This document shows positions 1-64,000 of a DNA stretch of 64,000 bases, piece after piece. The stretch spans positions 1 through 64,000 of the forward strand of contig CANGIZ010000002.1 in NCBI GenBank assembly GCA_947454025.1, read 5' to 3'. The notes beneath the pieces were generated by a model. That model did no database searches and had not been told where the DNA came from. It worked only from the letters and a program-made list of their open reading frames with translations. Position numbers and translations under genes: made by a program. This stretch comes from Bacteroidota bacterium (GTDB lineage: Bacteria > Bacteroidota > Bacteroidia > Chitinophagales > Chitinophagaceae). Each line of letters begins with the position of its first letter. Positions within the stretch are counted from its first letter, which is position 1.

Positions 1-918
1 CGTTTTTTTCCTAGATTGTCTAAAATGATTTCTTAAAGATTTATACAAATAAAATAAAAGTATAAAAGCAACAGAGACATCTAATAATGTAAACGACTTA
101 TTAAAAATCCACTCATATACATCATCTAAAATTGTTACGACAAATAAGATGATAAAAAAAGCGCAATAGATATGAATACTAAATATCAAATGATCAACAA
201 AATAATGCGCTTTACTTCTTCGATATAGCATCCATAAAAAGAATGCAAAAACAGGTAGAGAAATATACAATATCCTAGAGAAATAATGTTTAAATTGCTC
301 AACTAGTGCTTTCCCAATTTCTAATTTATCGTCTTTGTATTTTTGAGTAAGATAAATCTGTTGCTTTGCAAGCTTTGATTCCAACCAATTAGCTCTTTTT
401 GAAACTGGCAATTTGTTTTGTGCAGCTTCATATTGAGCTAATGTTTTATAATTAAATGTATCGGATCCAATTCTAAAATGAAAGTCATTATTTTCTTCAT
501 TTATAGAATCAAGTTTCAATCTTTTTAAATTTGCTGTCTTTGATACTAATGCACTTGAATCCGCTTTATGCTTATCTAACGCACTTGCTTCACTTAAATT
601 TTTAGGAGCACCCGTGAATATCACCAAGAAGAATACAGCAGATACAAATAAATACATTCTTATTGGATGTAAATAAGTTGCACGCTTACCATCCATATAA
701 TGCTTTGTTAAACTTGCTGGCTTAAATAAAAGCAACTTTAGTGTTTTCCAAAGCTTGCCATCAAAGTGAGTCAAGTCCTCAATAAAATGCATTAACAAAT
801 GCCAGATACTTTCTTTTACGACTACATTTTCTTGACCGCAATGCTGACAATAACGACCAATTACGGTGGTTCCACAGTTTAGGCAATTCTTTTCGGTTCT
901 TTCTTTTAAATGAGACAT
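1..918 (-). CDS. DUF3667-like membrane protein with N-terminal zinc-ribbon (CxxC...CxxC), truncated by window edge
   Basis: Minus-strand reading from ATG at 918: MSHLKERTEKNCLNCGTTVIGRYCQHCGQENVVVKESIWHLLMHFIEDLTHFDGKLWKTLKLLLFKPASLTKHYMDGKRATYLHPIRMYLF..., open to position 1. Not in the ORF track because it runs off the window. Confidence 0.8.
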   Translation of the reverse strand, partial: MSHLKERTEKNCLNCGTTVIGRYCQHCGQENVVVKESIWHLLMHFIEDLTHFDGKLWKTLKLLLFKPASLTKHYMDGKRATYLHPIRMYLFVSAVFFLVIFTGAPKNLSEASALDKHKADSSALVSKTANLKRLKLDSINEENNDFHFRIGSDTFNYKTLAQYEAAQNKLPVSKRANWLESKLAKQQIYLTQKYKDDKLEIGKALVEQFKHYFSRILYISLPVFAFFLWMLYRRSKAHYFVDHLIFSIHIYCAFFIILFVVTILDDVYEWIFNKSFTLLDVSVAFILLFYLYKSLRNHFRQSRKKT

Positions 919-945
919 GGTGCTAAGATACAAATAGTTGTTTAG

Positions 946-1051
946 TGGTCTTACCCAAAGCCTTTTCAAACTATCCTCAATTGGGACTGCCGTTTTTCGC
1001 TTTGCTCAAAACGTCTTCCCATGTGATTGGTCTTACCCAAAGCCTTTTCAA
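946..1051. repeat. 24-bp direct repeat
   Basis: tggtcttacccaaagccttttcaa at 946-969 and 1028-1051; shorter relative ttacccaaagcctt near 5576. Confidence 0.85.
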
Positions 1052-1128
1052 CACAAATCTTTGATTTGTGTTGTGCTTTTTTTATGCTCGCCAACTTTCG
1101 AAAGCAAGCTTTCGTCGTTGTCTTGCAT

Positions 1129-1163
1129 AAAAAAAGCCTCTCAACTTTCGTTGAGAGGCTTTG
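1129..1163 (-). terminator. Rho-independent terminator of tRNA-Leu
   Basis: Minus strand: GCCTCTCAACGAAAGTTGAGAGGC hairpin followed by TTTTTTTATGC, directly 3' of the tRNA. Confidence 0.8.
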
Positions 1164-1468
1164 TGCCCCAGGCGGGAATCGAACCCGCACGGGCGTTGCG
1201 GCCCACAGGATTTTCTTACTACTATGGTTTTCACCACCCTACACCGGTTTGTAGTCTGGACTATGCCTTCACCATATCTTTCGATTTAGGTGCTCCGTGT
1301 CTAGTCTCTACACGTTCCCTTTCGGGCTTCGCTCGGCATTCCCATTTTAAAGGGTTCGCCGAATTTACGGAGTTCTACATCTTCAATTTCTCGAAGCGCA
1401 CTCAAATTCTTGTTCTCCTAAAGAACAGTGTCTAAGTCCTGCGTGTCTACCAGTTCCACCACCAAGGC
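1164..1468 (-). tRNA. tRNA-Leu(UAA) interrupted by a group I intron
   Basis: 5' exon GCCTTGGTGGTGGAACTGGTAGACACGCAGGACTT (1434-1468) and 3' exon AAAATCCTGTGGGCCGCAACGCCCGTGCGGGTTCGATTCCCGCCTGGGGCA (1164-1214). Joined, they give a CAGGA-CTTAAAA-TCCTG anticodon arm (UAA), a long variable arm, T-arm and acceptor. Confidence 0.9.
1215..1433 (-). other. Group I intron (IC3-like) in tRNA-Leu anticodon loop, U^AA position
   Basis: Inserted after U34 and ends in G. Contains group I core-like strings: Q-like AATGCCGAGCGAAGCC, R-like GTGTAGAGACTAGACACGGAGCACC, S-like GAAGGCATAGTCC. P7 can form GACTA/TAGTC; P8-like CACC...ATC-GAAA-GAT...GGTG. Confidence 0.9.
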
Positions 1469-1483
1469 GTCTATTGAAAGACT

Positions 1484-1516
1484 TAAAAAAAATCCCGAAC
1501 CGAAATTCGGGATTTT
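1484..1516 (-). terminator. Rho-independent terminator-like hairpin between tRNA-Gly and tRNA-Leu
   Basis: Minus strand AAAATCCCGAATTTCGGTTCGGGATTTTTTTT. Confidence 0.6.
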
Positions 1517-1518
1517 GG

Positions 1519-1591
<73 letters not shown>

Positions 1592-1657
1592 TTGTACAAG
1601 AACTATTTTTAGGAGTGCAAAAATAAGGAATCAAAGCACTCTACCAAAATTTTTTTT

Positions 1658-1861
1658 CTATTTATATTCTGGCTTGTACTGAGAGCTTGTTTGCACCTCT
1701 GGAGTTGGCTTTTTAAAACCACTGCTAAATAACTTTGTGCAGTTGCCTAAAACCAATGACAATATAGCAAATACAGATACGTAGAATAAGAATCTTGAAG
1801 AAGTAACCCAATTTGAGTTAATGTCTTTAGATGCTTCTGGTTGTTGTAAATCTTGTGACAT
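1658..1861 (-). CDS. Small hypothetical single-TM protein
   Basis: 67 aa ORF with one hydrophobic segment (FLFYVSVFAILSLVLGNC). Confidence 0.6.
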   Translation of the reverse strand: MSQDLQQPEASKDINSNWVTSSRFLFYVSVFAILSLVLGNCTKLFSSGFKKPTPEVQTSSQYKPEYK

Positions 1862-1914
1862 ATGTGATTAATTACGGACGCAAAAATAGCAACTAGTTCT
1901 TAATAAAGAACGAG

Positions 1915-2928
1915 TTAGTTAACAATTTTATTAAAATACTGCTTCTTTTTTATAAAGTACTGATATACCAAGGATCCAGCGTATACTCCATCCAATGAAA
2001 TAAGGCTTTTAGGCTGGGTTGAGCGTTTAATTTTGCCCCCTAACGCAAAACCAATCACTGCAAAATGCGCTTTTACGATGGCAGTAAAAAAGTATCCATC
2101 GCCACTTAATAAGCCTTTCCAAGCCGAAATTGCATCCAACGCAAATCGAAAAGGTAGTTTCCAAGCTAATTCTGCCAATGGCAAATTTTTACACATCATC
2201 ACTAAATTGTTCCTAAAGTTCAAAAACACTTTACGACCACCTCTTGGCAAAGTTCCTGCTCCTACATGGTATACAATTGACTGAGGACAACAAAATGCCT
2301 TATACCCTGCCAGATGCATTCTCCAACACAAATCAATCTCTTCCTGATGTGCGAAGAAGGTATGGTCAAAACCATTCAATTCATGAAATACCGATGAACG
2401 AATCATCATGGCCGCGCCAGAAGCCCAAAAAATCGGAGCTACATTATCGTATTGCGCTTCATCTTTTTCACATACATCAAATATTCTACCTCTAGAAAAT
2501 GGATAGCCAAGACTATCTATCCAACCACCTGCGGCACCAGCATATTCAAAATTAAAAGGATTTGCGAAAGAAAGTAGTTTAGGTTGACAAGCTCCATTTT
2601 TAGGATTTGCTTCCAAAACATCCACCATTGGTTCAATCCAATTTGGAGTAACCTGAACATCAGAATTCAACAACACATAATAATCTGCTTCGATTCTTTT
2701 TAATGCCCAATTGTACCCTCCTGCAAAACCTTCATTGGTAGCGGAAGTAATAATTTTAACTGATGGAAAATTTGCCTTTAAAAAAGCGATTGAGTCGTCG
2801 GATGATCCATTGTCTGCAACTACCACTTCGTAGCTTTCATACTGGGTAGCCAATACTGAAGGCAAAAATTCTTTAAGATATTTTACCCCGTTAAAATTCA
2901 GAATAACAATGGATACAAAAGGTTTCAA
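1915..2928 (-). CDS. Glycosyltransferase family 2
   Basis: SIVILNFNGVKYLKEFLPSVLATQYESYEVVVADNGSSDDS N-terminus; NSDVQV motif. Confidence 0.9.
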   Translation of the reverse strand: MKPFVSIVILNFNGVKYLKEFLPSVLATQYESYEVVVADNGSSDDSIAFLKANFPSVKIITSATNEGFAGGYNWALKRIEADYYVLLNSDVQVTPNWIEPMVDVLEANPKNGACQPKLLSFANPFNFEYAGAAGGWIDSLGYPFSRGRIFDVCEKDEAQYDNVAPIFWASGAAMMIRSSVFHELNGFDHTFFAHQEEIDLCWRMHLAGYKAFCCPQSIVYHVGAGTLPRGGRKVFLNFRNNLVMMCKNLPLAELAWKLPFRFALDAISAWKGLLSGDGYFFTAIVKAHFAVIGFALGGKIKRSTQPKSLISLDGVYAGSLVYQYFIKKKQYFNKIVN

Positions 2929-3113
2929 CGACTTTGTTTTTGCGAATGTAAGTCCAAAATATGGGAATTTAAAGAGAAAAACTTAACTTACACCTATGAA
3001 CAAGGTACATGTATTGATTTTGAACTTAGATTTATTGAATCATCCCTTGGGGTAATCGTATTTGCCTCCTCTTTTTTATTACATTTTTTTTACTTTTTTT
3101 AAATTTATACATA

Positions 3114-4349
3114 ATGTCAACTAACCATCATGTTAGTGCCAATGCTGCAAAGTATTTGGAACTAGAAGATCAATTCGGAGCCCACAACTATCATCCAATT
3201 CCTGTCGTTTTAGAAAAAGGCGAAGGTGTATTTTTATATGATGTAGACGGAAAAAGATATTTCGATTTTTTAAGCGGTTATTCAGCCGTGAATCAAGGTC
3301 ATTGTCATCCTGCAATTGTAAAAACTTTACAAGACCAAGCCGCTAAATTAACTTTAACCTCTCGTGCTTTTCACAATAATTTACTAGGCGAATACGAAGC
3401 CTACATCACCAAATATTTTGGATACGATAAAGTGTTACCGATGAATACTGGGGTTGAAGGCGGAGAGACTGCTATAAAACTAGCACGTAGATGGGGCTAC
3501 AATGTAAAGGGCATTGCCGAAAACCAAGCGCGCATTATTTTTGCCGAAGGTAATTTTTGGGGACGCACTTTAGCAGCCATTTCTTCCTCTACCGATCCAA
3601 GTAGTTTTAAAGGCTTTGGCCCTTATATGCCAGGTTTTGGATTGGTACCTTATAATGATTTAGCCGCTTTAGAAAATGAATTAAAAGATACCAATGTAGC
3701 TGCATTTATGGTGGAACCTATACAAGGTGAAGCAGGTGTTGTATTACCAGACGAGGGATATTTAAAAGGCGTGCGCGATTTATGTACTCAATACAATGTG
3801 TTATTTATTGCCGATGAAATTCAAACTGGTTTAGCAAGAACGGGTAAAATGTTAGCATGTGATCATGAAGGCGTAAGACCAGATATTTTAATTTTAGGAA
3901 AAGCATTAAGTGGAGGCACTTTGCCTATTTCTGCTGTACTTGCAGACAATATTGTGATGATGCAAATTAAGCCAGGCGAACATGGTTCAACTTACGGCGG
4001 AAATCCATTGGCATGTGCTGTGGCAATGAAGTCATTGGAAGTATTAAAGACCGAGAAAATGGCAGAGAATGCCCAAGCAATGGGCACACTATTAAGAGCT
4101 GAATTAGAAAAATTAAATTCTCCACTTATTAAATTAGTACGCGGTCGTGGTTTGTTAAATGCGATTGTTATTGACCACAAAGATCCTGAAGTTTCTTGGG
4201 AACTTTGTTTACACCTACTTGATTTAGGATTATTAGCAAAACCAACACATGGAGATAAAATTCGTTTTGCACCACCTCTTATTATTAACGAAGCTCAAAT
4301 TAAAGAAGCCGTTGGTATTATTGGCGAAGCATTAAAAAGATTGTCATAA
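3114..4349 (+). CDS. rocD: Ornithine aminotransferase
   Basis: Class III aminotransferase; [63 protein letters not shown]. Confidence 0.93.
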
Positions 4350-4367
4350 TATCATTGCACTTCAAAT

Positions 4368-4399
4368 AAAAAAGCCTCAATTATATTTGAGGCTTTTTT
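4368..4399 (+). terminator. Rho-independent terminator after rocD, possibly bidirectional
   Basis: AAAAAAGCCTCAATTATATTTGAGGCTTTTTT. Confidence 0.8.
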
Positions 4400-4418
4400 A
4401 TTTATAATAATTTTATGA

Positions 4419-4805
4419 CTATTTAGGGATCTTAATTTTTGGCAAGAAAGTCATGATTAATATTCCAAATGAAATAACAATACACGCATACAAGGCCCAT
4501 TGCTTTTGAGGGCACTCTCCCATTTGGCAAGTTGATAAAACAATAAAATTTCTAAATGACCAAGCAAGAATTAAAGCTCCTAGAACTACATTAAAACGTT
4601 TAGCCCATAAATAAGGCAGGGCAAAAAAGAGTAATGATAATCCACCAAAATATGCAAGAAATTTTCCTGGTTGACCAAAGCTACTTCCCGCACTCTTCCA
4701 GCCTGTGATTACCCAATGTTGACTATCGATAATAACCAAGGGTTGCGTAGTACAATAAAATAATGCAGCACATAATAAAAAGCCAATAGTCTGGGAATGT
4801 TTCAT
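4419..4805 (-). CDS. Hypothetical membrane protein, about 4 TM
   Basis: 128 aa hydrophobic ORF. Confidence 0.65.
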   Translation of the reverse strand: MKHSQTIGFLLCAALFYCTTQPLVIIDSQHWVITGWKSAGSSFGQPGKFLAYFGGLSLLFFALPYLWAKRFNVVLGALILAWSFRNFIVLSTCQMGECPQKQWALYACIVISFGILIMTFLPKIKIPK

Positions 4806-4834
4806 GGAGCAAAAATAGGTGTTTCAATGTTCAA

Positions 4835-5128
4835 CTAAGCAATCTTAAGTCTTTTTATCCTATTAAATTGATCTCCTTTTTCCAATAGCTCTTCTTCGAT
4901 ATCAAAATCGTTTTGTAAGCCTAGCCAAAAATTTGGAGTATTTCCAAAGTATTTTGCCAATCTTAAGGCAGTATCGGCTGTAATGCTTCTATTCCCTTTT
5001 ATTATTTCTGAAATTCTAGTTTGTGCAATATCAGTTTCCTTGCAAAGGCGATATGCACTTATATTTAATGGTATTAGAAACTCTTCTTTTAATACTTCTC
5101 CCGGATGTATGTTTTTTATCTTTTTCAT
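4835..5128 (-). CDS. higA: HigA-family antitoxin (XRE HTH)
   Basis: IHPGEVLKEEFLIPLNISAYRLCKETDIAQTRISEIIKGNRSITADTALRLAKYFGNTPNFWLGLQNDFD is typical HigA. Confidence 0.92.
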   Translation of the reverse strand: MKKIKNIHPGEVLKEEFLIPLNISAYRLCKETDIAQTRISEIIKGNRSITADTALRLAKYFGNTPNFWLGLQNDFDIEEELLEKGDQFNRIKRLKIA

Positions 5129-5137
5129 AATAGTGAA

Positions 5138-5419
5138 TTAATGGTAGTCAATTATTTGAATGTTTTCAACGTTTTCATTTATCCAAATAAATATGATTCT
5201 CCATTTATTATTAATTCTTATAGAATAATATGCCGACAAATCACCTTTTAACTTTTCTAACTTATTGGAAGGTGGTAAGGAAAGATCCTTAATATTTTCA
5301 GAGCGATGGACCATTCTTAACTTCCTTCTTGCGATTGCCTGAATTGATGCTGGTAATTTTTTTGAAAATTCACCTTGCCAAATTTTAAGCGTTTCTTTAT
5401 TCCCAAAACTTAGTATCAT
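5138..5419 (-). CDS. higB: HigB-family toxin (RelE superfamily)
   Basis: 93 aa; LSLPPSNKLEKLKGDLSAYYSIRINNKWRIIFIW; directly upstream of higA. Confidence 0.9.
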   Translation of the reverse strand: MILSFGNKETLKIWQGEFSKKLPASIQAIARRKLRMVHRSENIKDLSLPPSNKLEKLKGDLSAYYSIRINNKWRIIFIWINENVENIQIIDYH

Positions 5420-5433
5420 ACTAACGTTTTACG

Positions 5434-5456
5434 ATACTTACGTTAAAGGTAAGTAT
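5434..5456. promoter_or_regulatory. Candidate HigBA operator
   Basis: Perfect 8-bp inverted repeat atacttac-gttaaag-gtaagtat about 15 bp upstream of higB. Confidence 0.5.
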
Positions 5457-5511
5457 ATTTTTTAATGACGTATAGATAAATAATAATTGGGCTTTAGGTT
5501 TTCGGAAAATA

Positions 5512-5571
5512 CTAGCATCCGCACCGGTATACTTGGATTGCTAGCTTCGCTAGCATCCGCACCGGTATACT
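5512..5571. repeat. 22-bp direct repeat pair
   Basis: ctagcatccgcaccggtatact at 5512-5533 and 5550-5571, identical, 38-bp period. Confidence 0.9.
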
Positions 5572-5670
5572 CGCTTTACCCAAAGCCTTCCAAATAAAAT
5601 GCAAGGCATTTTATTTGGCTTTTTTTATGCTTGCCCGCTCATTCAAGCAAGCTTGATTCGCGGTCTCGCA

Positions 5671-5705
5671 TAAAAAAAGCCTCTCAACTTTCGTTGAGAG
5701 GCTTT
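5671..5705 (-). terminator. Terminator originally belonging to tRNA-Cys
   Basis: taaaaaaagcctctcaactttcgttgagaggcttt, the same hairpin as the tRNA-Leu terminator at 1129-1163. Followed by a tRNA-Cys 3' remnant. Confidence 0.75.
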
Positions 5706-6042
5706 GTATCGAGGTCCCGAGCGGGTCACATTTAAATTATTTAAACTCAATAATATCAAGGATTTTGGCATACTTAATAGTTATTAGTTACCTAAAAAGA
5801 CACCAATTGGCTTTATAAATTCTCTATTCAGATAACAATACTAAGTTACCAAAAACTATGCAAATAATCAAAAAATAACACATATAAAAAAGTACTAATT
5901 AATGTGTCTAGTGAAATGTTTTTAGCCGTAAAACCGTTCAAGTTGGCTCTCATACTTGACAAAAAAATTAGTACAAAGTACAATATATATGTATATAAAA
6001 TCCCCCATTTATAAAGACCTAGCTAATTTTTAACAAGAATTG

Positions 6043-6315
6043 TTACTTGAAAAATAATGTTAATTTAAAAAGTTCTTTAACTCTTAGGTAATTTTCAACT
6101 TTCAGATTATAGTAGAAACACAATCTATAATTGAGCCTAACAGCATCTTCCAAATACTCGTTTCTTTTACCATTTAGATATCTAAATTGCATAAGTTCTT
6201 CATAGCACTGATCCATTAAGCCTTCTAGGTCTCCGGAAGCTTCTTCAAAATGTTCTAATATTCCATCTAATTCTTCTTCAGAGAATGAATCGCTAATTGG
6301 TCCATCGTATTTCAT
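6043..6315 (-). CDS. Hypothetical 90 aa protein
   Basis: ORF downstream of and co-directional with the 1422-aa gene; acidic N-terminal half. Confidence 0.55.
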   Translation of the reverse strand: MKYDGPISDSFSEEELDGILEHFEEASGDLEGLMDQCYEELMQFRYLNGKRNEYLEDAVRLNYRLCFYYNLKVENYLRVKELFKLTLFFK

Positions 6316-6332
6316 AAATGAAAATTTAAAAA

Positions 6333-9300
6333 TTATAATTTTTTCTCTTGTGCCAACTTGAGCAGCATTAACTCTATCCTATTTAACCTTTCTTTTAATT
6401 CTGTGTTTTCTTTGCTTAACTCCTGAATTGACTTAACCAAAACTGGCATCAAGTTACCATAAGTAGCCTCCCATTTATTGGGGGTGGCTTTATAGACTAA
6501 TTTAAGCCAATCTGCTTTAAACTTGTTCTGAGATTCGTCTAACTCTTGGGCAATGAACCCAGCATTTAATTCTCTCCCGATTTTGCTTCCATCAGATTTG
6601 CCATCATGATACCACTCTCTTTTATCCCAATTAAAAATTCTTGGCTTCAATGAGTTTATAAAATCCAATCCAACTGTCAAATCTTGTATGTTTTTCTTGT
6701 CTCTTCTATCAGAAAGAGAAGTAATGTTTTGAACATTTGATCTGATTGTAGTAATTGAACTATTCCCAAGTGTAACTTCATTTGAAACATTGTTTCCAGA
6801 GGCAGTTGCACCATAACCGATAACTATATTATTATTTCCAGTCATTAGACTTGCACCTGCATTATCTCCAATTACAACGTTATAATTTCCGGTTGTATTA
6901 CTATATAATGAATATCCCCCAATTGCCACATTACGACTTCCAGTTGTATTATTAAACAAAGCATCCATTCCAATACCATTATTTAAATTACCTGAAGTAT
7001 TTCTAGCAAGAGCCGCTAATCCAATTGCTGTATTTTGTGCCCCAGTTGTATTATCATGTAAGGTAGAAGCTCCAATTGCCGTATTTTGGGCTCCAGTTGT
7101 ATTCAAGTTTAACGCAGTGTGACCTAATGCGCTATTGGCCCAACCTGAAGTATTATATGCAAGTGTATTACTACCAACTGATGTGTTTTCTTGACCAATT
7201 GGCAGAGTACCTACAATGTTGCTAATTAAAGCATTTTTACCGATAGCTGTATTTGAGGTATCTGCTCCACCACCTCTACCAACAATTAATGAATTAACTT
7301 TTAAATCAAATGCACCTAAATCAACTGCTTGAGTTGCTCCTGTATAAGGAACCCCAGAAGTTACAGAAGTTGAAACCGTTCCGTCTGCCATTAAATACTG
7401 GTTTGAAGTTCCTGCTAATATTTTGTAACCAGAAGCTAATATTGTTCCAGAAGTTTTCACGTCAGTTATATTTGCATCACCTAGTTGTATTGTATTTGAT
7501 GTTGCTACTAAGCTATTAGCTCCAATAGCAGTTGAATTGGAAATTGTACCACTAAATACATCTGCTGAATAACCAATCAATGTGTTATTATTCCCTGTGG
7601 TATTTGATAATCCAGATGAAAGGCCAATTGCTGTATTGTTATTCCCAGTTGTGGTTCTATTTAAAGAATAATAACCTACTGATGTATTATTGTTTCCATT
7701 ACTATTTTTAAGTGCGCCATTCCCAAATGCACTATTATTGATTCCGGTTAAATTATAAAATAATGATGTCACACCAAATGCTGAATTTCTATAACCTGTT
7801 GTATTACTAAATAAAGAAAATAAGCCAAATGCACTATTATCAAACCCCGTAGTGTTTGAAACTAAAGATTGATAACCTAACGTAGAATTTTCATTACCAG
7901 ATATATTGTTCTGCAATGCACCTGGACCAACTGCAGTATTCCAATAACCAACTGTATTATTCTGCATACTTGCAGATCCAACCGAGACGTTTTCATATCC
8001 AGTAGAATTAGAAAACATAGAACTTGAACCAATAGAAGTATTGTTGCTACCAGTTGTATTAGATGTCAAAGCATAGCCGCCTACACTAGTATTATTTGAA
8101 CCTGTCGTTGTCCCAAATTGAGAATATGTACCTATAGCAGTGTTAAAATTTGAAGTTGTGTTACGAGTTAATGACTGCATTCCTAAAGCAACATTATAAG
8201 ATCCAGTTGTATTTTGATATAAGGCTAAAGATCCACTGGCAGTATTTCCAACACCAGTAGTGTTAGAATATAAAGTACCTGACCCAAAAGCCCCATTAAA
8301 ATTCCCAGTAGTGTTAGAATATAAACTAGCTACACCTAAAGCCCCATTATTATTCCCAGTTGTATTGTGTATTAATGAATTGACCCCAATAGCAGTATTA
8401 TCTGAGCCGGTTGTATTATCCCTTAAACTCATGGTTCCAACTCCAGTATTTGTATTTCCGGTTATATTTGAAACCAATGCGCTATCTCCAACAGCAGTAT
8501 TCTGAAACCCAATTGTATTGGATGCAAGACTATAAACACCTAATGCACTATTAGAATAACCAGTTGTATTTGAATAAAGTGAATTAGTTCCCAATGCGAT
8601 ATTATTAGAAGCAGTAGTATTGTTATAAAGACTTTGGTAACCTATAGCAGTATTATTACTACCTGTAGTATTATAGAACATTGAATTCGAACCTAAAATT
8701 GAATTAAAGCTACCAGTTGTATTAAAAAATGAACTACTAGTTCCTATTGAAGTATTATCATGACCAATTGTATTCGAATATAATCCACCCATCGCAACTA
8801 AATTATTACCTGTTGTATTCGCTCTTAAAGTTCTAAAGCCTATTGCAATATTAGCATTAGCCTGATTGTTTAATAATGCCTCTACACCAACAGCAACATT
8901 TTCTCGGCCATCAGTATTGCTATTTAAAGCCTTATATCCTATTGCTAAATTTTCAATACCAGTAGTGTTATTTTGAGAAGCTTGATATCCAATAGCTGTA
9001 TTATAAATACCACTTATATTGCTATTTAACGACTGGAATCCAATTGCTGTATTATTTGTAACTGAAGCAGTTCCAGCTCCGATCCCTATTGTTAGCCCAT
9101 TTACTTTTAAATCATATGCACCCAAATCAACTGCCTGACTAGCACCAGTGTATGGCACACCAGCAGTTACTGATGTGGTTACAGTTCCATCTGCTCTCAA
9201 ATATTGCGTTGATGTTCCATTAGGAACTTTAAACCCAGCAGCAGTTACTGCGCCATTAGTTTTTACATCCGTTATGTTTGGATCCCCTAGTTGAATCTGA

Positions 9301-10601
9301 TTGCTCGCAGTTACTTGTGCGTTGTATCCAACTGCAGTTGAATTTGAAATTGATTGAAGAGTCGATCTAGTTAGTGCACCTAATAAAGTTACTTTCGAAG
9401 CAGTGGTTAAGGTATTACCCGAAAATGAGCCAACCGCAACGTTATCATCTCCATTATTATTTTGCAATGAATTAAAACCAATTGCGGAATTTCTAACTCC
9501 GATTGTATTTTTATTTAAGGATAATGCACCAACAGAAACATTTCCAAACCCTTCAGTATTATTTTGGAAACTATGAGATCCGATTGAAGTGTTTGAATAA
9601 CCAATAGTATTACTAACCATTGAAGATTTACCTATTGCAGTATTTCTAAAACCATCTGTATTAGAAGAGAGTGCACTATCGCCAATTGCGGTATTACTAA
9701 CTCCAGTAGTATTTGTAAAAAGGGATTGAAAACCTACTGCCGTATTATATCCACCATTAGTATTTGATTTAAGCGACTCAAAACCTATCGCTACATTTCT
9801 AATGCCAGTAGTATTATTTAAAAGCGCATTGTTACCGACCGTAGTATTCGATGTGTTACTCGAAGTTCCTGAACCAATTCCAATTGTCAACCCACTGACT
9901 TTTATGTCATTTGTAAAATTGGAATTACTAACTGCCATTTTACCATCGATTCTACTAGATAAACTAGCTGTGTCAGAATAGTTAAATTTTGAATTAATTC
10001 TATTTGATAAACTAATTGTATCACTTTTATTAAGCTTTGTGTCTAAACTTGCTTGGGTTAAAGTAGAAATCGGCTTATCCAAATCTGCTGTATTATTCAC
10101 TTTATCAATAGTAAGAACTACTTTCAAATCACTTATACTAGCAACACCAGTTCCTCCCGATTTAACAGGAAGAATACCAGCCACATTTACTGCATCTACA
10201 CCATTACTATAGTATGAATAAGGGACAAATTGTAAAGGAGTTGTTCCCATTGTAATAAAATTTATCCCACCTGTTGGGTCCATCTCAACTTTCAGATATT
10301 TGTTACTCAATTTCCAATTCACATTTGAGTAATTGCCAATGGCTGATATTACTCCTGTATCTCCTATCACTACAGAAAATATACCTTGTGCATTTGTTAG
10401 AACATTTCTTGTTTCGATATAATCAGGATTACTTGTATTTGTTCCAGTTAAGATTGAAAGCTTTAAAGAAATCTTTTGACTTGCAAGTATTGTTCCGTTT
10501 GCACTTCTAGCAACTCCTTGAAAGTTAATGCCCTGCGAGTTGCCCACATAACTTATCATCAAAAACACATACACAACTATTGATTTTAGGATCCATTTCA
10601 T
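6333..10601 (-). CDS. Giant repetitive fiber-like surface protein with C-terminal S74-like intramolecular chaperone domain
   Basis: Signal peptide; INFQGVARSANGTILASQKISLKLSIL N-domain; dozens of NTTGxxNTAIGxxSLxxN repeats resembling YadA-type head repeats; C-terminus SDRRDKKNIQDL...NAGFIAQELDE...YGNLMPVLVKSIQELSKENTELKERL. Confidence 0.88.
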   Translation of the reverse strand: MKWILKSIVVYVFLMISYVGNSQGINFQGVARSANGTILASQKISLKLSILTGTNTSNPDYIETRNVLTNAQGIFSVVIGDTGVISAIGNYSNVNWKLSNKYLKVEMDPTGGINFITMGTTPLQFVPYSYYSNGVDAVNVAGILPVKSGGTGVASISDLKVVLTIDKVNNTADLDKPISTLTQASLDTKLNKSDTISLSNRINSKFNYSDTASLSSRIDGKMAVSNSNFTNDIKVSGLTIGIGSGTSSNTSNTTVGNNALLNNTTGIRNVAIGFESLKSNTNGGYNTAVGFQSLFTNTTGVSNTAIGDSALSSNTDGFRNTAIGKSSMVSNTIGYSNTSIGSHSFQNNTEGFGNVSVGALSLNKNTIGVRNSAIGFNSLQNNNGDDNVAVGSFSGNTLTTASKVTLLGALTRSTLQSISNSTAVGYNAQVTASNQIQLGDPNITDVKTNGAVTAAGFKVPNGTSTQYLRADGTVTTSVTAGVPYTGASQAVDLGAYDLKVNGLTIGIGAGTASVTNNTAIGFQSLNSNISGIYNTAIGYQASQNNTTGIENLAIGYKALNSNTDGRENVAVGVEALLNNQANANIAIGFRTLRANTTGNNLVAMGGLYSNTIGHDNTSIGTSSSFFNTTGSFNSILGSNSMFYNTTGSNNTAIGYQSLYNNTTASNNIALGTNSLYSNTTGYSNSALGVYSLASNTIGFQNTAVGDSALVSNITGNTNTGVGTMSLRDNTTGSDNTAIGVNSLIHNTTGNNNGALGVASLYSNTTGNFNGAFGSGTLYSNTTGVGNTASGSLALYQNTTGSYNVALGMQSLTRNTTSNFNTAIGTYSQFGTTTGSNNTSVGGYALTSNTTGSNNTSIGSSSMFSNSTGYENVSVGSASMQNNTVGYWNTAVGPGALQNNISGNENSTLGYQSLVSNTTGFDNSAFGLFSLFSNTTGYRNSAFGVTSLFYNLTGINNSAFGNGALKNSNGNNNTSVGYYSLNRTTTGNNNTAIGLSSGLSNTTGNNNTLIGYSADVFSGTISNSTAIGANSLVATSNTIQLGDANITDVKTSGTILASGYKILAGTSNQYLMADGTVSTSVTSGVPYTGATQAVDLGAFDLKVNSLIVGRGGGADTSNTAIGKNALISNIVGTLPIGQENTSVGSNTLAYNTSGWANSALGHTALNLNTTGAQNTAIGASTLHDNTTGAQNTAIGLAALARNTSGNLNNGIGMDALFNNTTGSRNVAIGGYSLYSNTTGNYNVVIGDNAGASLMTGNNNIVIGYGATASGNNVSNEVTLGNSSITTIRSNVQNITSLSDRRDKKNIQDLTVGLDFINSLKPRIFNWDKREWYHDGKSDGSKIGRELNAGFIAQELDESQNKFKADWLKLVYKATPNKWEATYGNLMPVLVKSIQELSKENTELKERLNRIELMLLKLAQEKKL

Positions 10602-10603
10602 GA

Positions 10604-11128
10604 CTAAAGCTTGATAATTTTATAAATTCCCGTTTTAATTTTTCCTGCAATTGGCTTAAAATAAACCTGAATATAATATTGTCCAGAAGCAAAATTTGAC
10701 ATATTGACTTGATTTTGCATAGAACCAAATGTTGTAAAACTTGGACTTCGGTAAAATATCCTTGATTCTAGATCAATAATTTGATATTGTAGCTGCCCCC
10801 CGCTGCTTAAATCAGAATTCAAGTGCGCTATAGTATTAACAGGATTAGGAGTTATATTTATTTCGTTAATGCCAAATGGAGTATATATTTCATTAATTCC
10901 GGTTACTAGTGGAGGATTTTCTTGCAAAAATCCACTACTTAAACTAACGCCACTAGTGCTATTGAAATTAGTAATTGAGATTGTTTCCCCTGTACTAATA
11001 GTCAATGAAAATCCATTTTGCGTACCTGACAAACCTCCAATATTTAAAGTAAAAGGTGAAATCGTCTGTGACTTCCCATTTATAAAAACAGTGCCTATCA
11101 ATAAAAGAGATAGTAAAAATGATTTCAT
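10604..11128 (-). CDS. Secreted protein with T9SS type A sorting-domain-like C-terminus
   Basis: Signal peptide MKSFLLSLLLIGTVFINGKSQ; INITPNPVNTIAHL...FASGQYYIQVYFKPIAGKIKTGIYKIIKL. Confidence 0.75.
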   Translation of the reverse strand: MKSFLLSLLLIGTVFINGKSQTISPFTLNIGGLSGTQNGFSLTISTGETISITNFNSTSGVSLSSGFLQENPPLVTGINEIYTPFGINEINITPNPVNTIAHLNSDLSSGGQLQYQIIDLESRIFYRSPSFTTFGSMQNQVNMSNFASGQYYIQVYFKPIAGKIKTGIYKIIKL

Positions 11129-11389
11129 CTTAAAATTGTCTAAAGTTTTAAAATACTTAATGGACTCAATTATTAAAGAAACGCTGATATCGAGTTATTT
11201 AAAATTAACTCGTCAATAACAAAACGACTACAAATGCGACGAAGTATTAGACTATTTTAGGTTAAATATCTAAATGAATAAAATCTTATTTAAAATATTG
11301 ATTTACAATAAAATACAAATTAGTTATATACTAAATAACAAACCTAATACTGTTGAAATAATTATTAACTTCGAGTTTTATCCAACCTA

Positions 11390-12769
11390 ATGAAACAAGT
11401 ACTTACTATTACAGGCATAATACTCTGTTTTGCAGTTTCCTTTTCACAGTCAACTTCAAATAACAAAGGATTAGACGTATTATCACTATCAAATCAATCA
11501 ATCCAGATTTTCGGTAAGCTTAGAACTTCCAAGTACTTGTCATTGGCAAAGCCATTCAATAACCACATTCAAACTATTATTAAGTCAGATAGTGGCATTT
11601 TCTGTCTCGTTGACGGAACTGGAATGCTTTACAAACTATCTAAATCTGATGGTCAATTCAAAAGAGTAGACTCAACTCTTTTTTGGGGTTACAACCTTGG
11701 TGCATTCCCGTTTACTTATAAAACGGAGATCTACAATTTAGGTGGCTCTGGCTTATGGAGAAGTAATGGACACTTACGTAAATTTAATTTTAAAGCCCAT
11801 GAATGGGATATTGTTCCCCTTAATGAGGAAGTGTCAGTCATTTCAAGCGACAAAGCTGGTTTGGTCTATTATGATCAACAAACTGGAAAAATTTACTCCG
11901 GCTATTCATACAATATTAATGATGGGATTAAACCTGATTCCAAAGGTCCCGAATATTACTACAAAGTAATGTGCTTAAATCTGGCAACTAATGAATGGAG
12001 CTACCTAGGTGAATTGAATTCAAATCTGATTGATGATATCAAATCAGAGTACAATATAGCAGCTACGCCAATTGGACTCCTAACATTAAACAATACAAAT
12101 CTTAGCCTCTGGGACTTCAAAAACAATCAACATTACCAATTGAATGATGCAAAAGGTGTATTTCAGTCAATAAAAAGAGGAATCGATACAACACTTGTTT
12201 TTTACAAAGACAACCAACTATATTTAAGCAGAGGAACAAACAATCTGGATTCAATCAAGTTAACTATTGACGATTTCCATTTAGCCGGCACTATATACTC
12301 AACTTCATTATTAACAATACTTAAACCTTATAGAAAGGCTATTTACATCCTCATTGTTGCACTTATTTTGATGTCTGGATATCGAGGTCTGATTGCATAT
12401 AAAAGGTCCGTAATAAGCAAATATGAGGCGCAGGCCTTAGCTGAAAAAGAAACCTTAGATGTGTCAATTAAGTTGTTTACTGATCAAGAGCTGCTATTAC
12501 TAAATTTACTCATTTCTAATAGCTCGAAAGGTGCAAAAACCAACATTAATGACATTAATGATTTCTTAGGCTTTGCCCATATGTCTATAGATACGCAAAA
12601 GCAGCAACGACATAATCTTATCACAAGCATCAATAAAAAATACCTAAACAAGACAACAAGAAACTTGATTCAAAGAGAGAAGCTGGAGTTCGATAAAAGG
12701 TCCTTTGTCTACTTTATATTTGAAGATGAACTTTCAATACTTCCAAAGTATATTCCCAAGGATGTTTAA
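11390..12769 (+). CDS. Membrane-anchored sensor/regulator-like protein (periplasmic kelch-like region, one TM, cytoplasmic helical domain)
   Basis: 459 aa; signal peptide, periplasmic repeats, TM AIYILIVALILMSGYRGLIAY, cytoplasmic FTDQELLLLNLLI...QKQQRHNLITSINKKYL... . Confidence 0.65.
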   Translation: MKQVLTITGIILCFAVSFSQSTSNNKGLDVLSLSNQSIQIFGKLRTSKYLSLAKPFNNHIQTIIKSDSGIFCLVDGTGMLYKLSKSDGQFKRVDSTLFWGYNLGAFPFTYKTEIYNLGGSGLWRSNGHLRKFNFKAHEWDIVPLNEEVSVISSDKAGLVYYDQQTGKIYSGYSYNINDGIKPDSKGPEYYYKVMCLNLATNEWSYLGELNSNLIDDIKSEYNIAATPIGLLTLNNTNLSLWDFKNNQHYQLNDAKGVFQSIKRGIDTTLVFYKDNQLYLSRGTNNLDSIKLTIDDFHLAGTIYSTSLLTILKPYRKAIYILIVALILMSGYRGLIAYKRSVISKYEAQALAEKETLDVSIKLFTDQELLLLNLLISNSSKGAKTNINDINDFLGFAHMSIDTQKQQRHNLITSINKKYLNKTTRNLIQREKLEFDKRSFVYFIFEDELSILPKYIPKDV

Positions 12770-12851
12770 TTGAAGTTATGAATGTGTAGTAAATTGATAC
12801 TAAAGTGATGTAAGGAATGCAAACAATCTACTTTGTCTCTTTATGACTTAA

Positions 12852-13082
12852 TCATTTTAAACAAGCTTGATTCCAAATATCCATTTTTTGTCTTCTTCCT
12901 CCACTTAGCAATGATTTGAAAAACTTTATTTGATTATTCATTGTCAACAAGGCATACCGAGCTTTATCCATAGCACCCTTATTTAGCTTAATCAAATTAA
13001 CTACGATCTGAGTTAATTGAATGAGAATAGAAAGTGATAGATTGGATAGCTCATTATATGATCGCACCCTTCGTAAGATCAA
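12852..13082 (-). CDS. Small hypothetical protein, possibly a remnant
   Basis: 76 aa basic ORF; an in-frame TTG start would extend it upstream. Confidence 0.3.
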   Translation of the reverse strand: MILRRVRSYNELSNLSLSILIQLTQIVVNLIKLNKGAMDKARYALLTMNNQIKFFKSLLSGGRRQKMDIWNQACLK

Positions 13083-13558
13083 TTGTTTTACAACAATACT
13101 GGGATCAAACTAAGCTTATAGGCTTTTCTATATTCACCTAGTCAGCAGAATCATAATCGGTTTTATGTAGAAGCCTTACCAGTGAAGACTGTGCATTTTG
13201 ACCCAGTTGTCAGTCGGACGACATTGCCGGGATTAACCGTTGATGAACTAATTTACTTTACGAATAAAGCGCCAATGAGTTGAGTAAGGATTTCCATTTC
13301 CTTAAGCAGTCAAGTTTTAGCCAACACTGCTTTTATGTAATAATAATTAGTAAGAGATTGCACAAAACGTATCCAGAAAAACAATTAACTTTCCCCAAAT
13401 CATTCACAATAGCCATTTAAAATTCAAAACAGCTAAAAATGAGATACGTTTTGGCAACCCCCTACTACGCTTTGCCAATATGTCAAAGAACTTTTTGTAA
13501 GCGCAACATTATTTGCCGGTTACTCTTCGAATTGATTTTTATCTATTAAAATGATTTT

Positions 13559-13945
13559 TTAGGAAGCACTTAGGGTTATTCTTTGGAGTTCAGCTAAGCT
13601 TATTTCATACGCTAAAAAAGAGTCAAAAGCACGTTTGTAAACTTCAATGTATTCAGCTTCCAACCCTAGATTTATTGCATTTTCATACAAACGCATTGAT
13701 AGCCCAACGATAAACTTGTAGTTCACTTCATCATAATGACGATATCCATCTTTATTGTAAACACAAGCAACCTGCTCTTTCTCAATACCCTTTTGCTCAT
13801 AGTAATCAACTAGATAATGAAATATGGCTTTCCTTGTCCATTCCCTTATTACCCAGTCTTGTTTGTTATTTTCGAGTCTTGTTATAAATTGATTCATCCC
13901 ATCTTTAAACTCTTCAAAGTCGAAATTTGGCTTGTAAATGATCAT
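13559..13945 (-). CDS. Hypothetical protein of the integrase module
   Basis: 128 aa; 2-bp gap to the upstream HTH gene, co-directional with the integrase. Confidence 0.6.
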   Translation of the reverse strand: MIIYKPNFDFEEFKDGMNQFITRLENNKQDWVIREWTRKAIFHYLVDYYEQKGIEKEQVACVYNKDGYRHYDEVNYKFIVGLSMRLYENAINLGLEAEYIEVYKRAFDSFLAYEISLAELQRITLSAS

Positions 13946-13947
13946 AA

Positions 13948-14247
13948 TTATTGATTTGAATTGTTAGTGAATTGGGTTTTGTTTCTTTCAAGCATTGCAT
14001 TTACATCGGACTGGTAATAGAAGTAGATCCCGCCAACTTTAGTGTAATTAAGGTGGCCATTGTTTCTTAAATTTTCAATGGTGCTATCGCTGATTGCAAG
14101 TTGTTTTTTCAGGTCCTTTGACTTAAGGATTTTGTACTCTTGCATACCAGATTGCTTAGGAAGCTTATTTTCAAGTTCCTTTAATAGATCGTTTTTGAAT
14201 TGGTTTAACATCTCTTGGATGTCTGACTGATCGTACATTGTTTTCAT
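13948..14247 (-). CDS. HTH (helix_turn_helix_17 / excisionase-like) DNA-binding protein
   Basis: LKSKDLKKQLAISDSTIENLRNNGHLNYTKVGGIYFYYQSDVNAML. Confidence 0.85.
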   Translation of the reverse strand: MKTMYDQSDIQEMLNQFKNDLLKELENKLPKQSGMQEYKILKSKDLKKQLAISDSTIENLRNNGHLNYTKVGGIYFYYQSDVNAMLERNKTQFTNNSNQ

Positions 14248-14248
14248 A

Positions 14249-15466
14249 TTATAAATTGTTTGATGATTTACTTGTATGGTTGCCGAAAATGGCTTTTAGA
14301 GCACCGAAATCGTCCTCTACTTTCTGAGAGGATACCTTGCTATAAATTTGAGTTGTCTTGATGCTAGCGTGCCCTAATGCCCTAGAAATCGTCTCCATGG
14401 GCACTTTGTTATTCACAGCTATACAAGCAAAAGAATGCCTCCCAATGTGGCAGGTTAACGACTTATTTAAACCTGCTTCTTTAACAACATCCTTTAAAGC
14501 TTGATTCATTTTTTGATTTGATGGCACTGGGAATGATTTGCCTTTATACTTTGCTGCCGGATTGTTCTCATACCTTTCAATTAACATCCTTGCGTTTGGT
14601 AAAATAGAGATAATGCAATCTTCGTTTGACTTCTGTCTAGAAATTCGGATTAGCTTCTTTTCACTATCAATATTTTCAGGTGCAAGATTCTTAAGATCTG
14701 AGTAACTCAATCCAGTGTATACCATAAAACAAAACAGATCTCTAACTATGGCCAAGCGTTGATTATCTTTAAAGTCCAATGACATAATTTTATCTACTTC
14801 CCCTATAGTTAATGTTATTCGTGTCGTAGGAGCCAGCTTGATTTTGTACTTTCTTGTTGGGTCGGATTCAATCCAATCTAGCTTAAGGGACATATTAATA
14901 ACCGCCCTGATTCGTTTAATATGCTTTGCAATAGTATTGGTTTTGTTGCCTCGAAACTTGCTTAGATAGGTGCTATAAGATGTCAGAAATTCATAGTTGA
15001 CGTCTTGCAGGTTTGCATTACTTTGCTTGTATTGCTTCCTTATAAACGACTCTAAGATACCCTTATCGGCCTTATAGTGGCAGATAGTATCTTTGTTGTA
15101 CTGATCCTTATTGGAGTCTATAAAAAATTGAAAAGCATCCAACAACTTTTTTGCTTCTACATTGTTTTCGTTGCCTTTTAGAAATGCCTTAACTGAAGCA
15201 TTTGTGACTTCCTTATTCAGCATTCCCATTTTGCCAACATAAGCCCAAAAGTCCTTTTCCTTTTGTTGGATGATACTATTAAGATGTAAGGACTGAGGAT
15301 GAGTAGATTTAAACCTGAACTTGTTTTCATCCCAATACTTGGGATCCTCTGAAATATTCATTGAAAGGTTTATCTCGTTCCCAATCCCATTGATTCTCAT
15401 GTAGATGGGTGCCTTACCTAAACCGTTCATTTTTGATTTAATCTGATAAAAGTTAACTTTTAACAT
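14249..15466 (-). CDS. Tyrosine recombinase/integrase
   Basis: Catalytic motifs VYTGLSYSDL, CHIGRHSFACIAVNNKVPMETISRALGHASIKTTQIYSKV. Confidence 0.95.
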   Translation of the reverse strand: MLKVNFYQIKSKMNGLGKAPIYMRINGIGNEINLSMNISEDPKYWDENKFRFKSTHPQSLHLNSIIQQKEKDFWAYVGKMGMLNKEVTNASVKAFLKGNENNVEAKKLLDAFQFFIDSNKDQYNKDTICHYKADKGILESFIRKQYKQSNANLQDVNYEFLTSYSTYLSKFRGNKTNTIAKHIKRIRAVINMSLKLDWIESDPTRKYKIKLAPTTRITLTIGEVDKIMSLDFKDNQRLAIVRDLFCFMVYTGLSYSDLKNLAPENIDSEKKLIRISRQKSNEDCIISILPNARMLIERYENNPAAKYKGKSFPVPSNQKMNQALKDVVKEAGLNKSLTCHIGRHSFACIAVNNKVPMETISRALGHASIKTTQIYSKVSSQKVEDDFGALKAIFGNHTSKSSNNL

Positions 15467-15717
15467 CGTGAAATTTTGTTTAGTACATATATAAATATCA
15501 GAGTGGAAGACAAAAAATGGCTAAATCGAAAAAAACTTTAAAATAATTTAAATAGTATGTTAATAGGAATTGTGGATGGATCCCGTTAGTTACCCAATTG
15601 GTTACCAAATAACATTAAGATTTATGCCAGATAAAGGATTCAGGGAGGCTTGGAAACAAAAAATGCCAGTAATCTAGGATGATTACCAGCATTAATTGTA
15701 TTATAAAAACATACGTG

Positions 15718-15788
15718 AGGTCCCGAGCGGATTCGAACCGCTGTAGAAGCTTTTGCAGAGCTCTGCCTAGCCACTCGGCCACAGGACC
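15718..15788 (-). tRNA. tRNA-Cys(GCA)
   Basis: GGTCCTGTGGCCGAGTGGCTAGGCAGAGCTCTGCAAAAGCTTCTACAGCGGTTCGAATCCGCTCGGGACCT; anticodon loop CTGCAAA, discriminator U. Confidence 0.93.
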
Positions 15789-15884
15789 CTTTCGGGACGC
15801 GAAAATAACACAAAGAAGTTAATTATAAAAGAATTTTCCAACTAATACGAATTAAACGACATTTGTAGCCTAAATAACATTGTA

Positions 15885-16760
15885 ATGTCGACAATTGGAG
15901 CATCGGAATTGATCATTAATGATCGTGGAGCAGTTTACCATCTAAATGTAAGGCCAGAGGAATTAGCAGATACGATTATAACAGTGGGTGACCCAGAAAG
16001 AGTTGCCACAGTTAGTAAATATTTTGACCGCATTGAACACAAATGTGCGCATAGAGAGTTTATTACACATACTGGATATATTGGCAATAAAAGAATCTCT
16101 GTTTTAAGTACCGGAATTGGCCCCGACAATATCGACATTGCGCTTAACGAAGTAGATGCCTTAGCAAATATCGATTTTGAAACACGCACTATAAAAGAGC
16201 AGAAAAAATCTGTTTCAGTTATTCGTATGGGCACTTGTGGGTCATTACAAGGCGAAGTGGGCGTAGATCAATTGGTTGCAGGAACACATGGTCTTGGCAT
16301 TGACAATTTGCTACATTTTTACAAGCTCAATAATAATTCCGAAGAACAATCTATATTAACTGCATTCGAACAACATACCCAAATTACAAACCATAAAATA
16401 CAGCCTTATATTGCCAGTGCAAGTGCGGGGTTAATTAAGCACTTTGCCGACGGATATAGTCATGGCATTACGGTTACCTGTCCTGGATTTTATGGTCCGC
16501 AGGGACGTATTTTAAGGCTGCCATTAAGTATGCCCAATCTGGTGGACCAGATGACAAGTTTTAGATATGGCAACCATCATATTGCTAACTTTGAAATGGA
16601 AACCAGTGCCATTTACGGGTTGTGTAATTTATTGGGGCACCAATGTTTGAGTATTAATGTTATTGTTGCGAATAGAGTGAAGAAAGAATTTAGTAAAGAT
16701 CCAGCGAAAGCGGTGGAAAATATGATTCAAAAATCATTAGGCATTATTGCATCTATTTAA
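15885..16760 (+). CDS. Nucleoside phosphorylase (uridine phosphorylase-like)
   Basis: VGDPERVATVSKYFD, STGIGPDNIDIALNEVDAL, NFEMETSAIYGL. Confidence 0.88.
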   Translation: MSTIGASELIINDRGAVYHLNVRPEELADTIITVGDPERVATVSKYFDRIEHKCAHREFITHTGYIGNKRISVLSTGIGPDNIDIALNEVDALANIDFETRTIKEQKKSVSVIRMGTCGSLQGEVGVDQLVAGTHGLGIDNLLHFYKLNNNSEEQSILTAFEQHTQITNHKIQPYIASASAGLIKHFADGYSHGITVTCPGFYGPQGRILRLPLSMPNLVDQMTSFRYGNHHIANFEMETSAIYGLCNLLGHQCLSINVIVANRVKKEFSKDPAKAVENMIQKSLGIIASI

Positions 16761-16780
16761 TAAAATGTAAAGCAACTATT

Positions 16781-17560
16781 ATGCAAATACAATTTTCAAA
16801 ATACCAAGGCACAGGCAATGACTTTGTAATCATTGATAATCGTGATGGAAGTATCTCTTTGTCCAATCAACAAGTTGCTTTTTTATGTGATCGAAGATTT
16901 GGTGTGGGTGGAGACGGCCTTATGTTATTAGGCACTGCTACAGGATTTGATTTTTCAATGACTTACTATAATGCCGATGGCACCGAAGGAACTATGTGTG
17001 GCAATGGAGGAAGATGTTTAGTTCAATTTGCGCATGACAATGGAATTGTCAAAGAGCATTACCACTTTATTGCAATTGACGGCCCACATGAAGCCATAAT
17101 TCATAACAATGGATGGATACATCTAAAAATGTCTGATGTTAATGCAGTTGAAACTGGCGAAGGATTTTTTGTAACCAATACCGGATCTCCTCACTATATT
17201 AAAATGGTATCCAATATTGAAAAGCATGATGTAGTTGGGGAAGGAAAAGCAATAAGATACAATGACCGTTTTACAAAAGAAGGGATCAATGTGAATTTTG
17301 TAGAACACCTAGCCGATCACTTATTTATAAGAACTTACGAGCGTGGAGTAGAAAATGAGACCTATAGCTGTGGAACAGGTGTAACCGCTGCTGCCATTGT
17401 TTCTTGCTTGCATAAGGAAGGGGAACACAATGTGCCTATTCAAACCTTAGGTGGAAAATTAGCAGTTAGTTTTAACAACAAAGGAGGTGGCCACTTTAAT
17501 CATATCTGGCTAAAAGGTCCCGGCACATTTGTTTTTAAGTCTAGTATTCATTTAAAATAG
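16781..17560 (+). CDS. dapF: Diaminopimelate epimerase
   Basis: FSKYQGTGNDFVIIDNRDG, MCGNGGRC, ERGVENETYSCGTG. Confidence 0.97.
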   Translation: MQIQFSKYQGTGNDFVIIDNRDGSISLSNQQVAFLCDRRFGVGGDGLMLLGTATGFDFSMTYYNADGTEGTMCGNGGRCLVQFAHDNGIVKEHYHFIAIDGPHEAIIHNNGWIHLKMSDVNAVETGEGFFVTNTGSPHYIKMVSNIEKHDVVGEGKAIRYNDRFTKEGINVNFVEHLADHLFIRTYERGVENETYSCGTGVTAAAIVSCLHKEGEHNVPIQTLGGKLAVSFNNKGGGHFNHIWLKGPGTFVFKSSIHLK

Positions 17561-17581
17561 TCTTCCTAAAATATTTTACCA

Positions 17582-18046
17582 ATGGCATTATTTAATGTAC
17601 GTGTATATGGCATTTTAATTGATAGCCAAGACAGATTATTAGTAAGTGACGAATTCATTCGTGGCGCCTTTATTACAAAACTTCCTGGTGGAGGTTTAGA
17701 AATTGGCGAAGGTACAAGAGATGGCCTTGCCAGAGAATTTATGGAAGAAGCCAATTTAGAAGTGAAAGTGGGTGAACATTTTTATACGACCGACTTTTTT
17801 CAAATATCCGCCTTCAATAATACAGACCAAATTATCTCTATTTATTATCGCGTATACTCCGACAAAACCGAAACCATTGTAGCAAAAGAAAAAGCTTTTG
17901 ATTTTTTACCCGAGCAGGTTGCCGATAATACTGGTACCGCAGAACATTTAAGATGGATTTATCTAAATGAATTAAACGAGGAAGCAATGACATTGCCAAT
18001 TGACAAAGTTGCTGTTAAAATGTTGTTAGACCAACGCCATTTTTAG
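17582..18046 (+). CDS. NUDIX hydrolase
   Basis: GGGLEIGEGTRDGLAREFMEEAN Nudix box. Confidence 0.9.
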   Translation: MALFNVRVYGILIDSQDRLLVSDEFIRGAFITKLPGGGLEIGEGTRDGLAREFMEEANLEVKVGEHFYTTDFFQISAFNNTDQIISIYYRVYSDKTETIVAKEKAFDFLPEQVADNTGTAEHLRWIYLNELNEEAMTLPIDKVAVKMLLDQRHF

Positions 18047-18063
18047 TAGCTGAAGAAAATTAA

Positions 18064-18849
18064 TTACACTTCATTTTCAATTCCCATCGCAGCTAATTTC
18101 ATTTTCTTAGCAGTGTCGTGTCCTAAATAAATTTCAATTCTTTTTTCTACAATAGTAATTACAGGAGTAAGTATAATAGCCATTGTAAACTTATACATAT
18201 AGTTCACAATACAAACCGCAATTACAAAACTCCAAGTCCAATTGTTACCCAATTTAAATGCAATTACTAAAACCACGAAGCTATCCACTAACTGCGAAAC
18301 CACAGTGGAACCTGTGGCACGCAACCAAGGCATCTTCTCCCCTGTTATCTTTTTAATTTTGTGAAACACAATAACATCTATAAACTGACTCACTAAAAAA
18401 GCAACCAAACTTCCTAAAATAATCCACATACCTTGACCAAAAATGGCTTCAAAAGCAGTTTGCATACTTGGCACGCCATTGCCCACCTTGGAGCCTACCC
18501 AAAAAGCAGCAGGCGCAATACGCATGGCGATGTAAAACATTAAAAAAGCATAGGCAATTAAACTCACCGCTGTAATGCTTATCCTTCTTACGGCCTTTGG
18601 TCCATAATATTCATTTACAATATCGGTAATCACAAACTCTAATGGCCATAACAACACGCCACAAGTTAAATTAAAGGACAAGCCCGATTCCCCTAAAATG
18701 GTAAAATTCGCCGGAGCTATTCCCAACACCCCTTCCAAAGAAAAGATCTTTCCACCAATACATTCCGCAATTAAAGCATTGGCTACAAAAAAAGCAGTTA
18801 TGCCTAAAAAAAGCTTAGTGGATTTATCTTTAAGAATTGAATGAATCAT
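18064..18849 (-). CDS. Queuosine precursor transporter (YhhQ/VUT family)
   Basis: FNLTCGVLLWPLEFVITDIVNEYYGPKAVRR; start chosen at MIHSILKD rather than the upstream ATG of the ORF track. Confidence 0.88.
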   Translation of the reverse strand: MIHSILKDKSTKLFLGITAFFVANALIAECIGGKIFSLEGVLGIAPANFTILGESGLSFNLTCGVLLWPLEFVITDIVNEYYGPKAVRRISITAVSLIAYAFLMFYIAMRIAPAAFWVGSKVGNGVPSMQTAFEAIFGQGMWIILGSLVAFLVSQFIDVIVFHKIKKITGEKMPWLRATGSTVVSQLVDSFVVLVIAFKLGNNWTWSFVIAVCIVNYMYKFTMAIILTPVITIVEKRIEIYLGHDTAKKMKLAAMGIENEV

Positions 18850-18866
18850 GGATATCTTTTGAGGTG

Positions 18867-19163
18867 TTAAATAAAAGCAGCGATTATTTGTAGCAATAAC
18901 ATTAAAACAATCACAATTGTTTGCCATTTTGAAACTTGAATGGGCTGCTTAGTGAATTTCATGGCCAAGTACCAAATTCCAAAACTAATATTAGCAACGG
19001 GTGACATTTCCAAGCCCAAAACAGCTATGAAATTGGCCAAATAACTGGGCAATTTCAGCCATTTCAAAAGCATGATCATCAAGCTCAGTATAAAAAACAC
19101 ATTGCAAATAATAGCAAGCTTGCCTAAGAACGCCAGTACCGAATTGTTAAAAATTTGTTTCAT
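18867..19163 (-). CDS. Small membrane protein
   Basis: MKQIFNNSVLAFLGKLAIICNVFFILSLMIML...; internal ATG preferred. Confidence 0.65.
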   Translation of the reverse strand: MKQIFNNSVLAFLGKLAIICNVFFILSLMIMLLKWLKLPSYLANFIAVLGLEMSPVANISFGIWYLAMKFTKQPIQVSKWQTIVIVLMLLLQIIAAFI

Positions 19164-19242
19164 AGGAACCAATTGGCTACAAGATAAGAAAATTACGCAA
19201 AAAGGCTTTTTAGTTGTAGGTTTGTGACTATAATTTATACGC

Positions 19243-21741
19243 ATGTTGAAGACCTATTTTAAGTCGGTATTACCGCATATTATTGCCGTTGCCATTTTTG
19301 CTATTGTTGCCATTGTTTATTGTAAACCTGCTATGGAAGGAAAGGTTCTACAGCAATCCGATATCACACAGTGGAAAGGAATGGCACAGGATGCCTTACA
19401 ATATCGTGACAAATATGGACATACGCCATATTGGACAAATAGCATGTTTGGTGGAATGCCTACGTATCAAATTACCGGTATCCCTGCCAATCCATTTTCA
19501 ATTGGCGCTTTAGATGGCCTTTTTACTTTACACTTGCCTGAACCTATTGGCTTATTTTTCTTGGCCAGCATTTGTTTTTATTTCTTGGCACAGGTTTTAG
19601 GTTTTAATACCCTCTTAAGTATCATTGGCGGATTGGCATACAGTTATGCAACCTATAATCCAATCATTGTAATGGTGGGGCATATTACTAAAATGCATAC
19701 CATTGCTTATTTGCCGTTTTTCATTGGAGCACTATTATTATTGTTTCGCAAAAAATATATTACAGGTAGTATTTTAACCACCATTGCTACTGCCCTATTT
19801 GTGCAAGCCAATCACTTGCAAATCACTTATTACGGAATTATCATTGTTGCATTTATGTCCATCTATTTTTTAATAGTTTGGATTAAGGCAAAAGAATATA
19901 ACCACTTATTTAAAACTATGGGATTAGCCATAGTTGCTGGTATGCTAGGTTTAGCGGTGAATGCGCCCATGCTAGTGAGCACTTATGAATACGGAAAAGA
20001 ATCCATCCGTGGCGGTAGTGCTTTAACAACTAAGGATAGCAAAACGACAGCAACTGGTTTAAATAAAGACTATGCATTTAGTTATAGTATGTACAAATCT
20101 GAGCCTTTGGTGATGATGTTTCCTAATTTGTATGGTGGTTCGAGCGACCCTAATACGGTAGATCCTGCAAGCTCAAAAGGAATTGAAGTATTACAACAAA
20201 TGCAACCACAAATTGCACAACAAGTACAATCCTTTTTAAATTTTTATTGGGGAGGTATCGGTTTAACGGCAGGCCCTCCTTATGTTGGTATTATCATTTG
20301 CTTTTTTGCTATAATGGGATTAAGTGTTAAATCAAATGAGCACCGCTGGTGGATAGCGGCAGCTATTATTTTTTCATTGATGCTAGCTGCAGGTTCGTAT
20401 TTTATTTCATTTAATAGTTTTGTTTTAGAACACCTTCCTTTCTATGATAAATTCAGAGCACCAAGTATGATTATTGTGGTACCTACTTTATTGTTAGGCG
20501 TTATGTCTTTATACGGAATGGATGCAATGAGTAAAGAAAGCGATTGGAAAGCTGTTTTCTCGAAATACAAATTGAGCTTTTTAGTACTTGGTTTTGTAAT
20601 TGGTTCGGCATTGTATATTTATATGACCAGTGACTTTAAAAGCAGCGAGGACGTACAAAGATTGGCTCAATGGAATTCAATTGTGAATGCTCAAATTAAA
20701 GATCCAGCTACAGCTGCTCAATACACTACTCCAGCAAATGATTTAGTAAATGCAGTGGCAACCGATCGTAAAAATTTAATTGAAGGCGATCTTGCTAAAG
20801 TATTCTTTTATATTTTGGCGATTGGCGTTTTGCTTTTCTTAGCCTTTAAAAAAATCATCAACCAGACTGTTTTGTTTATTGCATTTGGATGTATTGCACT
20901 ATTTGATTTATTCCATTTGAATCTTAAATATTTAAAACCAGAAAGCTTTGTGGAAGCTTCTGAAAACGAAAATGCATTTACTTTAACACCATTAGACAAT
21001 GCCTTGTTAAAAGACAAGAGTCATTACCGCGTTTTTGATATTCGATCTGGTGTTCAAAATTCATTTAATGGAGGTGCCATTATAGCCTACCATCACAAAA
21101 CTGTGGGTGGATACAATCCTGCTAAATTGAGCATCTATCAGGACTTAATTGAAAATCAGTGGTACAAGTTTCCAAACTGTATGCCAACAGTAAATATGAT
21201 GAATACGAAATACATCATCACAGGAAACATCAATAATGATACGGTCCCAAATCCTAACGCTTGTGGCAATGCCTGGTTTGTGAAAGGAATTGATTTCAGA
21301 AAAGGACCTGCTGAAGTGATGAATCAATTGAGTTATTTTAATCCAAAAGACACAGCAATTGTAGAGGAAAAAGATAAAATTGCAGACTTATCTGATATAC
21401 AATTTGACAACCAAGCCTCAATTCAATTGGTTAGCAACGAAAATGATGTGGTGAACTACACAAGCAATTCAAGCAAAAAGCAACTGGCCATTTTCAGTGA
21501 AGTATATTACAAATTAGGTTGGAAAGCTTATATAGACAATAAAGAAACGCCGATTGTAAAAGCGAATTATGTATTAAGGGGCTTGGTGGTTCCAGCTGGC
21601 AAACATGATATCCGTTTTGAGTTTAAACCTAGTTCTATTGAAACTGCTCAACTAGCCAGCAAAAGCATTTCATGGATTTTATGGGGTGTTATAATCGGAT
21701 TGATTGGAATACATTTTTACAATAAGAAAGCGCAAGACTAA
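19243..21741 (+). CDS. YfhO-like polytopic membrane protein
   Basis: 832 aa, many TMs plus soluble C-terminal domain; TPYWTNSMFGGMPTYQ. Confidence 0.8.
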   Translation: MLKTYFKSVLPHIIAVAIFAIVAIVYCKPAMEGKVLQQSDITQWKGMAQDALQYRDKYGHTPYWTNSMFGGMPTYQITGIPANPFSIGALDGLFTLHLPEPIGLFFLASICFYFLAQVLGFNTLLSIIGGLAYSYATYNPIIVMVGHITKMHTIAYLPFFIGALLLLFRKKYITGSILTTIATALFVQANHLQITYYGIIIVAFMSIYFLIVWIKAKEYNHLFKTMGLAIVAGMLGLAVNAPMLVSTYEYGKESIRGGSALTTKDSKTTATGLNKDYAFSYSMYKSEPLVMMFPNLYGGSSDPNTVDPASSKGIEVLQQMQPQIAQQVQSFLNFYWGGIGLTAGPPYVGIIICFFAIMGLSVKSNEHRWWIAAAIIFSLMLAAGSYFISFNSFVLEHLPFYDKFRAPSMIIVVPTLLLGVMSLYGMDAMSKESDWKAVFSKYKLSFLVLGFVIGSALYIYMTSDFKSSEDVQRLAQWNSIVNAQIKDPATAAQYTTPANDLVNAVATDRKNLIEGDLAKVFFYILAIGVLLFLAFKKIINQTVLFIAFGCIALFDLFHLNLKYLKPESFVEASENENAFTLTPLDNALLKDKSHYRVFDIRSGVQNSFNGGAIIAYHHKTVGGYNPAKLSIYQDLIENQWYKFPNCMPTVNMMNTKYIITGNINNDTVPNPNACGNAWFVKGIDFRKGPAEVMNQLSYFNPKDTAIVEEKDKIADLSDIQFDNQASIQLVSNENDVVNYTSNSSKKQLAIFSEVYYKLGWKAYIDNKETPIVKANYVLRGLVVPAGKHDIRFEFKPSSIETAQLASKSISWILWGVIIGLIGIHFYNKKAQD

Positions 21742-22646
21742 TGCAATTAAGCATTATTATATGTAGTTACAATCGTGCCACTTATATTGGCGATGCCCTC
21801 ACTTGTTTATATGAACAAACAAGTGGCCTTGAAGCATTTGAAGCAATTATTGTGGACAATAATTCTACCGACAATACTCCTGCAGTTTTTCAAGCATGGA
21901 GAGCTGCTCACCCCAATGGCAATTTTTCTTACATCACTGAACCCCAGCAAGGTGCTTCCTATGCAAGAAATACAGGTGCTAAAATAGCCAAAGGTCAATG
22001 GCTTTGTTTTTTAGACGATGATGCACTTGCCACTGAAACATATGTTGCCAATGTCATTAGACATATTCAGGACCAACCCTATATTGTTGGATTTGGAGGA
22101 CGCATTATACCCAAATACATTCCTGCCGAACCCAAATGGATGAGTCATTATGTGTCTTCACTAGTAGGTAATTTTGACTACGCCCCTGTTGCATGTGCAT
22201 TTGAAAATGGAAAGTATCCTTTGGAGTCCAATATGATAGTTAAGAAATCTGTTTTTGAGGAAGTAGGTGGATTTAATACGGCATTGCCTGGCGTGGTAGG
22301 AACTTTAAGAATTGGAGGAGAAGGAAAGGAATTGTTTTTTAAAATTATGGCCCTGAACCATACTATATATTATGATCCTAGTATTTGTGTGTACCATGTA
22401 GTGGAAGTAAAGAAACTAACTAGTGAATATATGTATCGAGTGGCGAGTGGTATAGGCCGCGGGGAAAGAGCAAGAACAAAAGCCATTTCTCAAAAAGCAT
22501 ATTACTACAAAGTCATTGAGTATGTCATTAAATGGGGCGCCTCCCTTGTACTAGCCATAAAATATGCACTTCAAGGGAAACCAGCAAAATCTTGGCCAGT
22601 GATCCAGTTTAGAATTGACGCATTAAAAGGTTTGCTGATTAAATAA
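21741..22646 (+). CDS. Glycosyltransferase family 2
   Basis: LSIIICSYNRATYIGDALTCLYEQTSGLEAFEAIIVDNNSTDNT; LDDDA. Confidence 0.92.
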   Translation: MQLSIIICSYNRATYIGDALTCLYEQTSGLEAFEAIIVDNNSTDNTPAVFQAWRAAHPNGNFSYITEPQQGASYARNTGAKIAKGQWLCFLDDDALATETYVANVIRHIQDQPYIVGFGGRIIPKYIPAEPKWMSHYVSSLVGNFDYAPVACAFENGKYPLESNMIVKKSVFEEVGGFNTALPGVVGTLRIGGEGKELFFKIMALNHTIYYDPSICVYHVVEVKKLTSEYMYRVASGIGRGERARTKAISQKAYYYKVIEYVIKWGASLVLAIKYALQGKPAKSWPVIQFRIDALKGLLIK

Positions 22647-22675
22647 ACTGCGGAACTTTACAAACGAACACAAAT

Positions 22676-23683
22676 TTATATACACTTGTAAAAATGTGCT
22701 TTGCCCCCCATAATAGTTGGCGCTAATCTCCACACTTCTATTACATTTTTTCCAAGTGCCCAATATTGCTTTAAGGCAGGCAAAGGCGATTGCAATTGGA
22801 TGACACTTTCAATGATACAACAAAACATTGCAAAGGGAACTGACCAGGTAAAATTCAATAGCTGAAATAAAAACCATGCAATACCATATTGTTTTCGAAT
22901 ACGTACATGATTGGAGACCATTAATTGAAGCCCCTTTTTGTCATATAAGTTCTCATAACTATTGTCCATTGAATGGGTTGCCTCTTGAATGGTAGCGCCT
23001 ATTAAATGTATGATTTGTAAATCTCCATAAATACATATACTGCCTTGTTTTCCTAAACGACTACACCACTCTACTTCCTCGGCGTATAAAAAAAAGTCTT
23101 CATCCATCAGTCCTGCTTTATCGATTGTCAATTTTTTGACCATCAAAAAAGCACCGCTTATCCAATCAATAACTTGTTCTCTTTGTGCCTGTAATACCGA
23201 AGGAGTAGATGTTTTAAAAATGCCAGCAATCTTTTTTAATAAGCTACCCCAGTAAGGCAATGGCATTAAGTGATTCAATCCGCCTTTCATGAAATTACTT
23301 CCTGAAAATTGAGGACGCAAATCCTTGTGCACTAATTGTACACCACAAGCAATATGATTTGATGATAATAATCTATCCAAACAGGCTTGAATAGTACCTG
23401 CAATTAATAAAGTATCAGGATTTAATAAAAGTACTGCTTGCGCATTTGACCTTCGAATGCCCTCGTTATTGGCCCTTGCAAATCCAGCGTTATATCCCAT
23501 TTGAATCCATTGTACAAAAGGGAATTGATTACAAATGGTCAACTTGCTATCATCTTGGGAATCATTGTCCACCACAATCCATTCAATTTGTTCATTTGCC
23601 AATAATTGCGCATCGGCAGATGCTAAACAATCGCAGATAAATCCACTTGACTTATAATTGACAATGATGATTGAAAGTTGCAT
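22676..23683 (-). CDS. Glycosyltransferase family 2 (rhamnosyltransferase-like)
   Basis: MQLSIIIVNYKSSGFICDCLASA...IVVDNDSQDDS; LLNPDT. Confidence 0.9.
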   Translation of the reverse strand: MQLSIIIVNYKSSGFICDCLASADAQLLANEQIEWIVVDNDSQDDSKLTICNQFPFVQWIQMGYNAGFARANNEGIRRSNAQAVLLLNPDTLLIAGTIQACLDRLLSSNHIACGVQLVHKDLRPQFSGSNFMKGGLNHLMPLPYWGSLLKKIAGIFKTSTPSVLQAQREQVIDWISGAFLMVKKLTIDKAGLMDEDFFLYAEEVEWCSRLGKQGSICIYGDLQIIHLIGATIQEATHSMDNSYENLYDKKGLQLMVSNHVRIRKQYGIAWFLFQLLNFTWSVPFAMFCCIIESVIQLQSPLPALKQYWALGKNVIEVWRLAPTIMGGKAHFYKCI

Positions 23684-23750
23684 GTACAATAAGACTTTGA
23701 GACATGAAGATACGGCGAAATCCATTTATATTTGCCTTATACCTTACATC

Positions 23751-24818
23751 ATGCATCAGTCACAAAATATGCTAAAGCCTACTACTCGAGCAGCCAATAA
23801 TTTTGACATTATTCGTATTCTATTTGCATGGTTAGTCATTATATCGCATGCCTATATTTTATCGGGGAGTAAGCAATGTGATTGGATATGCGAAGCTACT
23901 CACCATTATATTAATTTCTCTTATTTTGGCGTAAAAGGGTTTATCACTATTTCCGGATTTCTAATATTTAAAAGTCTACAGCGTTCCCCCAATCCACTAG
24001 ACTATTTATGGAAACGTGTCATTCGTATTTATCCAGGACTCATAATTGTATTAGGACTTTCTATTGGGATGGCCTATTTAATTTACCAGCCAGGCAATGA
24101 CTATTTTAATTTTAAGACTGAGGCAACCAATTATTTTTTAAATAACCTAACCCTATACCATAATCAATGGCGCATTCATGGTGTATTAGATAACAACCCC
24201 AATACAGCTATTAATGGATCCCTATGGACTATGGGATTTGAATTCTTCTTTTACTTGGTATTATTAATCATTTTCCCATTTCGTTCTTATAAAAATTTTA
24301 TAGCCATCCTCTTACTCATTGGGATTGCCATTTTATTGTATGGAAACTTATATCATATCAACGATTTAAGAGCCGTAGATTTTAAATTAAGAGTGGATTT
24401 TATTTTTGAATTAGGCGTCTTTTTTTTAATAGGTTCTTTTTGGGCTTTGATTGATTGGTCTTTACTAAAATATGATATGCACTTGTTCATTGTTGCCTGC
24501 GTATGGATGGTTATTGTCATTGGAGGAAAGATGAACCCCATTTGGCTATGTTTAGCATGGCCCTATATTGTTTTATATATTGGACAAAAAACTTCCCCCT
24601 TTGCTGGGTGGATTCATCGTAACTTGGAAGACCCTTCCTATGGCATTTATTTATACGCATTCCCGGTACAACAAATGCTTATCTACTTTTTCAAACCAAG
24701 TGTGGGCGTATTGCTCTGGTCCAGCACGGTTATTGCATTTGCGCTAGGAATTGTTTCTTGGAAATGGATTGAAAAAAAGATATTAAAACTAAAAGACTTA
24801 TTCGCTTTTAGGCCTTAA
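23751..24818 (+). CDS. Acyltransferase 3 family membrane protein
   Basis: NFDIIRILFAWLVIISHAYILSG...GVKGFITISGFLIFKS; start at MHQSQNM preferred, just after a TAtaTTTG box. Confidence 0.9.
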   Translation: MHQSQNMLKPTTRAANNFDIIRILFAWLVIISHAYILSGSKQCDWICEATHHYINFSYFGVKGFITISGFLIFKSLQRSPNPLDYLWKRVIRIYPGLIIVLGLSIGMAYLIYQPGNDYFNFKTEATNYFLNNLTLYHNQWRIHGVLDNNPNTAINGSLWTMGFEFFFYLVLLIIFPFRSYKNFIAILLLIGIAILLYGNLYHINDLRAVDFKLRVDFIFELGVFFLIGSFWALIDWSLLKYDMHLFIVACVWMVIVIGGKMNPIWLCLAWPYIVLYIGQKTSPFAGWIHRNLEDPSYGIYLYAFPVQQMLIYFFKPSVGVLLWSSTVIAFALGIVSWKWIEKKILKLKDLFAFRP

Positions 24819-25742
24819 TAAATAATTGAGTGTCATGAGCATTTTTGACAACACCCCCATTCTTAAGAGTGCTAGTGGAATTTGTTTTTGGAACGCCAAC
24901 ATTTTTTGAATCACTCGTAAAATTCGATCTTTCGAAACACCATCGCTTTCTAAGTCCTCGATGGACCTGATTTTATAGTTACGCAGAAGTCTCCAATAAT
25001 AATCGTAAATCAATATATCTGCAAAAGCTTTATTGCCCATTTTTTGCGCAAACCAAATATTTTCTTTCACAATAACATCTTCATTGTTACGGCAAAAAAC
25101 AGTTGTTTGATCTTCATGTAATCCAATGCTTACTAAGTGCTGATCCAAATAAATATATTGTATCCCCTTGTTTAACAATTGCACGTAATAGTCCACATCT
25201 ACTAGCCAAATATAGTCCTCGTCATAATGCACATCCACCCCCTTTTTAAGCATCGTATTGCTTGGTGGGCCAATAACATTGGCTCTTAAAATATGATTCG
25301 GCTTGTCTTTCATTTCCTTTAATAAGGACTTAATGTATTGCAAATTCAACTGCGTACCATCGGGTTGAATCGCCGTGTTTTTACAAAATACAAATCCAAT
25401 AGCTGGATTGGATTTAAATGCGGCTAAATAAATGGCCAAGCAAAGTTCGGATTCCAACCAATCATCCTGGTGTAAAAGCATATAATAATCACCTGTTGAA
25501 AGCTGTATGGCATGATTCCAATTCTTTGGGCTCTTGAGCGCAGGTTGATTGTGATAATATTTGATATTGAGCTGAGAAATATAAGATTGTATCGCTATTT
25601 TTATATCCTCATTTGGAGAATCGTCCGAAATGATGATTTCTACATTTTTATAGGACTGCTTTTGAACAGACTGAATAGCACGAATGACGAACTCAGGCTT
25701 TTTATACGCAGGTATACAAATGGAAATTAAAGGATCCGACAT
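24798..25742 (-). CDS. Glycosyltransferase family 2
   Basis: LISICIPAYKKPEFVIRAIQSVQKQSYKNVEIIISDDSPNED. Confidence 0.9.
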   Translation of the reverse strand: MSDPLISICIPAYKKPEFVIRAIQSVQKQSYKNVEIIISDDSPNEDIKIAIQSYISQLNIKYYHNQPALKSPKNWNHAIQLSTGDYYMLLHQDDWLESELCLAIYLAAFKSNPAIGFVFCKNTAIQPDGTQLNLQYIKSLLKEMKDKPNHILRANVIGPPSNTMLKKGVDVHYDEDYIWLVDVDYYVQLLNKGIQYIYLDQHLVSIGLHEDQTTVFCRNNEDVIVKENIWFAQKMGNKAFADILIYDYYWRLLRNYKIRSIEDLESDGVSKDRILRVIQKMLAFQKQIPLALLRMGVLSKMLMTLNYLLRPKSE

Positions 25743-25757
25743 TTAATAAGCGAATTA

Positions 25758-26573
25758 ATGATAATTACAAATATACTACAGGGAATTGGAAAAAAGCTGC
25801 GCAAAAAGCAGTCCTCAACCAATTACCCTAGACTCAGTTGGCTATCAGAAAAAATCATCAAACACCAGGAAGACCAACTTTGTAAGCAACACTCATTTGG
25901 AAAGTTCGTTGTGAACTATAAGCGCCCCTATGAAATGATTAAAACCTACAAGGAAATATTCAATGACGAGATTTATCAATTTAAAAGTAATCGCGCTCAA
26001 CCCATCATTTTGGACTGTGGAGCCAATATTGGGTTAAGCACTATTTATTTTGGTTTGCAATATCCCAACAGTACGATTCATGCATTTGAACCCGATGCAA
26101 GTATTTTTGAGTTACTACAAAAAAATAGGCAAGACAATCATTTGTCCAATATTAACTTGCATAATCAAGCAGTATGGACACAAGACACTGAATTATCATT
26201 TAGTAATAAAGGGTCCGAAGCTAGTCAGATAGATGCTACTGGACAAAGTGCCACCAAAGTAAAAGCCATACACTTCGCTCATTTTTTACAACAATTTGAA
26301 ATTGTAGATTTCTTGAAAATGGATATTGAAGGGGCGGAATTTGAAGTGGTACAAGACTGTGCCGAACAATTGTACAAAATTCAAAACTTCTTTTTAGAAT
26401 ACCATGGCAGGAGTAGTGAAACACAAAAACTCATCACCCTACTAGAAATTGTGAAGCAAGCTGGCTTTAAAGTTTATATTAAAATGGCAGCAGACAATTT
26501 AGACAAACCATTTGTTCAACAAAGCACCGGCACCCCTTTCGACGTTCAATTAAATATTTTTTGCTACCAATAA
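25758..26573 (+). CDS. FkbM-family methyltransferase
   Basis: IILDCGANIGLSTIYFGLQYPNSTIHAFEPDASIFELLQKN; FLKMDIEGAE. Confidence 0.92.
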   Translation: MIITNILQGIGKKLRKKQSSTNYPRLSWLSEKIIKHQEDQLCKQHSFGKFVVNYKRPYEMIKTYKEIFNDEIYQFKSNRAQPIILDCGANIGLSTIYFGLQYPNSTIHAFEPDASIFELLQKNRQDNHLSNINLHNQAVWTQDTELSFSNKGSEASQIDATGQSATKVKAIHFAHFLQQFEIVDFLKMDIEGAEFEVVQDCAEQLYKIQNFFLEYHGRSSETQKLITLLEIVKQAGFKVYIKMAADNLDKPFVQQSTGTPFDVQLNIFCYQ

Positions 26574-26582
26574 ATATCCCTC

Positions 26583-27383
26583 ATGAATCCTTTAATTAGC
26601 GTTGTAATTCCTTGCTTTAATGATGGTGCTTATTTACCGGAAACCATTCAAAAATTAAATTTACAAACAGAGCAATCTTTTGAAATTATTATTGTAAACG
26701 ACGGATCGACTGATGCACATACCTTACAAGTATTATCCGAATATAACCAACAAGCAAATATTACCGTATTGCATAAGGAAAATGGAAGAATGGGTGCAGC
26801 TCGAAACTATGGGGTGCAACATGCAAAAGGCACTTATATTGCGGCATTGGATGCAGACGATTATTTCGATCCAAGTTTTTTTGCAAAGGCAATAGCAGTT
26901 TTCGAACGCGAAGCCAATTCGGCCGTTGTAACTAGTTATATACAATACTTTGGCAATAAAAAAGGAAAATCAAAGCCACGTGGTGGAAACGCCTATAATT
27001 TTTTATTTTCCAACCAATGCCCGGCATGTGCCATGGTAAGAAAAGATGTTTGGAACCAGGTGGGCGGCTATGACGAAAGCATGAAATTAGGATATGAGGA
27101 TTGGGAGTTTTATATACGCATTACCAAAATTGGATTACAGGTTCATTTAATTCCCGAGTTCTTATTATTCTATCGACAAACCAATAAAAGTACCCTTCAA
27201 AATCATACACACCCCAATCGTAAGCAAATCATTGCGTATATCCTAAACAAACATAAGGACTGGTATATTTCATGTCTTAACAGCTTGATAGACGACAAAC
27301 AAGTTATTTATACCGAAAGTCGGATTGCTTATGGAACCATTTGGAAGCTATTCAAGAATAGGCTCACCCGTAAGTATAAATAA
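26583..27383 (+). CDS. Glycosyltransferase family 2
   Basis: LISVVIPCFNDGAYLPETIQKLNLQTEQSFEIIIVNDGSTD; LDADDYF. Confidence 0.93.
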   Translation: MNPLISVVIPCFNDGAYLPETIQKLNLQTEQSFEIIIVNDGSTDAHTLQVLSEYNQQANITVLHKENGRMGAARNYGVQHAKGTYIAALDADDYFDPSFFAKAIAVFEREANSAVVTSYIQYFGNKKGKSKPRGGNAYNFLFSNQCPACAMVRKDVWNQVGGYDESMKLGYEDWEFYIRITKIGLQVHLIPEFLLFYRQTNKSTLQNHTHPNRKQIIAYILNKHKDWYISCLNSLIDDKQVIYTESRIAYGTIWKLFKNRLTRKYK

Positions 27384-27386
27384 TAA

Positions 27387-27394
27387 TATATTTG
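27387..27394 (+). promoter_or_regulatory. Bacteroidota-type -7 box (TAnnTTTG)
   Basis: TAtaTTTG 4 bp before the flippase ATG. Confidence 0.4.
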
Positions 27395-27398
27395 TGCC

Positions 27399-28919
27399 AT
27401 GGGGATTATTCAAAAACAAGGCATTAAGTCGTCCTATTTTATTTTTTTAGGATTTTTAATTGGCGCAATCAACTTATTAGTCCTATTCCCGATGTTCTTC
27501 ACAAAAAATGATCAAGGATTGGTAAGGGCCATGATTGATATAGGCGCCACCCTTTCAGTTTTTTGCACTTTGGGTACACTGCCAGTAGTATATAAATTCT
27601 TCCCATTTTACAACCATTATTTAGGAAGCAATAAGAACGAACTGCCTTTTTTAACCTTACTCATCAACTTGTTGGGTTTTGGAATATTAATGATCATTGG
27701 ATGGTACAACAAGGATTTTATTATACGTAAACTTGGCAAGTCCCCAAGTTTGGGTCATTACTTTAGTTATATCTATCCCTATACTTTTTTCTTATTGTTA
27801 TTTTATTGGCTAGAAGCATTTGCTTGGGGATTGCACAAAGGGGTGATGACTAACTTTTTAAGAGAAACCACAATTCGTGTATTAACCACAATACTCATTG
27901 TTTTATTTGGATTGCATTGGATTAATTTAACCCAGTTTATTGGTTTGTTTAGTTGCATTTACTTACTACCTATGTTGTATTTACTATATAACCTAATTCA
28001 GTCCAAACAATGGTCTTTCAATACCTTTACTATAAGTAGCGTGACACGTAGGTTAAAAGGCCGAATGATTAGTTTTGCACTATTTGTTTTTGCAGGTCAG
28101 TTTTTTAACTTATTGGCCCGTACCAATGATACTTTTATGATAGTGGGGTTAAAGGGATTGAGTGATGCAAGTATTTTTGCGATTGCTACTTATGTATCTG
28201 CTATTTTAGAAATCCCACAACGAAGCCTTACATCTATTAGCATTCCGATTCTAGCAAAAGCATGGAAAGAAAAAGATTTTGAAAACATTAAACATATCTA
28301 CCACAAAAGCGTTTCCAATTTATTGGCAGTTGGTTTATTATTATTTGGATTAATTTGGTTGAATATTCAAAACTTAGTTTCATTTTTAAACTGGGTAAGT
28401 CACAAACAAGGTGGAGGCTATGACGCATTAGTAAACCTTGCCTTTATTATGGGCTTAGCCAAATTAATCGACTTAGCAACAGGTGTGAATGCCCAAATAA
28501 TTGGCACTTCCAATTACTGGAAATTTGATTTTTTTACCAATGTGTTATTTGTAATTGTGTCGATACCATTAAATTATTACTTGATAAAACATTACGACTT
28601 AACGGGATTGGCCTATTCTAATTTAATTGCTTACACTATTTATAATTCGGTACGATTTGGCTTTTTGTATAAGAAGTTCAATTTGCAACCCTATAGTTGG
28701 AAGCATGGCCTGTTTTTATTATTAAGTATTGGGCTCATGTTATTAGTACATCAAATTCCAGCACCCGAAAATTTTGTGTTGAATATCGCTATCCAATCAA
28801 TGGTGTATGGCATTGGATTTTATGTACTTACAGCATGGATCAATCCAGCTCCTGAAATTTTAGATTACTTTAATGACTTTGCTAAAAAGGGATACCGAAA
28901 ACTATTTAAGCAGGGATAA
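27399..28919 (+). CDS. Polysaccharide flippase (Wzx-like, MOP superfamily)
   Basis: 506 aa polytopic membrane protein in the glycosyltransferase cluster. Confidence 0.85.
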   Translation: MGIIQKQGIKSSYFIFLGFLIGAINLLVLFPMFFTKNDQGLVRAMIDIGATLSVFCTLGTLPVVYKFFPFYNHYLGSNKNELPFLTLLINLLGFGILMIIGWYNKDFIIRKLGKSPSLGHYFSYIYPYTFFLLLFYWLEAFAWGLHKGVMTNFLRETTIRVLTTILIVLFGLHWINLTQFIGLFSCIYLLPMLYLLYNLIQSKQWSFNTFTISSVTRRLKGRMISFALFVFAGQFFNLLARTNDTFMIVGLKGLSDASIFAIATYVSAILEIPQRSLTSISIPILAKAWKEKDFENIKHIYHKSVSNLLAVGLLLFGLIWLNIQNLVSFLNWVSHKQGGGYDALVNLAFIMGLAKLIDLATGVNAQIIGTSNYWKFDFFTNVLFVIVSIPLNYYLIKHYDLTGLAYSNLIAYTIYNSVRFGFLYKKFNLQPYSWKHGLFLLLSIGLMLLVHQIPAPENFVLNIAIQSMVYGIGFYVLTAWINPAPEILDYFNDFAKKGYRKLFKQG

Positions 28920-29645
28920 AAACAAGTCCAACCCCTTTCGCTTTTCTGCTGTAAATGCATAACTGATATTCTCGGTATAGTACTTGTGTAAATCATATAC
29001 TTGTTCCGAGGCAGGTATCCCCGCAATTACTTCTTGCAAGTGATTTAATCCATAAGCATTTGCTTTATCAAATGCATTCATGAATTCAGCAGGAATAGGC
29101 TTATTGGCAATCCAAGTAGCGAATACAAAAGGCAAACCGGTATGTTCTATCCAATTTGAAGCTAAGTCGTAAACATATTTGTAATGAGGTCTGGCCGCTA
29201 ATGCCCTATCTCCAATAATCACCCCAGCAGTGGTGCCATTTATTTCTTGTATATATCCTTCATCTGCCTTTAAGAACTCAACTTCTTTTTTCCAAAAATC
29301 TTGTAATAAAATGCGCGCTAATTGTACCGAGGTTCTACTTTGATAATCTAAATATACTTTTTGAATTTGCTCCATCGGGACCTGGCTAAAAATACAAACA
29401 CTCGCAACTTCCCCTTCAGCCCCTATACAATAGTTTGATACAAAATGTGCTTCTTTCAATAAAGGTGTAATAGCCACTGGCACCAGCCCCATATCAATGG
29501 TGCCATCGATTAACGCTTGGGCAATTTTAGCTGGATAAGCTTTTACCAATTCAATCTGTGGCAGTAAGCCCGACTGCTCTAGTCCTAATAATAACGGGCG
29601 TGTGTTTAAATAACTTACCGCCCCAATGCGCCACTTTCTCTCCAA
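28902..29645 (-). CDS. mqnA: Chorismate dehydratase (futalosine pathway)
   Basis: RIGAVSYLNTRPLLLGLE...LIDGTIDMGLVPVAITPLL. Confidence 0.9.
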   Translation of the reverse strand: MERKWRIGAVSYLNTRPLLLGLEQSGLLPQIELVKAYPAKIAQALIDGTIDMGLVPVAITPLLKEAHFVSNYCIGAEGEVASVCIFSQVPMEQIQKVYLDYQSRTSVQLARILLQDFWKKEVEFLKADEGYIQEINGTTAGVIIGDRALAARPHYKYVYDLASNWIEHTGLPFVFATWIANKPIPAEFMNAFDKANAYGLNHLQEVIAGIPASEQVYDLHKYYTENISYAFTAEKRKGLDLFLSLLK

Positions 29646-29651
29646 TTGAAT

Positions 29652-29659
29652 TAACTTTG
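29652..29659 (+). promoter_or_regulatory. Bacteroidota-type -7 box upstream of purB
   Basis: TAacTTTG 39 bp before the preferred purB start. Confidence 0.4.
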
Positions 29660-29698
29660 CGCAAAGATATCAAAAACCAATTGTTAAAAGCAATCAAT

Positions 29699-31039
29699 AT
29701 GTCACAACTTAGTTCCATTTCCCCCATCGATGGTCGTTACCATAAACAAACTGCACATTTAAGCACTTATTTTTCAGAATTTGGCTTAATCAAATACAGG
29801 GTATTGGTGGAAGTACATTACTTTTTATTTTTAGCCGACAAAAAGTTTTTTAAATTAACGCCAACTTTAAGAAAAAGTTTATTGGCAGTTGTTGATAATT
29901 TTTCGGAAGAAGATGCACAAAAAATTAAACATATTGAAGCTACCACTAATCACGATGTGAAAGCGGTAGAATATTTTTTAAAGGAAATTTTGGACGCTCA
30001 TAAAGCAAGTGAATTAAAAGAATGGATTCACTTTGGATTGACTTCTCAGGATATTAATAATACGGCTATTCCATTAAGCTGGAAGGATGCCATGGAAAAC
30101 AATACATTGCCCGCATTAGTGAATTTGCAAAACAGATTGTATCAATTTGCAAAGCAATGGAAAAAAGTTCCTTTGTTGGCGCGTACACATGGACAAGCAG
30201 CCTCTCCTACTACATTAGGAAAAGAAATGATGGTTTTTGTAGAACGTTTACACAATCAAATAGAATTGTTTGCAGCCATTCCTTATGCAGCCAAATTTGG
30301 TGGAGCAACAGGCAACTTTAATGCACATCATATTGCATATCCTAAAAAGAATTGGGTTTCATTGGGTAATGAATTTGTGGAAGATGTATTAGGATTGCAA
30401 AGAATGCAGTTCACTACTCAAATTGAGCATTACGACAACTTCGCAGCACATTGTGACAACTTAAAAAGAATCAATAATATCTTAATTGATTTGTCTCGTG
30501 ATATTTGGACCTATATTTCTATGGACTACTTTAAGCAACAAACTAAAAAAGGGGAAGTGGGTTCAAGTGCCATGCCGCATAAAGTAAACCCAATTGATTT
30601 TGAAAACGCAGAAGGCAACTTGGGTATAGCAAATGCTTTACTAGAGCACTTAGCAGCAAAATTACCCATTAGTCGATTACAGAGAGACTTAACCGATTCA
30701 ACGGTATTAAGAAATATAGGTGTTCCGGTGGGACATATAGCCATTGCTATTAATTCTCTTGAAAAAGGATTGGGTAAATTAATTTTAAATGAAGTAAAAA
30801 TACAAGAGGATTTAGAAAATAACTGGGCTGTAGTGGCAGAAGCGATTCAAACCATATTACGTCGTGAAAAATACCCTAATCCTTATGAGGCTTTAAAAGA
30901 TTTAACAAGAGGTAACAATAAAATTGATAAAAAATCAATGCATAAATTTATTGACGGCTTAAAAGTGACTGCAGCTTTAAAAAAAGAATTAAAGCAAATC
31001 ACACCTCAGAATTATACAGGAATTACAGCGGAATATTAA
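29699..31039 (+). CDS. purB: Adenylosuccinate lyase
   Basis: MSQLSSISPIDGRYHKQT; GEVGSSAMPHKVNPIDFENAEGN. Start moved from 29558 to the conserved MSQLSSISPIDGRY. Confidence 0.96.
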   Translation: MSQLSSISPIDGRYHKQTAHLSTYFSEFGLIKYRVLVEVHYFLFLADKKFFKLTPTLRKSLLAVVDNFSEEDAQKIKHIEATTNHDVKAVEYFLKEILDAHKASELKEWIHFGLTSQDINNTAIPLSWKDAMENNTLPALVNLQNRLYQFAKQWKKVPLLARTHGQAASPTTLGKEMMVFVERLHNQIELFAAIPYAAKFGGATGNFNAHHIAYPKKNWVSLGNEFVEDVLGLQRMQFTTQIEHYDNFAAHCDNLKRINNILIDLSRDIWTYISMDYFKQQTKKGEVGSSAMPHKVNPIDFENAEGNLGIANALLEHLAAKLPISRLQRDLTDSTVLRNIGVPVGHIAIAINSLEKGLGKLILNEVKIQEDLENNWAVVAEAIQTILRREKYPNPYEALKDLTRGNNKIDKKSMHKFIDGLKVTAALKKELKQITPQNYTGITAEY

Positions 31040-31089
31040 TTCAAAAATTGATTGCATACTACTCGAAATTCAACTCGAGCGAACATAAA

Positions 31090-31668
31090 CTAAATAGCGT
31101 CTCCTTTATTGGGTGGCGCTATTTTTTTGCGGGGTTCTTTCTTATTCAATAAATAGTGAATGGGGTCCATACCCTCTTTTTCAATGGCCATGGTTAAAAC
31201 TTGCGCTGTAGCAGCTGCGTCACCCCAAGCGCGGTGACGACCTTCGATACGAATTCCTAAATCTCTCGTTAAAGAACCTAAACCATATTTTACAAAGCCA
31301 GGAAAAACCTTCTTACTTAATTTAATCGTGCACAATTTGGGAGCCGACCAGTTATAGCCATGATGGTTTAATAAATAATGTACAAAACCATAGTCAAAAC
31401 TTACATTATGTGCAACAAAAATACGCCCCTCCAATAAGTTATAAATTTGTTGAGCGACTTCCTCAAACAAAGGCGCAGTAGCCACCATTTCATCGCTAAT
31501 CCCAGTCATATTTACAATAAAAGGAGGAATTTTTTGAAGTGGATTAATCAGGGTCACATATTTGCCCGTCACTTCCAACCCATTGTGAATCACAATAGCA
31601 ATCTCGGTAATGCCGTGTGATTGTGGCATCCCGCCTGTGGTTTCTATGTCTACGACTGCAAATTCCAT
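31090..31668 (-). CDS. DnaQ-like 3'-5' exonuclease
   Basis: FAVVDIETTGG (ExoI), HNVSFDYGFV (ExoII), RHRAWGDAAATAQV (ExoIII). Confidence 0.9.
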   Translation of the reverse strand: MEFAVVDIETTGGMPQSHGITEIAIVIHNGLEVTGKYVTLINPLQKIPPFIVNMTGISDEMVATAPLFEEVAQQIYNLLEGRIFVAHNVSFDYGFVHYLLNHHGYNWSAPKLCTIKLSKKVFPGFVKYGLGSLTRDLGIRIEGRHRAWGDAAATAQVLTMAIEKEGMDPIHYLLNKKEPRKKIAPPNKGDAI

Positions 31669-31755
31669 TTGGCGCCAAGTTCGGAAATTTTTGTCAAAAT
31701 AAGCTTGCTGCTTTTCCTTATTTTTGTGACTCAATTTAGGTAAAGAAAAAACAGC

Positions 31756-34365
31756 ATGGAACTGAGTAAAAATTATATCCCAGGTGAAGTAGAAACCAAG
31801 TGGTACCAACATTGGATCGACCAAGGTTATTTCCATAGTGAGCCCAATAATAAACCGGCTTATACTGTGGTCATTCCTCCACCCAATGTAACCGGTGTAC
31901 TACACATGGGCCATTGTTTAAATAATACGATTCAGGATATTTTGGTTCGCCGTGCACGTATGCAAGGAATGAATCCTTGTTGGGTACCTGGAACCGATCA
32001 TGCTTCTATTGCTACAGAAGCAAAAGTAGTAGCCATGTTGAGAGAAAGAGGGATAGCAAAATCATCTTTATCTAGAGACGAATTTTTGGGATACGCCTGG
32101 GAATGGAAAGAAAAGTATGGTGGCATTATTTTGCAACAATTAAGAAAGATGGGTTGCAGTTTGGATTGGGAACGCACTTCCTTTACCATGGATCCAGACT
32201 ATTATGAAACCGTCATTAAAGTTTTTGTTGATTTATACAATAAGGGAAAAATATACCGCGGCAAACGCATGATTAACTGGGATGTAAAAGCAAAAACAGC
32301 CCTAAGTGACGAGGAAGTAATTCATAAGGAAGTAAATGGAAAAATGTATCATATCCGTTATAAGTTGGATATGCCAGGAGAAGAATACATTACCATCGCA
32401 ACTGTACGCCCTGAAACCATTTTTGGCGATACTGCAATTTGCGTTCACCCTAAAGATGATCGATATAAGCATTTAGTAGGTAAGCATGCATTTGTCCCTA
32501 TGATTAATCGTCGTATTCCCATTATTGCGGACGATTATATTGAAATAGAATTTGGAACTGGTGCCTTAAAAGTTACTCCTGCGCATGATGTAAATGACTT
32601 TAACTTAGGTCAAAAACATGGATTGGAAGTAATTGAAACCATGAACGATGATGGTACCATGACCGATGCTGCACCAATGTATTTGGGCAAAGATCGAATA
32701 GAAGTGAGAAAGATAATTGCAACTGATTTAGAGGCAAGTGGCAATTTAGTTAAGATTGAAGATTATGTAAACCAAGTTGGTTTTAGCGAAAGAACCGATG
32801 CCATTGTAGAACCAAGATTAAGTTTACAGTGGTGGGTGGATATGAAACAATTGGCGGGTCCTGCTTTGGAAGCGGTAATGAGTGATGAAATTCAATTTCA
32901 TCCTGCTAAATTTAAAAATGTTTACCGTCATTGGATGGACAATATCAAAGACTGGTGTATTAGCCGTCAGTTATGGTGGGGACATCGCATCCCTGCTTGG
33001 TATGATGCGGATGGGAATGTGTATGTGGCAGAAAACGAAGCAGCTGTCAATGCAAAATATCCTGAAACTAACGGTAAAACCTTAACACAGGATTCAGATT
33101 GTTTAGATACTTGGTTTAGTAGTTGGTTATGGCCTATTGAAGTATTTAAGGGCATGTCCAATCCAAACAATACTGAAATTAATTATTACTACCCTACAAG
33201 CACCCTAGTAACTGCACCTGAAATTATTTTCTTTTGGGTAGCACGAATGATAATGGCAGGTGAAGAGTATATGGGCAAGATACCATTTAAGGATGTGTAC
33301 TTTACGGGTATTGTAAGAGATAAGCAAGGAAGGAAAATGAGCAAGAGCTTAGGTAACTCCCCCGATTTATTAGGACTCATTGATCAATATGGAGCAGACG
33401 CAGTTCGTTTTGGTATTATGATTGCTTCTCCTGCTGGTAATGATTTATTGTTTGATGAATCCACATTAGAGCAAGGAAGAAATTTTAATAGTAAATTATG
33501 GAATGCAGCGAAGCTGTTAAAAATGTGGGAACCTCGAATCAGTAATGAAGGTACTGTACCACAAGACGCAGCATTTGCAATGGATTGGTTCCAGGCAAAA
33601 TTAAGCGCTACGCAAATTGAAGTGGATGAAATGTTAAAGACCTTCCGTTTAAGTGAAGCGTTAAAAACCATTTACGGATTAATATGGGATGATTATTGTA
33701 GTTGGTATCTAGAATGGATCAAGCCAGGATTTGAACAAGCAATACATGCAGATGTGTACAATAAGAGTATTGAGTTTTATGATTCCTTATTGCAATTATT
33801 ACACCCTTTCATGCCTTTCATAACAGAGGAATTACACCATGCTTTAAAAACGCAAACTCAGGATTTATGCGTTAAGGAATACGAAGCAATTGGAAAAGTA
33901 GACGAAACTGTATTGAATGCAGGTGCATTGTTAAAGAATGTGATTTCTACATTGCGTGATGCAAGAAATAAAAATCAAATCAAACCAAAGGACTCAATTG
34001 ACTTACATATTCAATCTGAAAACAACGCAGCCTACCAAAGAATTGAAAATATTTTAGCGAAACAAGTTAATGCAAAAAGCATTGCATACACGCAGGCCTC
34101 CATTGGGTCAAGTATAGTAGTGGCATTGGAAAAAGATAAATTTTACCTAGTTGCCGATCAAGCTATTGACACCGCAAGCTTAAAAGAAAATTTATTAAAG
34201 GATTTGGAACATCAAAAAGGATTCCTAGCTTCTGTTGAAAAGAAATTAAGCAATGAAAAATTTGTTCAAAATGCAAAACCAGAAGTAATAGCCATTGAGC
34301 AAAAAAAGAAGGCAGATGCATTAGCGAGAATCCAAACAATTGAAGAAAGTTTAGCCCAATTATAA
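31756..34365 (+). CDS. valS: Valyl-tRNA synthetase
   Basis: PPPNVTGVLHMGHCLN (HIGH), GRKMSKSLGNSPD (KMSKS). Confidence 0.97.
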   Translation: MELSKNYIPGEVETKWYQHWIDQGYFHSEPNNKPAYTVVIPPPNVTGVLHMGHCLNNTIQDILVRRARMQGMNPCWVPGTDHASIATEAKVVAMLRERGIAKSSLSRDEFLGYAWEWKEKYGGIILQQLRKMGCSLDWERTSFTMDPDYYETVIKVFVDLYNKGKIYRGKRMINWDVKAKTALSDEEVIHKEVNGKMYHIRYKLDMPGEEYITIATVRPETIFGDTAICVHPKDDRYKHLVGKHAFVPMINRRIPIIADDYIEIEFGTGALKVTPAHDVNDFNLGQKHGLEVIETMNDDGTMTDAAPMYLGKDRIEVRKIIATDLEASGNLVKIEDYVNQVGFSERTDAIVEPRLSLQWWVDMKQLAGPALEAVMSDEIQFHPAKFKNVYRHWMDNIKDWCISRQLWWGHRIPAWYDADGNVYVAENEAAVNAKYPETNGKTLTQDSDCLDTWFSSWLWPIEVFKGMSNPNNTEINYYYPTSTLVTAPEIIFFWVARMIMAGEEYMGKIPFKDVYFTGIVRDKQGRKMSKSLGNSPDLLGLIDQYGADAVRFGIMIASPAGNDLLFDESTLEQGRNFNSKLWNAAKLLKMWEPRISNEGTVPQDAAFAMDWFQAKLSATQIEVDEMLKTFRLSEALKTIYGLIWDDYCSWYLEWIKPGFEQAIHADVYNKSIEFYDSLLQLLHPFMPFITEELHHALKTQTQDLCVKEYEAIGKVDETVLNAGALLKNVISTLRDARNKNQIKPKDSIDLHIQSENNAAYQRIENILAKQVNAKSIAYTQASIGSSIVVALEKDKFYLVADQAIDTASLKENLLKDLEHQKGFLASVEKKLSNEKFVQNAKPEVIAIEQKKKADALARIQTIEESLAQL

Positions 34366-34372
34366 AATACTA

Positions 34373-34396
34373 AACGCCTCCATTATCGGAGGCGTT
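34373..34396 (+). terminator. Hairpin after valS
   Basis: aacgcctcc-attatc-ggaggcgtt perfect stem; weak T-tract. Confidence 0.5.
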
Positions 34397-34408
34397 ATGA
34401 TATATATT

Positions 34409-34924
34409 ATGAGTGAGATAAAAATTAGACCTGCTTTATTAGAAGATCGAGCATTTATACGCTCCGTATCTGAACGAACTTGGCCGAGTACTTATGGCCA
34501 TATCATTTCTCAGGAACAAATTGATTTTATGTTGGACTGGATGTATAGCGATACATCCTTAGCTGAACAATTTGAAAAGGGGCATCAGTTTTACATTGCC
34601 AATTTAAATGGAGAAGATATTGGATTTTGCTCTGTAAGCGCCGGACCTACTAAAGAAGAAGCCAATGATCAAAAAGCACACAAGTTAAATAAGCTTTATG
34701 TTTTACCCATTGCGCATGGAACAGGTGCAGGCAAAGCATTATTAAACAAAGCCATTGAAGTAGCAAAATCAGAAAATTCCACTTCCCTATTCTTACAAGT
34801 GAATAAACACAACAACGCTTATACTTTCTATCTTAAAAATGGATTTTTAAAAGAAAGTGAATACAAGTTTGATATTGGCAATGGATTTTTTATGGACGAT
34901 TATGTAATGCGCTTGCATTTTTAA
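34409..34924 (+). CDS. GNAT N-acetyltransferase
   Basis: MSEIKIRPALLEDRAFIRSV...LNKLYVLPIAHGTGAGKALL. Confidence 0.9.
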   Translation: MSEIKIRPALLEDRAFIRSVSERTWPSTYGHIISQEQIDFMLDWMYSDTSLAEQFEKGHQFYIANLNGEDIGFCSVSAGPTKEEANDQKAHKLNKLYVLPIAHGTGAGKALLNKAIEVAKSENSTSLFLQVNKHNNAYTFYLKNGFLKESEYKFDIGNGFFMDDYVMRLHF

Positions 34925-35448
34925 ACCATCACATGGGTTTGCTTCACTACTCCCATAATAAATACGCTCTGCACTTGACCAATATTTTCGGCCTGACTTA
35001 ATTTGTTTACGTGGAAATTGTAATAGCTATTCATATCTTCTGTCACAATTTTTAACATAAAATCAAATTCACCCGAAATACTGTAACACTCCACTACTTC
35101 AGGTAATTCATTGATGAGTTTAATAAATTGCGTACCCGATTTTTTACTATGTTGGTTTAAAGAGACATAACAAATCACCATCAACCCTTTTCGGATTTTT
35201 GCACCATCAATTAATGCCGCATATTGTTTTATCACTCCACTCGCTTCCAACCTTTTAATACGTTCATGAACAGGCGTAGTACTTAACTGAACTGCTTCTG
35301 CAATGGCAGCCACCGACATTCTTGCATTGTTTTGCAATAACCTCAAAATGGCTAAATCCTTCCCATCTAATGGAACCGTATTTTGGATGGATTGAGCACT
35401 TGTGTTTTGATCGGTAGCCGAATCTCCTGTTTGTGTCTTATTTTTCAT
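34921..35448 (-). CDS. Lrp/AsnC family transcriptional regulator
   Basis: LDGKDLAILRLLQNNARMSVAAIAEAVQLSTTPVHERIKRLEASGVIKQYAALID. Confidence 0.93.
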   Translation of the reverse strand: MKNKTQTGDSATDQNTSAQSIQNTVPLDGKDLAILRLLQNNARMSVAAIAEAVQLSTTPVHERIKRLEASGVIKQYAALIDGAKIRKGLMVICYVSLNQHSKKSGTQFIKLINELPEVVECYSISGEFDFMLKIVTEDMNSYYNFHVNKLSQAENIGQVQSVFIMGVVKQTHVMV

Positions 35449-35566
35449 AATAAAAAAGCATAAATAAGTATAAAATTAACTATTTATAGCGTATTACACT
35501 AAATATTATATAAATTTTATTATTATCTCCTACGAATTTACCTTTGAGCCTTAAATAAATACTATT

Positions 35567-36886
35567 ATGGGCTTACAAAACATCGATTTTAGCTTACCGT
35601 ATAAGGTAGCAGATATCACCCTAGCTGATTGGGGTCGTAAAGAAATTCGTTTAGCTGAAGCAGAAATGCCTGGTTTAATGAGCATCCGTGCCGAATACGG
35701 ACCAAGTCAACCTTTAAAAGGTGCTAGAATTGCAGGTTGTTTACACATGACTATTCAAACTGCGGTGTTAATTGAAACATTAACAGCATTAGGAGCTGAA
35801 GTTAAGTGGAGCTCTTGTAATATCTTCTCTACACAGGATCAAGCTGCTGCTGCTATTGCTGCAACAGGTGTGGGTGTATTTGCATGGAAAGGACAAAGTG
35901 TTGAGGAAGGAGATTGGTGTATTGAGCAAACATTATTCTTTGGTGGTGAAGACCGTCCTTTGAATATGATTTTGGATGATGGTGGTGATTTAACCAATAT
36001 GGTATTTGATAAATATCCTCAATTTGTTGCTGGCATTAAAGGATTGAGTGAAGAAACAACTACAGGTGTTCACCGTTTATATGAGCGTATGGCTAAAGGT
36101 ACTTTACCAATTCCTGCGATCAACGTAAACGACTCTGTAACTAAATCTAAATTCGATAACAAATATGGTTGTCAAGAATCATTGGTAGATGCGATTCGTC
36201 GTGCAACTGATGTAATGATGGCTGGAAAAGTTGCTGTTGTTGGTTCTTACGGCGACGTAGGTAAAGGTTCTGCAGGTTCATTACGTGGTGCTGGCTGCCG
36301 TGTAATTGTAACTGAAATTGATCCTATTTGTGCATTACAAGCTGCAATGGATGGTTTTGAAGTGAAGAAAATGGAGAACGCTGTTAAAGAAGCGGATATT
36401 ATTGTAACTGCTTCTGGATGTCGTGATTTGATTACTGAAAAACATTTCAGAAACATGAAAGACAAAGCGATCGTTTGTAATATTGGTCACTTTGATATCG
36501 AAATTGATATGGCTTGGTTAAATAAAAACTATGGTCATACAAAAGATACTATCAAACCTCAAGTTGATTTATACAATATCGATGGAAAGGATGTAATTGT
36601 TTTAGCGGAAGGTCGTTTAGTAAACTTAGGTTGTGCAACTGGTCACCCTAGCTTTGTAATGAGTAATTCTTTCTCTAACCAAACATTGGCTCAAATTGAA
36701 TTATGGACCAACAGCAAAAACTACGAAAATAAAGTATACGTTTTACCTAAGCATTTAGATGAAAAAGTAGCACGTTTACACTTAGCAAAAGTAGGTGCTG
36801 AATTAGACGAATTAACAACTGAACAAGCTGAATACTTGGGTATACCTAAGGCAGGACCGTTCAAGTCAGATATGTACAGATACTAG
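35567..36886 (+). CDS. ahcY: Adenosylhomocysteinase
   Basis: [49 protein letters not shown]. Confidence 0.97.
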
Positions 36887-36923
36887 TCCTACCCTTACTG
36901 TAGAATTAGTTCAAAATACACGC

Positions 36924-36956
36924 AACCCGGCCCCAGAAATGGTGGTCGGGTTTTTT
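36924..36956 (+). terminator. Rho-independent terminator after ahcY
   Basis: aacccg...cgggttttttattttt. Confidence 0.7.
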
Positions 36957-37012
36957 ATTTTTAGTATCTTTAGAAAGCTTATACAACGAGTAAGCCTAAA
37001 ATATTAAAACGA

Positions 37013-38911
37013 TTGAATATGAAACTCAACAAGTGGACACTATTAGTATTGGCCGTAATTTGCGGAAGTCAATTAAAAGCACAAAGCTTGAACATTATTC
37101 CAGAACCTTTTCATGTAGCAAAAGGAATTGGTATATTTCAATTTCCAAAATCTATAGCAATCAATGCACCTTCAAGTGCCAACGAAGTAACTGACCAAAT
37201 AGCCAATCAAATTAGAAAAGCTACCGGCAAAACGGTTTTTTTTAGCAAGAATAATGCTAGTATCAATTTAGATATTATTAAAGACGAAGTACTAGGTAAC
37301 GAAGGATATACTTTGAATGTGAATGCCGAAGGTGTTACCATTAGTGCCAATACCAATGCAGGTTTATTTTATGGCTGGCAAACGGTACAACAAATTATGC
37401 CAGCAGCTATTTATGCTAAAACAATTCAACAAAATATCAATTGGCAGGTTCCATTTGTATCCGTGATTGATAAGCCCCGTTTTGGATGGAGAGGTTTAAT
37501 GTTAGATGTAAGCAGACACTTTTTTAGCAAAGCCGATGTAAAAGTATTCATCGACGACATGGCACGTTATAAATACAATCGTTTTCATTGGCATCTAACC
37601 GACGACCAAGGTTGGAGAATTGAAATTAAATCACTTCCCAAATTAACCGAAGTGGGCGCATGGAGAGCAGAAAGAAAAGGAAAGTGGATGAATATTACAA
37701 CTCCCGCAATTAACGAACCAAAAACATACGGAGGATTTTACACACAAGATGACATCAAAGAAATTGTCGCTTATGCAAAATCAAAATTCATCGAAGTGAT
37801 TCCTGAAATTGATATCCCTGGACATAGTATGGCCATTAACACTGCTTACCCGCAATTAAGTACCACTCCAAATTATCCTTACCAAGTGAATGCAGGAGAC
37901 GAGTTTATGGATTGGGAAGGAATCAATGGGCACGTAACAGCCAGAATCGATAATTCTTTAGACCCTTCCAATGAACTAGTATATACTTACCTTGATAAAA
38001 TTTTCAGTGAAATCGCGCCTCTATTTCCATTTGAATATATCCATATGGGGGGAGATGAAAATGCAAAAAACAATTGGGAGAAGTCAGCGAACGTACAAGC
38101 TTTAATGAAAAAAGAAGGATTGAAAAATCAGAACGAAGTGCAAAGTTATTTTGTACGTAGAGTGCAAAAAATCATCAATAGCAAGGGAAAGAAAATGATG
38201 GGATGGGATGAGATTTTGGAAGGTGGTTTGAGCGGGGACGCAGCAGTAATGAGCTGGAGAGGTATTGCTGGAGGAGTGGAAGCTGCTAAACAAGGACACA
38301 AAGTAGTGATGTCTCCTAATCAATACAACTATATTGACTTTTATCAAGGAGAATTAACTGCAGAAGGTAAAGTATATGCAGGTTTAAGAATGAAAAAAAC
38401 CTACAGCTTTGATCCAATACCTGAAGGCATAGATTCTTCATTGATTTTAGGTAATCAAGGAAACCAATGGACCGAGCAATTGCAAAACATGCGTAATGTT
38501 CAATACATGACCTGGCCAAGAGCTTTGGCTATTGCAGAAACTAGTTGGTCACCAAAGGAAAAGAAAAACTGGAATGGATTTGCAAAAAAAGTGGAAGCTC
38601 ATTTTGATAAATTTGAAGCTGCAAATGTAAAGTATGCAAAAAGTATGTTTGACCCCATTGTTACAACACAGTTAAATACAAAAGGAGAACTTATCGTGAA
38701 CATGGAAGGCGAAATAGACGGTTTGAAAATGTATTATAGTATTGACGATTCTATGCCTGATAATTTCAGTGAAGCATTCGTAAAACCATTTGTATTGCCA
38801 GAGGATGTTACGATCTTAAGAGTTGTGGCTTATAGAGACGGAAAGCAAATTAGCAAACTATTAAACATCCCAATAGAGTCCTTAAAGAAAAGAGCAGTGA
38901 AAGTGCTGTAA
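37013..38911 (+). CDS. Beta-N-acetylhexosaminidase (GH20)
   Basis: WRGLMLDVSRHFF, FHWHLTDDQGWRIEIKSLPKLTEVGAWR, HMGGDE. Confidence 0.94.
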   Translation: MNMKLNKWTLLVLAVICGSQLKAQSLNIIPEPFHVAKGIGIFQFPKSIAINAPSSANEVTDQIANQIRKATGKTVFFSKNNASINLDIIKDEVLGNEGYTLNVNAEGVTISANTNAGLFYGWQTVQQIMPAAIYAKTIQQNINWQVPFVSVIDKPRFGWRGLMLDVSRHFFSKADVKVFIDDMARYKYNRFHWHLTDDQGWRIEIKSLPKLTEVGAWRAERKGKWMNITTPAINEPKTYGGFYTQDDIKEIVAYAKSKFIEVIPEIDIPGHSMAINTAYPQLSTTPNYPYQVNAGDEFMDWEGINGHVTARIDNSLDPSNELVYTYLDKIFSEIAPLFPFEYIHMGGDENAKNNWEKSANVQALMKKEGLKNQNEVQSYFVRRVQKIINSKGKKMMGWDEILEGGLSGDAAVMSWRGIAGGVEAAKQGHKVVMSPNQYNYIDFYQGELTAEGKVYAGLRMKKTYSFDPIPEGIDSSLILGNQGNQWTEQLQNMRNVQYMTWPRALAIAETSWSPKEKKNWNGFAKKVEAHFDKFEAANVKYAKSMFDPIVTTQLNTKGELIVNMEGEIDGLKMYYSIDDSMPDNFSEAFVKPFVLPEDVTILRVVAYRDGKQISKLLNIPIESLKKRAVKVL

Positions 38912-38918
38912 ATAAAAT

Positions 38919-40751
38919 ATGTTTAAAAAAGTACTATTCTTCCTTTTATGCTCCCCCCTATACATACATTCCTTTGCCCAAAAAGGATACCAGTATAATA
39001 TTGCAAATTCTAAGGATAGTACTTTACTAAATAACTTTATTAGATTGTTCAAAGGGAAGCCCAACCCCTTAATTGACTCCACGAGTATTACAATAAATAA
39101 AGTGATCAAGTCAGTTGAGAGTCAGGAAGGTAAAAGAATTAATCGTATACAAATTGAACACCGTCATTTTGGTACATTTGGATTTAGCGACTCTAGTCAC
39201 AACTTAACCCTACTTACAAAAGCAGCGAATAAACTACACAATTTCACTAAGGAAAATACCATTCGAAAAAACTTGTTCTTTCATGAGAACGAATATATGA
39301 ATCCATTGGTCATTGCCTTTAATGAAAAATGGCTAAGGGACCTTCCCTATTTACAAGACGCAAGAATTATTGCTTTCCCTTTACTAACTGATAGCAATAG
39401 TGTTGATATTTATGTAGTCACAAAAGACATCTTCCCATTTGGCGGTAGTTTGCAATTTAAAAACACCAATGCTTATGACGCGAGTGCTACAGCCGAAAAC
39501 ATAAGCGACCAAGGAAATTCATTTACCATTTTACACAATTTTGATATCAATCGAAAAGACAAAGCTGGATGGGGAATGAATTACAATGCTAGAAATATAT
39601 TAGGAAGTTTTTTTGACGTCAATATAGGAGCCAATACCCTCGAAAACAATTATGCCAATAGTGCTAGCTCTGCAACAAGTGTTTATATAAAAGGCTATTT
39701 ACCATTGTTGAATCCCTTAAGCAAATGGACAGGGGGATTTGAATGGAATGGCTCCCGCAACAATAACGAATACCCCAATAAATGGAGTGATTCATTATAC
39801 AAGGCAAGTTTACAATATCGATTAAACCATTTTGACAGCTGGGTAGGCTATCAATTGTTTAATAAAGCATGGAACTTTAACAATGACCATTTACGTCACT
39901 TTGTTCAGTTTAGGTATTTAGACAACCATTTTATAAGCAGACCCGATAATTATCTTTTACAAATAGACAAAAATTATCAAAATACGATTGCTTATTTAAT
40001 GTCCTACACGGCTTTTCAACAAAAAATTATCAGAACGCAATATTTATATGGATTTGGAAGAAATGAAGATTTGCCAACGGGTAAATCTCTTACCATTACT
40101 GCAGGACAATACCATCGCGAGAACGCTTCACTTCCCTATCTTGGCGCCATGATCGAAAAATATACAATGCTGAAAAATGAACAATTCAGCCATATTGTTA
40201 TAAGTGCAGGTTCCAGTTATGCCGACAATCAATTAATGGATGCGAAAATTTTAATGAGTCTGGAACAAATTTCAAAATTACACTATTTAGAAAGTGGTTA
40301 TAAATATCGAAGTATTTTGAATTTAAGTTTTGCTGAAACTTTTAAAAATAAATTCAACGATGCATTATTGATTAATAGCATTTATGGTATACCCCAACTC
40401 ACCAAGGAACGCATTAAAGGGGGTACTCGTTTAAGTGCTAACTGGGAATCCATTTGGTATAATTCAAAGTCCTTTTATGGATTTAGACAGTCCCCATTTG
40501 TATTTGCCAACCTAACTTTTATCAGAACAGTGGGTGACCCAATTGGATCGGGTGATATTTATAGTGCGATTGGTGGTGGTACTCGAATAAGAAATGAAAA
40601 CTTGATATTTGGAACTGTTGAAATTAAAGGTTTCTATTTCCCAAGAACCAATTTGCAATTAAGTCCATGGAATATAAGCATAACCACGAATCTTAAATTT
40701 AAGTACAATTCAAACTTAATTAGTAAGCCTGATTTTGTGCAAGTGAACTAA
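38919..40751 (+). CDS. Outer-membrane beta-barrel protein (BamA/Omp85-like)
   Basis: Signal peptide, POTRA-like N-domain, barrel-like aromatic alternation to the C-terminus. Confidence 0.6.
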   Translation: MFKKVLFFLLCSPLYIHSFAQKGYQYNIANSKDSTLLNNFIRLFKGKPNPLIDSTSITINKVIKSVESQEGKRINRIQIEHRHFGTFGFSDSSHNLTLLTKAANKLHNFTKENTIRKNLFFHENEYMNPLVIAFNEKWLRDLPYLQDARIIAFPLLTDSNSVDIYVVTKDIFPFGGSLQFKNTNAYDASATAENISDQGNSFTILHNFDINRKDKAGWGMNYNARNILGSFFDVNIGANTLENNYANSASSATSVYIKGYLPLLNPLSKWTGGFEWNGSRNNNEYPNKWSDSLYKASLQYRLNHFDSWVGYQLFNKAWNFNNDHLRHFVQFRYLDNHFISRPDNYLLQIDKNYQNTIAYLMSYTAFQQKIIRTQYLYGFGRNEDLPTGKSLTITAGQYHRENASLPYLGAMIEKYTMLKNEQFSHIVISAGSSYADNQLMDAKILMSLEQISKLHYLESGYKYRSILNLSFAETFKNKFNDALLINSIYGIPQLTKERIKGGTRLSANWESIWYNSKSFYGFRQSPFVFANLTFIRTVGDPIGSGDIYSAIGGGTRIRNENLIFGTVEIKGFYFPRTNLQLSPWNISITTNLKFKYNSNLISKPDFVQVN

Positions 40752-40790
40752 ATTTATACAACCTTTTAGCTCAATTATTGTTATAAAGTC

Positions 40791-41582
40791 ATGGTTCAAG
40801 CATATAATTTTTTAGCCAGCTGGCAACTATTCCCCGAAAAATGCAATTTCGAATATCAAATTGTCCCTAAATCAGGTAATTATAAAATAGAGTCGGTGCA
40901 TGCAGGTCATTTACTCAGCTTTAGTCACAACTGGGTGAGTTTGGATAACGAAGCTTTCTATGCACAATACCAGGTAAACCCAAATGGGGAATTGCATGAT
41001 TTTGAAAACAAGGAATTAGCCGACGCCATTGCAGCAGAAATTAACAATGCATCTTGTTTGACCGTTCAGTTTTATAAAGGCGAGCAATTGGTTTTAAAAG
41101 TAGTGCACGAAATATTGGCCAACGGATTTTTGAAAGTAAGCCATTTTGGAAATAAGGAAGACGGCATGCCTTTTATAAATACCGAAGTTTACCATAAACA
41201 ATTAAGTGTGCTCCCCTATGCCTCTTCTGCAGGCAGTGTTGCGATTCGTCCAACTAAGGAAGGTGTGATTAAACACAAGGCCTTGTCGGCCATGGAGGAT
41301 CAAACCAACATGCAACTGAATCAAATTAAAGAACAGATTGAATTATTAGCAAGACAAGCACAGGAAATAAGAAAAAGAAAGGAGTTGAGTTTAATGATTT
41401 ACGAAGCAAAAATTACCTTCAAACCTCAAATAGGACAAGTATACCATGTGTATGAAAAAGCAGATGGTTCACACGTACTCTCCTTGGTCGCACCATCGGA
41501 ATGGGGAGGTGGATCAGGCCCCTTTGCACAATTTATTGCCACTGTAAAATTACTAGCCGATCATACTTGGGTGGAATGCTAA
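40791..41582 (+). CDS. DUF2452-domain protein
   Basis: ALSAMEDQTNMQLNQIKEQIELLARQAQEI...GQVYHVYEKADGSHVLSLVAPSEWG. Confidence 0.65.
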   Translation: MVQAYNFLASWQLFPEKCNFEYQIVPKSGNYKIESVHAGHLLSFSHNWVSLDNEAFYAQYQVNPNGELHDFENKELADAIAAEINNASCLTVQFYKGEQLVLKVVHEILANGFLKVSHFGNKEDGMPFINTEVYHKQLSVLPYASSAGSVAIRPTKEGVIKHKALSAMEDQTNMQLNQIKEQIELLARQAQEIRKRKELSLMIYEAKITFKPQIGQVYHVYEKADGSHVLSLVAPSEWGGGSGPFAQFIATVKLLADHTWVEC

Positions 41583-41583
41583 A

Positions 41584-43407
41584 TTAATAACCGTACTTCG
41601 CTAAAATTGCATCTACTCTTTTTTCAATTGCTGCATCTTTAAGTACTGGAGGAGCGTGGTGCTTTTTGATAGTAGCATCAATAATCAATGGGCCTTTACA
41701 ACCCCAATGTTTATTTTTTACAAATGCATCTACCCCATCAATATCATGTGAAGGATTCGCTCTCGTAAAAGCAGCCCATAAAAAGTTTTGCATATTGCTC
41801 GCCATCCATTTAGCGTCTTCGGTTAACACCAACATGGCTACACCTAGGCTTTCCAATAATTCGGTACCCAATCCATTCAAAATAGTTTGCAACAAACTCG
41901 TGTTTATTTTTGCGGCATTTAATGCAATTACACCAGGCATGATTAAATGTGCATCTGCATTCAAATTTTGAATTGCTTCAGGAATGGACTTTGCTAAAGT
42001 TCTAATTGGATCCCCATAAGCAGCCAATACCAATTTAGAACCGCTGTTTAAATTTTCACCCGAATAATCCAAAGTATCAATCGTGGTATTGGTATAAAAA
42101 TGTAAGTCTCTGCTAAAATCCATGCGTTCTAAAATATGTTTAAAGAACGCTAATTCATTATGGGTATCTAATGCCGCATCAGAAGTAGCCGCTGATTTTA
42201 CATCGGGTGCAGTAATCCATAAAAACTTTGCCAAACTCAATTGTCCGGTACCTAAAATATGATTGGCAATGGTTAAGATTTCTGCAGGACGTTTGTCCTT
42301 TAAATACGGCGTATACCTTTCACTTCCAATAGCAAGCAACAAAGGGTGCACACCTGCTGCATCTACAGCATGCACTTCCTTTAATCCTGGTATTTCATTG
42401 GAGATAGCAGACCCTGTTATAGAATGAATCAATTGACCAAAACTAGTATCTTCTTGTGGTGGACGACCCACAACCGTGAATGCCCAAATGGCGTCTTTTC
42501 TTGCAAATACTTTATGCACTTTCATTACTGGAAAATCATGTTGCAAACTATAATAACCCAAGTGATCTCCAAATGGACCTTCAGGTTTATTCTCACCAGG
42601 AAATACTTCCCCAATAATTACAAAGTCGGCATCTGTACTAACGCAATATCCATCTACATAAGTGTAATTAAAACGTTTACCTGCTAGTACTCCAGCAAAA
42701 TTCATTTCGCTCATGCCTTCAGGTAATGGCATAACCGCTGCTACATTATGCGCTGGAGGTCCACCAACAAACACACTCACTTTTAAAGGCAAGCCTTTAT
42801 TGTTCGCCTTGGTTTGATGCACTCCAATGCCACGATGCAGTTGATAATGCAATCCTACTTCCTTATTCAACACATAATTGTTACCACTTAATTGAATACG
42901 GTACATGCCTAGATTGGAATTGGCCATTCCTGGTTTATCAGCATCCTCGGTATACACTTGCGGAAGTGTTACAAAGGCACCTCCATCCATGGGCCAATGT
43001 TGAATTAAAGGCAAATCACTAATTTGAATTTCTTCAAATAAAACAGGCTTCGACAATGGCATCCCATTCGGCAATGCATTCACCGCAGCAGGCAAGGCCG
43101 ATAAAGTTTTAAAAGGATTTTTTATTGCTGCCGTTGGATCAATTTTAATATCAATCAATTGCTTTACTTGTGGCAAAGTATCTCTAAAAATAAACTCGCT
43201 ACGTTCTAATGTGCCAAAAATATTGGAAGCCGCACGAAACTTACTTCCTTTTACTTTTTCAAATAATATGGCGGGACCTTTTTGTTCAAAAATGCGCAAA
43301 TGAATCGCAGCCATTTCCAAATTTGGATCTACTTCCTCCTTTATTCGTAAAAGTTGCCCATTACGCTCTAAATCTAACAAACAAGCTTCTAAATTAGAAT
43401 ATGCCAT
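41584..43407 (-). CDS. UbiD family decarboxylase
   Basis: 607 aa; [27 protein letters not shown]. Confidence 0.9.
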
Positions 43408-43447
43408 GCGATACTATTTGAGTTGCAAAAATAACTTAAATTCGCCT

Positions 43448-44173
43448 ATGACTCGTTTAAGTGTAAACATAAATAAAATTGCCACCCTAAGAAATAGTCG
43501 TGGTGGAGACAATCCCAATTTAGTGCAAGTAGCAAAAGATTGTGAACGTTTTGGAGCAGAAGGAATTACCGTACACCCGAGGCCAGATGAACGTCATATT
43601 CGTTACCAAGATGTTTATGATTTAACCAAAATTGTAACCACAGAGTTCAACATTGAAGGCAATCCTAAGGAGGACAAGTTTGTGGAATTGGTTTTAGCCA
43701 CAAAACCGCATCAGGTTACATTAGTACCAGATGCTTTGAACCAATTAACGAGCGACCATGGTTGGGATACGATTGCTGAGCAGTCTTATTTAAAAGAGAT
43801 CATTGCAAAATTTAAAGCTGCTGGCATTCGTGTTTCCATTTTTGTAGATCCTATTGAAACAATGGTACGAGCTGCTGCAACCACTGGAACCGATCGAATT
43901 GAATTGTATACCGAAGCGTATGCGCGCGGATTTGCTGCAGGAAATAAGGAAGCTGCAGTTGCACCCTATATTAAAGCTGCAAGCATTGCACATGAATTAG
44001 GATTGGGTATTAATGCAGGGCATGATTTAGATAGATTCAACTTAGCCTATTTAGCAAAAGCCATACCTTTTATGGACGAAGTGAGTATTGGTCATGCCTT
44101 AATTGCAGATGCTTTGTATTTAGGTTTAGAAAATACCATTCAGTTGTATAAACGTGCATTAGCGATTGAATAA
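43448..44173 (+). CDS. pdxJ: Pyridoxine 5'-phosphate synthase
   Basis: [48 protein letters not shown]; start at MTRLSVN. Confidence 0.95.
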
Positions 44174-44216
44174 AATCAAATAGTGCAGCTCAAAATATTT
44201 ACTTGAAATTCTATTT

Positions 44217-45560
44217 ATGTTTATGAAAAGATTGCCTGCTATTTTATTACTTGCTATTTTATTTTGCGTTAATAGTATAAAGGCCCAAAGCAAATTTGGA
44301 CCTACACCTACCAAAGAACAATTGGCATGGCATGATAAAGAATTTTATTTATTCATGCATTTTGGCCCCAACACTTTCACCGATTTGGAATGGGGACATG
44401 GCAGTGAAGACCCTAATGTATTTAATCCTACAGCTATTGATTGTAACCAATGGGCACGTATTGCCAAAGCAGCTGGAGCAAAGGGTATCATCATTACCGC
44501 TAAGCACCATGATGGATTTTGTTTATGGCCAAGCAAGTTTAGTACGCATACCGTAAGAGAAAGTAAGTGGATGAATGGAAAAGGGGATGTATTAAAAATG
44601 TTATCGGAAGCATGTAAAAAAGAAGGCATTGAAATGGGCGTATATATTTCACCATGGGACCGCAATCATCCCGACTATGGCACTCCTAAATACAATGAAG
44701 TATATATTAACACCATGAAAGAATTGTTGACAGGCTATGGAAAATTCTTTGAACTATGGTGGGATGGCGCAAATGGTGAAGGCCCCAACGGAAAAAAGCA
44801 AGTGTATGATTTTACACGATTTAAAAATGCTGCATTAAAAGAGCAACCTCAATTAATCATTTTCAGTGACATAGGTCCACATGCAAGATGGATAGGTAAT
44901 GAAAATGGAATCATCAATGAAACCAATTGGAATTTATTAGACACTGCTGGTTTCAAGCGTGGAGAAGGTGCTCCAGCAAACGACACTTTAAATAGAGGGA
45001 ATTACAACGGCAAAAATTGGATTGGCGCCGAAGCCGATGTGTCTATTCGCAAAGGATGGTTTTATCATAAAGAGGAAGACAATACTGTTAAATCAGGCCC
45101 TACTCTTTTTGATTTGTATTTAAAATCAGTTGGACGAGGTGGCAATATGTTATTGAATGTTCCACCCAACCGAAAAGGTTTAATTGATCCTTTGGATTCT
45201 GCAGCACTTATGCAATTTAAGCAAATTCGCGACAAAGCATTTTCCAAGAATGAATTTGCTAGTGCTAAATATTTGAAGACAAAAAATAGTATCGAAGTGC
45301 ATTTACAAAAAGCAGTGCCTATCAATACAATTGTTTTAAAAGAACAAATACAGCTGGGTCAGAGAATCGTTAAATTTGAGATTTCAGGCGGAAATGATTT
45401 GGAGCAATTTCATACCATTGCCGAAGGAACCACCATTGGCCACAAACGTATTATTCAATTTCCAACTCAAAACATAAAATACTACCGCATTAAAATCACC
45501 GAATTCAAAGCTACTCCAATCATAAGTGCGGTGGAAGCCTACAATTCAACCGCTTTATAG
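44217..45560 (+). CDS. Alpha-L-fucosidase (GH29)
   Basis: FMHFGPNTFTDLEWGHG, AKHHDGFCLWPSKFS, SPWDRNHPDYG. Confidence 0.92.
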   Translation: MFMKRLPAILLLAILFCVNSIKAQSKFGPTPTKEQLAWHDKEFYLFMHFGPNTFTDLEWGHGSEDPNVFNPTAIDCNQWARIAKAAGAKGIIITAKHHDGFCLWPSKFSTHTVRESKWMNGKGDVLKMLSEACKKEGIEMGVYISPWDRNHPDYGTPKYNEVYINTMKELLTGYGKFFELWWDGANGEGPNGKKQVYDFTRFKNAALKEQPQLIIFSDIGPHARWIGNENGIINETNWNLLDTAGFKRGEGAPANDTLNRGNYNGKNWIGAEADVSIRKGWFYHKEEDNTVKSGPTLFDLYLKSVGRGGNMLLNVPPNRKGLIDPLDSAALMQFKQIRDKAFSKNEFASAKYLKTKNSIEVHLQKAVPINTIVLKEQIQLGQRIVKFEISGGNDLEQFHTIAEGTTIGHKRIIQFPTQNIKYYRIKITEFKATPIISAVEAYNSTAL

Positions 45561-45606
45561 TTACAAAGCGTTTAAATAGGCTGTATTGCATTTAGGGAAG
45601 ATTAAT

Positions 45607-45614
45607 TACCTTTG
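45607..45614 (+). promoter_or_regulatory. Bacteroidota-type -7 box upstream of purE
   Basis: TAccTTTG 26 bp before the purE ATG. Confidence 0.45.
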
Positions 45615-45640
45615 TACTCATAACCATCAACTATTCGATT

Positions 45641-46159
45641 ATGGCGAATCCAGCAATTGTAGGTATCATTATGGGAAGCGACAGTGATTTAAATGTGATG
45701 CAGGCAGCTGCGGATGTTTTAAATCATTTTAATATCCCTTTTGAATTAACGGTAGTATCAGCACATCGTACACCAGAAAGAATGATGGATTATGCAAAAA
45801 CTGCACGTCATAGAGGTTTAAAAGTGATTATTGCTGGAGCTGGTGGTGCAGCACATTTACCTGGTATGGTAGCTGCCATTACAAGTTTACCTGTAATTGG
45901 TGTTCCTATTAAATCAAGCAATTCCATTGATGGTTGGGATTCTGTATTGTCAATTTTACAAATGCCTAACGGCGTTCCAGTTGCAACAGTAGCATTAAAC
46001 GCTGCAAAAAACGCAGGTTTATTAGCGGCTCAAATAATTGGCAGTTCCGATGCAACCATTGGCAATGCCATGGACGCGTATAAAGTAACTATGAATGAGG
46101 AAGTATTGTCAAAAGTGGACAAACTAAAAGGCCAATTCAATAACGAGTTCGATCATTAA
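45641..46159 (+). CDS. purE: N5-carboxyaminoimidazole ribonucleotide mutase
   Basis: [40 protein letters not shown]. Confidence 0.97.
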
Positions 46160-47757
46160 CTTTCTGAAGTAAGTATGGTAAAGCCTTGCTCCATTGAATC
46201 AGAATGATGTAACACGGCTTCCACCCAAGCCCATCCATATTCTCCTACCCACTCTGCAAAATTATCAACACGTTCTTGTAAACTATTTTCAGGGAACAAT
46301 TGATTTTTTATATGCTGAATTCTTTCCAATGCAACCGCTTGTTTCTTTTTTTCAGCCTTCAATATTTTTTTCTCTAATTCTCCTAACTTCTTAATGGACT
46401 GCACCGACAAATTCATCGTATGATCCCCTAAAGTCGCATCCACTTGAATGGCTTGTTGCTGAATAGCCTTATACAATTGCTCCATTTGTTGTATTCCTTT
46501 TGCTAAGGACAACTCATGTTTTGTATTCTTTTTTACATAAGCCACTTCCAATACATTTGCAGGCGTAAATAAATCCACCAATTCAAATCCTAACGCGGCC
46601 CATTGTTTAGCCATTTTCTCTTTAATGAACAAAAAAGAATTTCTTAATTGCAATACTGGATAATGAATACCGGCAGCAGCAAATACTTCTTTTAATTCCA
46701 TCCAATATGCCAATTCTCCTCCGCCACCAATAAATACAAGACCTGGCAAAATGGTTTCCTGATACAATCCTCTTAATATCACATTCGGACTAAAGCGTTC
46801 AGGATATGCGTTTAATTCCGCAATCATTTCAGCCTGAGTGAAAGTTAAATCGGTATCTACAATGGTGTACACTCCGTTATTCAATTCGATACGTGCACGC
46901 GTACTATCTTTTAAATAAAATAAATTCAAAGTACGCCCCTCAGTTTGAACATGGTATTGTGCGCGCAATTTTGTAAGTGTAGGTTGTAATGCTTTATGAG
47001 AAAACTGCGTGGTTAATTCTTTTTCCATCACCGAAATAAAACAGGATTTCAATTTTGTATCATCGGGCTGAATAACCACCAAACCGTATTGACCAAAATA
47101 GCTATGCACCAAATTAAGGGTGGCTTCGTTAATCGTAACCCCTTTTTTGTATGCTTTGTTCAAAACCTCCATAGCCTCTTTACCCTGGTGTTTAACTGAC
47201 CAATACCCTTCGATATTTTTCAACAAAGCCACCAACGCATCATCAACCTTCATTCTTCCTATCGCACCTGTTTGCTTAGTCTCCCACTGTAATTTATCTC
47301 CGCCTAAATAAAAACTACCTACCTCGTCAATATCTGCATCCTCCGAACCCATATAATAAACAGGAACGTAATTGTTTTCAGGGAACTGCTTTTTTAAATC
47401 GGCAGCCAATTGAATCGCATGAATAATTTTATAAAAAAAGTACAAAGGGCCTGTAAAAATATTGGGCTGGTGTGCTGTAGTTATTACATAGGTGTTTTCC
47501 TGTAATAGCAAATCTACATTTTGGTCTACGGCTTTAATAGAATTTAAATTTCCATATTGCGCCTTAAGTACATCCACCAATAAAGGTCGGTTCACATTAA
47601 ACCCTTTTCGAGCTTCAATGGCTTTTTGAACGCCTTCAAAATTGGGAGTATAGGCTACAAAGTCCTGGGCAGTTCCTTTGGCATCCACGTAATCACGAAC
47701 CAATTGGGAAAAGAGCCCGGTAGCGTGATAAGGTATTTGAGTAGCATTAAATTTCAT
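46156..47757 (-). CDS. bshC: Bacillithiol biosynthesis cysteine-adding enzyme
   Basis: [39 protein letters not shown]. Confidence 0.93.
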
Positions 47758-47847
47758 AATGGAGGCATCCTGCGATTAGGGTGCAAATTAAGATAAAATT
47801 GATACATTTGGTAGCTGATTACTTATTGCTTGACCAAAATATGAATT

Positions 47848-49128
47848 ATGGAAACTTATGGTAAGATACTTATTATCGCAATGCCCCTATTTTTGCTATT
47901 AGTGATTTTTGAAAAATGGTATGGATGGAGAAAAGGATTTGATACAGTGCGAACTTTGGATATGGTTTCCAGCCTTAGTTCGGGAGTAACCAATTCTACC
48001 AAGGACGTTTTGGGACTCAGTATTGCCATTATTAGTTACGGCTGGCTTGTAAATCACTTAGCCATAATGCATATTCAAGCTACCTGGTTGGTATATGTCA
48101 TTGCTTTTTTAGCTTTGGACTTTTCGGGCTATTGGACCCATCGACTTGCCCATGAAATTAATTTTTTCTGGAACAATCATATTGTGCACCATAGTAGTGA
48201 AGAATTTAACTTGGCATGTGCATTAAGACAAAGCATTTCGGTGTTTGTAAGAATCTATGCCGTATTATTAATACCAGCAGCCATTTTAGGCGTGCCCGAA
48301 AAAGTAATTGCAGTGGTGGCTCCCCTACATTTATTTGCGCAATTTTGGTACCATACAAGACATATTAATCGAATGGGTTGGTTAGAGTATATCATAGTGA
48401 CTCCCTCTCACCACCGAGTACACCATGCCATAAATCCTGAATATTTAGATAAGAACTATGGCCAGATTTTTATTTTCTGGGATAGATTGTTTGGGACTTA
48501 TCAAGAAGAGTTACCAAATGTTCCAGCAGTATACGGAGTAACGCGTCCGGTAAGAACATGGAACCCTATTAAAATAAACTTTATGCATATGTGGCTGCTT
48601 ATTAAAGACGCATGGCATACCAAAAGCTGGAAGGACAAGTTTCGTATTTGGCTAATGCCATTGGGCTGGAGACCAGCCGATGTAATAGAAAAGTATCCTG
48701 TCGAAAAAATACAAGATGTGTATCATTTTGAAAAATATGATACCCCCGCTTCAAAAACAATGCAGGTATATTTATGGGCACAACTTATTTGCATGTTGTT
48801 ATTGGTGAGCTATTTGTTTGCAAATGTTGCTATGATAAAACAATTAGGTATCGCAAACTTATTTATTTATGGCGGCTTTATTTTCTTGCAAGTTTACGCG
48901 CTCACTGAATTTATGGACCGTGGAAAATATGCTTGGTTATTAGAAGCCATCAAGAATGTAGCTTGTATTGCGATGATTGTACAAAATGGAGCCTGGTTTG
49001 GATCCAATACAATCTCTCCGGCCATCGCACCAATATTGATTGGCTATTTTGCTATGAGCAGCATTGCAGTGTACTATTTTTCTAATACACCTGCTGACCC
49101 AAGTGCTAAATTGTATATTGTTAAATAA
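47848..49128 (+). CDS. Sterol desaturase/fatty acid hydroxylase family
   Basis: SGYWTHRLAHE, HHSSEEFN, HRVHHAINPEYLDKNYG. Confidence 0.9.
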   Translation: METYGKILIIAMPLFLLLVIFEKWYGWRKGFDTVRTLDMVSSLSSGVTNSTKDVLGLSIAIISYGWLVNHLAIMHIQATWLVYVIAFLALDFSGYWTHRLAHEINFFWNNHIVHHSSEEFNLACALRQSISVFVRIYAVLLIPAAILGVPEKVIAVVAPLHLFAQFWYHTRHINRMGWLEYIIVTPSHHRVHHAINPEYLDKNYGQIFIFWDRLFGTYQEELPNVPAVYGVTRPVRTWNPIKINFMHMWLLIKDAWHTKSWKDKFRIWLMPLGWRPADVIEKYPVEKIQDVYHFEKYDTPASKTMQVYLWAQLICMLLLVSYLFANVAMIKQLGIANLFIYGGFIFLQVYALTEFMDRGKYAWLLEAIKNVACIAMIVQNGAWFGSNTISPAIAPILIGYFAMSSIAVYYFSNTPADPSAKLYIVK

Positions 49129-49148
49129 AGTTAGCTGATAGATAAAGC

Positions 49149-50456
49149 TTAAACAAGCTCTCCTTCTAAGTCGTAATCATATGCTTTGGTGATTTTTACC
49201 ATAACAAAATCACCTGGTTTTAAACGCTTAGTGGTATTTATAACTACTTCATTATCTACTTCAACACTGTCAAATTCGGTACGTCCTAAATAACGGCCTG
49301 CTTCTTTTTTATCTACCAACACTTTTACAATCATGCCCTCTTTTTGTTGGTTAATGGCCAAACTAATTTCCTGTTGTACTTCCATTATTTCCTCGGCACG
49401 ACGCTGCTTTTCTTCGGCAGGCACATCGTCTACTAAATCATACGCACTTGTGTTCTCCTCGTGGCTGTAAGTAAATATGCCTACGCGGTCAAATTGATGT
49501 TCTTGCAAGAATGCTTTTAACTCTTCTACATCTTCTAAAGTTTCACCTGGGAACCCTGTAATTAAAGTAGTTCTAATGGCAATGCCCGGCACACGCTTAC
49601 GAATTTCTGCAATCAATTCACTCATTTCCTCACGCGTAATATTTCGACGCATGGCTTTAAGCATATTATTACTTGCATGCTGCAATGGAATATCAATATA
49701 CTTACAAATATTATCACGCTCACGCATGGTATCCAATACTTCCAATGGAAACTTACTAGGATAGGCATAGTGCAATCTTATCCATTCCAATCCTTCAACA
49801 TCTGCAAGCGCATTTAACAATTTAGGAAGCGCACGTTCCTTATAAATATCCAATCCATAATACGTTAATTCTTGTGCTATTAACATCACTTCTTTCACTC
49901 CTTTCTTTACCAAGCCTTTTGCTTCGTCTACTAATTGCTCAATGGTTTTACTTACATGTTGACCACGCATTAAGGGAATAGCACAAAATGCACAGGTTCT
50001 ATTACAACCCTCACTAATTTTTAAATAAGCATAGTGTTGTGGCGTACTTAATAAACGTTCTCCTAATAGTTCGGCTTTATAATCGGCATTTAATTGATTC
50101 AACATTAAAGGCAATTCCATGGTACCAAACCAAGCATCTACTTCCGGGATTTCAGCAGCCAAATCACCACGGTATCTTTCACTCAAACAACCCGTTACAT
50201 AAACTTTGTCTAATTTGCCTTTTTGCTTTAAAGCCACTTGATCCAAAATAGTGTTTACACTCTCCTCTTTTGCTTTGTCAATAAAGCCACAGGTATTCAC
50301 CACAACAATATTGTGATCTAACTTTTTGTTCTCATGCACCACATCAATATCGTTGGCAACCAATTGACCACTTAACATTTCACTATCTACTAAGTTTTTA
50401 CTACAACCTAATGTGATGATATTAACTTTGTTCTGTTTTAAAGTTTTTGACTTCAT
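49149..50456 (-). CDS. rimO: Ribosomal protein S12 methylthiotransferase
   Basis: TLGCSKNLVDSEML; SEGCNRTCAFCAIP. Confidence 0.97.
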   Translation of the reverse strand: MKSKTLKQNKVNIITLGCSKNLVDSEMLSGQLVANDIDVVHENKKLDHNIVVVNTCGFIDKAKEESVNTILDQVALKQKGKLDKVYVTGCLSERYRGDLAAEIPEVDAWFGTMELPLMLNQLNADYKAELLGERLLSTPQHYAYLKISEGCNRTCAFCAIPLMRGQHVSKTIEQLVDEAKGLVKKGVKEVMLIAQELTYYGLDIYKERALPKLLNALADVEGLEWIRLHYAYPSKFPLEVLDTMRERDNICKYIDIPLQHASNNMLKAMRRNITREEMSELIAEIRKRVPGIAIRTTLITGFPGETLEDVEELKAFLQEHQFDRVGIFTYSHEENTSAYDLVDDVPAEEKQRRAEEIMEVQQEISLAINQQKEGMIVKVLVDKKEAGRYLGRTEFDSVEVDNEVVINTTKRLKPGDFVMVKITKAYDYDLEGELV

Positions 50457-50476
50457 ATTGTAAAATTAAGCGTCTA

Positions 50477-52063
50477 CTATTTATTTACTTCGTTTGTAAA
50501 ATGGAAAGTAATGTCGGGGTTATTGGTAATTTCCGTATTTAAGAACCATTCACTTTGTGCTAAATACACAGGTGAGCCGTCCTTATCCTCTGCAGCATTT
50601 TGTTGCTTGAATCGTAAGAAATCATGCAACTTATTTTTATCGGTAGATGTTAACCAACATGCCTTGTAAAAAGGAAGGGTTCTGAATTCACAAGCAGCAC
50701 CATATTCTTGCAACAAACGATATTGAATGACTTCAAATTGTAAGTCTCCCACACAACCAATAATTTTTTTGTTACCGCCAAACTGCGTAAACAACTGTGC
50801 AACTCCTTCATCGGTTAACTGTTGAATACCTTTTTCTAACTGTTTTGTTTTCATTGGATCCTTGTTTACTAACTCCTTAAATATCTCAGGAGAGAAAGTT
50901 GGAATACCTGTAAAATAAAACTTTTCACCTTCAGTTAATGTATCTCCAATTTTAAAATTACCTGTATCAAATAAACCAACCACGTCGCCAGGATACGCAT
51001 CATCCACAATATCCTTGCTACGTGCTAAGAAAGTATAAGGATTGGTAAATCGTACATCCTTATCCAAACGCACATGCTTGTAATACTTATTTCTTTCAAA
51101 CCTTCCACTACACACACGCATAAAGGCAATACGATCACGGTGCTTAGGATCTAAGTTGGCATGTATTTTAAAAATAAAACCACTGAACTTGTCCTCTCCT
51201 GCTTGTACTTTTCGAACACTGGTTTCTCTATCACGAGGCGTTGGTGCAATTTGAATAAAAGTGTCTAACATTTCTTGCACACCAAAGTTGTTTACCGCCG
51301 ATCCAAAAAACACAGGCGCAATTTTACCTTCTAAATAATCAGCAGGATTCAATGCACCATATACTCCATCAATTAATTCTACATCTTCTCTTAACAAATC
51401 CGCATCGCGGTCGCCTACTTTTTGTTGTAACACAGGACTAGACAAATCTTCAATAGCTACTACATCCTCATCATCTGCCTTGGTGCTAGCTGTAAATAAA
51501 CGAAGACTTTTATCGTGCAAATTATAAACCCCTTTAAATTCCTTACCGCTATTAATAGGCCAGGTCATTGGGTGTAAAGAAATTTTTAATTCCGCTTCTA
51601 TTTCCTCTAATAAATCAAATCGATTTTTACCGTCACGGTCCATTTTATTAATGAACACAATAACAGGCGTGGCACGCATGCTACACACTTCCATTAAACG
51701 ACGCGTTTGTGGCTCAACACCATTCACGCTATCAATTACTAAAATAACACTGTCTACCGCCGTTAATGTTCGATAAGTATCTTCCGCAAAGTCCTTGTGA
51801 CCAGGCGTGTCCAATAAGTTAATCAAATTGCCCTTATACTCAAAAGACATAACCGATGTAGCCACCGAGATCCCTCTTTGACGTTCAATTTCCATAAAAT
51901 CCGAAGTCGCATGTTTTTTGATCTTATTGCTCTTTACGGCTCCCGCTGTTTGAATAGCACCTCCAAACAATAACAACTTCTCAGTTAAAGTGGTTTTACC
52001 AGCATCGGGGTGAGATATGATGGCAAAGGTTTTGCGGCGGTTAATTTCTTTTTCGTACTTCAT
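50477..52063 (-). CDS. prfC: Peptide chain release factor 3
   Basis: [32 protein letters not shown]. Confidence 0.96.
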
Positions 52064-52182
52064 TCTACTTTATACTTACTATCTTCTTTTTATTTTTTGA
52101 TCTACTCAATTCCTCATTATTAAAAATGGCCCGCATTCAAAATAAATTGAATCACGAGCCATTCACTATATTCCTAAACTAG

Positions 52183-53592
52183 TTAGATATCAATTGCTTC
52201 GCCATAAGCTGCAGCAACGGCTTCTTTTAAACCTTCGCTCATGGTTGGATGCGGATGAATTGCATTTAAAATTTCATGTGCTGTAGTTTCTAATTTACGC
52301 GCTACTACTGCTTCTGCAATCATTTCTGTAACATTCATACCAATCATATGACAACCTAAGAATTCGCCGTATTTTGCATCAAAGATTACTTTTACAAAAC
52401 CTTCTGTTGCGCCTGCTGCAGATGCTTTACCACTTGCTACAAATGGGAACTTACCTACTTTAATTTCATAGCCTGCTTCTTTAGCTGCTTTCTCTGTATA
52501 ACCTACACTTGAAATTTCTGGAGTGCAATAGGTACAACCAGGTACATTGTTGTAATCAATAGCTTCAGGCATGTGTGCATGCTTCTTTTCTAAATAAGCC
52601 ATATGCTCTGCAGCATTGATACCTTCTTTAGCAGCAACGTGTGCTAATGCTTGACCAGGAGAACAATCACCCAATGCATAAATACCAGCAATACTAGTTT
52701 GTTGGAATTTATCTACAATGATTCTACCCTTATCAGTTTTAATGCCGTTAGATTCTAATCCAATATTTTCAATGTTTGCAACCACACCTACCGCACTTAA
52801 TACGATATCTGCTTCCAATGTTACAAAAGAACCATCTTGTAATTTCACTTTTGCTTTCACGCCAGCACCTGTTGTATCCACCGATTCAACTGAAGCATTA
52901 GTCATGATATCAATTCCTTGTTTCTTATATTGTTTTTCTAATTCCTTAGAAATATCTTCATCTTCTACTGGTACAATTCTTGGTAAGAATTCAACAATTG
53001 TAACCTTCGTGCCCATACTGTTGTACACATAAGCAAACTCTACACCTATCGCACCACTACCTACAATAATCATGCTCTTAGGTTGATTTTGCAATACCAT
53101 TGCTTCACGGTATCCAATTACTTTTTGACCATCTTGCTTTAAGTTGGGTAATTCTCTACTACGACCACCAGTTGCAATTGCAATATATTTTGTATCCACT
53201 ACTTGAGTAGATCCGTCAGCTGCTTTTACTTCTACTTTACCTCTTGATAAAACTTTACCATAACCCATGATCACGTCAATCTTATTTTTCTTCATTAAGA
53301 ATTGAACACCCTTGCTCATTTTATCGGCAACGCCACGGCTCCGAGAAATAACTTTACCAAAATCATGTGCAACACCTGTAGCTGTTACGCCATAATCAGC
53401 ACTATGTTTTAAGTACTCATATACTTGAGCACTTTTTAACAACGCTTTTGTTGGGATACATCCCCAGTTTAAACAAACTCCACCTAAACTTTCCTTTTCT
53501 ACAATTGCAACTTTCAAACCTAATTGAGAAGCTCGGATAGCCGCAGGATAACCCCCAGGACCACTACCTATTACGATAACGTCATATGCCAT
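52183..53592 (-). CDS. lpdA: Dihydrolipoyl dehydrogenase
   Basis: MAYDVIVIGSGPGGYPAAIRASQLG; GGVCLNWGCIPTKALL; start at MAYDVI. Confidence 0.95.
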   Translation of the reverse strand: MAYDVIVIGSGPGGYPAAIRASQLGLKVAIVEKESLGGVCLNWGCIPTKALLKSAQVYEYLKHSADYGVTATGVAHDFGKVISRSRGVADKMSKGVQFLMKKNKIDVIMGYGKVLSRGKVEVKAADGSTQVVDTKYIAIATGGRSRELPNLKQDGQKVIGYREAMVLQNQPKSMIIVGSGAIGVEFAYVYNSMGTKVTIVEFLPRIVPVEDEDISKELEKQYKKQGIDIMTNASVESVDTTGAGVKAKVKLQDGSFVTLEADIVLSAVGVVANIENIGLESNGIKTDKGRIIVDKFQQTSIAGIYALGDCSPGQALAHVAAKEGINAAEHMAYLEKKHAHMPEAIDYNNVPGCTYCTPEISSVGYTEKAAKEAGYEIKVGKFPFVASGKASAAGATEGFVKVIFDAKYGEFLGCHMIGMNVTEMIAEAVVARKLETTAHEILNAIHPHPTMSEGLKEAVAAAYGEAIDI

Positions 53593-53648
53593 TTTGTGTG
53601 TGTTTTTGAGTAATTGAATGAGGTAGCAAAAATACCCCAAAAAAAGGA

Positions 53649-54470
53649 CTATTCAAAGAAAACGCGGACCATCTGGAAAAACCATTTATTGTCGTTTGGA
53701 CGCTGCTTATTCATTTGATTTTCATCGTATTTGCTCAAGCCAAAAAGCCCGGCCATATTGCCTCCACGTACCGAAATTTCTAAATAGCCTGCTGAATTAA
53801 ACCAAGCTAGCTTGTCTGAAATAGGCACTGCCCCATAATTGCGGCTCAAAACTTCGATCGTTTCATTGCGGGTGAAGACTATTTTAAAGGGTCTCCCCTT
53901 GGCATGGGATTCAAATTCCTCCTGCCTTATATTCACCACTACATTCTCAAATTGATCGATAAATATAATTTGTCCCTCCATCCAATTGGCGTCAAACTTG
54001 GGCTGTGTTGGATAAATTTCTAGTACCTCAGTAGCCGGATCCCCTGCATCAGATAAATTACCGGAAGCAAAAAAGTAAGCCACCGATTCAACAATACGTT
54101 CTGTAATTTGTACAAAAGTATGGGCTCCTTTAATATCAATCTTCACAATATCCTTTGGCTTCAAACCCAACATCATTGTTAAAAACCCATTGTCTGGCAC
54201 CACAAAATAATGCCCATTAAAATGCGCAAACAATACATGTTCCTGAGGGTACTGAAAAAAATTAACCATCACAATATGCACCGTTCCCGACGGATAATGT
54301 TTGGCTGCGTTGTTGAAAATATAAGCGCCTTGTAAATAATTTTTGCTCGAAAGCTGATGGGTGATATCTGCTATTGCACATCCAGGTATGATTGACAAGA
54401 TTTGGCCCTTAACGGCGCCAATAATAAAATCCTCTTGGCCAATATCTGATGTTAATGTTATAACAGGCAT
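53649..54470 (-). CDS. SAM hydroxide adenosyltransferase (DUF62 family)
   Basis: ITLTSDIGQEDFIIGAVKGQILSI; VPDNGFL. Confidence 0.88.
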   Translation of the reverse strand: MPVITLTSDIGQEDFIIGAVKGQILSIIPGCAIADITHQLSSKNYLQGAYIFNNAAKHYPSGTVHIVMVNFFQYPQEHVLFAHFNGHYFVVPDNGFLTMMLGLKPKDIVKIDIKGAHTFVQITERIVESVAYFFASGNLSDAGDPATEVLEIYPTQPKFDANWMEGQIIFIDQFENVVVNIRQEEFESHAKGRPFKIVFTRNETIEVLSRNYGAVPISDKLAWFNSAGYLEISVRGGNMAGLFGLSKYDENQMNKQRPNDNKWFFQMVRVFFE

Positions 54471-54499
54471 ATCCTATTAGTAACGAATAAATTATGTAT

Positions 54500-55306
54500 T
54501 TATTTTATCAATTGTCCATTCTTAAAAAAGAAATGATATGCTAGTTTATCGGCCCATGCAGGAAAAAATTTATTCATGAAAACAGTACGCTTCCCGGTAA
54601 AGGTCAACACCAAGCTACGCTTACGTTTCGCTATAGATTCAATGATATGATTTGCACATTCTTCAGAACTCATCATAGCCCCTTCATCCATTGGAGACTC
54701 CCCTTGTGCTTTGGCATCTTTATTTAATGCTGCATTACGAATATTAGAAGTAGTAAATCCTGGGCAAACCCACATCACATGGGTACCTGAGCCAAACAAT
54801 TCGGTTCTCAATGCTTCCAACCAACCATTCAAAGCATATTTAGAAGCAGAATATCCACTACGTCCAGGCAAGCCTCTATAACCTGCAATACTAGAAACAC
54901 CCACAATCACCCCTTTGGCTTTTAGAATAGCGGGCAAAGCTGCTTTAGTAGTATACACCGTTCCCCAAAAATTAATATCCATCACATTTTTTAAAGTCTC
55001 TATCGATACTTCACTCACCAAGGCGCGCATGGAAATTCCTGCATTATTTATGAGCACATCCACACCACCCCATTTATCTTGTACAGCCTGTAAAAAATCA
55101 ATGCACTGCCCTTGATGCGCAACGTCCACCTGCATGGTAAACAAGGACTGTCCTGTGTTTTCGCTTTCTAATAGGGCTAATTTATCTGCATTACGGCCAC
55201 AGGTAGCAACTTTGGCCCCCAATGCTAAAAACTGCTGCACCAAGGCTTTTCCAATGCCATCGGAACCACCCGTAATTACCACTATTTTATTGCTGAAATT
55301 GGCCAT
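54500..55306 (-). CDS. Short-chain dehydrogenase/reductase
   Basis: VVITGGSDGIGKALVQQF; INNAGIS; YSASKYAL. Confidence 0.93.
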   Translation of the reverse strand: MANFSNKIVVITGGSDGIGKALVQQFLALGAKVATCGRNADKLALLESENTGQSLFTMQVDVAHQGQCIDFLQAVQDKWGGVDVLINNAGISMRALVSEVSIETLKNVMDINFWGTVYTTKAALPAILKAKGVIVGVSSIAGYRGLPGRSGYSASKYALNGWLEALRTELFGSGTHVMWVCPGFTTSNIRNAALNKDAKAQGESPMDEGAMMSSEECANHIIESIAKRKRSLVLTFTGKRTVFMNKFFPAWADKLAYHFFFKNGQLIK

Positions 55307-55450
55307 GTGATTGAATTTATACAAATGTAGTTCTAAATTGAAAACGAACCACTTAGGAAGATTTTAAGAAGTTGAAAAGAAAAGTACATATTTATTTGGA
55401 TAGTTTTATTTTATGCTTATTTTTGCACTCCTCAAAAGGGAAAAAGGTCA

Positions 55451-55526
55451 GATTCCGTAGCTCAGTTGGTAGAGCAATACACTTTTAATGTATGGGCCCT
55501 GGGTTCGAGTCCCAGCGGGATCACCA
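55451..55526 (+). tRNA. tRNA-Lys(UUU) with encoded CCA
   Basis: GATTCCGTAGCTCAGTTGGTAGAGCAATACACTTTTAATGTATGGGCCCTGGGTTCGAGTCCCAGCGGGATCACCA; anticodon loop CTTTTAA. Confidence 0.95.
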
Positions 55527-55528
55527 CT

Positions 55529-55570
55529 TAAACTCCTAACAAATTGTTAATCAATATGTTAGGAGTTTTT
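55529..55570 (+). terminator. Rho-independent terminator of tRNA-Lys
   Basis: aaactcctaac...gttaggagttttttatttt. Confidence 0.8.
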
Positions 55571-56092
55571 TATTTTGATGGGGACAACATAGGGACAACA
55601 ATAAATAAATTTACATTTGGACAAATGCGTGAATAATTTTATCTAAATCCAATAAATCAAAAATGTGTCTAAACTTCTCTCATTACTTAGCAGCTCACCA
55701 CGTCAAAGTATTGTATTGTGTACATTTGGAAAGTTATGAATTTACGCAGAAAGAAAAGATTATAGACTTAGGAACAAAAACTCAGATCTGTAAATATCCA
55801 ACTCCGATTCTATAAATCGATCAGACTTCAAATTAGTTTTCATAGCCAACGTATCAAAAGAATGAATAAATGATAATTCAATCCATCGGTTACGAAAAAC
55901 TCATCCTGACACATAATTCAACTCTATAATTTAAAAAAAGAAGAATGGCTACTTCTAAAGTGTACGTAATTGTAATTTTCAAAATAAAAAAAATAAGGCT
56001 TCGTCAAATATAAATTTTAGTGTTGATGTGTTGAAGAAAATTTAGTTCAGCTAAATATAACTAAATAATTCAATTTTTAAAACAGATCTATG

Positions 56093-58126
56093 CTATTTAA
56101 TAAATTTAATTTCCCAAACATTACGATCAACAGAATTTAATAAACCGTCAAATCTATCTTTATGCACTGCTATGCAAAGTAAGTCAGTAGGCCTGGAGAA
56201 ACCAACATAAGCCATTTTGGTTGATTGTTTAACACGATCGCCAACATTTGAATCTATTTGGATTCCTAAAAATTGGTCTTTTAATCGTTGTGATTCGTAT
56301 GATTTTGCATTTGCGCCTCTTCCATCTTGCTGAAAATAAGACTCCAAATACAATGTTGCACAATGTGTTTGTCCTTTTACTGCGTGAACACTAGTAATTT
56401 CAATTTCAAGTCCATCCTCTTTGTAATAATTAGTTGGCGTAAATATTTCTATATTTTCGGTTGAATTTTCAACTAATTCCTTGTTAATAAAGTCCGCGCT
56501 TGCTGAAATTGTTTTGTCAAATATTGCAAGCAATGTCGGAATGTATGTTTTTATTTCTTCCAAAACTTCTATTGTTTTGTCTTGAATTATTCCGAATGAC
56601 CAATTGTAAAGATTCAAATTAAGTTCGTCATATTTTTTAATGTCTTTTTCGTGAATAAAATCAATGAGTTGTTTTTTTGAATATGGTCTGCCGTCAGTGT
56701 TGATGATTTTTTCAAAACTAAAGATTTTTAGAAAAGCGTTTAAAATGTTTTTACGTAAAGGTTCTAGCGTTTTCTTTCTCTCATAATACAATAAATAACT
56801 TCTTAAGTTGTAGTAGTCTTGTTTTGATTTGCCTTTTTCTTTCTTAAAACCTTTATAATAATCTTCTAAACGTAGTTTAGTTGCATCATTACGACTTATT
56901 TCATCTTCTTTCCATTCAGTATTCCAACAAACAACTTTGATTGGATTTACGGAATTTTCTAACCCGTTTTCTTTTACGATTTTAGCGAAAAAAGGAATAA
57001 TGCTTTCAATTGTGTTATTTTCAAAAACTAAAATATGAGGCTTTATTTCAACTTCATTTTTCCCAACAATATCAAAATTCTTTTCGCTGTATAATGCGAA
57101 TTTTTTTACAACATTAGCGATATGATTGCTTAGTCGTTGACTTCCGTTTAAACGTAAAACTTCTGGTCTGTCTACCCAAAGATCATCTGCTTTTACAGAA
57201 TTATAAATTGCCTGGTTCTTATCACCTATTCGTTGGAATATTGAAGTGCAGCTTCCCTCATCGTAAAATAATTTTTCCAACAACTTGTATTGATGAGTGT
57301 CCATATCTTGCATCTCGTCCACAAATACGAAAGAAAAGCGTTTTTGTATTATTTCTTTTATCAAAGAAAATTTATGAATATAACATTCAGCAAAATGATA
57401 AGCGTAATCGAATGAAATTATTCCTTTCTTTAAAACCTCAATGATTATTGCTTTGAGGCCAATGAATTTTTTATTTAGCTCATCTTTTAATAAAACATCA
57501 TTATTCCCGTTTTTTATTTCGTTTGTGATTAAATCATAATATAAGTCACGAACTTCTTTTTCTATGTACTTTTTACAGATTTCATTTTTGTGATTTTCAT
57601 TACCATTTGCTTCTGCAGTAGCTTTTTTGATATGCCTGTTATAAAACCATTTTGTGGGTTGGTCATAATCTTTATTCCAAGCAATGACTTTGAATAAACT
57701 TTCTAATTCTTCTTGATATCTTTCAGTGTCAATGCAGTTTAATTTCTTTTTGAATACAAGATTATAAAATGGTATTGCCAAGAACTCATCAACAAAACTT
57801 TGTATTGTTCCAATAAAATTTGGATAGGAAAATAATTTAGGACAATATTTTTGAATTTTTTCATTTATCTCATCTATGGCTGCGTTAGTATGCGACAAAA
57901 CTAGAATACCAGAACCGTCCGAAAAAGGCAGTTTACGTTCTAAAATAACCAACTTTGCGAGTAAAGCTGTTGTCTTTCCACTTCCAGGTACTGCTTGTAA
58001 ATCTATTGTGTTGAAATTACGAATAAACGCTTTGCGTTCTTCGTCAAATTCTTTGTCCTTAGGTAAAAGAATCTTTTCTGCATAGTGAATTTCATAGTCG
58101 GATATTTCGTCAATTACCTGTGGCAT
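56093..58126 (-). CDS. UvrD/PcrA-like helicase, GajB-like
   Basis: LQAVPGSGKTTALLAKL (Walker A), VLSHTNAAIDEI, SFVFVDEMQDMD, ITSVHAVKGQTH, AYVGFSRPTDLLCIAV; overlaps the upstream OLD gene by 17 nt. Confidence 0.88.
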   Translation of the reverse strand: MPQVIDEISDYEIHYAEKILLPKDKEFDEERKAFIRNFNTIDLQAVPGSGKTTALLAKLVILERKLPFSDGSGILVLSHTNAAIDEINEKIQKYCPKLFSYPNFIGTIQSFVDEFLAIPFYNLVFKKKLNCIDTERYQEELESLFKVIAWNKDYDQPTKWFYNRHIKKATAEANGNENHKNEICKKYIEKEVRDLYYDLITNEIKNGNNDVLLKDELNKKFIGLKAIIIEVLKKGIISFDYAYHFAECYIHKFSLIKEIIQKRFSFVFVDEMQDMDTHQYKLLEKLFYDEGSCTSIFQRIGDKNQAIYNSVKADDLWVDRPEVLRLNGSQRLSNHIANVVKKFALYSEKNFDIVGKNEVEIKPHILVFENNTIESIIPFFAKIVKENGLENSVNPIKVVCWNTEWKEDEISRNDATKLRLEDYYKGFKKEKGKSKQDYYNLRSYLLYYERKKTLEPLRKNILNAFLKIFSFEKIINTDGRPYSKKQLIDFIHEKDIKKYDELNLNLYNWSFGIIQDKTIEVLEEIKTYIPTLLAIFDKTISASADFINKELVENSTENIEIFTPTNYYKEDGLEIEITSVHAVKGQTHCATLYLESYFQQDGRGANAKSYESQRLKDQFLGIQIDSNVGDRVKQSTKMAYVGFSRPTDLLCIAVHKDRFDGLLNSVDRNVWEIKFIK

Positions 58127-59879
58127 ATTTAATCGCTTTTACAAGGTAATAAATCGAGTCGTTGGCAGCTTCTGTAATTTGGATTGAAGTGGCTACGTTA
58201 ACTAATTCTTCATCTATGGCATTTGCAATATAATATGCAATGGCAGATTTTTTTAAGGTATTGTTAATCAACTTTCTTGCAAGTGCTTTTTCAAAGTCCG
58301 TATCCCAATCTGTATGAGTATGAATTGATCTTGCCGCCTTCTGTAAGTGTGTTGTTAAATAAACTGATTTAAACAAAGAATATTCAAATGTCCAATTTGG
58401 TGCAGGGAAATATTTTACGTTTTGTTCTGCTTTTCCGTTTATGTATGCTAATTTCGCTTGTGTTTCCATTTGAACGGTTTGAGAATCTAGTTTTACAAAA
58501 TCATCTCCATTCTTTTCGTATTCTCTAATGTCAGAATCAGTAATCACGGAAACAGGGATATTCATATTGGGCTCTGCTTGACGCAAGAATATTTTTGCAT
58601 AGTGATCAAAACCTGTGTGTCCTATATTTACAATAGAAACTCCTTTTTCGGTTAAGTCAATTCCGATTGCTTTTGCAATGCTTGGTAAAAGAATTTCTTC
58701 TGCCCAGCCCTCCACTAAAATTACACCTTTGGCAAAAAACAAATTGGCTTTTGTCGTGTCCAAAAACTTTTCCAAAAACTTGTAATTGTCTTTTTCCAAC
58801 TTGGTGTATGTATCGCCCATTGGAAATACATTTCCAATATTGCACATAATCAAGTTTTCCAATTTTAGTTTGGAAGCCAAATTCGGACTATGAGTGGTAA
58901 GAATAAGTTGAATATGTTTTTGTTTTTGAAAGGCTTCAATCACTTGCATTTGTGCTTGAGGATGCAAATGTGCTTCCAATTCTTCAACCAAGCCTAAACG
59001 CAAGCCTGACCAATTTGTTTTGGTTAAATGAAGCAATTCTGCAGACATAAATAAACGGTTTAAAGTTCCTAAGCCCGGATTTGGTTCCCCTTTCAAAGTC
59101 AAAGTAAGTTTTTCAAGAATACTTTTGATATCAGTTGATGTTGATTCAAATTCACTTTCGTTATCCTTGCTGTAAAAACTTTTAATGTAGTGGTCGATTT
59201 TGTCTTTTATCTTCTTTCCCTGCTTGGGTTGACCCAATTCATCAACTTCGTTAAAGTACTTTTCTAAATCTTCTTTTAAACTAGAAAAGATTTTTACCAA
59301 ATCATTATCTTTTTCTTTGCCCTTAAATGCTTCATCCCCCAGAAGAATTTGCGACAATCGTGAATTGCGTTTGGCAACCAATTCATTTTCGGCATCACGC
59401 AAAGGTTTTAGATAAGTGGCTTTCAGATATTCTTTTGCTTCTGCGGTAAGTAAATAACCTTCTTCATCAACACCTGCTTTTACATCTGTTGGGAATATTT
59501 TATCAACTTGGCGTTTTACATCGTAATTAAGTTTTAAAAATGGCGTCGCATCTTTACCTGTACCGTTCCACCCCAACCATTCTATAAAGTTTTTAGCTTC
59601 ATCGGGATTTAAATTGTCAAAAGCTAATTCTATACGGAAACGTCTTGCATCTTTATGAAAATCTTTATCATCTACTCTTATATAATCGTAGCTGTGTGTT
59701 TTTAAAACCAATTTTATAGCATCAATAATGGCCGTTTTACCCGAATCATTCTCACCAATAATTACATTTAAACCTTGGGTTAGGTTTAAATCCAAGTGAG
59801 GTTTTGAAAGATCAATTTCGCCCATTGCACCGAATTTTCTAAAATTCCAAAGTTTGATTTTTGAAAGATACATAGGCAT
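58110..59879 (-). CDS. OLD-family ATPase with TOPRIM nuclease domain, GajA-like
   Basis: IIGENDSGKTAIIDAIKLVL (Walker A); LGLVEELEAHLHPQAQMQ (Walker B); TOPRIM VILVEGWAEEILLPSIAKAIG...VITDSDIREYE. Confidence 0.9.
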   Translation of the reverse strand: MPMYLSKIKLWNFRKFGAMGEIDLSKPHLDLNLTQGLNVIIGENDSGKTAIIDAIKLVLKTHSYDYIRVDDKDFHKDARRFRIELAFDNLNPDEAKNFIEWLGWNGTGKDATPFLKLNYDVKRQVDKIFPTDVKAGVDEEGYLLTAEAKEYLKATYLKPLRDAENELVAKRNSRLSQILLGDEAFKGKEKDNDLVKIFSSLKEDLEKYFNEVDELGQPKQGKKIKDKIDHYIKSFYSKDNESEFESTSTDIKSILEKLTLTLKGEPNPGLGTLNRLFMSAELLHLTKTNWSGLRLGLVEELEAHLHPQAQMQVIEAFQKQKHIQLILTTHSPNLASKLKLENLIMCNIGNVFPMGDTYTKLEKDNYKFLEKFLDTTKANLFFAKGVILVEGWAEEILLPSIAKAIGIDLTEKGVSIVNIGHTGFDHYAKIFLRQAEPNMNIPVSVITDSDIREYEKNGDDFVKLDSQTVQMETQAKLAYINGKAEQNVKYFPAPNWTFEYSLFKSVYLTTHLQKAARSIHTHTDWDTDFEKALARKLINNTLKKSAIAYYIANAIDEELVNVATSIQITEAANDSIYYLVKAIKYATGN

Positions 59880-59881
59880 TC

Positions 59882-60625
59882 TTATTTTTGACTATTACTT
59901 AATTCTTGTTTTAAATGAATTTGAAGATATTCTTCTGCTTGATGATGTAATTTTCTCATTAAAGTTGGAAAAACATCCAAAAACCGATAGGCAATCATTA
60001 TAACGTACATTCCTACTAAAATAAACACTGCAGCAATTGAGTACAAGAACCAGCCAAACTGTGGTATATAGATGAAATAAATAGAAATGGCAATCATCAT
60101 TCTAAATGCTAAAGAAAATGTAGCTTCTAAATTTTGTTTTGATTCATTTAGGCTAGACTCCATATTTTCAAATGCTTCAGTTGTCAATTTTGTTCTTAAA
60201 TTCTGATATAAGGAAACTAAAGTTTCTTTTGTGAGATTTATCGGACCAACAATTTCAGAAACTTCATTAATTTCTTTTAATCGCTGATCAATTATATCTT
60301 TTTTGAACTGATATTCTAATATTTCTTTGGTTAGTTTTACTGCTTTAAAATAATTAAAAGATAAAAATAGGATCATTGACAAAAATTGCGTTGTCCCATA
60401 AACCACAAGAAAAATACTGAATGGTATAAAAAAGTTACCTTTTATGAAAAAATCCAAAATGCCTTTATAGTCATTATAGTTCAACCAAGAGTAACTACCA
60501 TAAATTTTTTCGAACAAAAAAGAACTAATACTTAAGTTGAATAAAAAGTTTAGAATTCTACGAATTGAAGGTAAAATAGATTTGCCTTTCAAATAGTCCC
60601 CGATGAAAAAAAATAAATCGTTCAT
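59882..60625 (-). CDS. Membrane protein of unknown function between hsdS and gajA-like gene
   Basis: 247 aa; four or so hydrophobic segments flanking a charged helical middle; stop 2 bp before the gajA-like start. Confidence 0.75.
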   Translation of the reverse strand: MNDLFFFIGDYLKGKSILPSIRRILNFLFNLSISSFLFEKIYGSYSWLNYNDYKGILDFFIKGNFFIPFSIFLVVYGTTQFLSMILFLSFNYFKAVKLTKEILEYQFKKDIIDQRLKEINEVSEIVGPINLTKETLVSLYQNLRTKLTTEAFENMESSLNESKQNLEATFSLAFRMMIAISIYFIYIPQFGWFLYSIAAVFILVGMYVIMIAYRFLDVFPTLMRKLHHQAEEYLQIHLKQELSNSQK

Positions 60626-60659
60626 ATTTTAAGAAAGTAATTTGTTTTTTAATTTATTC

Positions 60660-61877
60660 CTAAACCTTTACTTGTCCATTCATAAGCATTGGAAGAAGCC
60701 AGTCTCTTAATTCAGTGAGTTTTTGGTTTTCATTCTGAATTAAACTAATCTTATCAAAAATTGGCTTTATCAAGTTATTAAACGCCAATATTAAACCTTT
60801 ATCTCGTGGCAGGCTAACATTTAATGCATTAAGAGTCAACTGGTTGACATTTTTCATTATTGTCCCCCCTGATCCATTTTGTATTTGATATTCAATTGAT
60901 TTTAAATAGAAAAAAACCGGAATCTTATAGTCTAAATTTTCTAATTCATAGTGAATTGCGAAACCACAATACAAAGTATTTTCTGCAATATCAGCAATTA
61001 ATCTAGTAGCTCCGGGGATTCCACTTCTTGCAATAATAATGCTTCCATTATGTACTGCATATTTTTTCACATCTGACATTCTTAAATAAACTATATCTAA
61101 ATCTTCATTTTTTAGAAAATAAGTTGATGAACTAATATTTCTAACATTTATTATTGGGCAAGCTACATCACCAGGATTTGATGGATCATAGTTGACTCCA
61201 TTTTTAAAGTTTCCTAGATCACCAAGTTTATGTAATTCCCATTCCTCGGGAATCTCCCTTTTCAATTCTTCACTCCAAACCATCTTCCCGCCACTAGACT
61301 TATATGGCTTCTCATTTTCATTTGGGAAGTCATACTGAACAAACCAATAATCATATAATGTTTTAGCCATTGATTCTAATTCAGCATTAATTTGATTATT
61401 TAATTCAATTTTGGAGTCAATACTATTCAGGAATATTGAAATTGATCTTTGAATTTTTAAGTCAGGTACACACATTTCAAATGATGCAAGTATATCAGAT
61501 GTTAAATTTGGAAAAGTAGAACCATTTGCTGCATTGAGTAAAGCGTTTAAATTTGAATATAATAAGAACTTTAAGAAATGATTATATTCATAGCCATTTT
61601 TATGAGAAATTGAAGCTAGTCCTCTACCTAAAGCATACTTCTGGTCTGCCCAATTCATCCTACCTGTTGTAGATCCTCTCACACAAAATAGAATATCTCC
61701 TTTATTACAAAACCTTTTGCCGTCAATTGTATATTGTTTCGGCACTGGATAACTGCTAGTGAATTCTGCAGGGCCATTCAAAAGAGCGACACCTTCTCCA
61801 ACCTCATTACAAGTTTCGCCTGATGGAGATTGGCCCATTTTTATATTAGCAATTTCAGATAACTTGACCTTATTCAT
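60660..61877 (-). CDS. hsdS: Type I restriction-modification specificity subunit
   Basis: Two TRD-like halves (VKLSEIANIKMGQSPS...; EWELHKLGDLGNFKNGVNYDP...) joined by conserved helix IELNNQINAELESMAKTLYDYWFVQYDFP. Confidence 0.93.
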   Translation of the reverse strand: MNKVKLSEIANIKMGQSPSGETCNEVGEGVALLNGPAEFTSSYPVPKQYTIDGKRFCNKGDILFCVRGSTTGRMNWADQKYALGRGLASISHKNGYEYNHFLKFLLYSNLNALLNAANGSTFPNLTSDILASFEMCVPDLKIQRSISIFLNSIDSKIELNNQINAELESMAKTLYDYWFVQYDFPNENEKPYKSSGGKMVWSEELKREIPEEWELHKLGDLGNFKNGVNYDPSNPGDVACPIINVRNISSSTYFLKNEDLDIVYLRMSDVKKYAVHNGSIIIARSGIPGATRLIADIAENTLYCGFAIHYELENLDYKIPVFFYLKSIEYQIQNGSGGTIMKNVNQLTLNALNVSLPRDKGLILAFNNLIKPIFDKISLIQNENQKLTELRDWLLPMLMNGQVKV

Positions 61878-63495
61878 ATTTCAAACTCTTTAGTTGTTTC
61901 TGGATTTCTTTTTCTAAATTTTTTGATTCATCAAAAAGTGAATCTAAATTAGTCTTGAATCCCTCTATTTTTACAGCAAACTCCTTTGGAGTAATATCCG
62001 TGTATTCAATCTTTACATCAAAATATTGCCCAGCACTAAAGCTATAATTCTTTTCAGCTATTTGATCATAAGAAACAACTACTGTAAAATCTTCTATTGC
62101 TTCGTGTTTAATAAACGTGTTAATGATCTTTTGTTCTTCTTCCGAAGAAAGTAATGTCTTTTGATTCTTTCCGTCTTTTACTGTTGTTCCGAGCTTTGAC
62201 GCATCCATTAAGACAATGTTTCCTTTCTTATTCTCATTGTCTATAAATAATATACTTACGTTAGTTCCAGTTGTGGCAAATATATTACTTGGCATACTTA
62301 TTACCCCTCTAAGCATTTTTTGCTCAACAAGCTTTTCTCTAATTTTTCGCTCAATACCACTTTGTGCAGTTATAAATCCAGTTGGAACTACAATTGCAGC
62401 TTTGCCTTTAGCAGACAAGGAATACATTATGTGTTGAATAAACAATGGATAAATCGCCATGCCCTCTTTCTTTGCTTTAGGCACATTAGGTACACCTGCA
62501 AAGAAACGTTCATTATTCACCTTATTATCTAAGTCAGCAACATAATCACTAAAGTCTAATTTAAAGGGAGGGTTAGAAACAATAAAATCAAACTGCTTTA
62601 ACCTCCCATTGGCTTCTTTATGGTAAGGTTCAAGTATAGTATTCCCTTTTACAATATTGGGTATCGAGTGGACCAAATTATTTAGAATAAGGTTTAGCCT
62701 CAATAAATTCGAAGACTTCTGAGATATATCCTGTGAGTAGATGGTACACTTATCCTCTCCAATAGCATGTGCCAAATTCATTAATAATGTCCCAGAACCC
62801 GCAGATGGGTCATAACAAGTTACATTTTTTGTTCCTTCGGTAACTAAACATGATGCCATAATCTTTGCAACTGCATGTGGAGTAAAGTACTCAGCATACT
62901 TTCCACCACTATTTGTGTTGTAATCCTTAATTAAATACTCGAAAATGGTGGCGTAAAAATCAAACTTTTCGTGGAAGATGTTTTCAAAGCTAAAACCAAT
63001 TAATTTATTGATAATAGCTTTGCAAAATTCATCACGCTTATCAGTAACATATTTGCTAATGTTTTCAAATAAAACTATTTTCTCACCTCCTTCAGTAAGT
63101 ACTGAAAATAATCCACTATTCTCCTTAGCAATTTCTAGCAGTGTATTGTCAAATAATTCAGCAAATTTTGGATTATTCTGATTATCAAACAAGGTAGAAA
63201 TAAAATGATTTGTTTGAAGCCTTGCAGTATTTTCATTCAACTGCATTAACAGCATCTCATAGTCCCCTTTTTTATACCCTTTTAAAACCTCAACTAAATT
63301 TTCTGCCTTTTCTAGCTTTTTGTCTAGCTGCTTAACTTCATGGATAAGCTTATCGTTTAGGAATTTATAAAGGAATACTTGTGTAATGATTTTAAACTCA
63401 TTACCATCATTACCTAATCCATAGTTTGCACACACACTCTTTAAATCATCAATGAGTGCTTTTGTCTTTTTTTCAAATTCTAATGTTGTACTCAT
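61870..63495 (-). CDS. hsdM: Type I restriction-modification methyltransferase subunit
   Basis: GKYAEYFTPHAVAKIMA, YDPSAGSGTLLMNLA, FIVSNPPF. Confidence 0.95.
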   Translation of the reverse strand: MSTTLEFEKKTKALIDDLKSVCANYGLGNDGNEFKIITQVFLYKFLNDKLIHEVKQLDKKLEKAENLVEVLKGYKKGDYEMLLMQLNENTARLQTNHFISTLFDNQNNPKFAELFDNTLLEIAKENSGLFSVLTEGGEKIVLFENISKYVTDKRDEFCKAIINKLIGFSFENIFHEKFDFYATIFEYLIKDYNTNSGGKYAEYFTPHAVAKIMASCLVTEGTKNVTCYDPSAGSGTLLMNLAHAIGEDKCTIYSQDISQKSSNLLRLNLILNNLVHSIPNIVKGNTILEPYHKEANGRLKQFDFIVSNPPFKLDFSDYVADLDNKVNNERFFAGVPNVPKAKKEGMAIYPLFIQHIMYSLSAKGKAAIVVPTGFITAQSGIERKIREKLVEQKMLRGVISMPSNIFATTGTNVSILFIDNENKKGNIVLMDASKLGTTVKDGKNQKTLLSSEEEQKIINTFIKHEAIEDFTVVVSYDQIAEKNYSFSAGQYFDVKIEYTDITPKEFAVKIEGFKTNLDSLFDESKNLEKEIQKQLKSLKYE

Positions 63496-63510
63496 AATTT
63501 AAGGAATAGT

Positions 63511-64000
63511 CTATTTATTTTTCTTCAACCCTTTTTTAGGTGCTAAAAAATTATCTGCATTAACTACTTTTCTTCCAGTCTTTGCTTCCAATTCTAACTT
63601 TGCATTTTTTGCAATTGACCCACCTTTCTTGCCGGCTTTTGCATTTTCTGCAAGCCCTTTTGCCTTTTCAGCCTCAGCGATTTGTCTTGTTGACATTTCA
63701 GCTAAAGCAGTAAATAACAATTCTGCTTCGTTCATATGATCTCTTATATTCTGGGTTTTTAGCCCTTTCATTTGCTTATGTTCTTTTACACTTACTCCTG
63801 ACCATTCTTTATGAATAATATTTGTCAATAAAGCAAATTCATCTGGTTTTGTTACTCCGCTATCTTTCCAATAATCTGTTAACTTGTTTCGAGTTTCTTG
63901 ACCAGTCATTCTTTGCTGTATCCACTTATCACTCCTGCCCATTTTTTGCCAATTGTCGCGAGCCCTATCCATACTTAAACTTGGATCTTGCATTTCTTGT
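63511..64000 (-). CDS. BRO/DinD-like protein, C-terminal part, probably truncated by window edge
   Basis: MGRSDKWIQQRMTGQETRNKLTDYW...STRQIAEAEKAKGLAENAKAGKKGGSIAKNAKLELEAKTGRKVVNADNFL; frame remains open to the window end. Confidence 0.6.
   Translation of the reverse strand, partial: QEMQDPSLSMDRARDNWQKMGRSDKWIQQRMTGQETRNKLTDYWKDSGVTKPDEFALLTNIIHKEWSGVSVKEHKQMKGLKTQNIRDHMNEAELLFTALAEMSTRQIAEAEKAKGLAENAKAGKKGGSIAKNAKLELEAKTGRKVVNADNFLAPKKGLKKNK

What the first reader, a model, noticed from the sequence alone, without database searches (positions are those of the whole stretch)
5711..15730. ~10 kb integrative element in tRNA-Cys that displaced the tRNA terminator
Seen: gaggtcccgagcgg occurs within the tRNA-Cys 3' end (15717-15730) and again at 5711-5724, about 10,006 bp away. 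The integrase and HTH genes lie at the tRNA-proximal end. Next to the distal copy is a terminator (5671-5705) identical to the one abutting tRNA-Leu, at comparable spacing. Inference: the ancestral tRNA-Cys ended at this terminator and the element inserted between them. No transfer or replication genes were recognised, so it looks like a small cargo-type or mobilised-in-trans element.
Basis: partly seen in the sequence, partly recalled or inferred. Interest (0 to 1): 0.75.

Follow-up and report, generated by a model that had tools for sequence, protein, structure and literature searches.

The report
tRNA-Cys island that swaps terminators
A 10-kb mobile DNA island has inserted itself into the end of a cysteine-tRNA gene, pushing that gene's natural stop signal to the island's far end and supplying its own stop signal instead, a design that its relatives across the Bacteroidota share at an almost fixed position.

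Summary
The 14-bp repeat (5711-5724, 15717-15730) is exact and not chance. Nine sister species carry the predicted empty site, terminator-TATC-GAGGTCCCGAGCGG(A/G)TTCGAACC. In the better-assembled contigs the flanking synteny matches and the integrase and cargo are absent. So a 10-kb element sits between tRNA-Cys and its former terminator.

The element carries its own 13-bp intrinsic terminator (15662-15693), centred 38.5 nt past the tRNA 3' end. Relatives of its tyrosine integrase in the genus sit, co-directionally, at Arg, Ser, Asp, Lys and Phe tRNAs. Where both ends were resolved (seven loci) the displaced terminator lies beside the distal repeat. Across Bacteroidota, 50 of 55 tRNA-seated relatives carry an element-borne terminator hairpin (shuffles 2.6%), and in 53 of 63 non-redundant cases it is centred at +36 to +42.

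Terminator displacement is already published for ICEKp1, ICEclc and ICEEc1, so the element is a new member of a known kind. The fixed-distance replacement hairpin appears undescribed in the library searched.

The cargo is a surface-protein module. No relaxase or replication gene was found. Related islands carry DRT2, IetAS, HipA-like or RND-efflux genes.

The parts
15717..15788 (-). tRNA-Cys(GCA), the integration target, intact after integration
   Evidence: ARAGORN, Rfam RF00005 58.5 bits
15717..15730 (-). proximal 14-bp direct repeat (att core), inside the tRNA 3' end
   Evidence: exact match; attB context in sister species
5711..5724 (-). distal 14-bp direct repeat, the displaced tRNA-Cys 3' fragment
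   Evidence: exact match; joined to TATC and the terminator as in the empty sites
5676..5705 (-). displaced host terminator of tRNA-Cys
   Evidence: 13-pair terminator scan hit; same hairpin-TATC position abuts tRNA-Cys in nine sister species
15662..15693 (-). element-borne replacement terminator hairpin, 23-54 nt past the tRNA 3' end
   Evidence: scan; -19.8 kcal/mol, z -5.9; same position in relatives
15586..15607 (-). proximal arm: two GGTAAC repeats, candidate arm-type integrase sites
   Evidence: role inferred
5784..5792 (-). distal arm: GGTAACTAA, candidate arm-type site, 68 bp from the core
   Evidence: role inferred
5842..5850 (-). distal arm: GGTAACTTA, candidate arm-type site
   Evidence: role inferred
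14249..15466 (-). tyrosine integrase, 405 aa
   Evidence: Phage_integrase 8e-21, Phage_int_SAM_5, Arm-DNA-bind_5
13948..14247 (-). HTH_17 protein, 99 aa, possible excisionase or directionality factor
   Evidence: HTH_17 3e-7; weak match to excisionase family TIGR01764, below cut-off
13559..13945 (-). 128-aa protein of unknown function
   Evidence: no Pfam or NCBIfam match
11390..12769 (+). 459-aa protein; signal peptide and one membrane segment by inspection; possible regulator of the surface module
   Evidence: only weak Pfam matches; homologues in 71 of 101 genomes of the genus
10604..11128 (-). 174-aa secreted protein with T9SS-type C-terminal tail
   Evidence: Por_Secre_tail 6e-6, just under the cut-off
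6333..10601 (-). 1,422-aa repetitive surface protein with C-terminal Peptidase_S74 domain
   Evidence: Peptidase_S74 4e-10
6043..6315 (-). 90-aa protein of unknown function
   Evidence: no match

Best explanation
This is a 10-kb integrative genomic island inserted by its own tyrosine integrase at the 3' end of tRNA-Cys. Recombination between a 14-bp tRNA fragment on the excised circle (attP) and the tRNA (attB) rebuilt an intact tRNA and left the old 3' fragment and the old terminator at the far end (shown by comparison with empty sites). The element carries a replacement intrinsic terminator centred about 38 nt beyond the tRNA (shown as sequence). Most likely this hairpin ends the tRNA transcript and insulates the integrase gene from the tRNA promoter, which favours stable residence (inferred). 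The displaced host terminator now lies downstream of the minus-strand cargo genes and may end their transcripts (inferred). Integrase binding to arm sites on both sides of the core would drive integration, with the HTH_17 protein as a possible directionality factor (inferred).
For: Exact repeat, chance about 0. Empty attB in nine species with conserved flanking genes and no hit to element genes. Intact integrase ORF with the expected domains. Replacement hairpin, z -5.9. Relatives of the integrase at other tRNAs with the same layout. Displaced terminators beside the distal repeat in seven loci resolved at both ends, one a tandem. 50 of 55 relatives across Bacteroidota carry a terminator within 90 nt of the tRNA against 2.6% in shuffles and 3 of 55 upstream of the tRNA. 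Hairpin centre median +38.5, quartiles 37.5 and 39.5. Five of five more in viral contigs. Shared arm motifs at both ends.
Against: No excision, circle or transcript was seen; only one assembled genome carries this element. The near-constant distance of the hairpin from the tRNA is tighter than termination alone needs. The directional U-tract bias is only moderate (8.8 T after against 6.7 A before the stem).
Confidence: 0.85

Rival explanations
1. The hairpin is mainly a part of the attachment site (a binding or structural element for the integrase, the excisionase or a host factor), and ending the tRNA transcript is secondary.
For: Its centre keeps a near-constant distance from the tRNA end while the distance to the integrase varies from 161 to 683 bp.
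Against: It has the form of an intrinsic terminator with a U-rich tail on the tRNA strand, and it appears just where the host terminator was removed. A short spacer that holds the second core half-site could fix the distance without any role of the hairpin.
Confidence: 0.2
2. As in ICEKp1, the tRNA promoter drives the integrase after integration and the hairpin only attenuates it.
For: Same order and direction of tRNA and integrase; in ICEKp1 the displaced terminator leads to tRNA-integrase co-transcription that stem-loops attenuate (PMC13023037).
Against: A strong terminator lies between them in the window and in most relatives. ICEKp1 is only distantly related, and no transcript data exist here.
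Confidence: 0.25
3. The segment is a prophage remnant or phage satellite.
For: Size, integrase and tRNA site would fit; some relatives at other sites carry primase- or VapE-like genes, and relatives of the integrase occur in viral contigs.
Against: No phage structural, packaging or replication gene by Pfam or NCBIfam; PHROGs was not run. The S74 domain also occurs in cellular surface proteins, and this one has a secretion signal by inspection.
Confidence: 0.06
4. There is no element: the 14-bp match is coincidence or an old relic, and the genes are ordinary chromosome.
For: Homologues of the cargo genes exist elsewhere in the genus without this integrase.
Against: Empty sites with the same junction in nine species; no hit to element genes at those sites; chance expectation about 0.
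Confidence: 0.02

Closest known systems
ICEKp1, ICEclc, ICEEc1 (PMC13023037)
   Same: Insertion at a tRNA 3' end moves the tRNA terminator to the far end of the element; integrase gene downstream of the tRNA in the same direction; stem-loops between the two
   Different: Those are large conjugative elements of Proteobacteria whose integrase is transcribed from the tRNA promoter; here the element is 10 kb, of Bacteroidota, without transfer genes, and has one strong intrinsic terminator at a near-constant distance from the tRNA
Riemerella anatipestifer 10K genomic island (PMC6764341)
   Same: 10-kb island of a Bacteroidota member at a tRNA gene (Arg), single tyrosine integrase, excision and integration shown by experiment
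   Different: Its published 53-bp repeat lies downstream of the tRNA and itself contains a terminator-like hairpin, so the terminator would be duplicated rather than exchanged
NBU1/NBU2 mobilizable units of Bacteroides (review PMC5704250)
   Same: Tyrosine integrase, 3' end of a tRNA gene (Leu, Ser)
   Different: NBU1 and NBU2 encode a MobP relaxase and are mobilised by ICEs of the CTnDOT/CTnERL type; no relaxase was found here
tRNA-seated genomic islands as catalogued in Islander (PMC4383910)
   Same: Regenerated tRNA gene at one end and displaced tRNA fragment at the other
   Different: The paper's text does not mention terminators

Membership tests
tRNA-seated genomic island | intact tRNA at one end and displaced 3' fragment at the other | tested here: met
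tRNA-seated genomic island | site-specific integrase encoded inside | tested here: met
tRNA-seated genomic island | uninterrupted attB in related genomes | tested here: met
   nine species
tRNA-seated genomic island | excision as a circle with attP | not testable with these tools
   needs reads or PCR
Integrative and conjugative element | conjugation genes (T4SS, coupling protein, relaxase) | tested here: not met
   no such Pfam or NCBIfam match in the element's ten or so ORFs
NBU-type mobilizable element | own relaxase (MobP) | tested here: not met
   no relaxase match
NBU-type mobilizable element | transfer origin usable by a helper element | not tested
   no search for an oriT was made; about 790 bp without a clear gene remain
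Prophage or phage satellite | phage structural, packaging or replication genes | tested here: not met
   none by Pfam or NCBIfam; PHROGs not run
ICEKp1-type terminator displacement | host tRNA terminator moved to the distal end of the element | tested here: met
ICEKp1-type terminator displacement | integrase transcribed from the tRNA promoter when integrated | not testable with these tools
   no transcript data; the hairpin at 15662-15693 argues against strong read-through

The most novel reading that the evidence does not exclude
A phylum-wide integrase family of Bacteroidota carries a conserved hairpin locked about 38 nt from the tRNA end that does two jobs: it replaces the displaced tRNA terminator, and it is a spaced part of attP needed for recombination or its control.
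Probability: 0.2. Interest if true: 0.65.

Novelty: new member of a known kind. Interest (0 to 1): 0.46.

Why it matters
tRNA genes are common seats of genomic islands, and this kind of insertion removes the tRNA's own terminator. This family shows a recurrent solution: the island brings a new terminator at a near-fixed distance. That would explain how such insertions can stay harmless to the tRNA and how the integrase could be kept quiet. It also gives a simple signature (tRNA, hairpin at +38, paired repeats, integrase; terminator-capped tRNA fragment at the far end) for finding both ends of small islands in draft Bacteroidota genomes, some of which carry anti-phage defence genes.

Tried and rejected
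Close relatives of the integrase outside the genus: a single-sequence scan found none, so an alignment was used. A Bacteroidota-type promoter (TANNTTTG) upstream of the integrase: none found on the integrase strand, and the pattern is not above chance in L001. The idea that all related islands are defence islands: rejected, since cargo also includes RND efflux, a fatty-acid desaturase and HipA-like genes. The idea that the altered tRNA-Cys end (GAGGTCGAGAGCGG) in four species is an insertion scar: rejected, since the 5' side of the acceptor stem differs in the same species too. HigBA (4835-5419) as part of the element: it lies outside the repeat, and no HigA or HigB hit was found at the sister loci. 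Paper searches for an earlier description of terminator replacement in Bacteroidota found nothing closer than ICEKp1; coverage of the library is partial. A column-shuffle control of the hairpin alignment failed to compute, so covariation rests on pair counts and partner shuffles, with hairpins selected for pairing.

Full report
Observation. The 14-bp string GAGGTCCCGAGCGG is present exactly at 5711-5724 and 15717-15730 and nowhere else in the window even with two mismatches (shuffle mean 0.01). The right copy is the 3' end of tRNA-Cys(GCA), 15717-15788 minus. The hairpin at 5676-5705 is identical over 30 bp to that at 1133-1162 beside tRNA-Leu. In the whole genome this sequence occurs only at these two places and at C72:138-167, beside a partial second copy of the tRNA-Leu gene.

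Empty sites. The gene right of tRNA-Cys (phosphorylase-like, 15885-16760) was used to fetch the locus in relatives. In nine other species of the genus (L010, L011, L012, L013, L014, L016, L020, L021, L024) the sequence reads hairpin-GGCTTTGTATC-GAGGTCCCGAGCGG-(A/G)TTCGAACC, with small variations in the hairpin. In the contigs that reach far enough the order rocD, 128-aa gene, tRNA-Cys, phosphorylase, dapF is kept, and no hit to the integrase, HTH, S74, T9SS-tail or 459-aa genes is found. The window's left junction matches attB through TATC plus the repeat and diverges at 5725; the right junction matches from 15717 rightwards. The element is therefore the segment between the repeats, spacing 10,006 bp. 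G034, whose phosphorylase is 91% identical, has a different integrase-bearing region next to the same tRNA, so the site may be reused.

Replacement terminator. Between the tRNA 3' end and the integrase the element carries AATGCTGGTAATC-loop-GATTACTGGCATT-TTTTG on the tRNA strand (15662-15693): 13 pairs, -19.8 kcal/mol against a shuffle mean of -7.2, z -5.9. It starts 23 nt past the tRNA.

The integrase family. The protein has Arm-DNA-bind_5, Phage_int_SAM_5 and Phage_integrase domains. In 100 other genomes of the genus the best relatives are only 41% identical. Sixteen of the inspected loci have a tRNA next to the integrase: Arg, Ser, Asp, Lys or Phe. In each, and in the window, the integrase lies downstream of the tRNA in the same direction, 161-451 bp away. 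A script finds an intrinsic terminator in that gap in 15 of 17. The two near-identical Arg loci (L037, L038) show the same kind of hairpin by eye. Where both ends could be found (window, G104, G118, G108, G085, G088 and G035, the last with a tandem), the distal tRNA fragment of 13-24 bp is followed by a terminator-like hairpin (by eye). An alignment search of GTDB genomes gave 80 loci; 55 have a co-directional tRNA within 700 bp, and 50 of these carry a terminator within 90 nt of the tRNA. Shuffled sequence gives 2.6%, and the 90 nt upstream of the tRNA 3 of 55. Of 9 of these loci with a distal repeat of at least 13 bp, 7 have a displaced terminator within 80 nt, starting 0-9 nt after the fragment. 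Element sizes from that call are biased because the loci reach only 10 kb. In 63 non-redundant hairpins the centre is at +38.5 (median; quartiles 37.5 and 39.5), 53 of 63 lying within 36-42. The window's hairpin sits at the median. The stem shows many compensatory changes, although hairpins were selected for pairing, so only position and frequency are free of that bias. Five of five further tRNA loci in viral contigs have such a hairpin, three of them centred at 38-39.5 and two near +51.

Attachment arms. The two ends share a motif in direct orientation: GGTAAC(T/C)(A/T)A at 15586, 15598, 5784 and 5842. Relatives show other motifs in the same layout, for example TAATCGTTGTC in G108, TTAGTGACCT in G085 and TGTTTCAA/TTCAACAA in G104 and G118, with a distal copy about 63-78 bp from the core. 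These are probably arm-type integrase sites (inference).

Cargo. A 1,422-aa repetitive protein ending in an S74 domain, a 174-aa protein with a T9SS-type tail, a divergent 459-aa protein and a 90-aa protein. The three larger genes have homologues elsewhere in the genus, and in G061 all three lie together in a 14-kb stretch without a tRNA or an integrase hit. The island probably picked up a chromosomal surface-protein module (inference). No relaxase, replication or phage structural gene was seen. Relatives at other tRNAs carry a DRT2 reverse transcriptase (E 2.6e-117), IetAS (E 4.6e-301 and 2.1e-157) and a dGTPase, or HipA-like, DUF5906/VapE-like, Toprim and RND-efflux genes.

Mechanism. Shown by sequence: integration at the tRNA 3' end, tRNA restored, terminator displaced, another terminator supplied. 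Inferred: this terminator ends the tRNA transcript and shields the integrase; the old terminator now serves the minus-strand cargo genes that run towards it; HTH_17 may act as excisionase. The near-constant distance from the tRNA end, while the distance to the integrase varies (161-683 bp), suggests that the spacer or the hairpin also matters to the attachment site.

Relation to known work. Terminator displacement, with stem-loops upstream of the integrase, is described for ICEKp1, and displacement also for ICEclc and ICEEc1 (PMC13023037). A 10-kb island at tRNA-Arg with proven excision is known in Riemerella anatipestifer (PMC6764341); its published 53-bp repeat itself contains a terminator-like hairpin, that is, duplication rather than exchange. 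NBU1 and NBU2 use tRNA-Leu and tRNA-Ser ends but carry MobP (PMC5704250). So the element is a new member of a known kind; the fixed-distance replacement terminator of this family is the new point.

Noticed in passing
window 1165-1475 (-); intron about 1215-1432: tRNA-Leu(UAA) split in the anticodon loop by a group I intron of about 218 nt (Rfam RF00028, 42.8 bits, E 1e-9, under the gathering score of 50). In the genus it is patchy: over 20 of 100 genomes have intron sequence at 94-99% identity, often cut at contig ends, while others, including the close relative G034, have the uninterrupted tRNA. The site (U34/A35 by inspection) is the one I recall for cyanobacterial and plastid trnL introns; no paper on such an intron in Bacteroidota was found.
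   Followed up: partly
window 4835-5419 (-): HigB/HigA toxin-antitoxin pair just outside the distal repeat, with no hit at the same place in sister species; the stretch between the 128-aa gene and tRNA-Cys varies from about 60 to 2,270 bp among relatives and holds different genes.
   Followed up: partly
L072 (G034), 7594-14174: The same tRNA-Cys in a close relative is followed by a different region with a 517-aa tyrosine integrase pointing towards the tRNA and a terminator 3 nt from the tRNA; its far end lies beyond the contig.
   Followed up: partly
L098 (G035), tRNA-Asp locus: Two tRNA-Asp 3' fragments (23 and 24 bp) at 17.6 and 19.8 kb from the tRNA, each followed by its own terminator: a tandem or repeated insertion.
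   Followed up: no
L080 (G104) and L095 (G118), tRNA-Asp loci: Two islands of about 10 kb with near-identical integrases and the same core genes but different defence cargo: DRT2 in one, IetAS plus a dGTPase in the other.
   Followed up: partly
window 12770-13558: About 790 bp inside the element without a convincing gene; it may hold a decayed gene or an undetected transfer origin.
   Followed up: no
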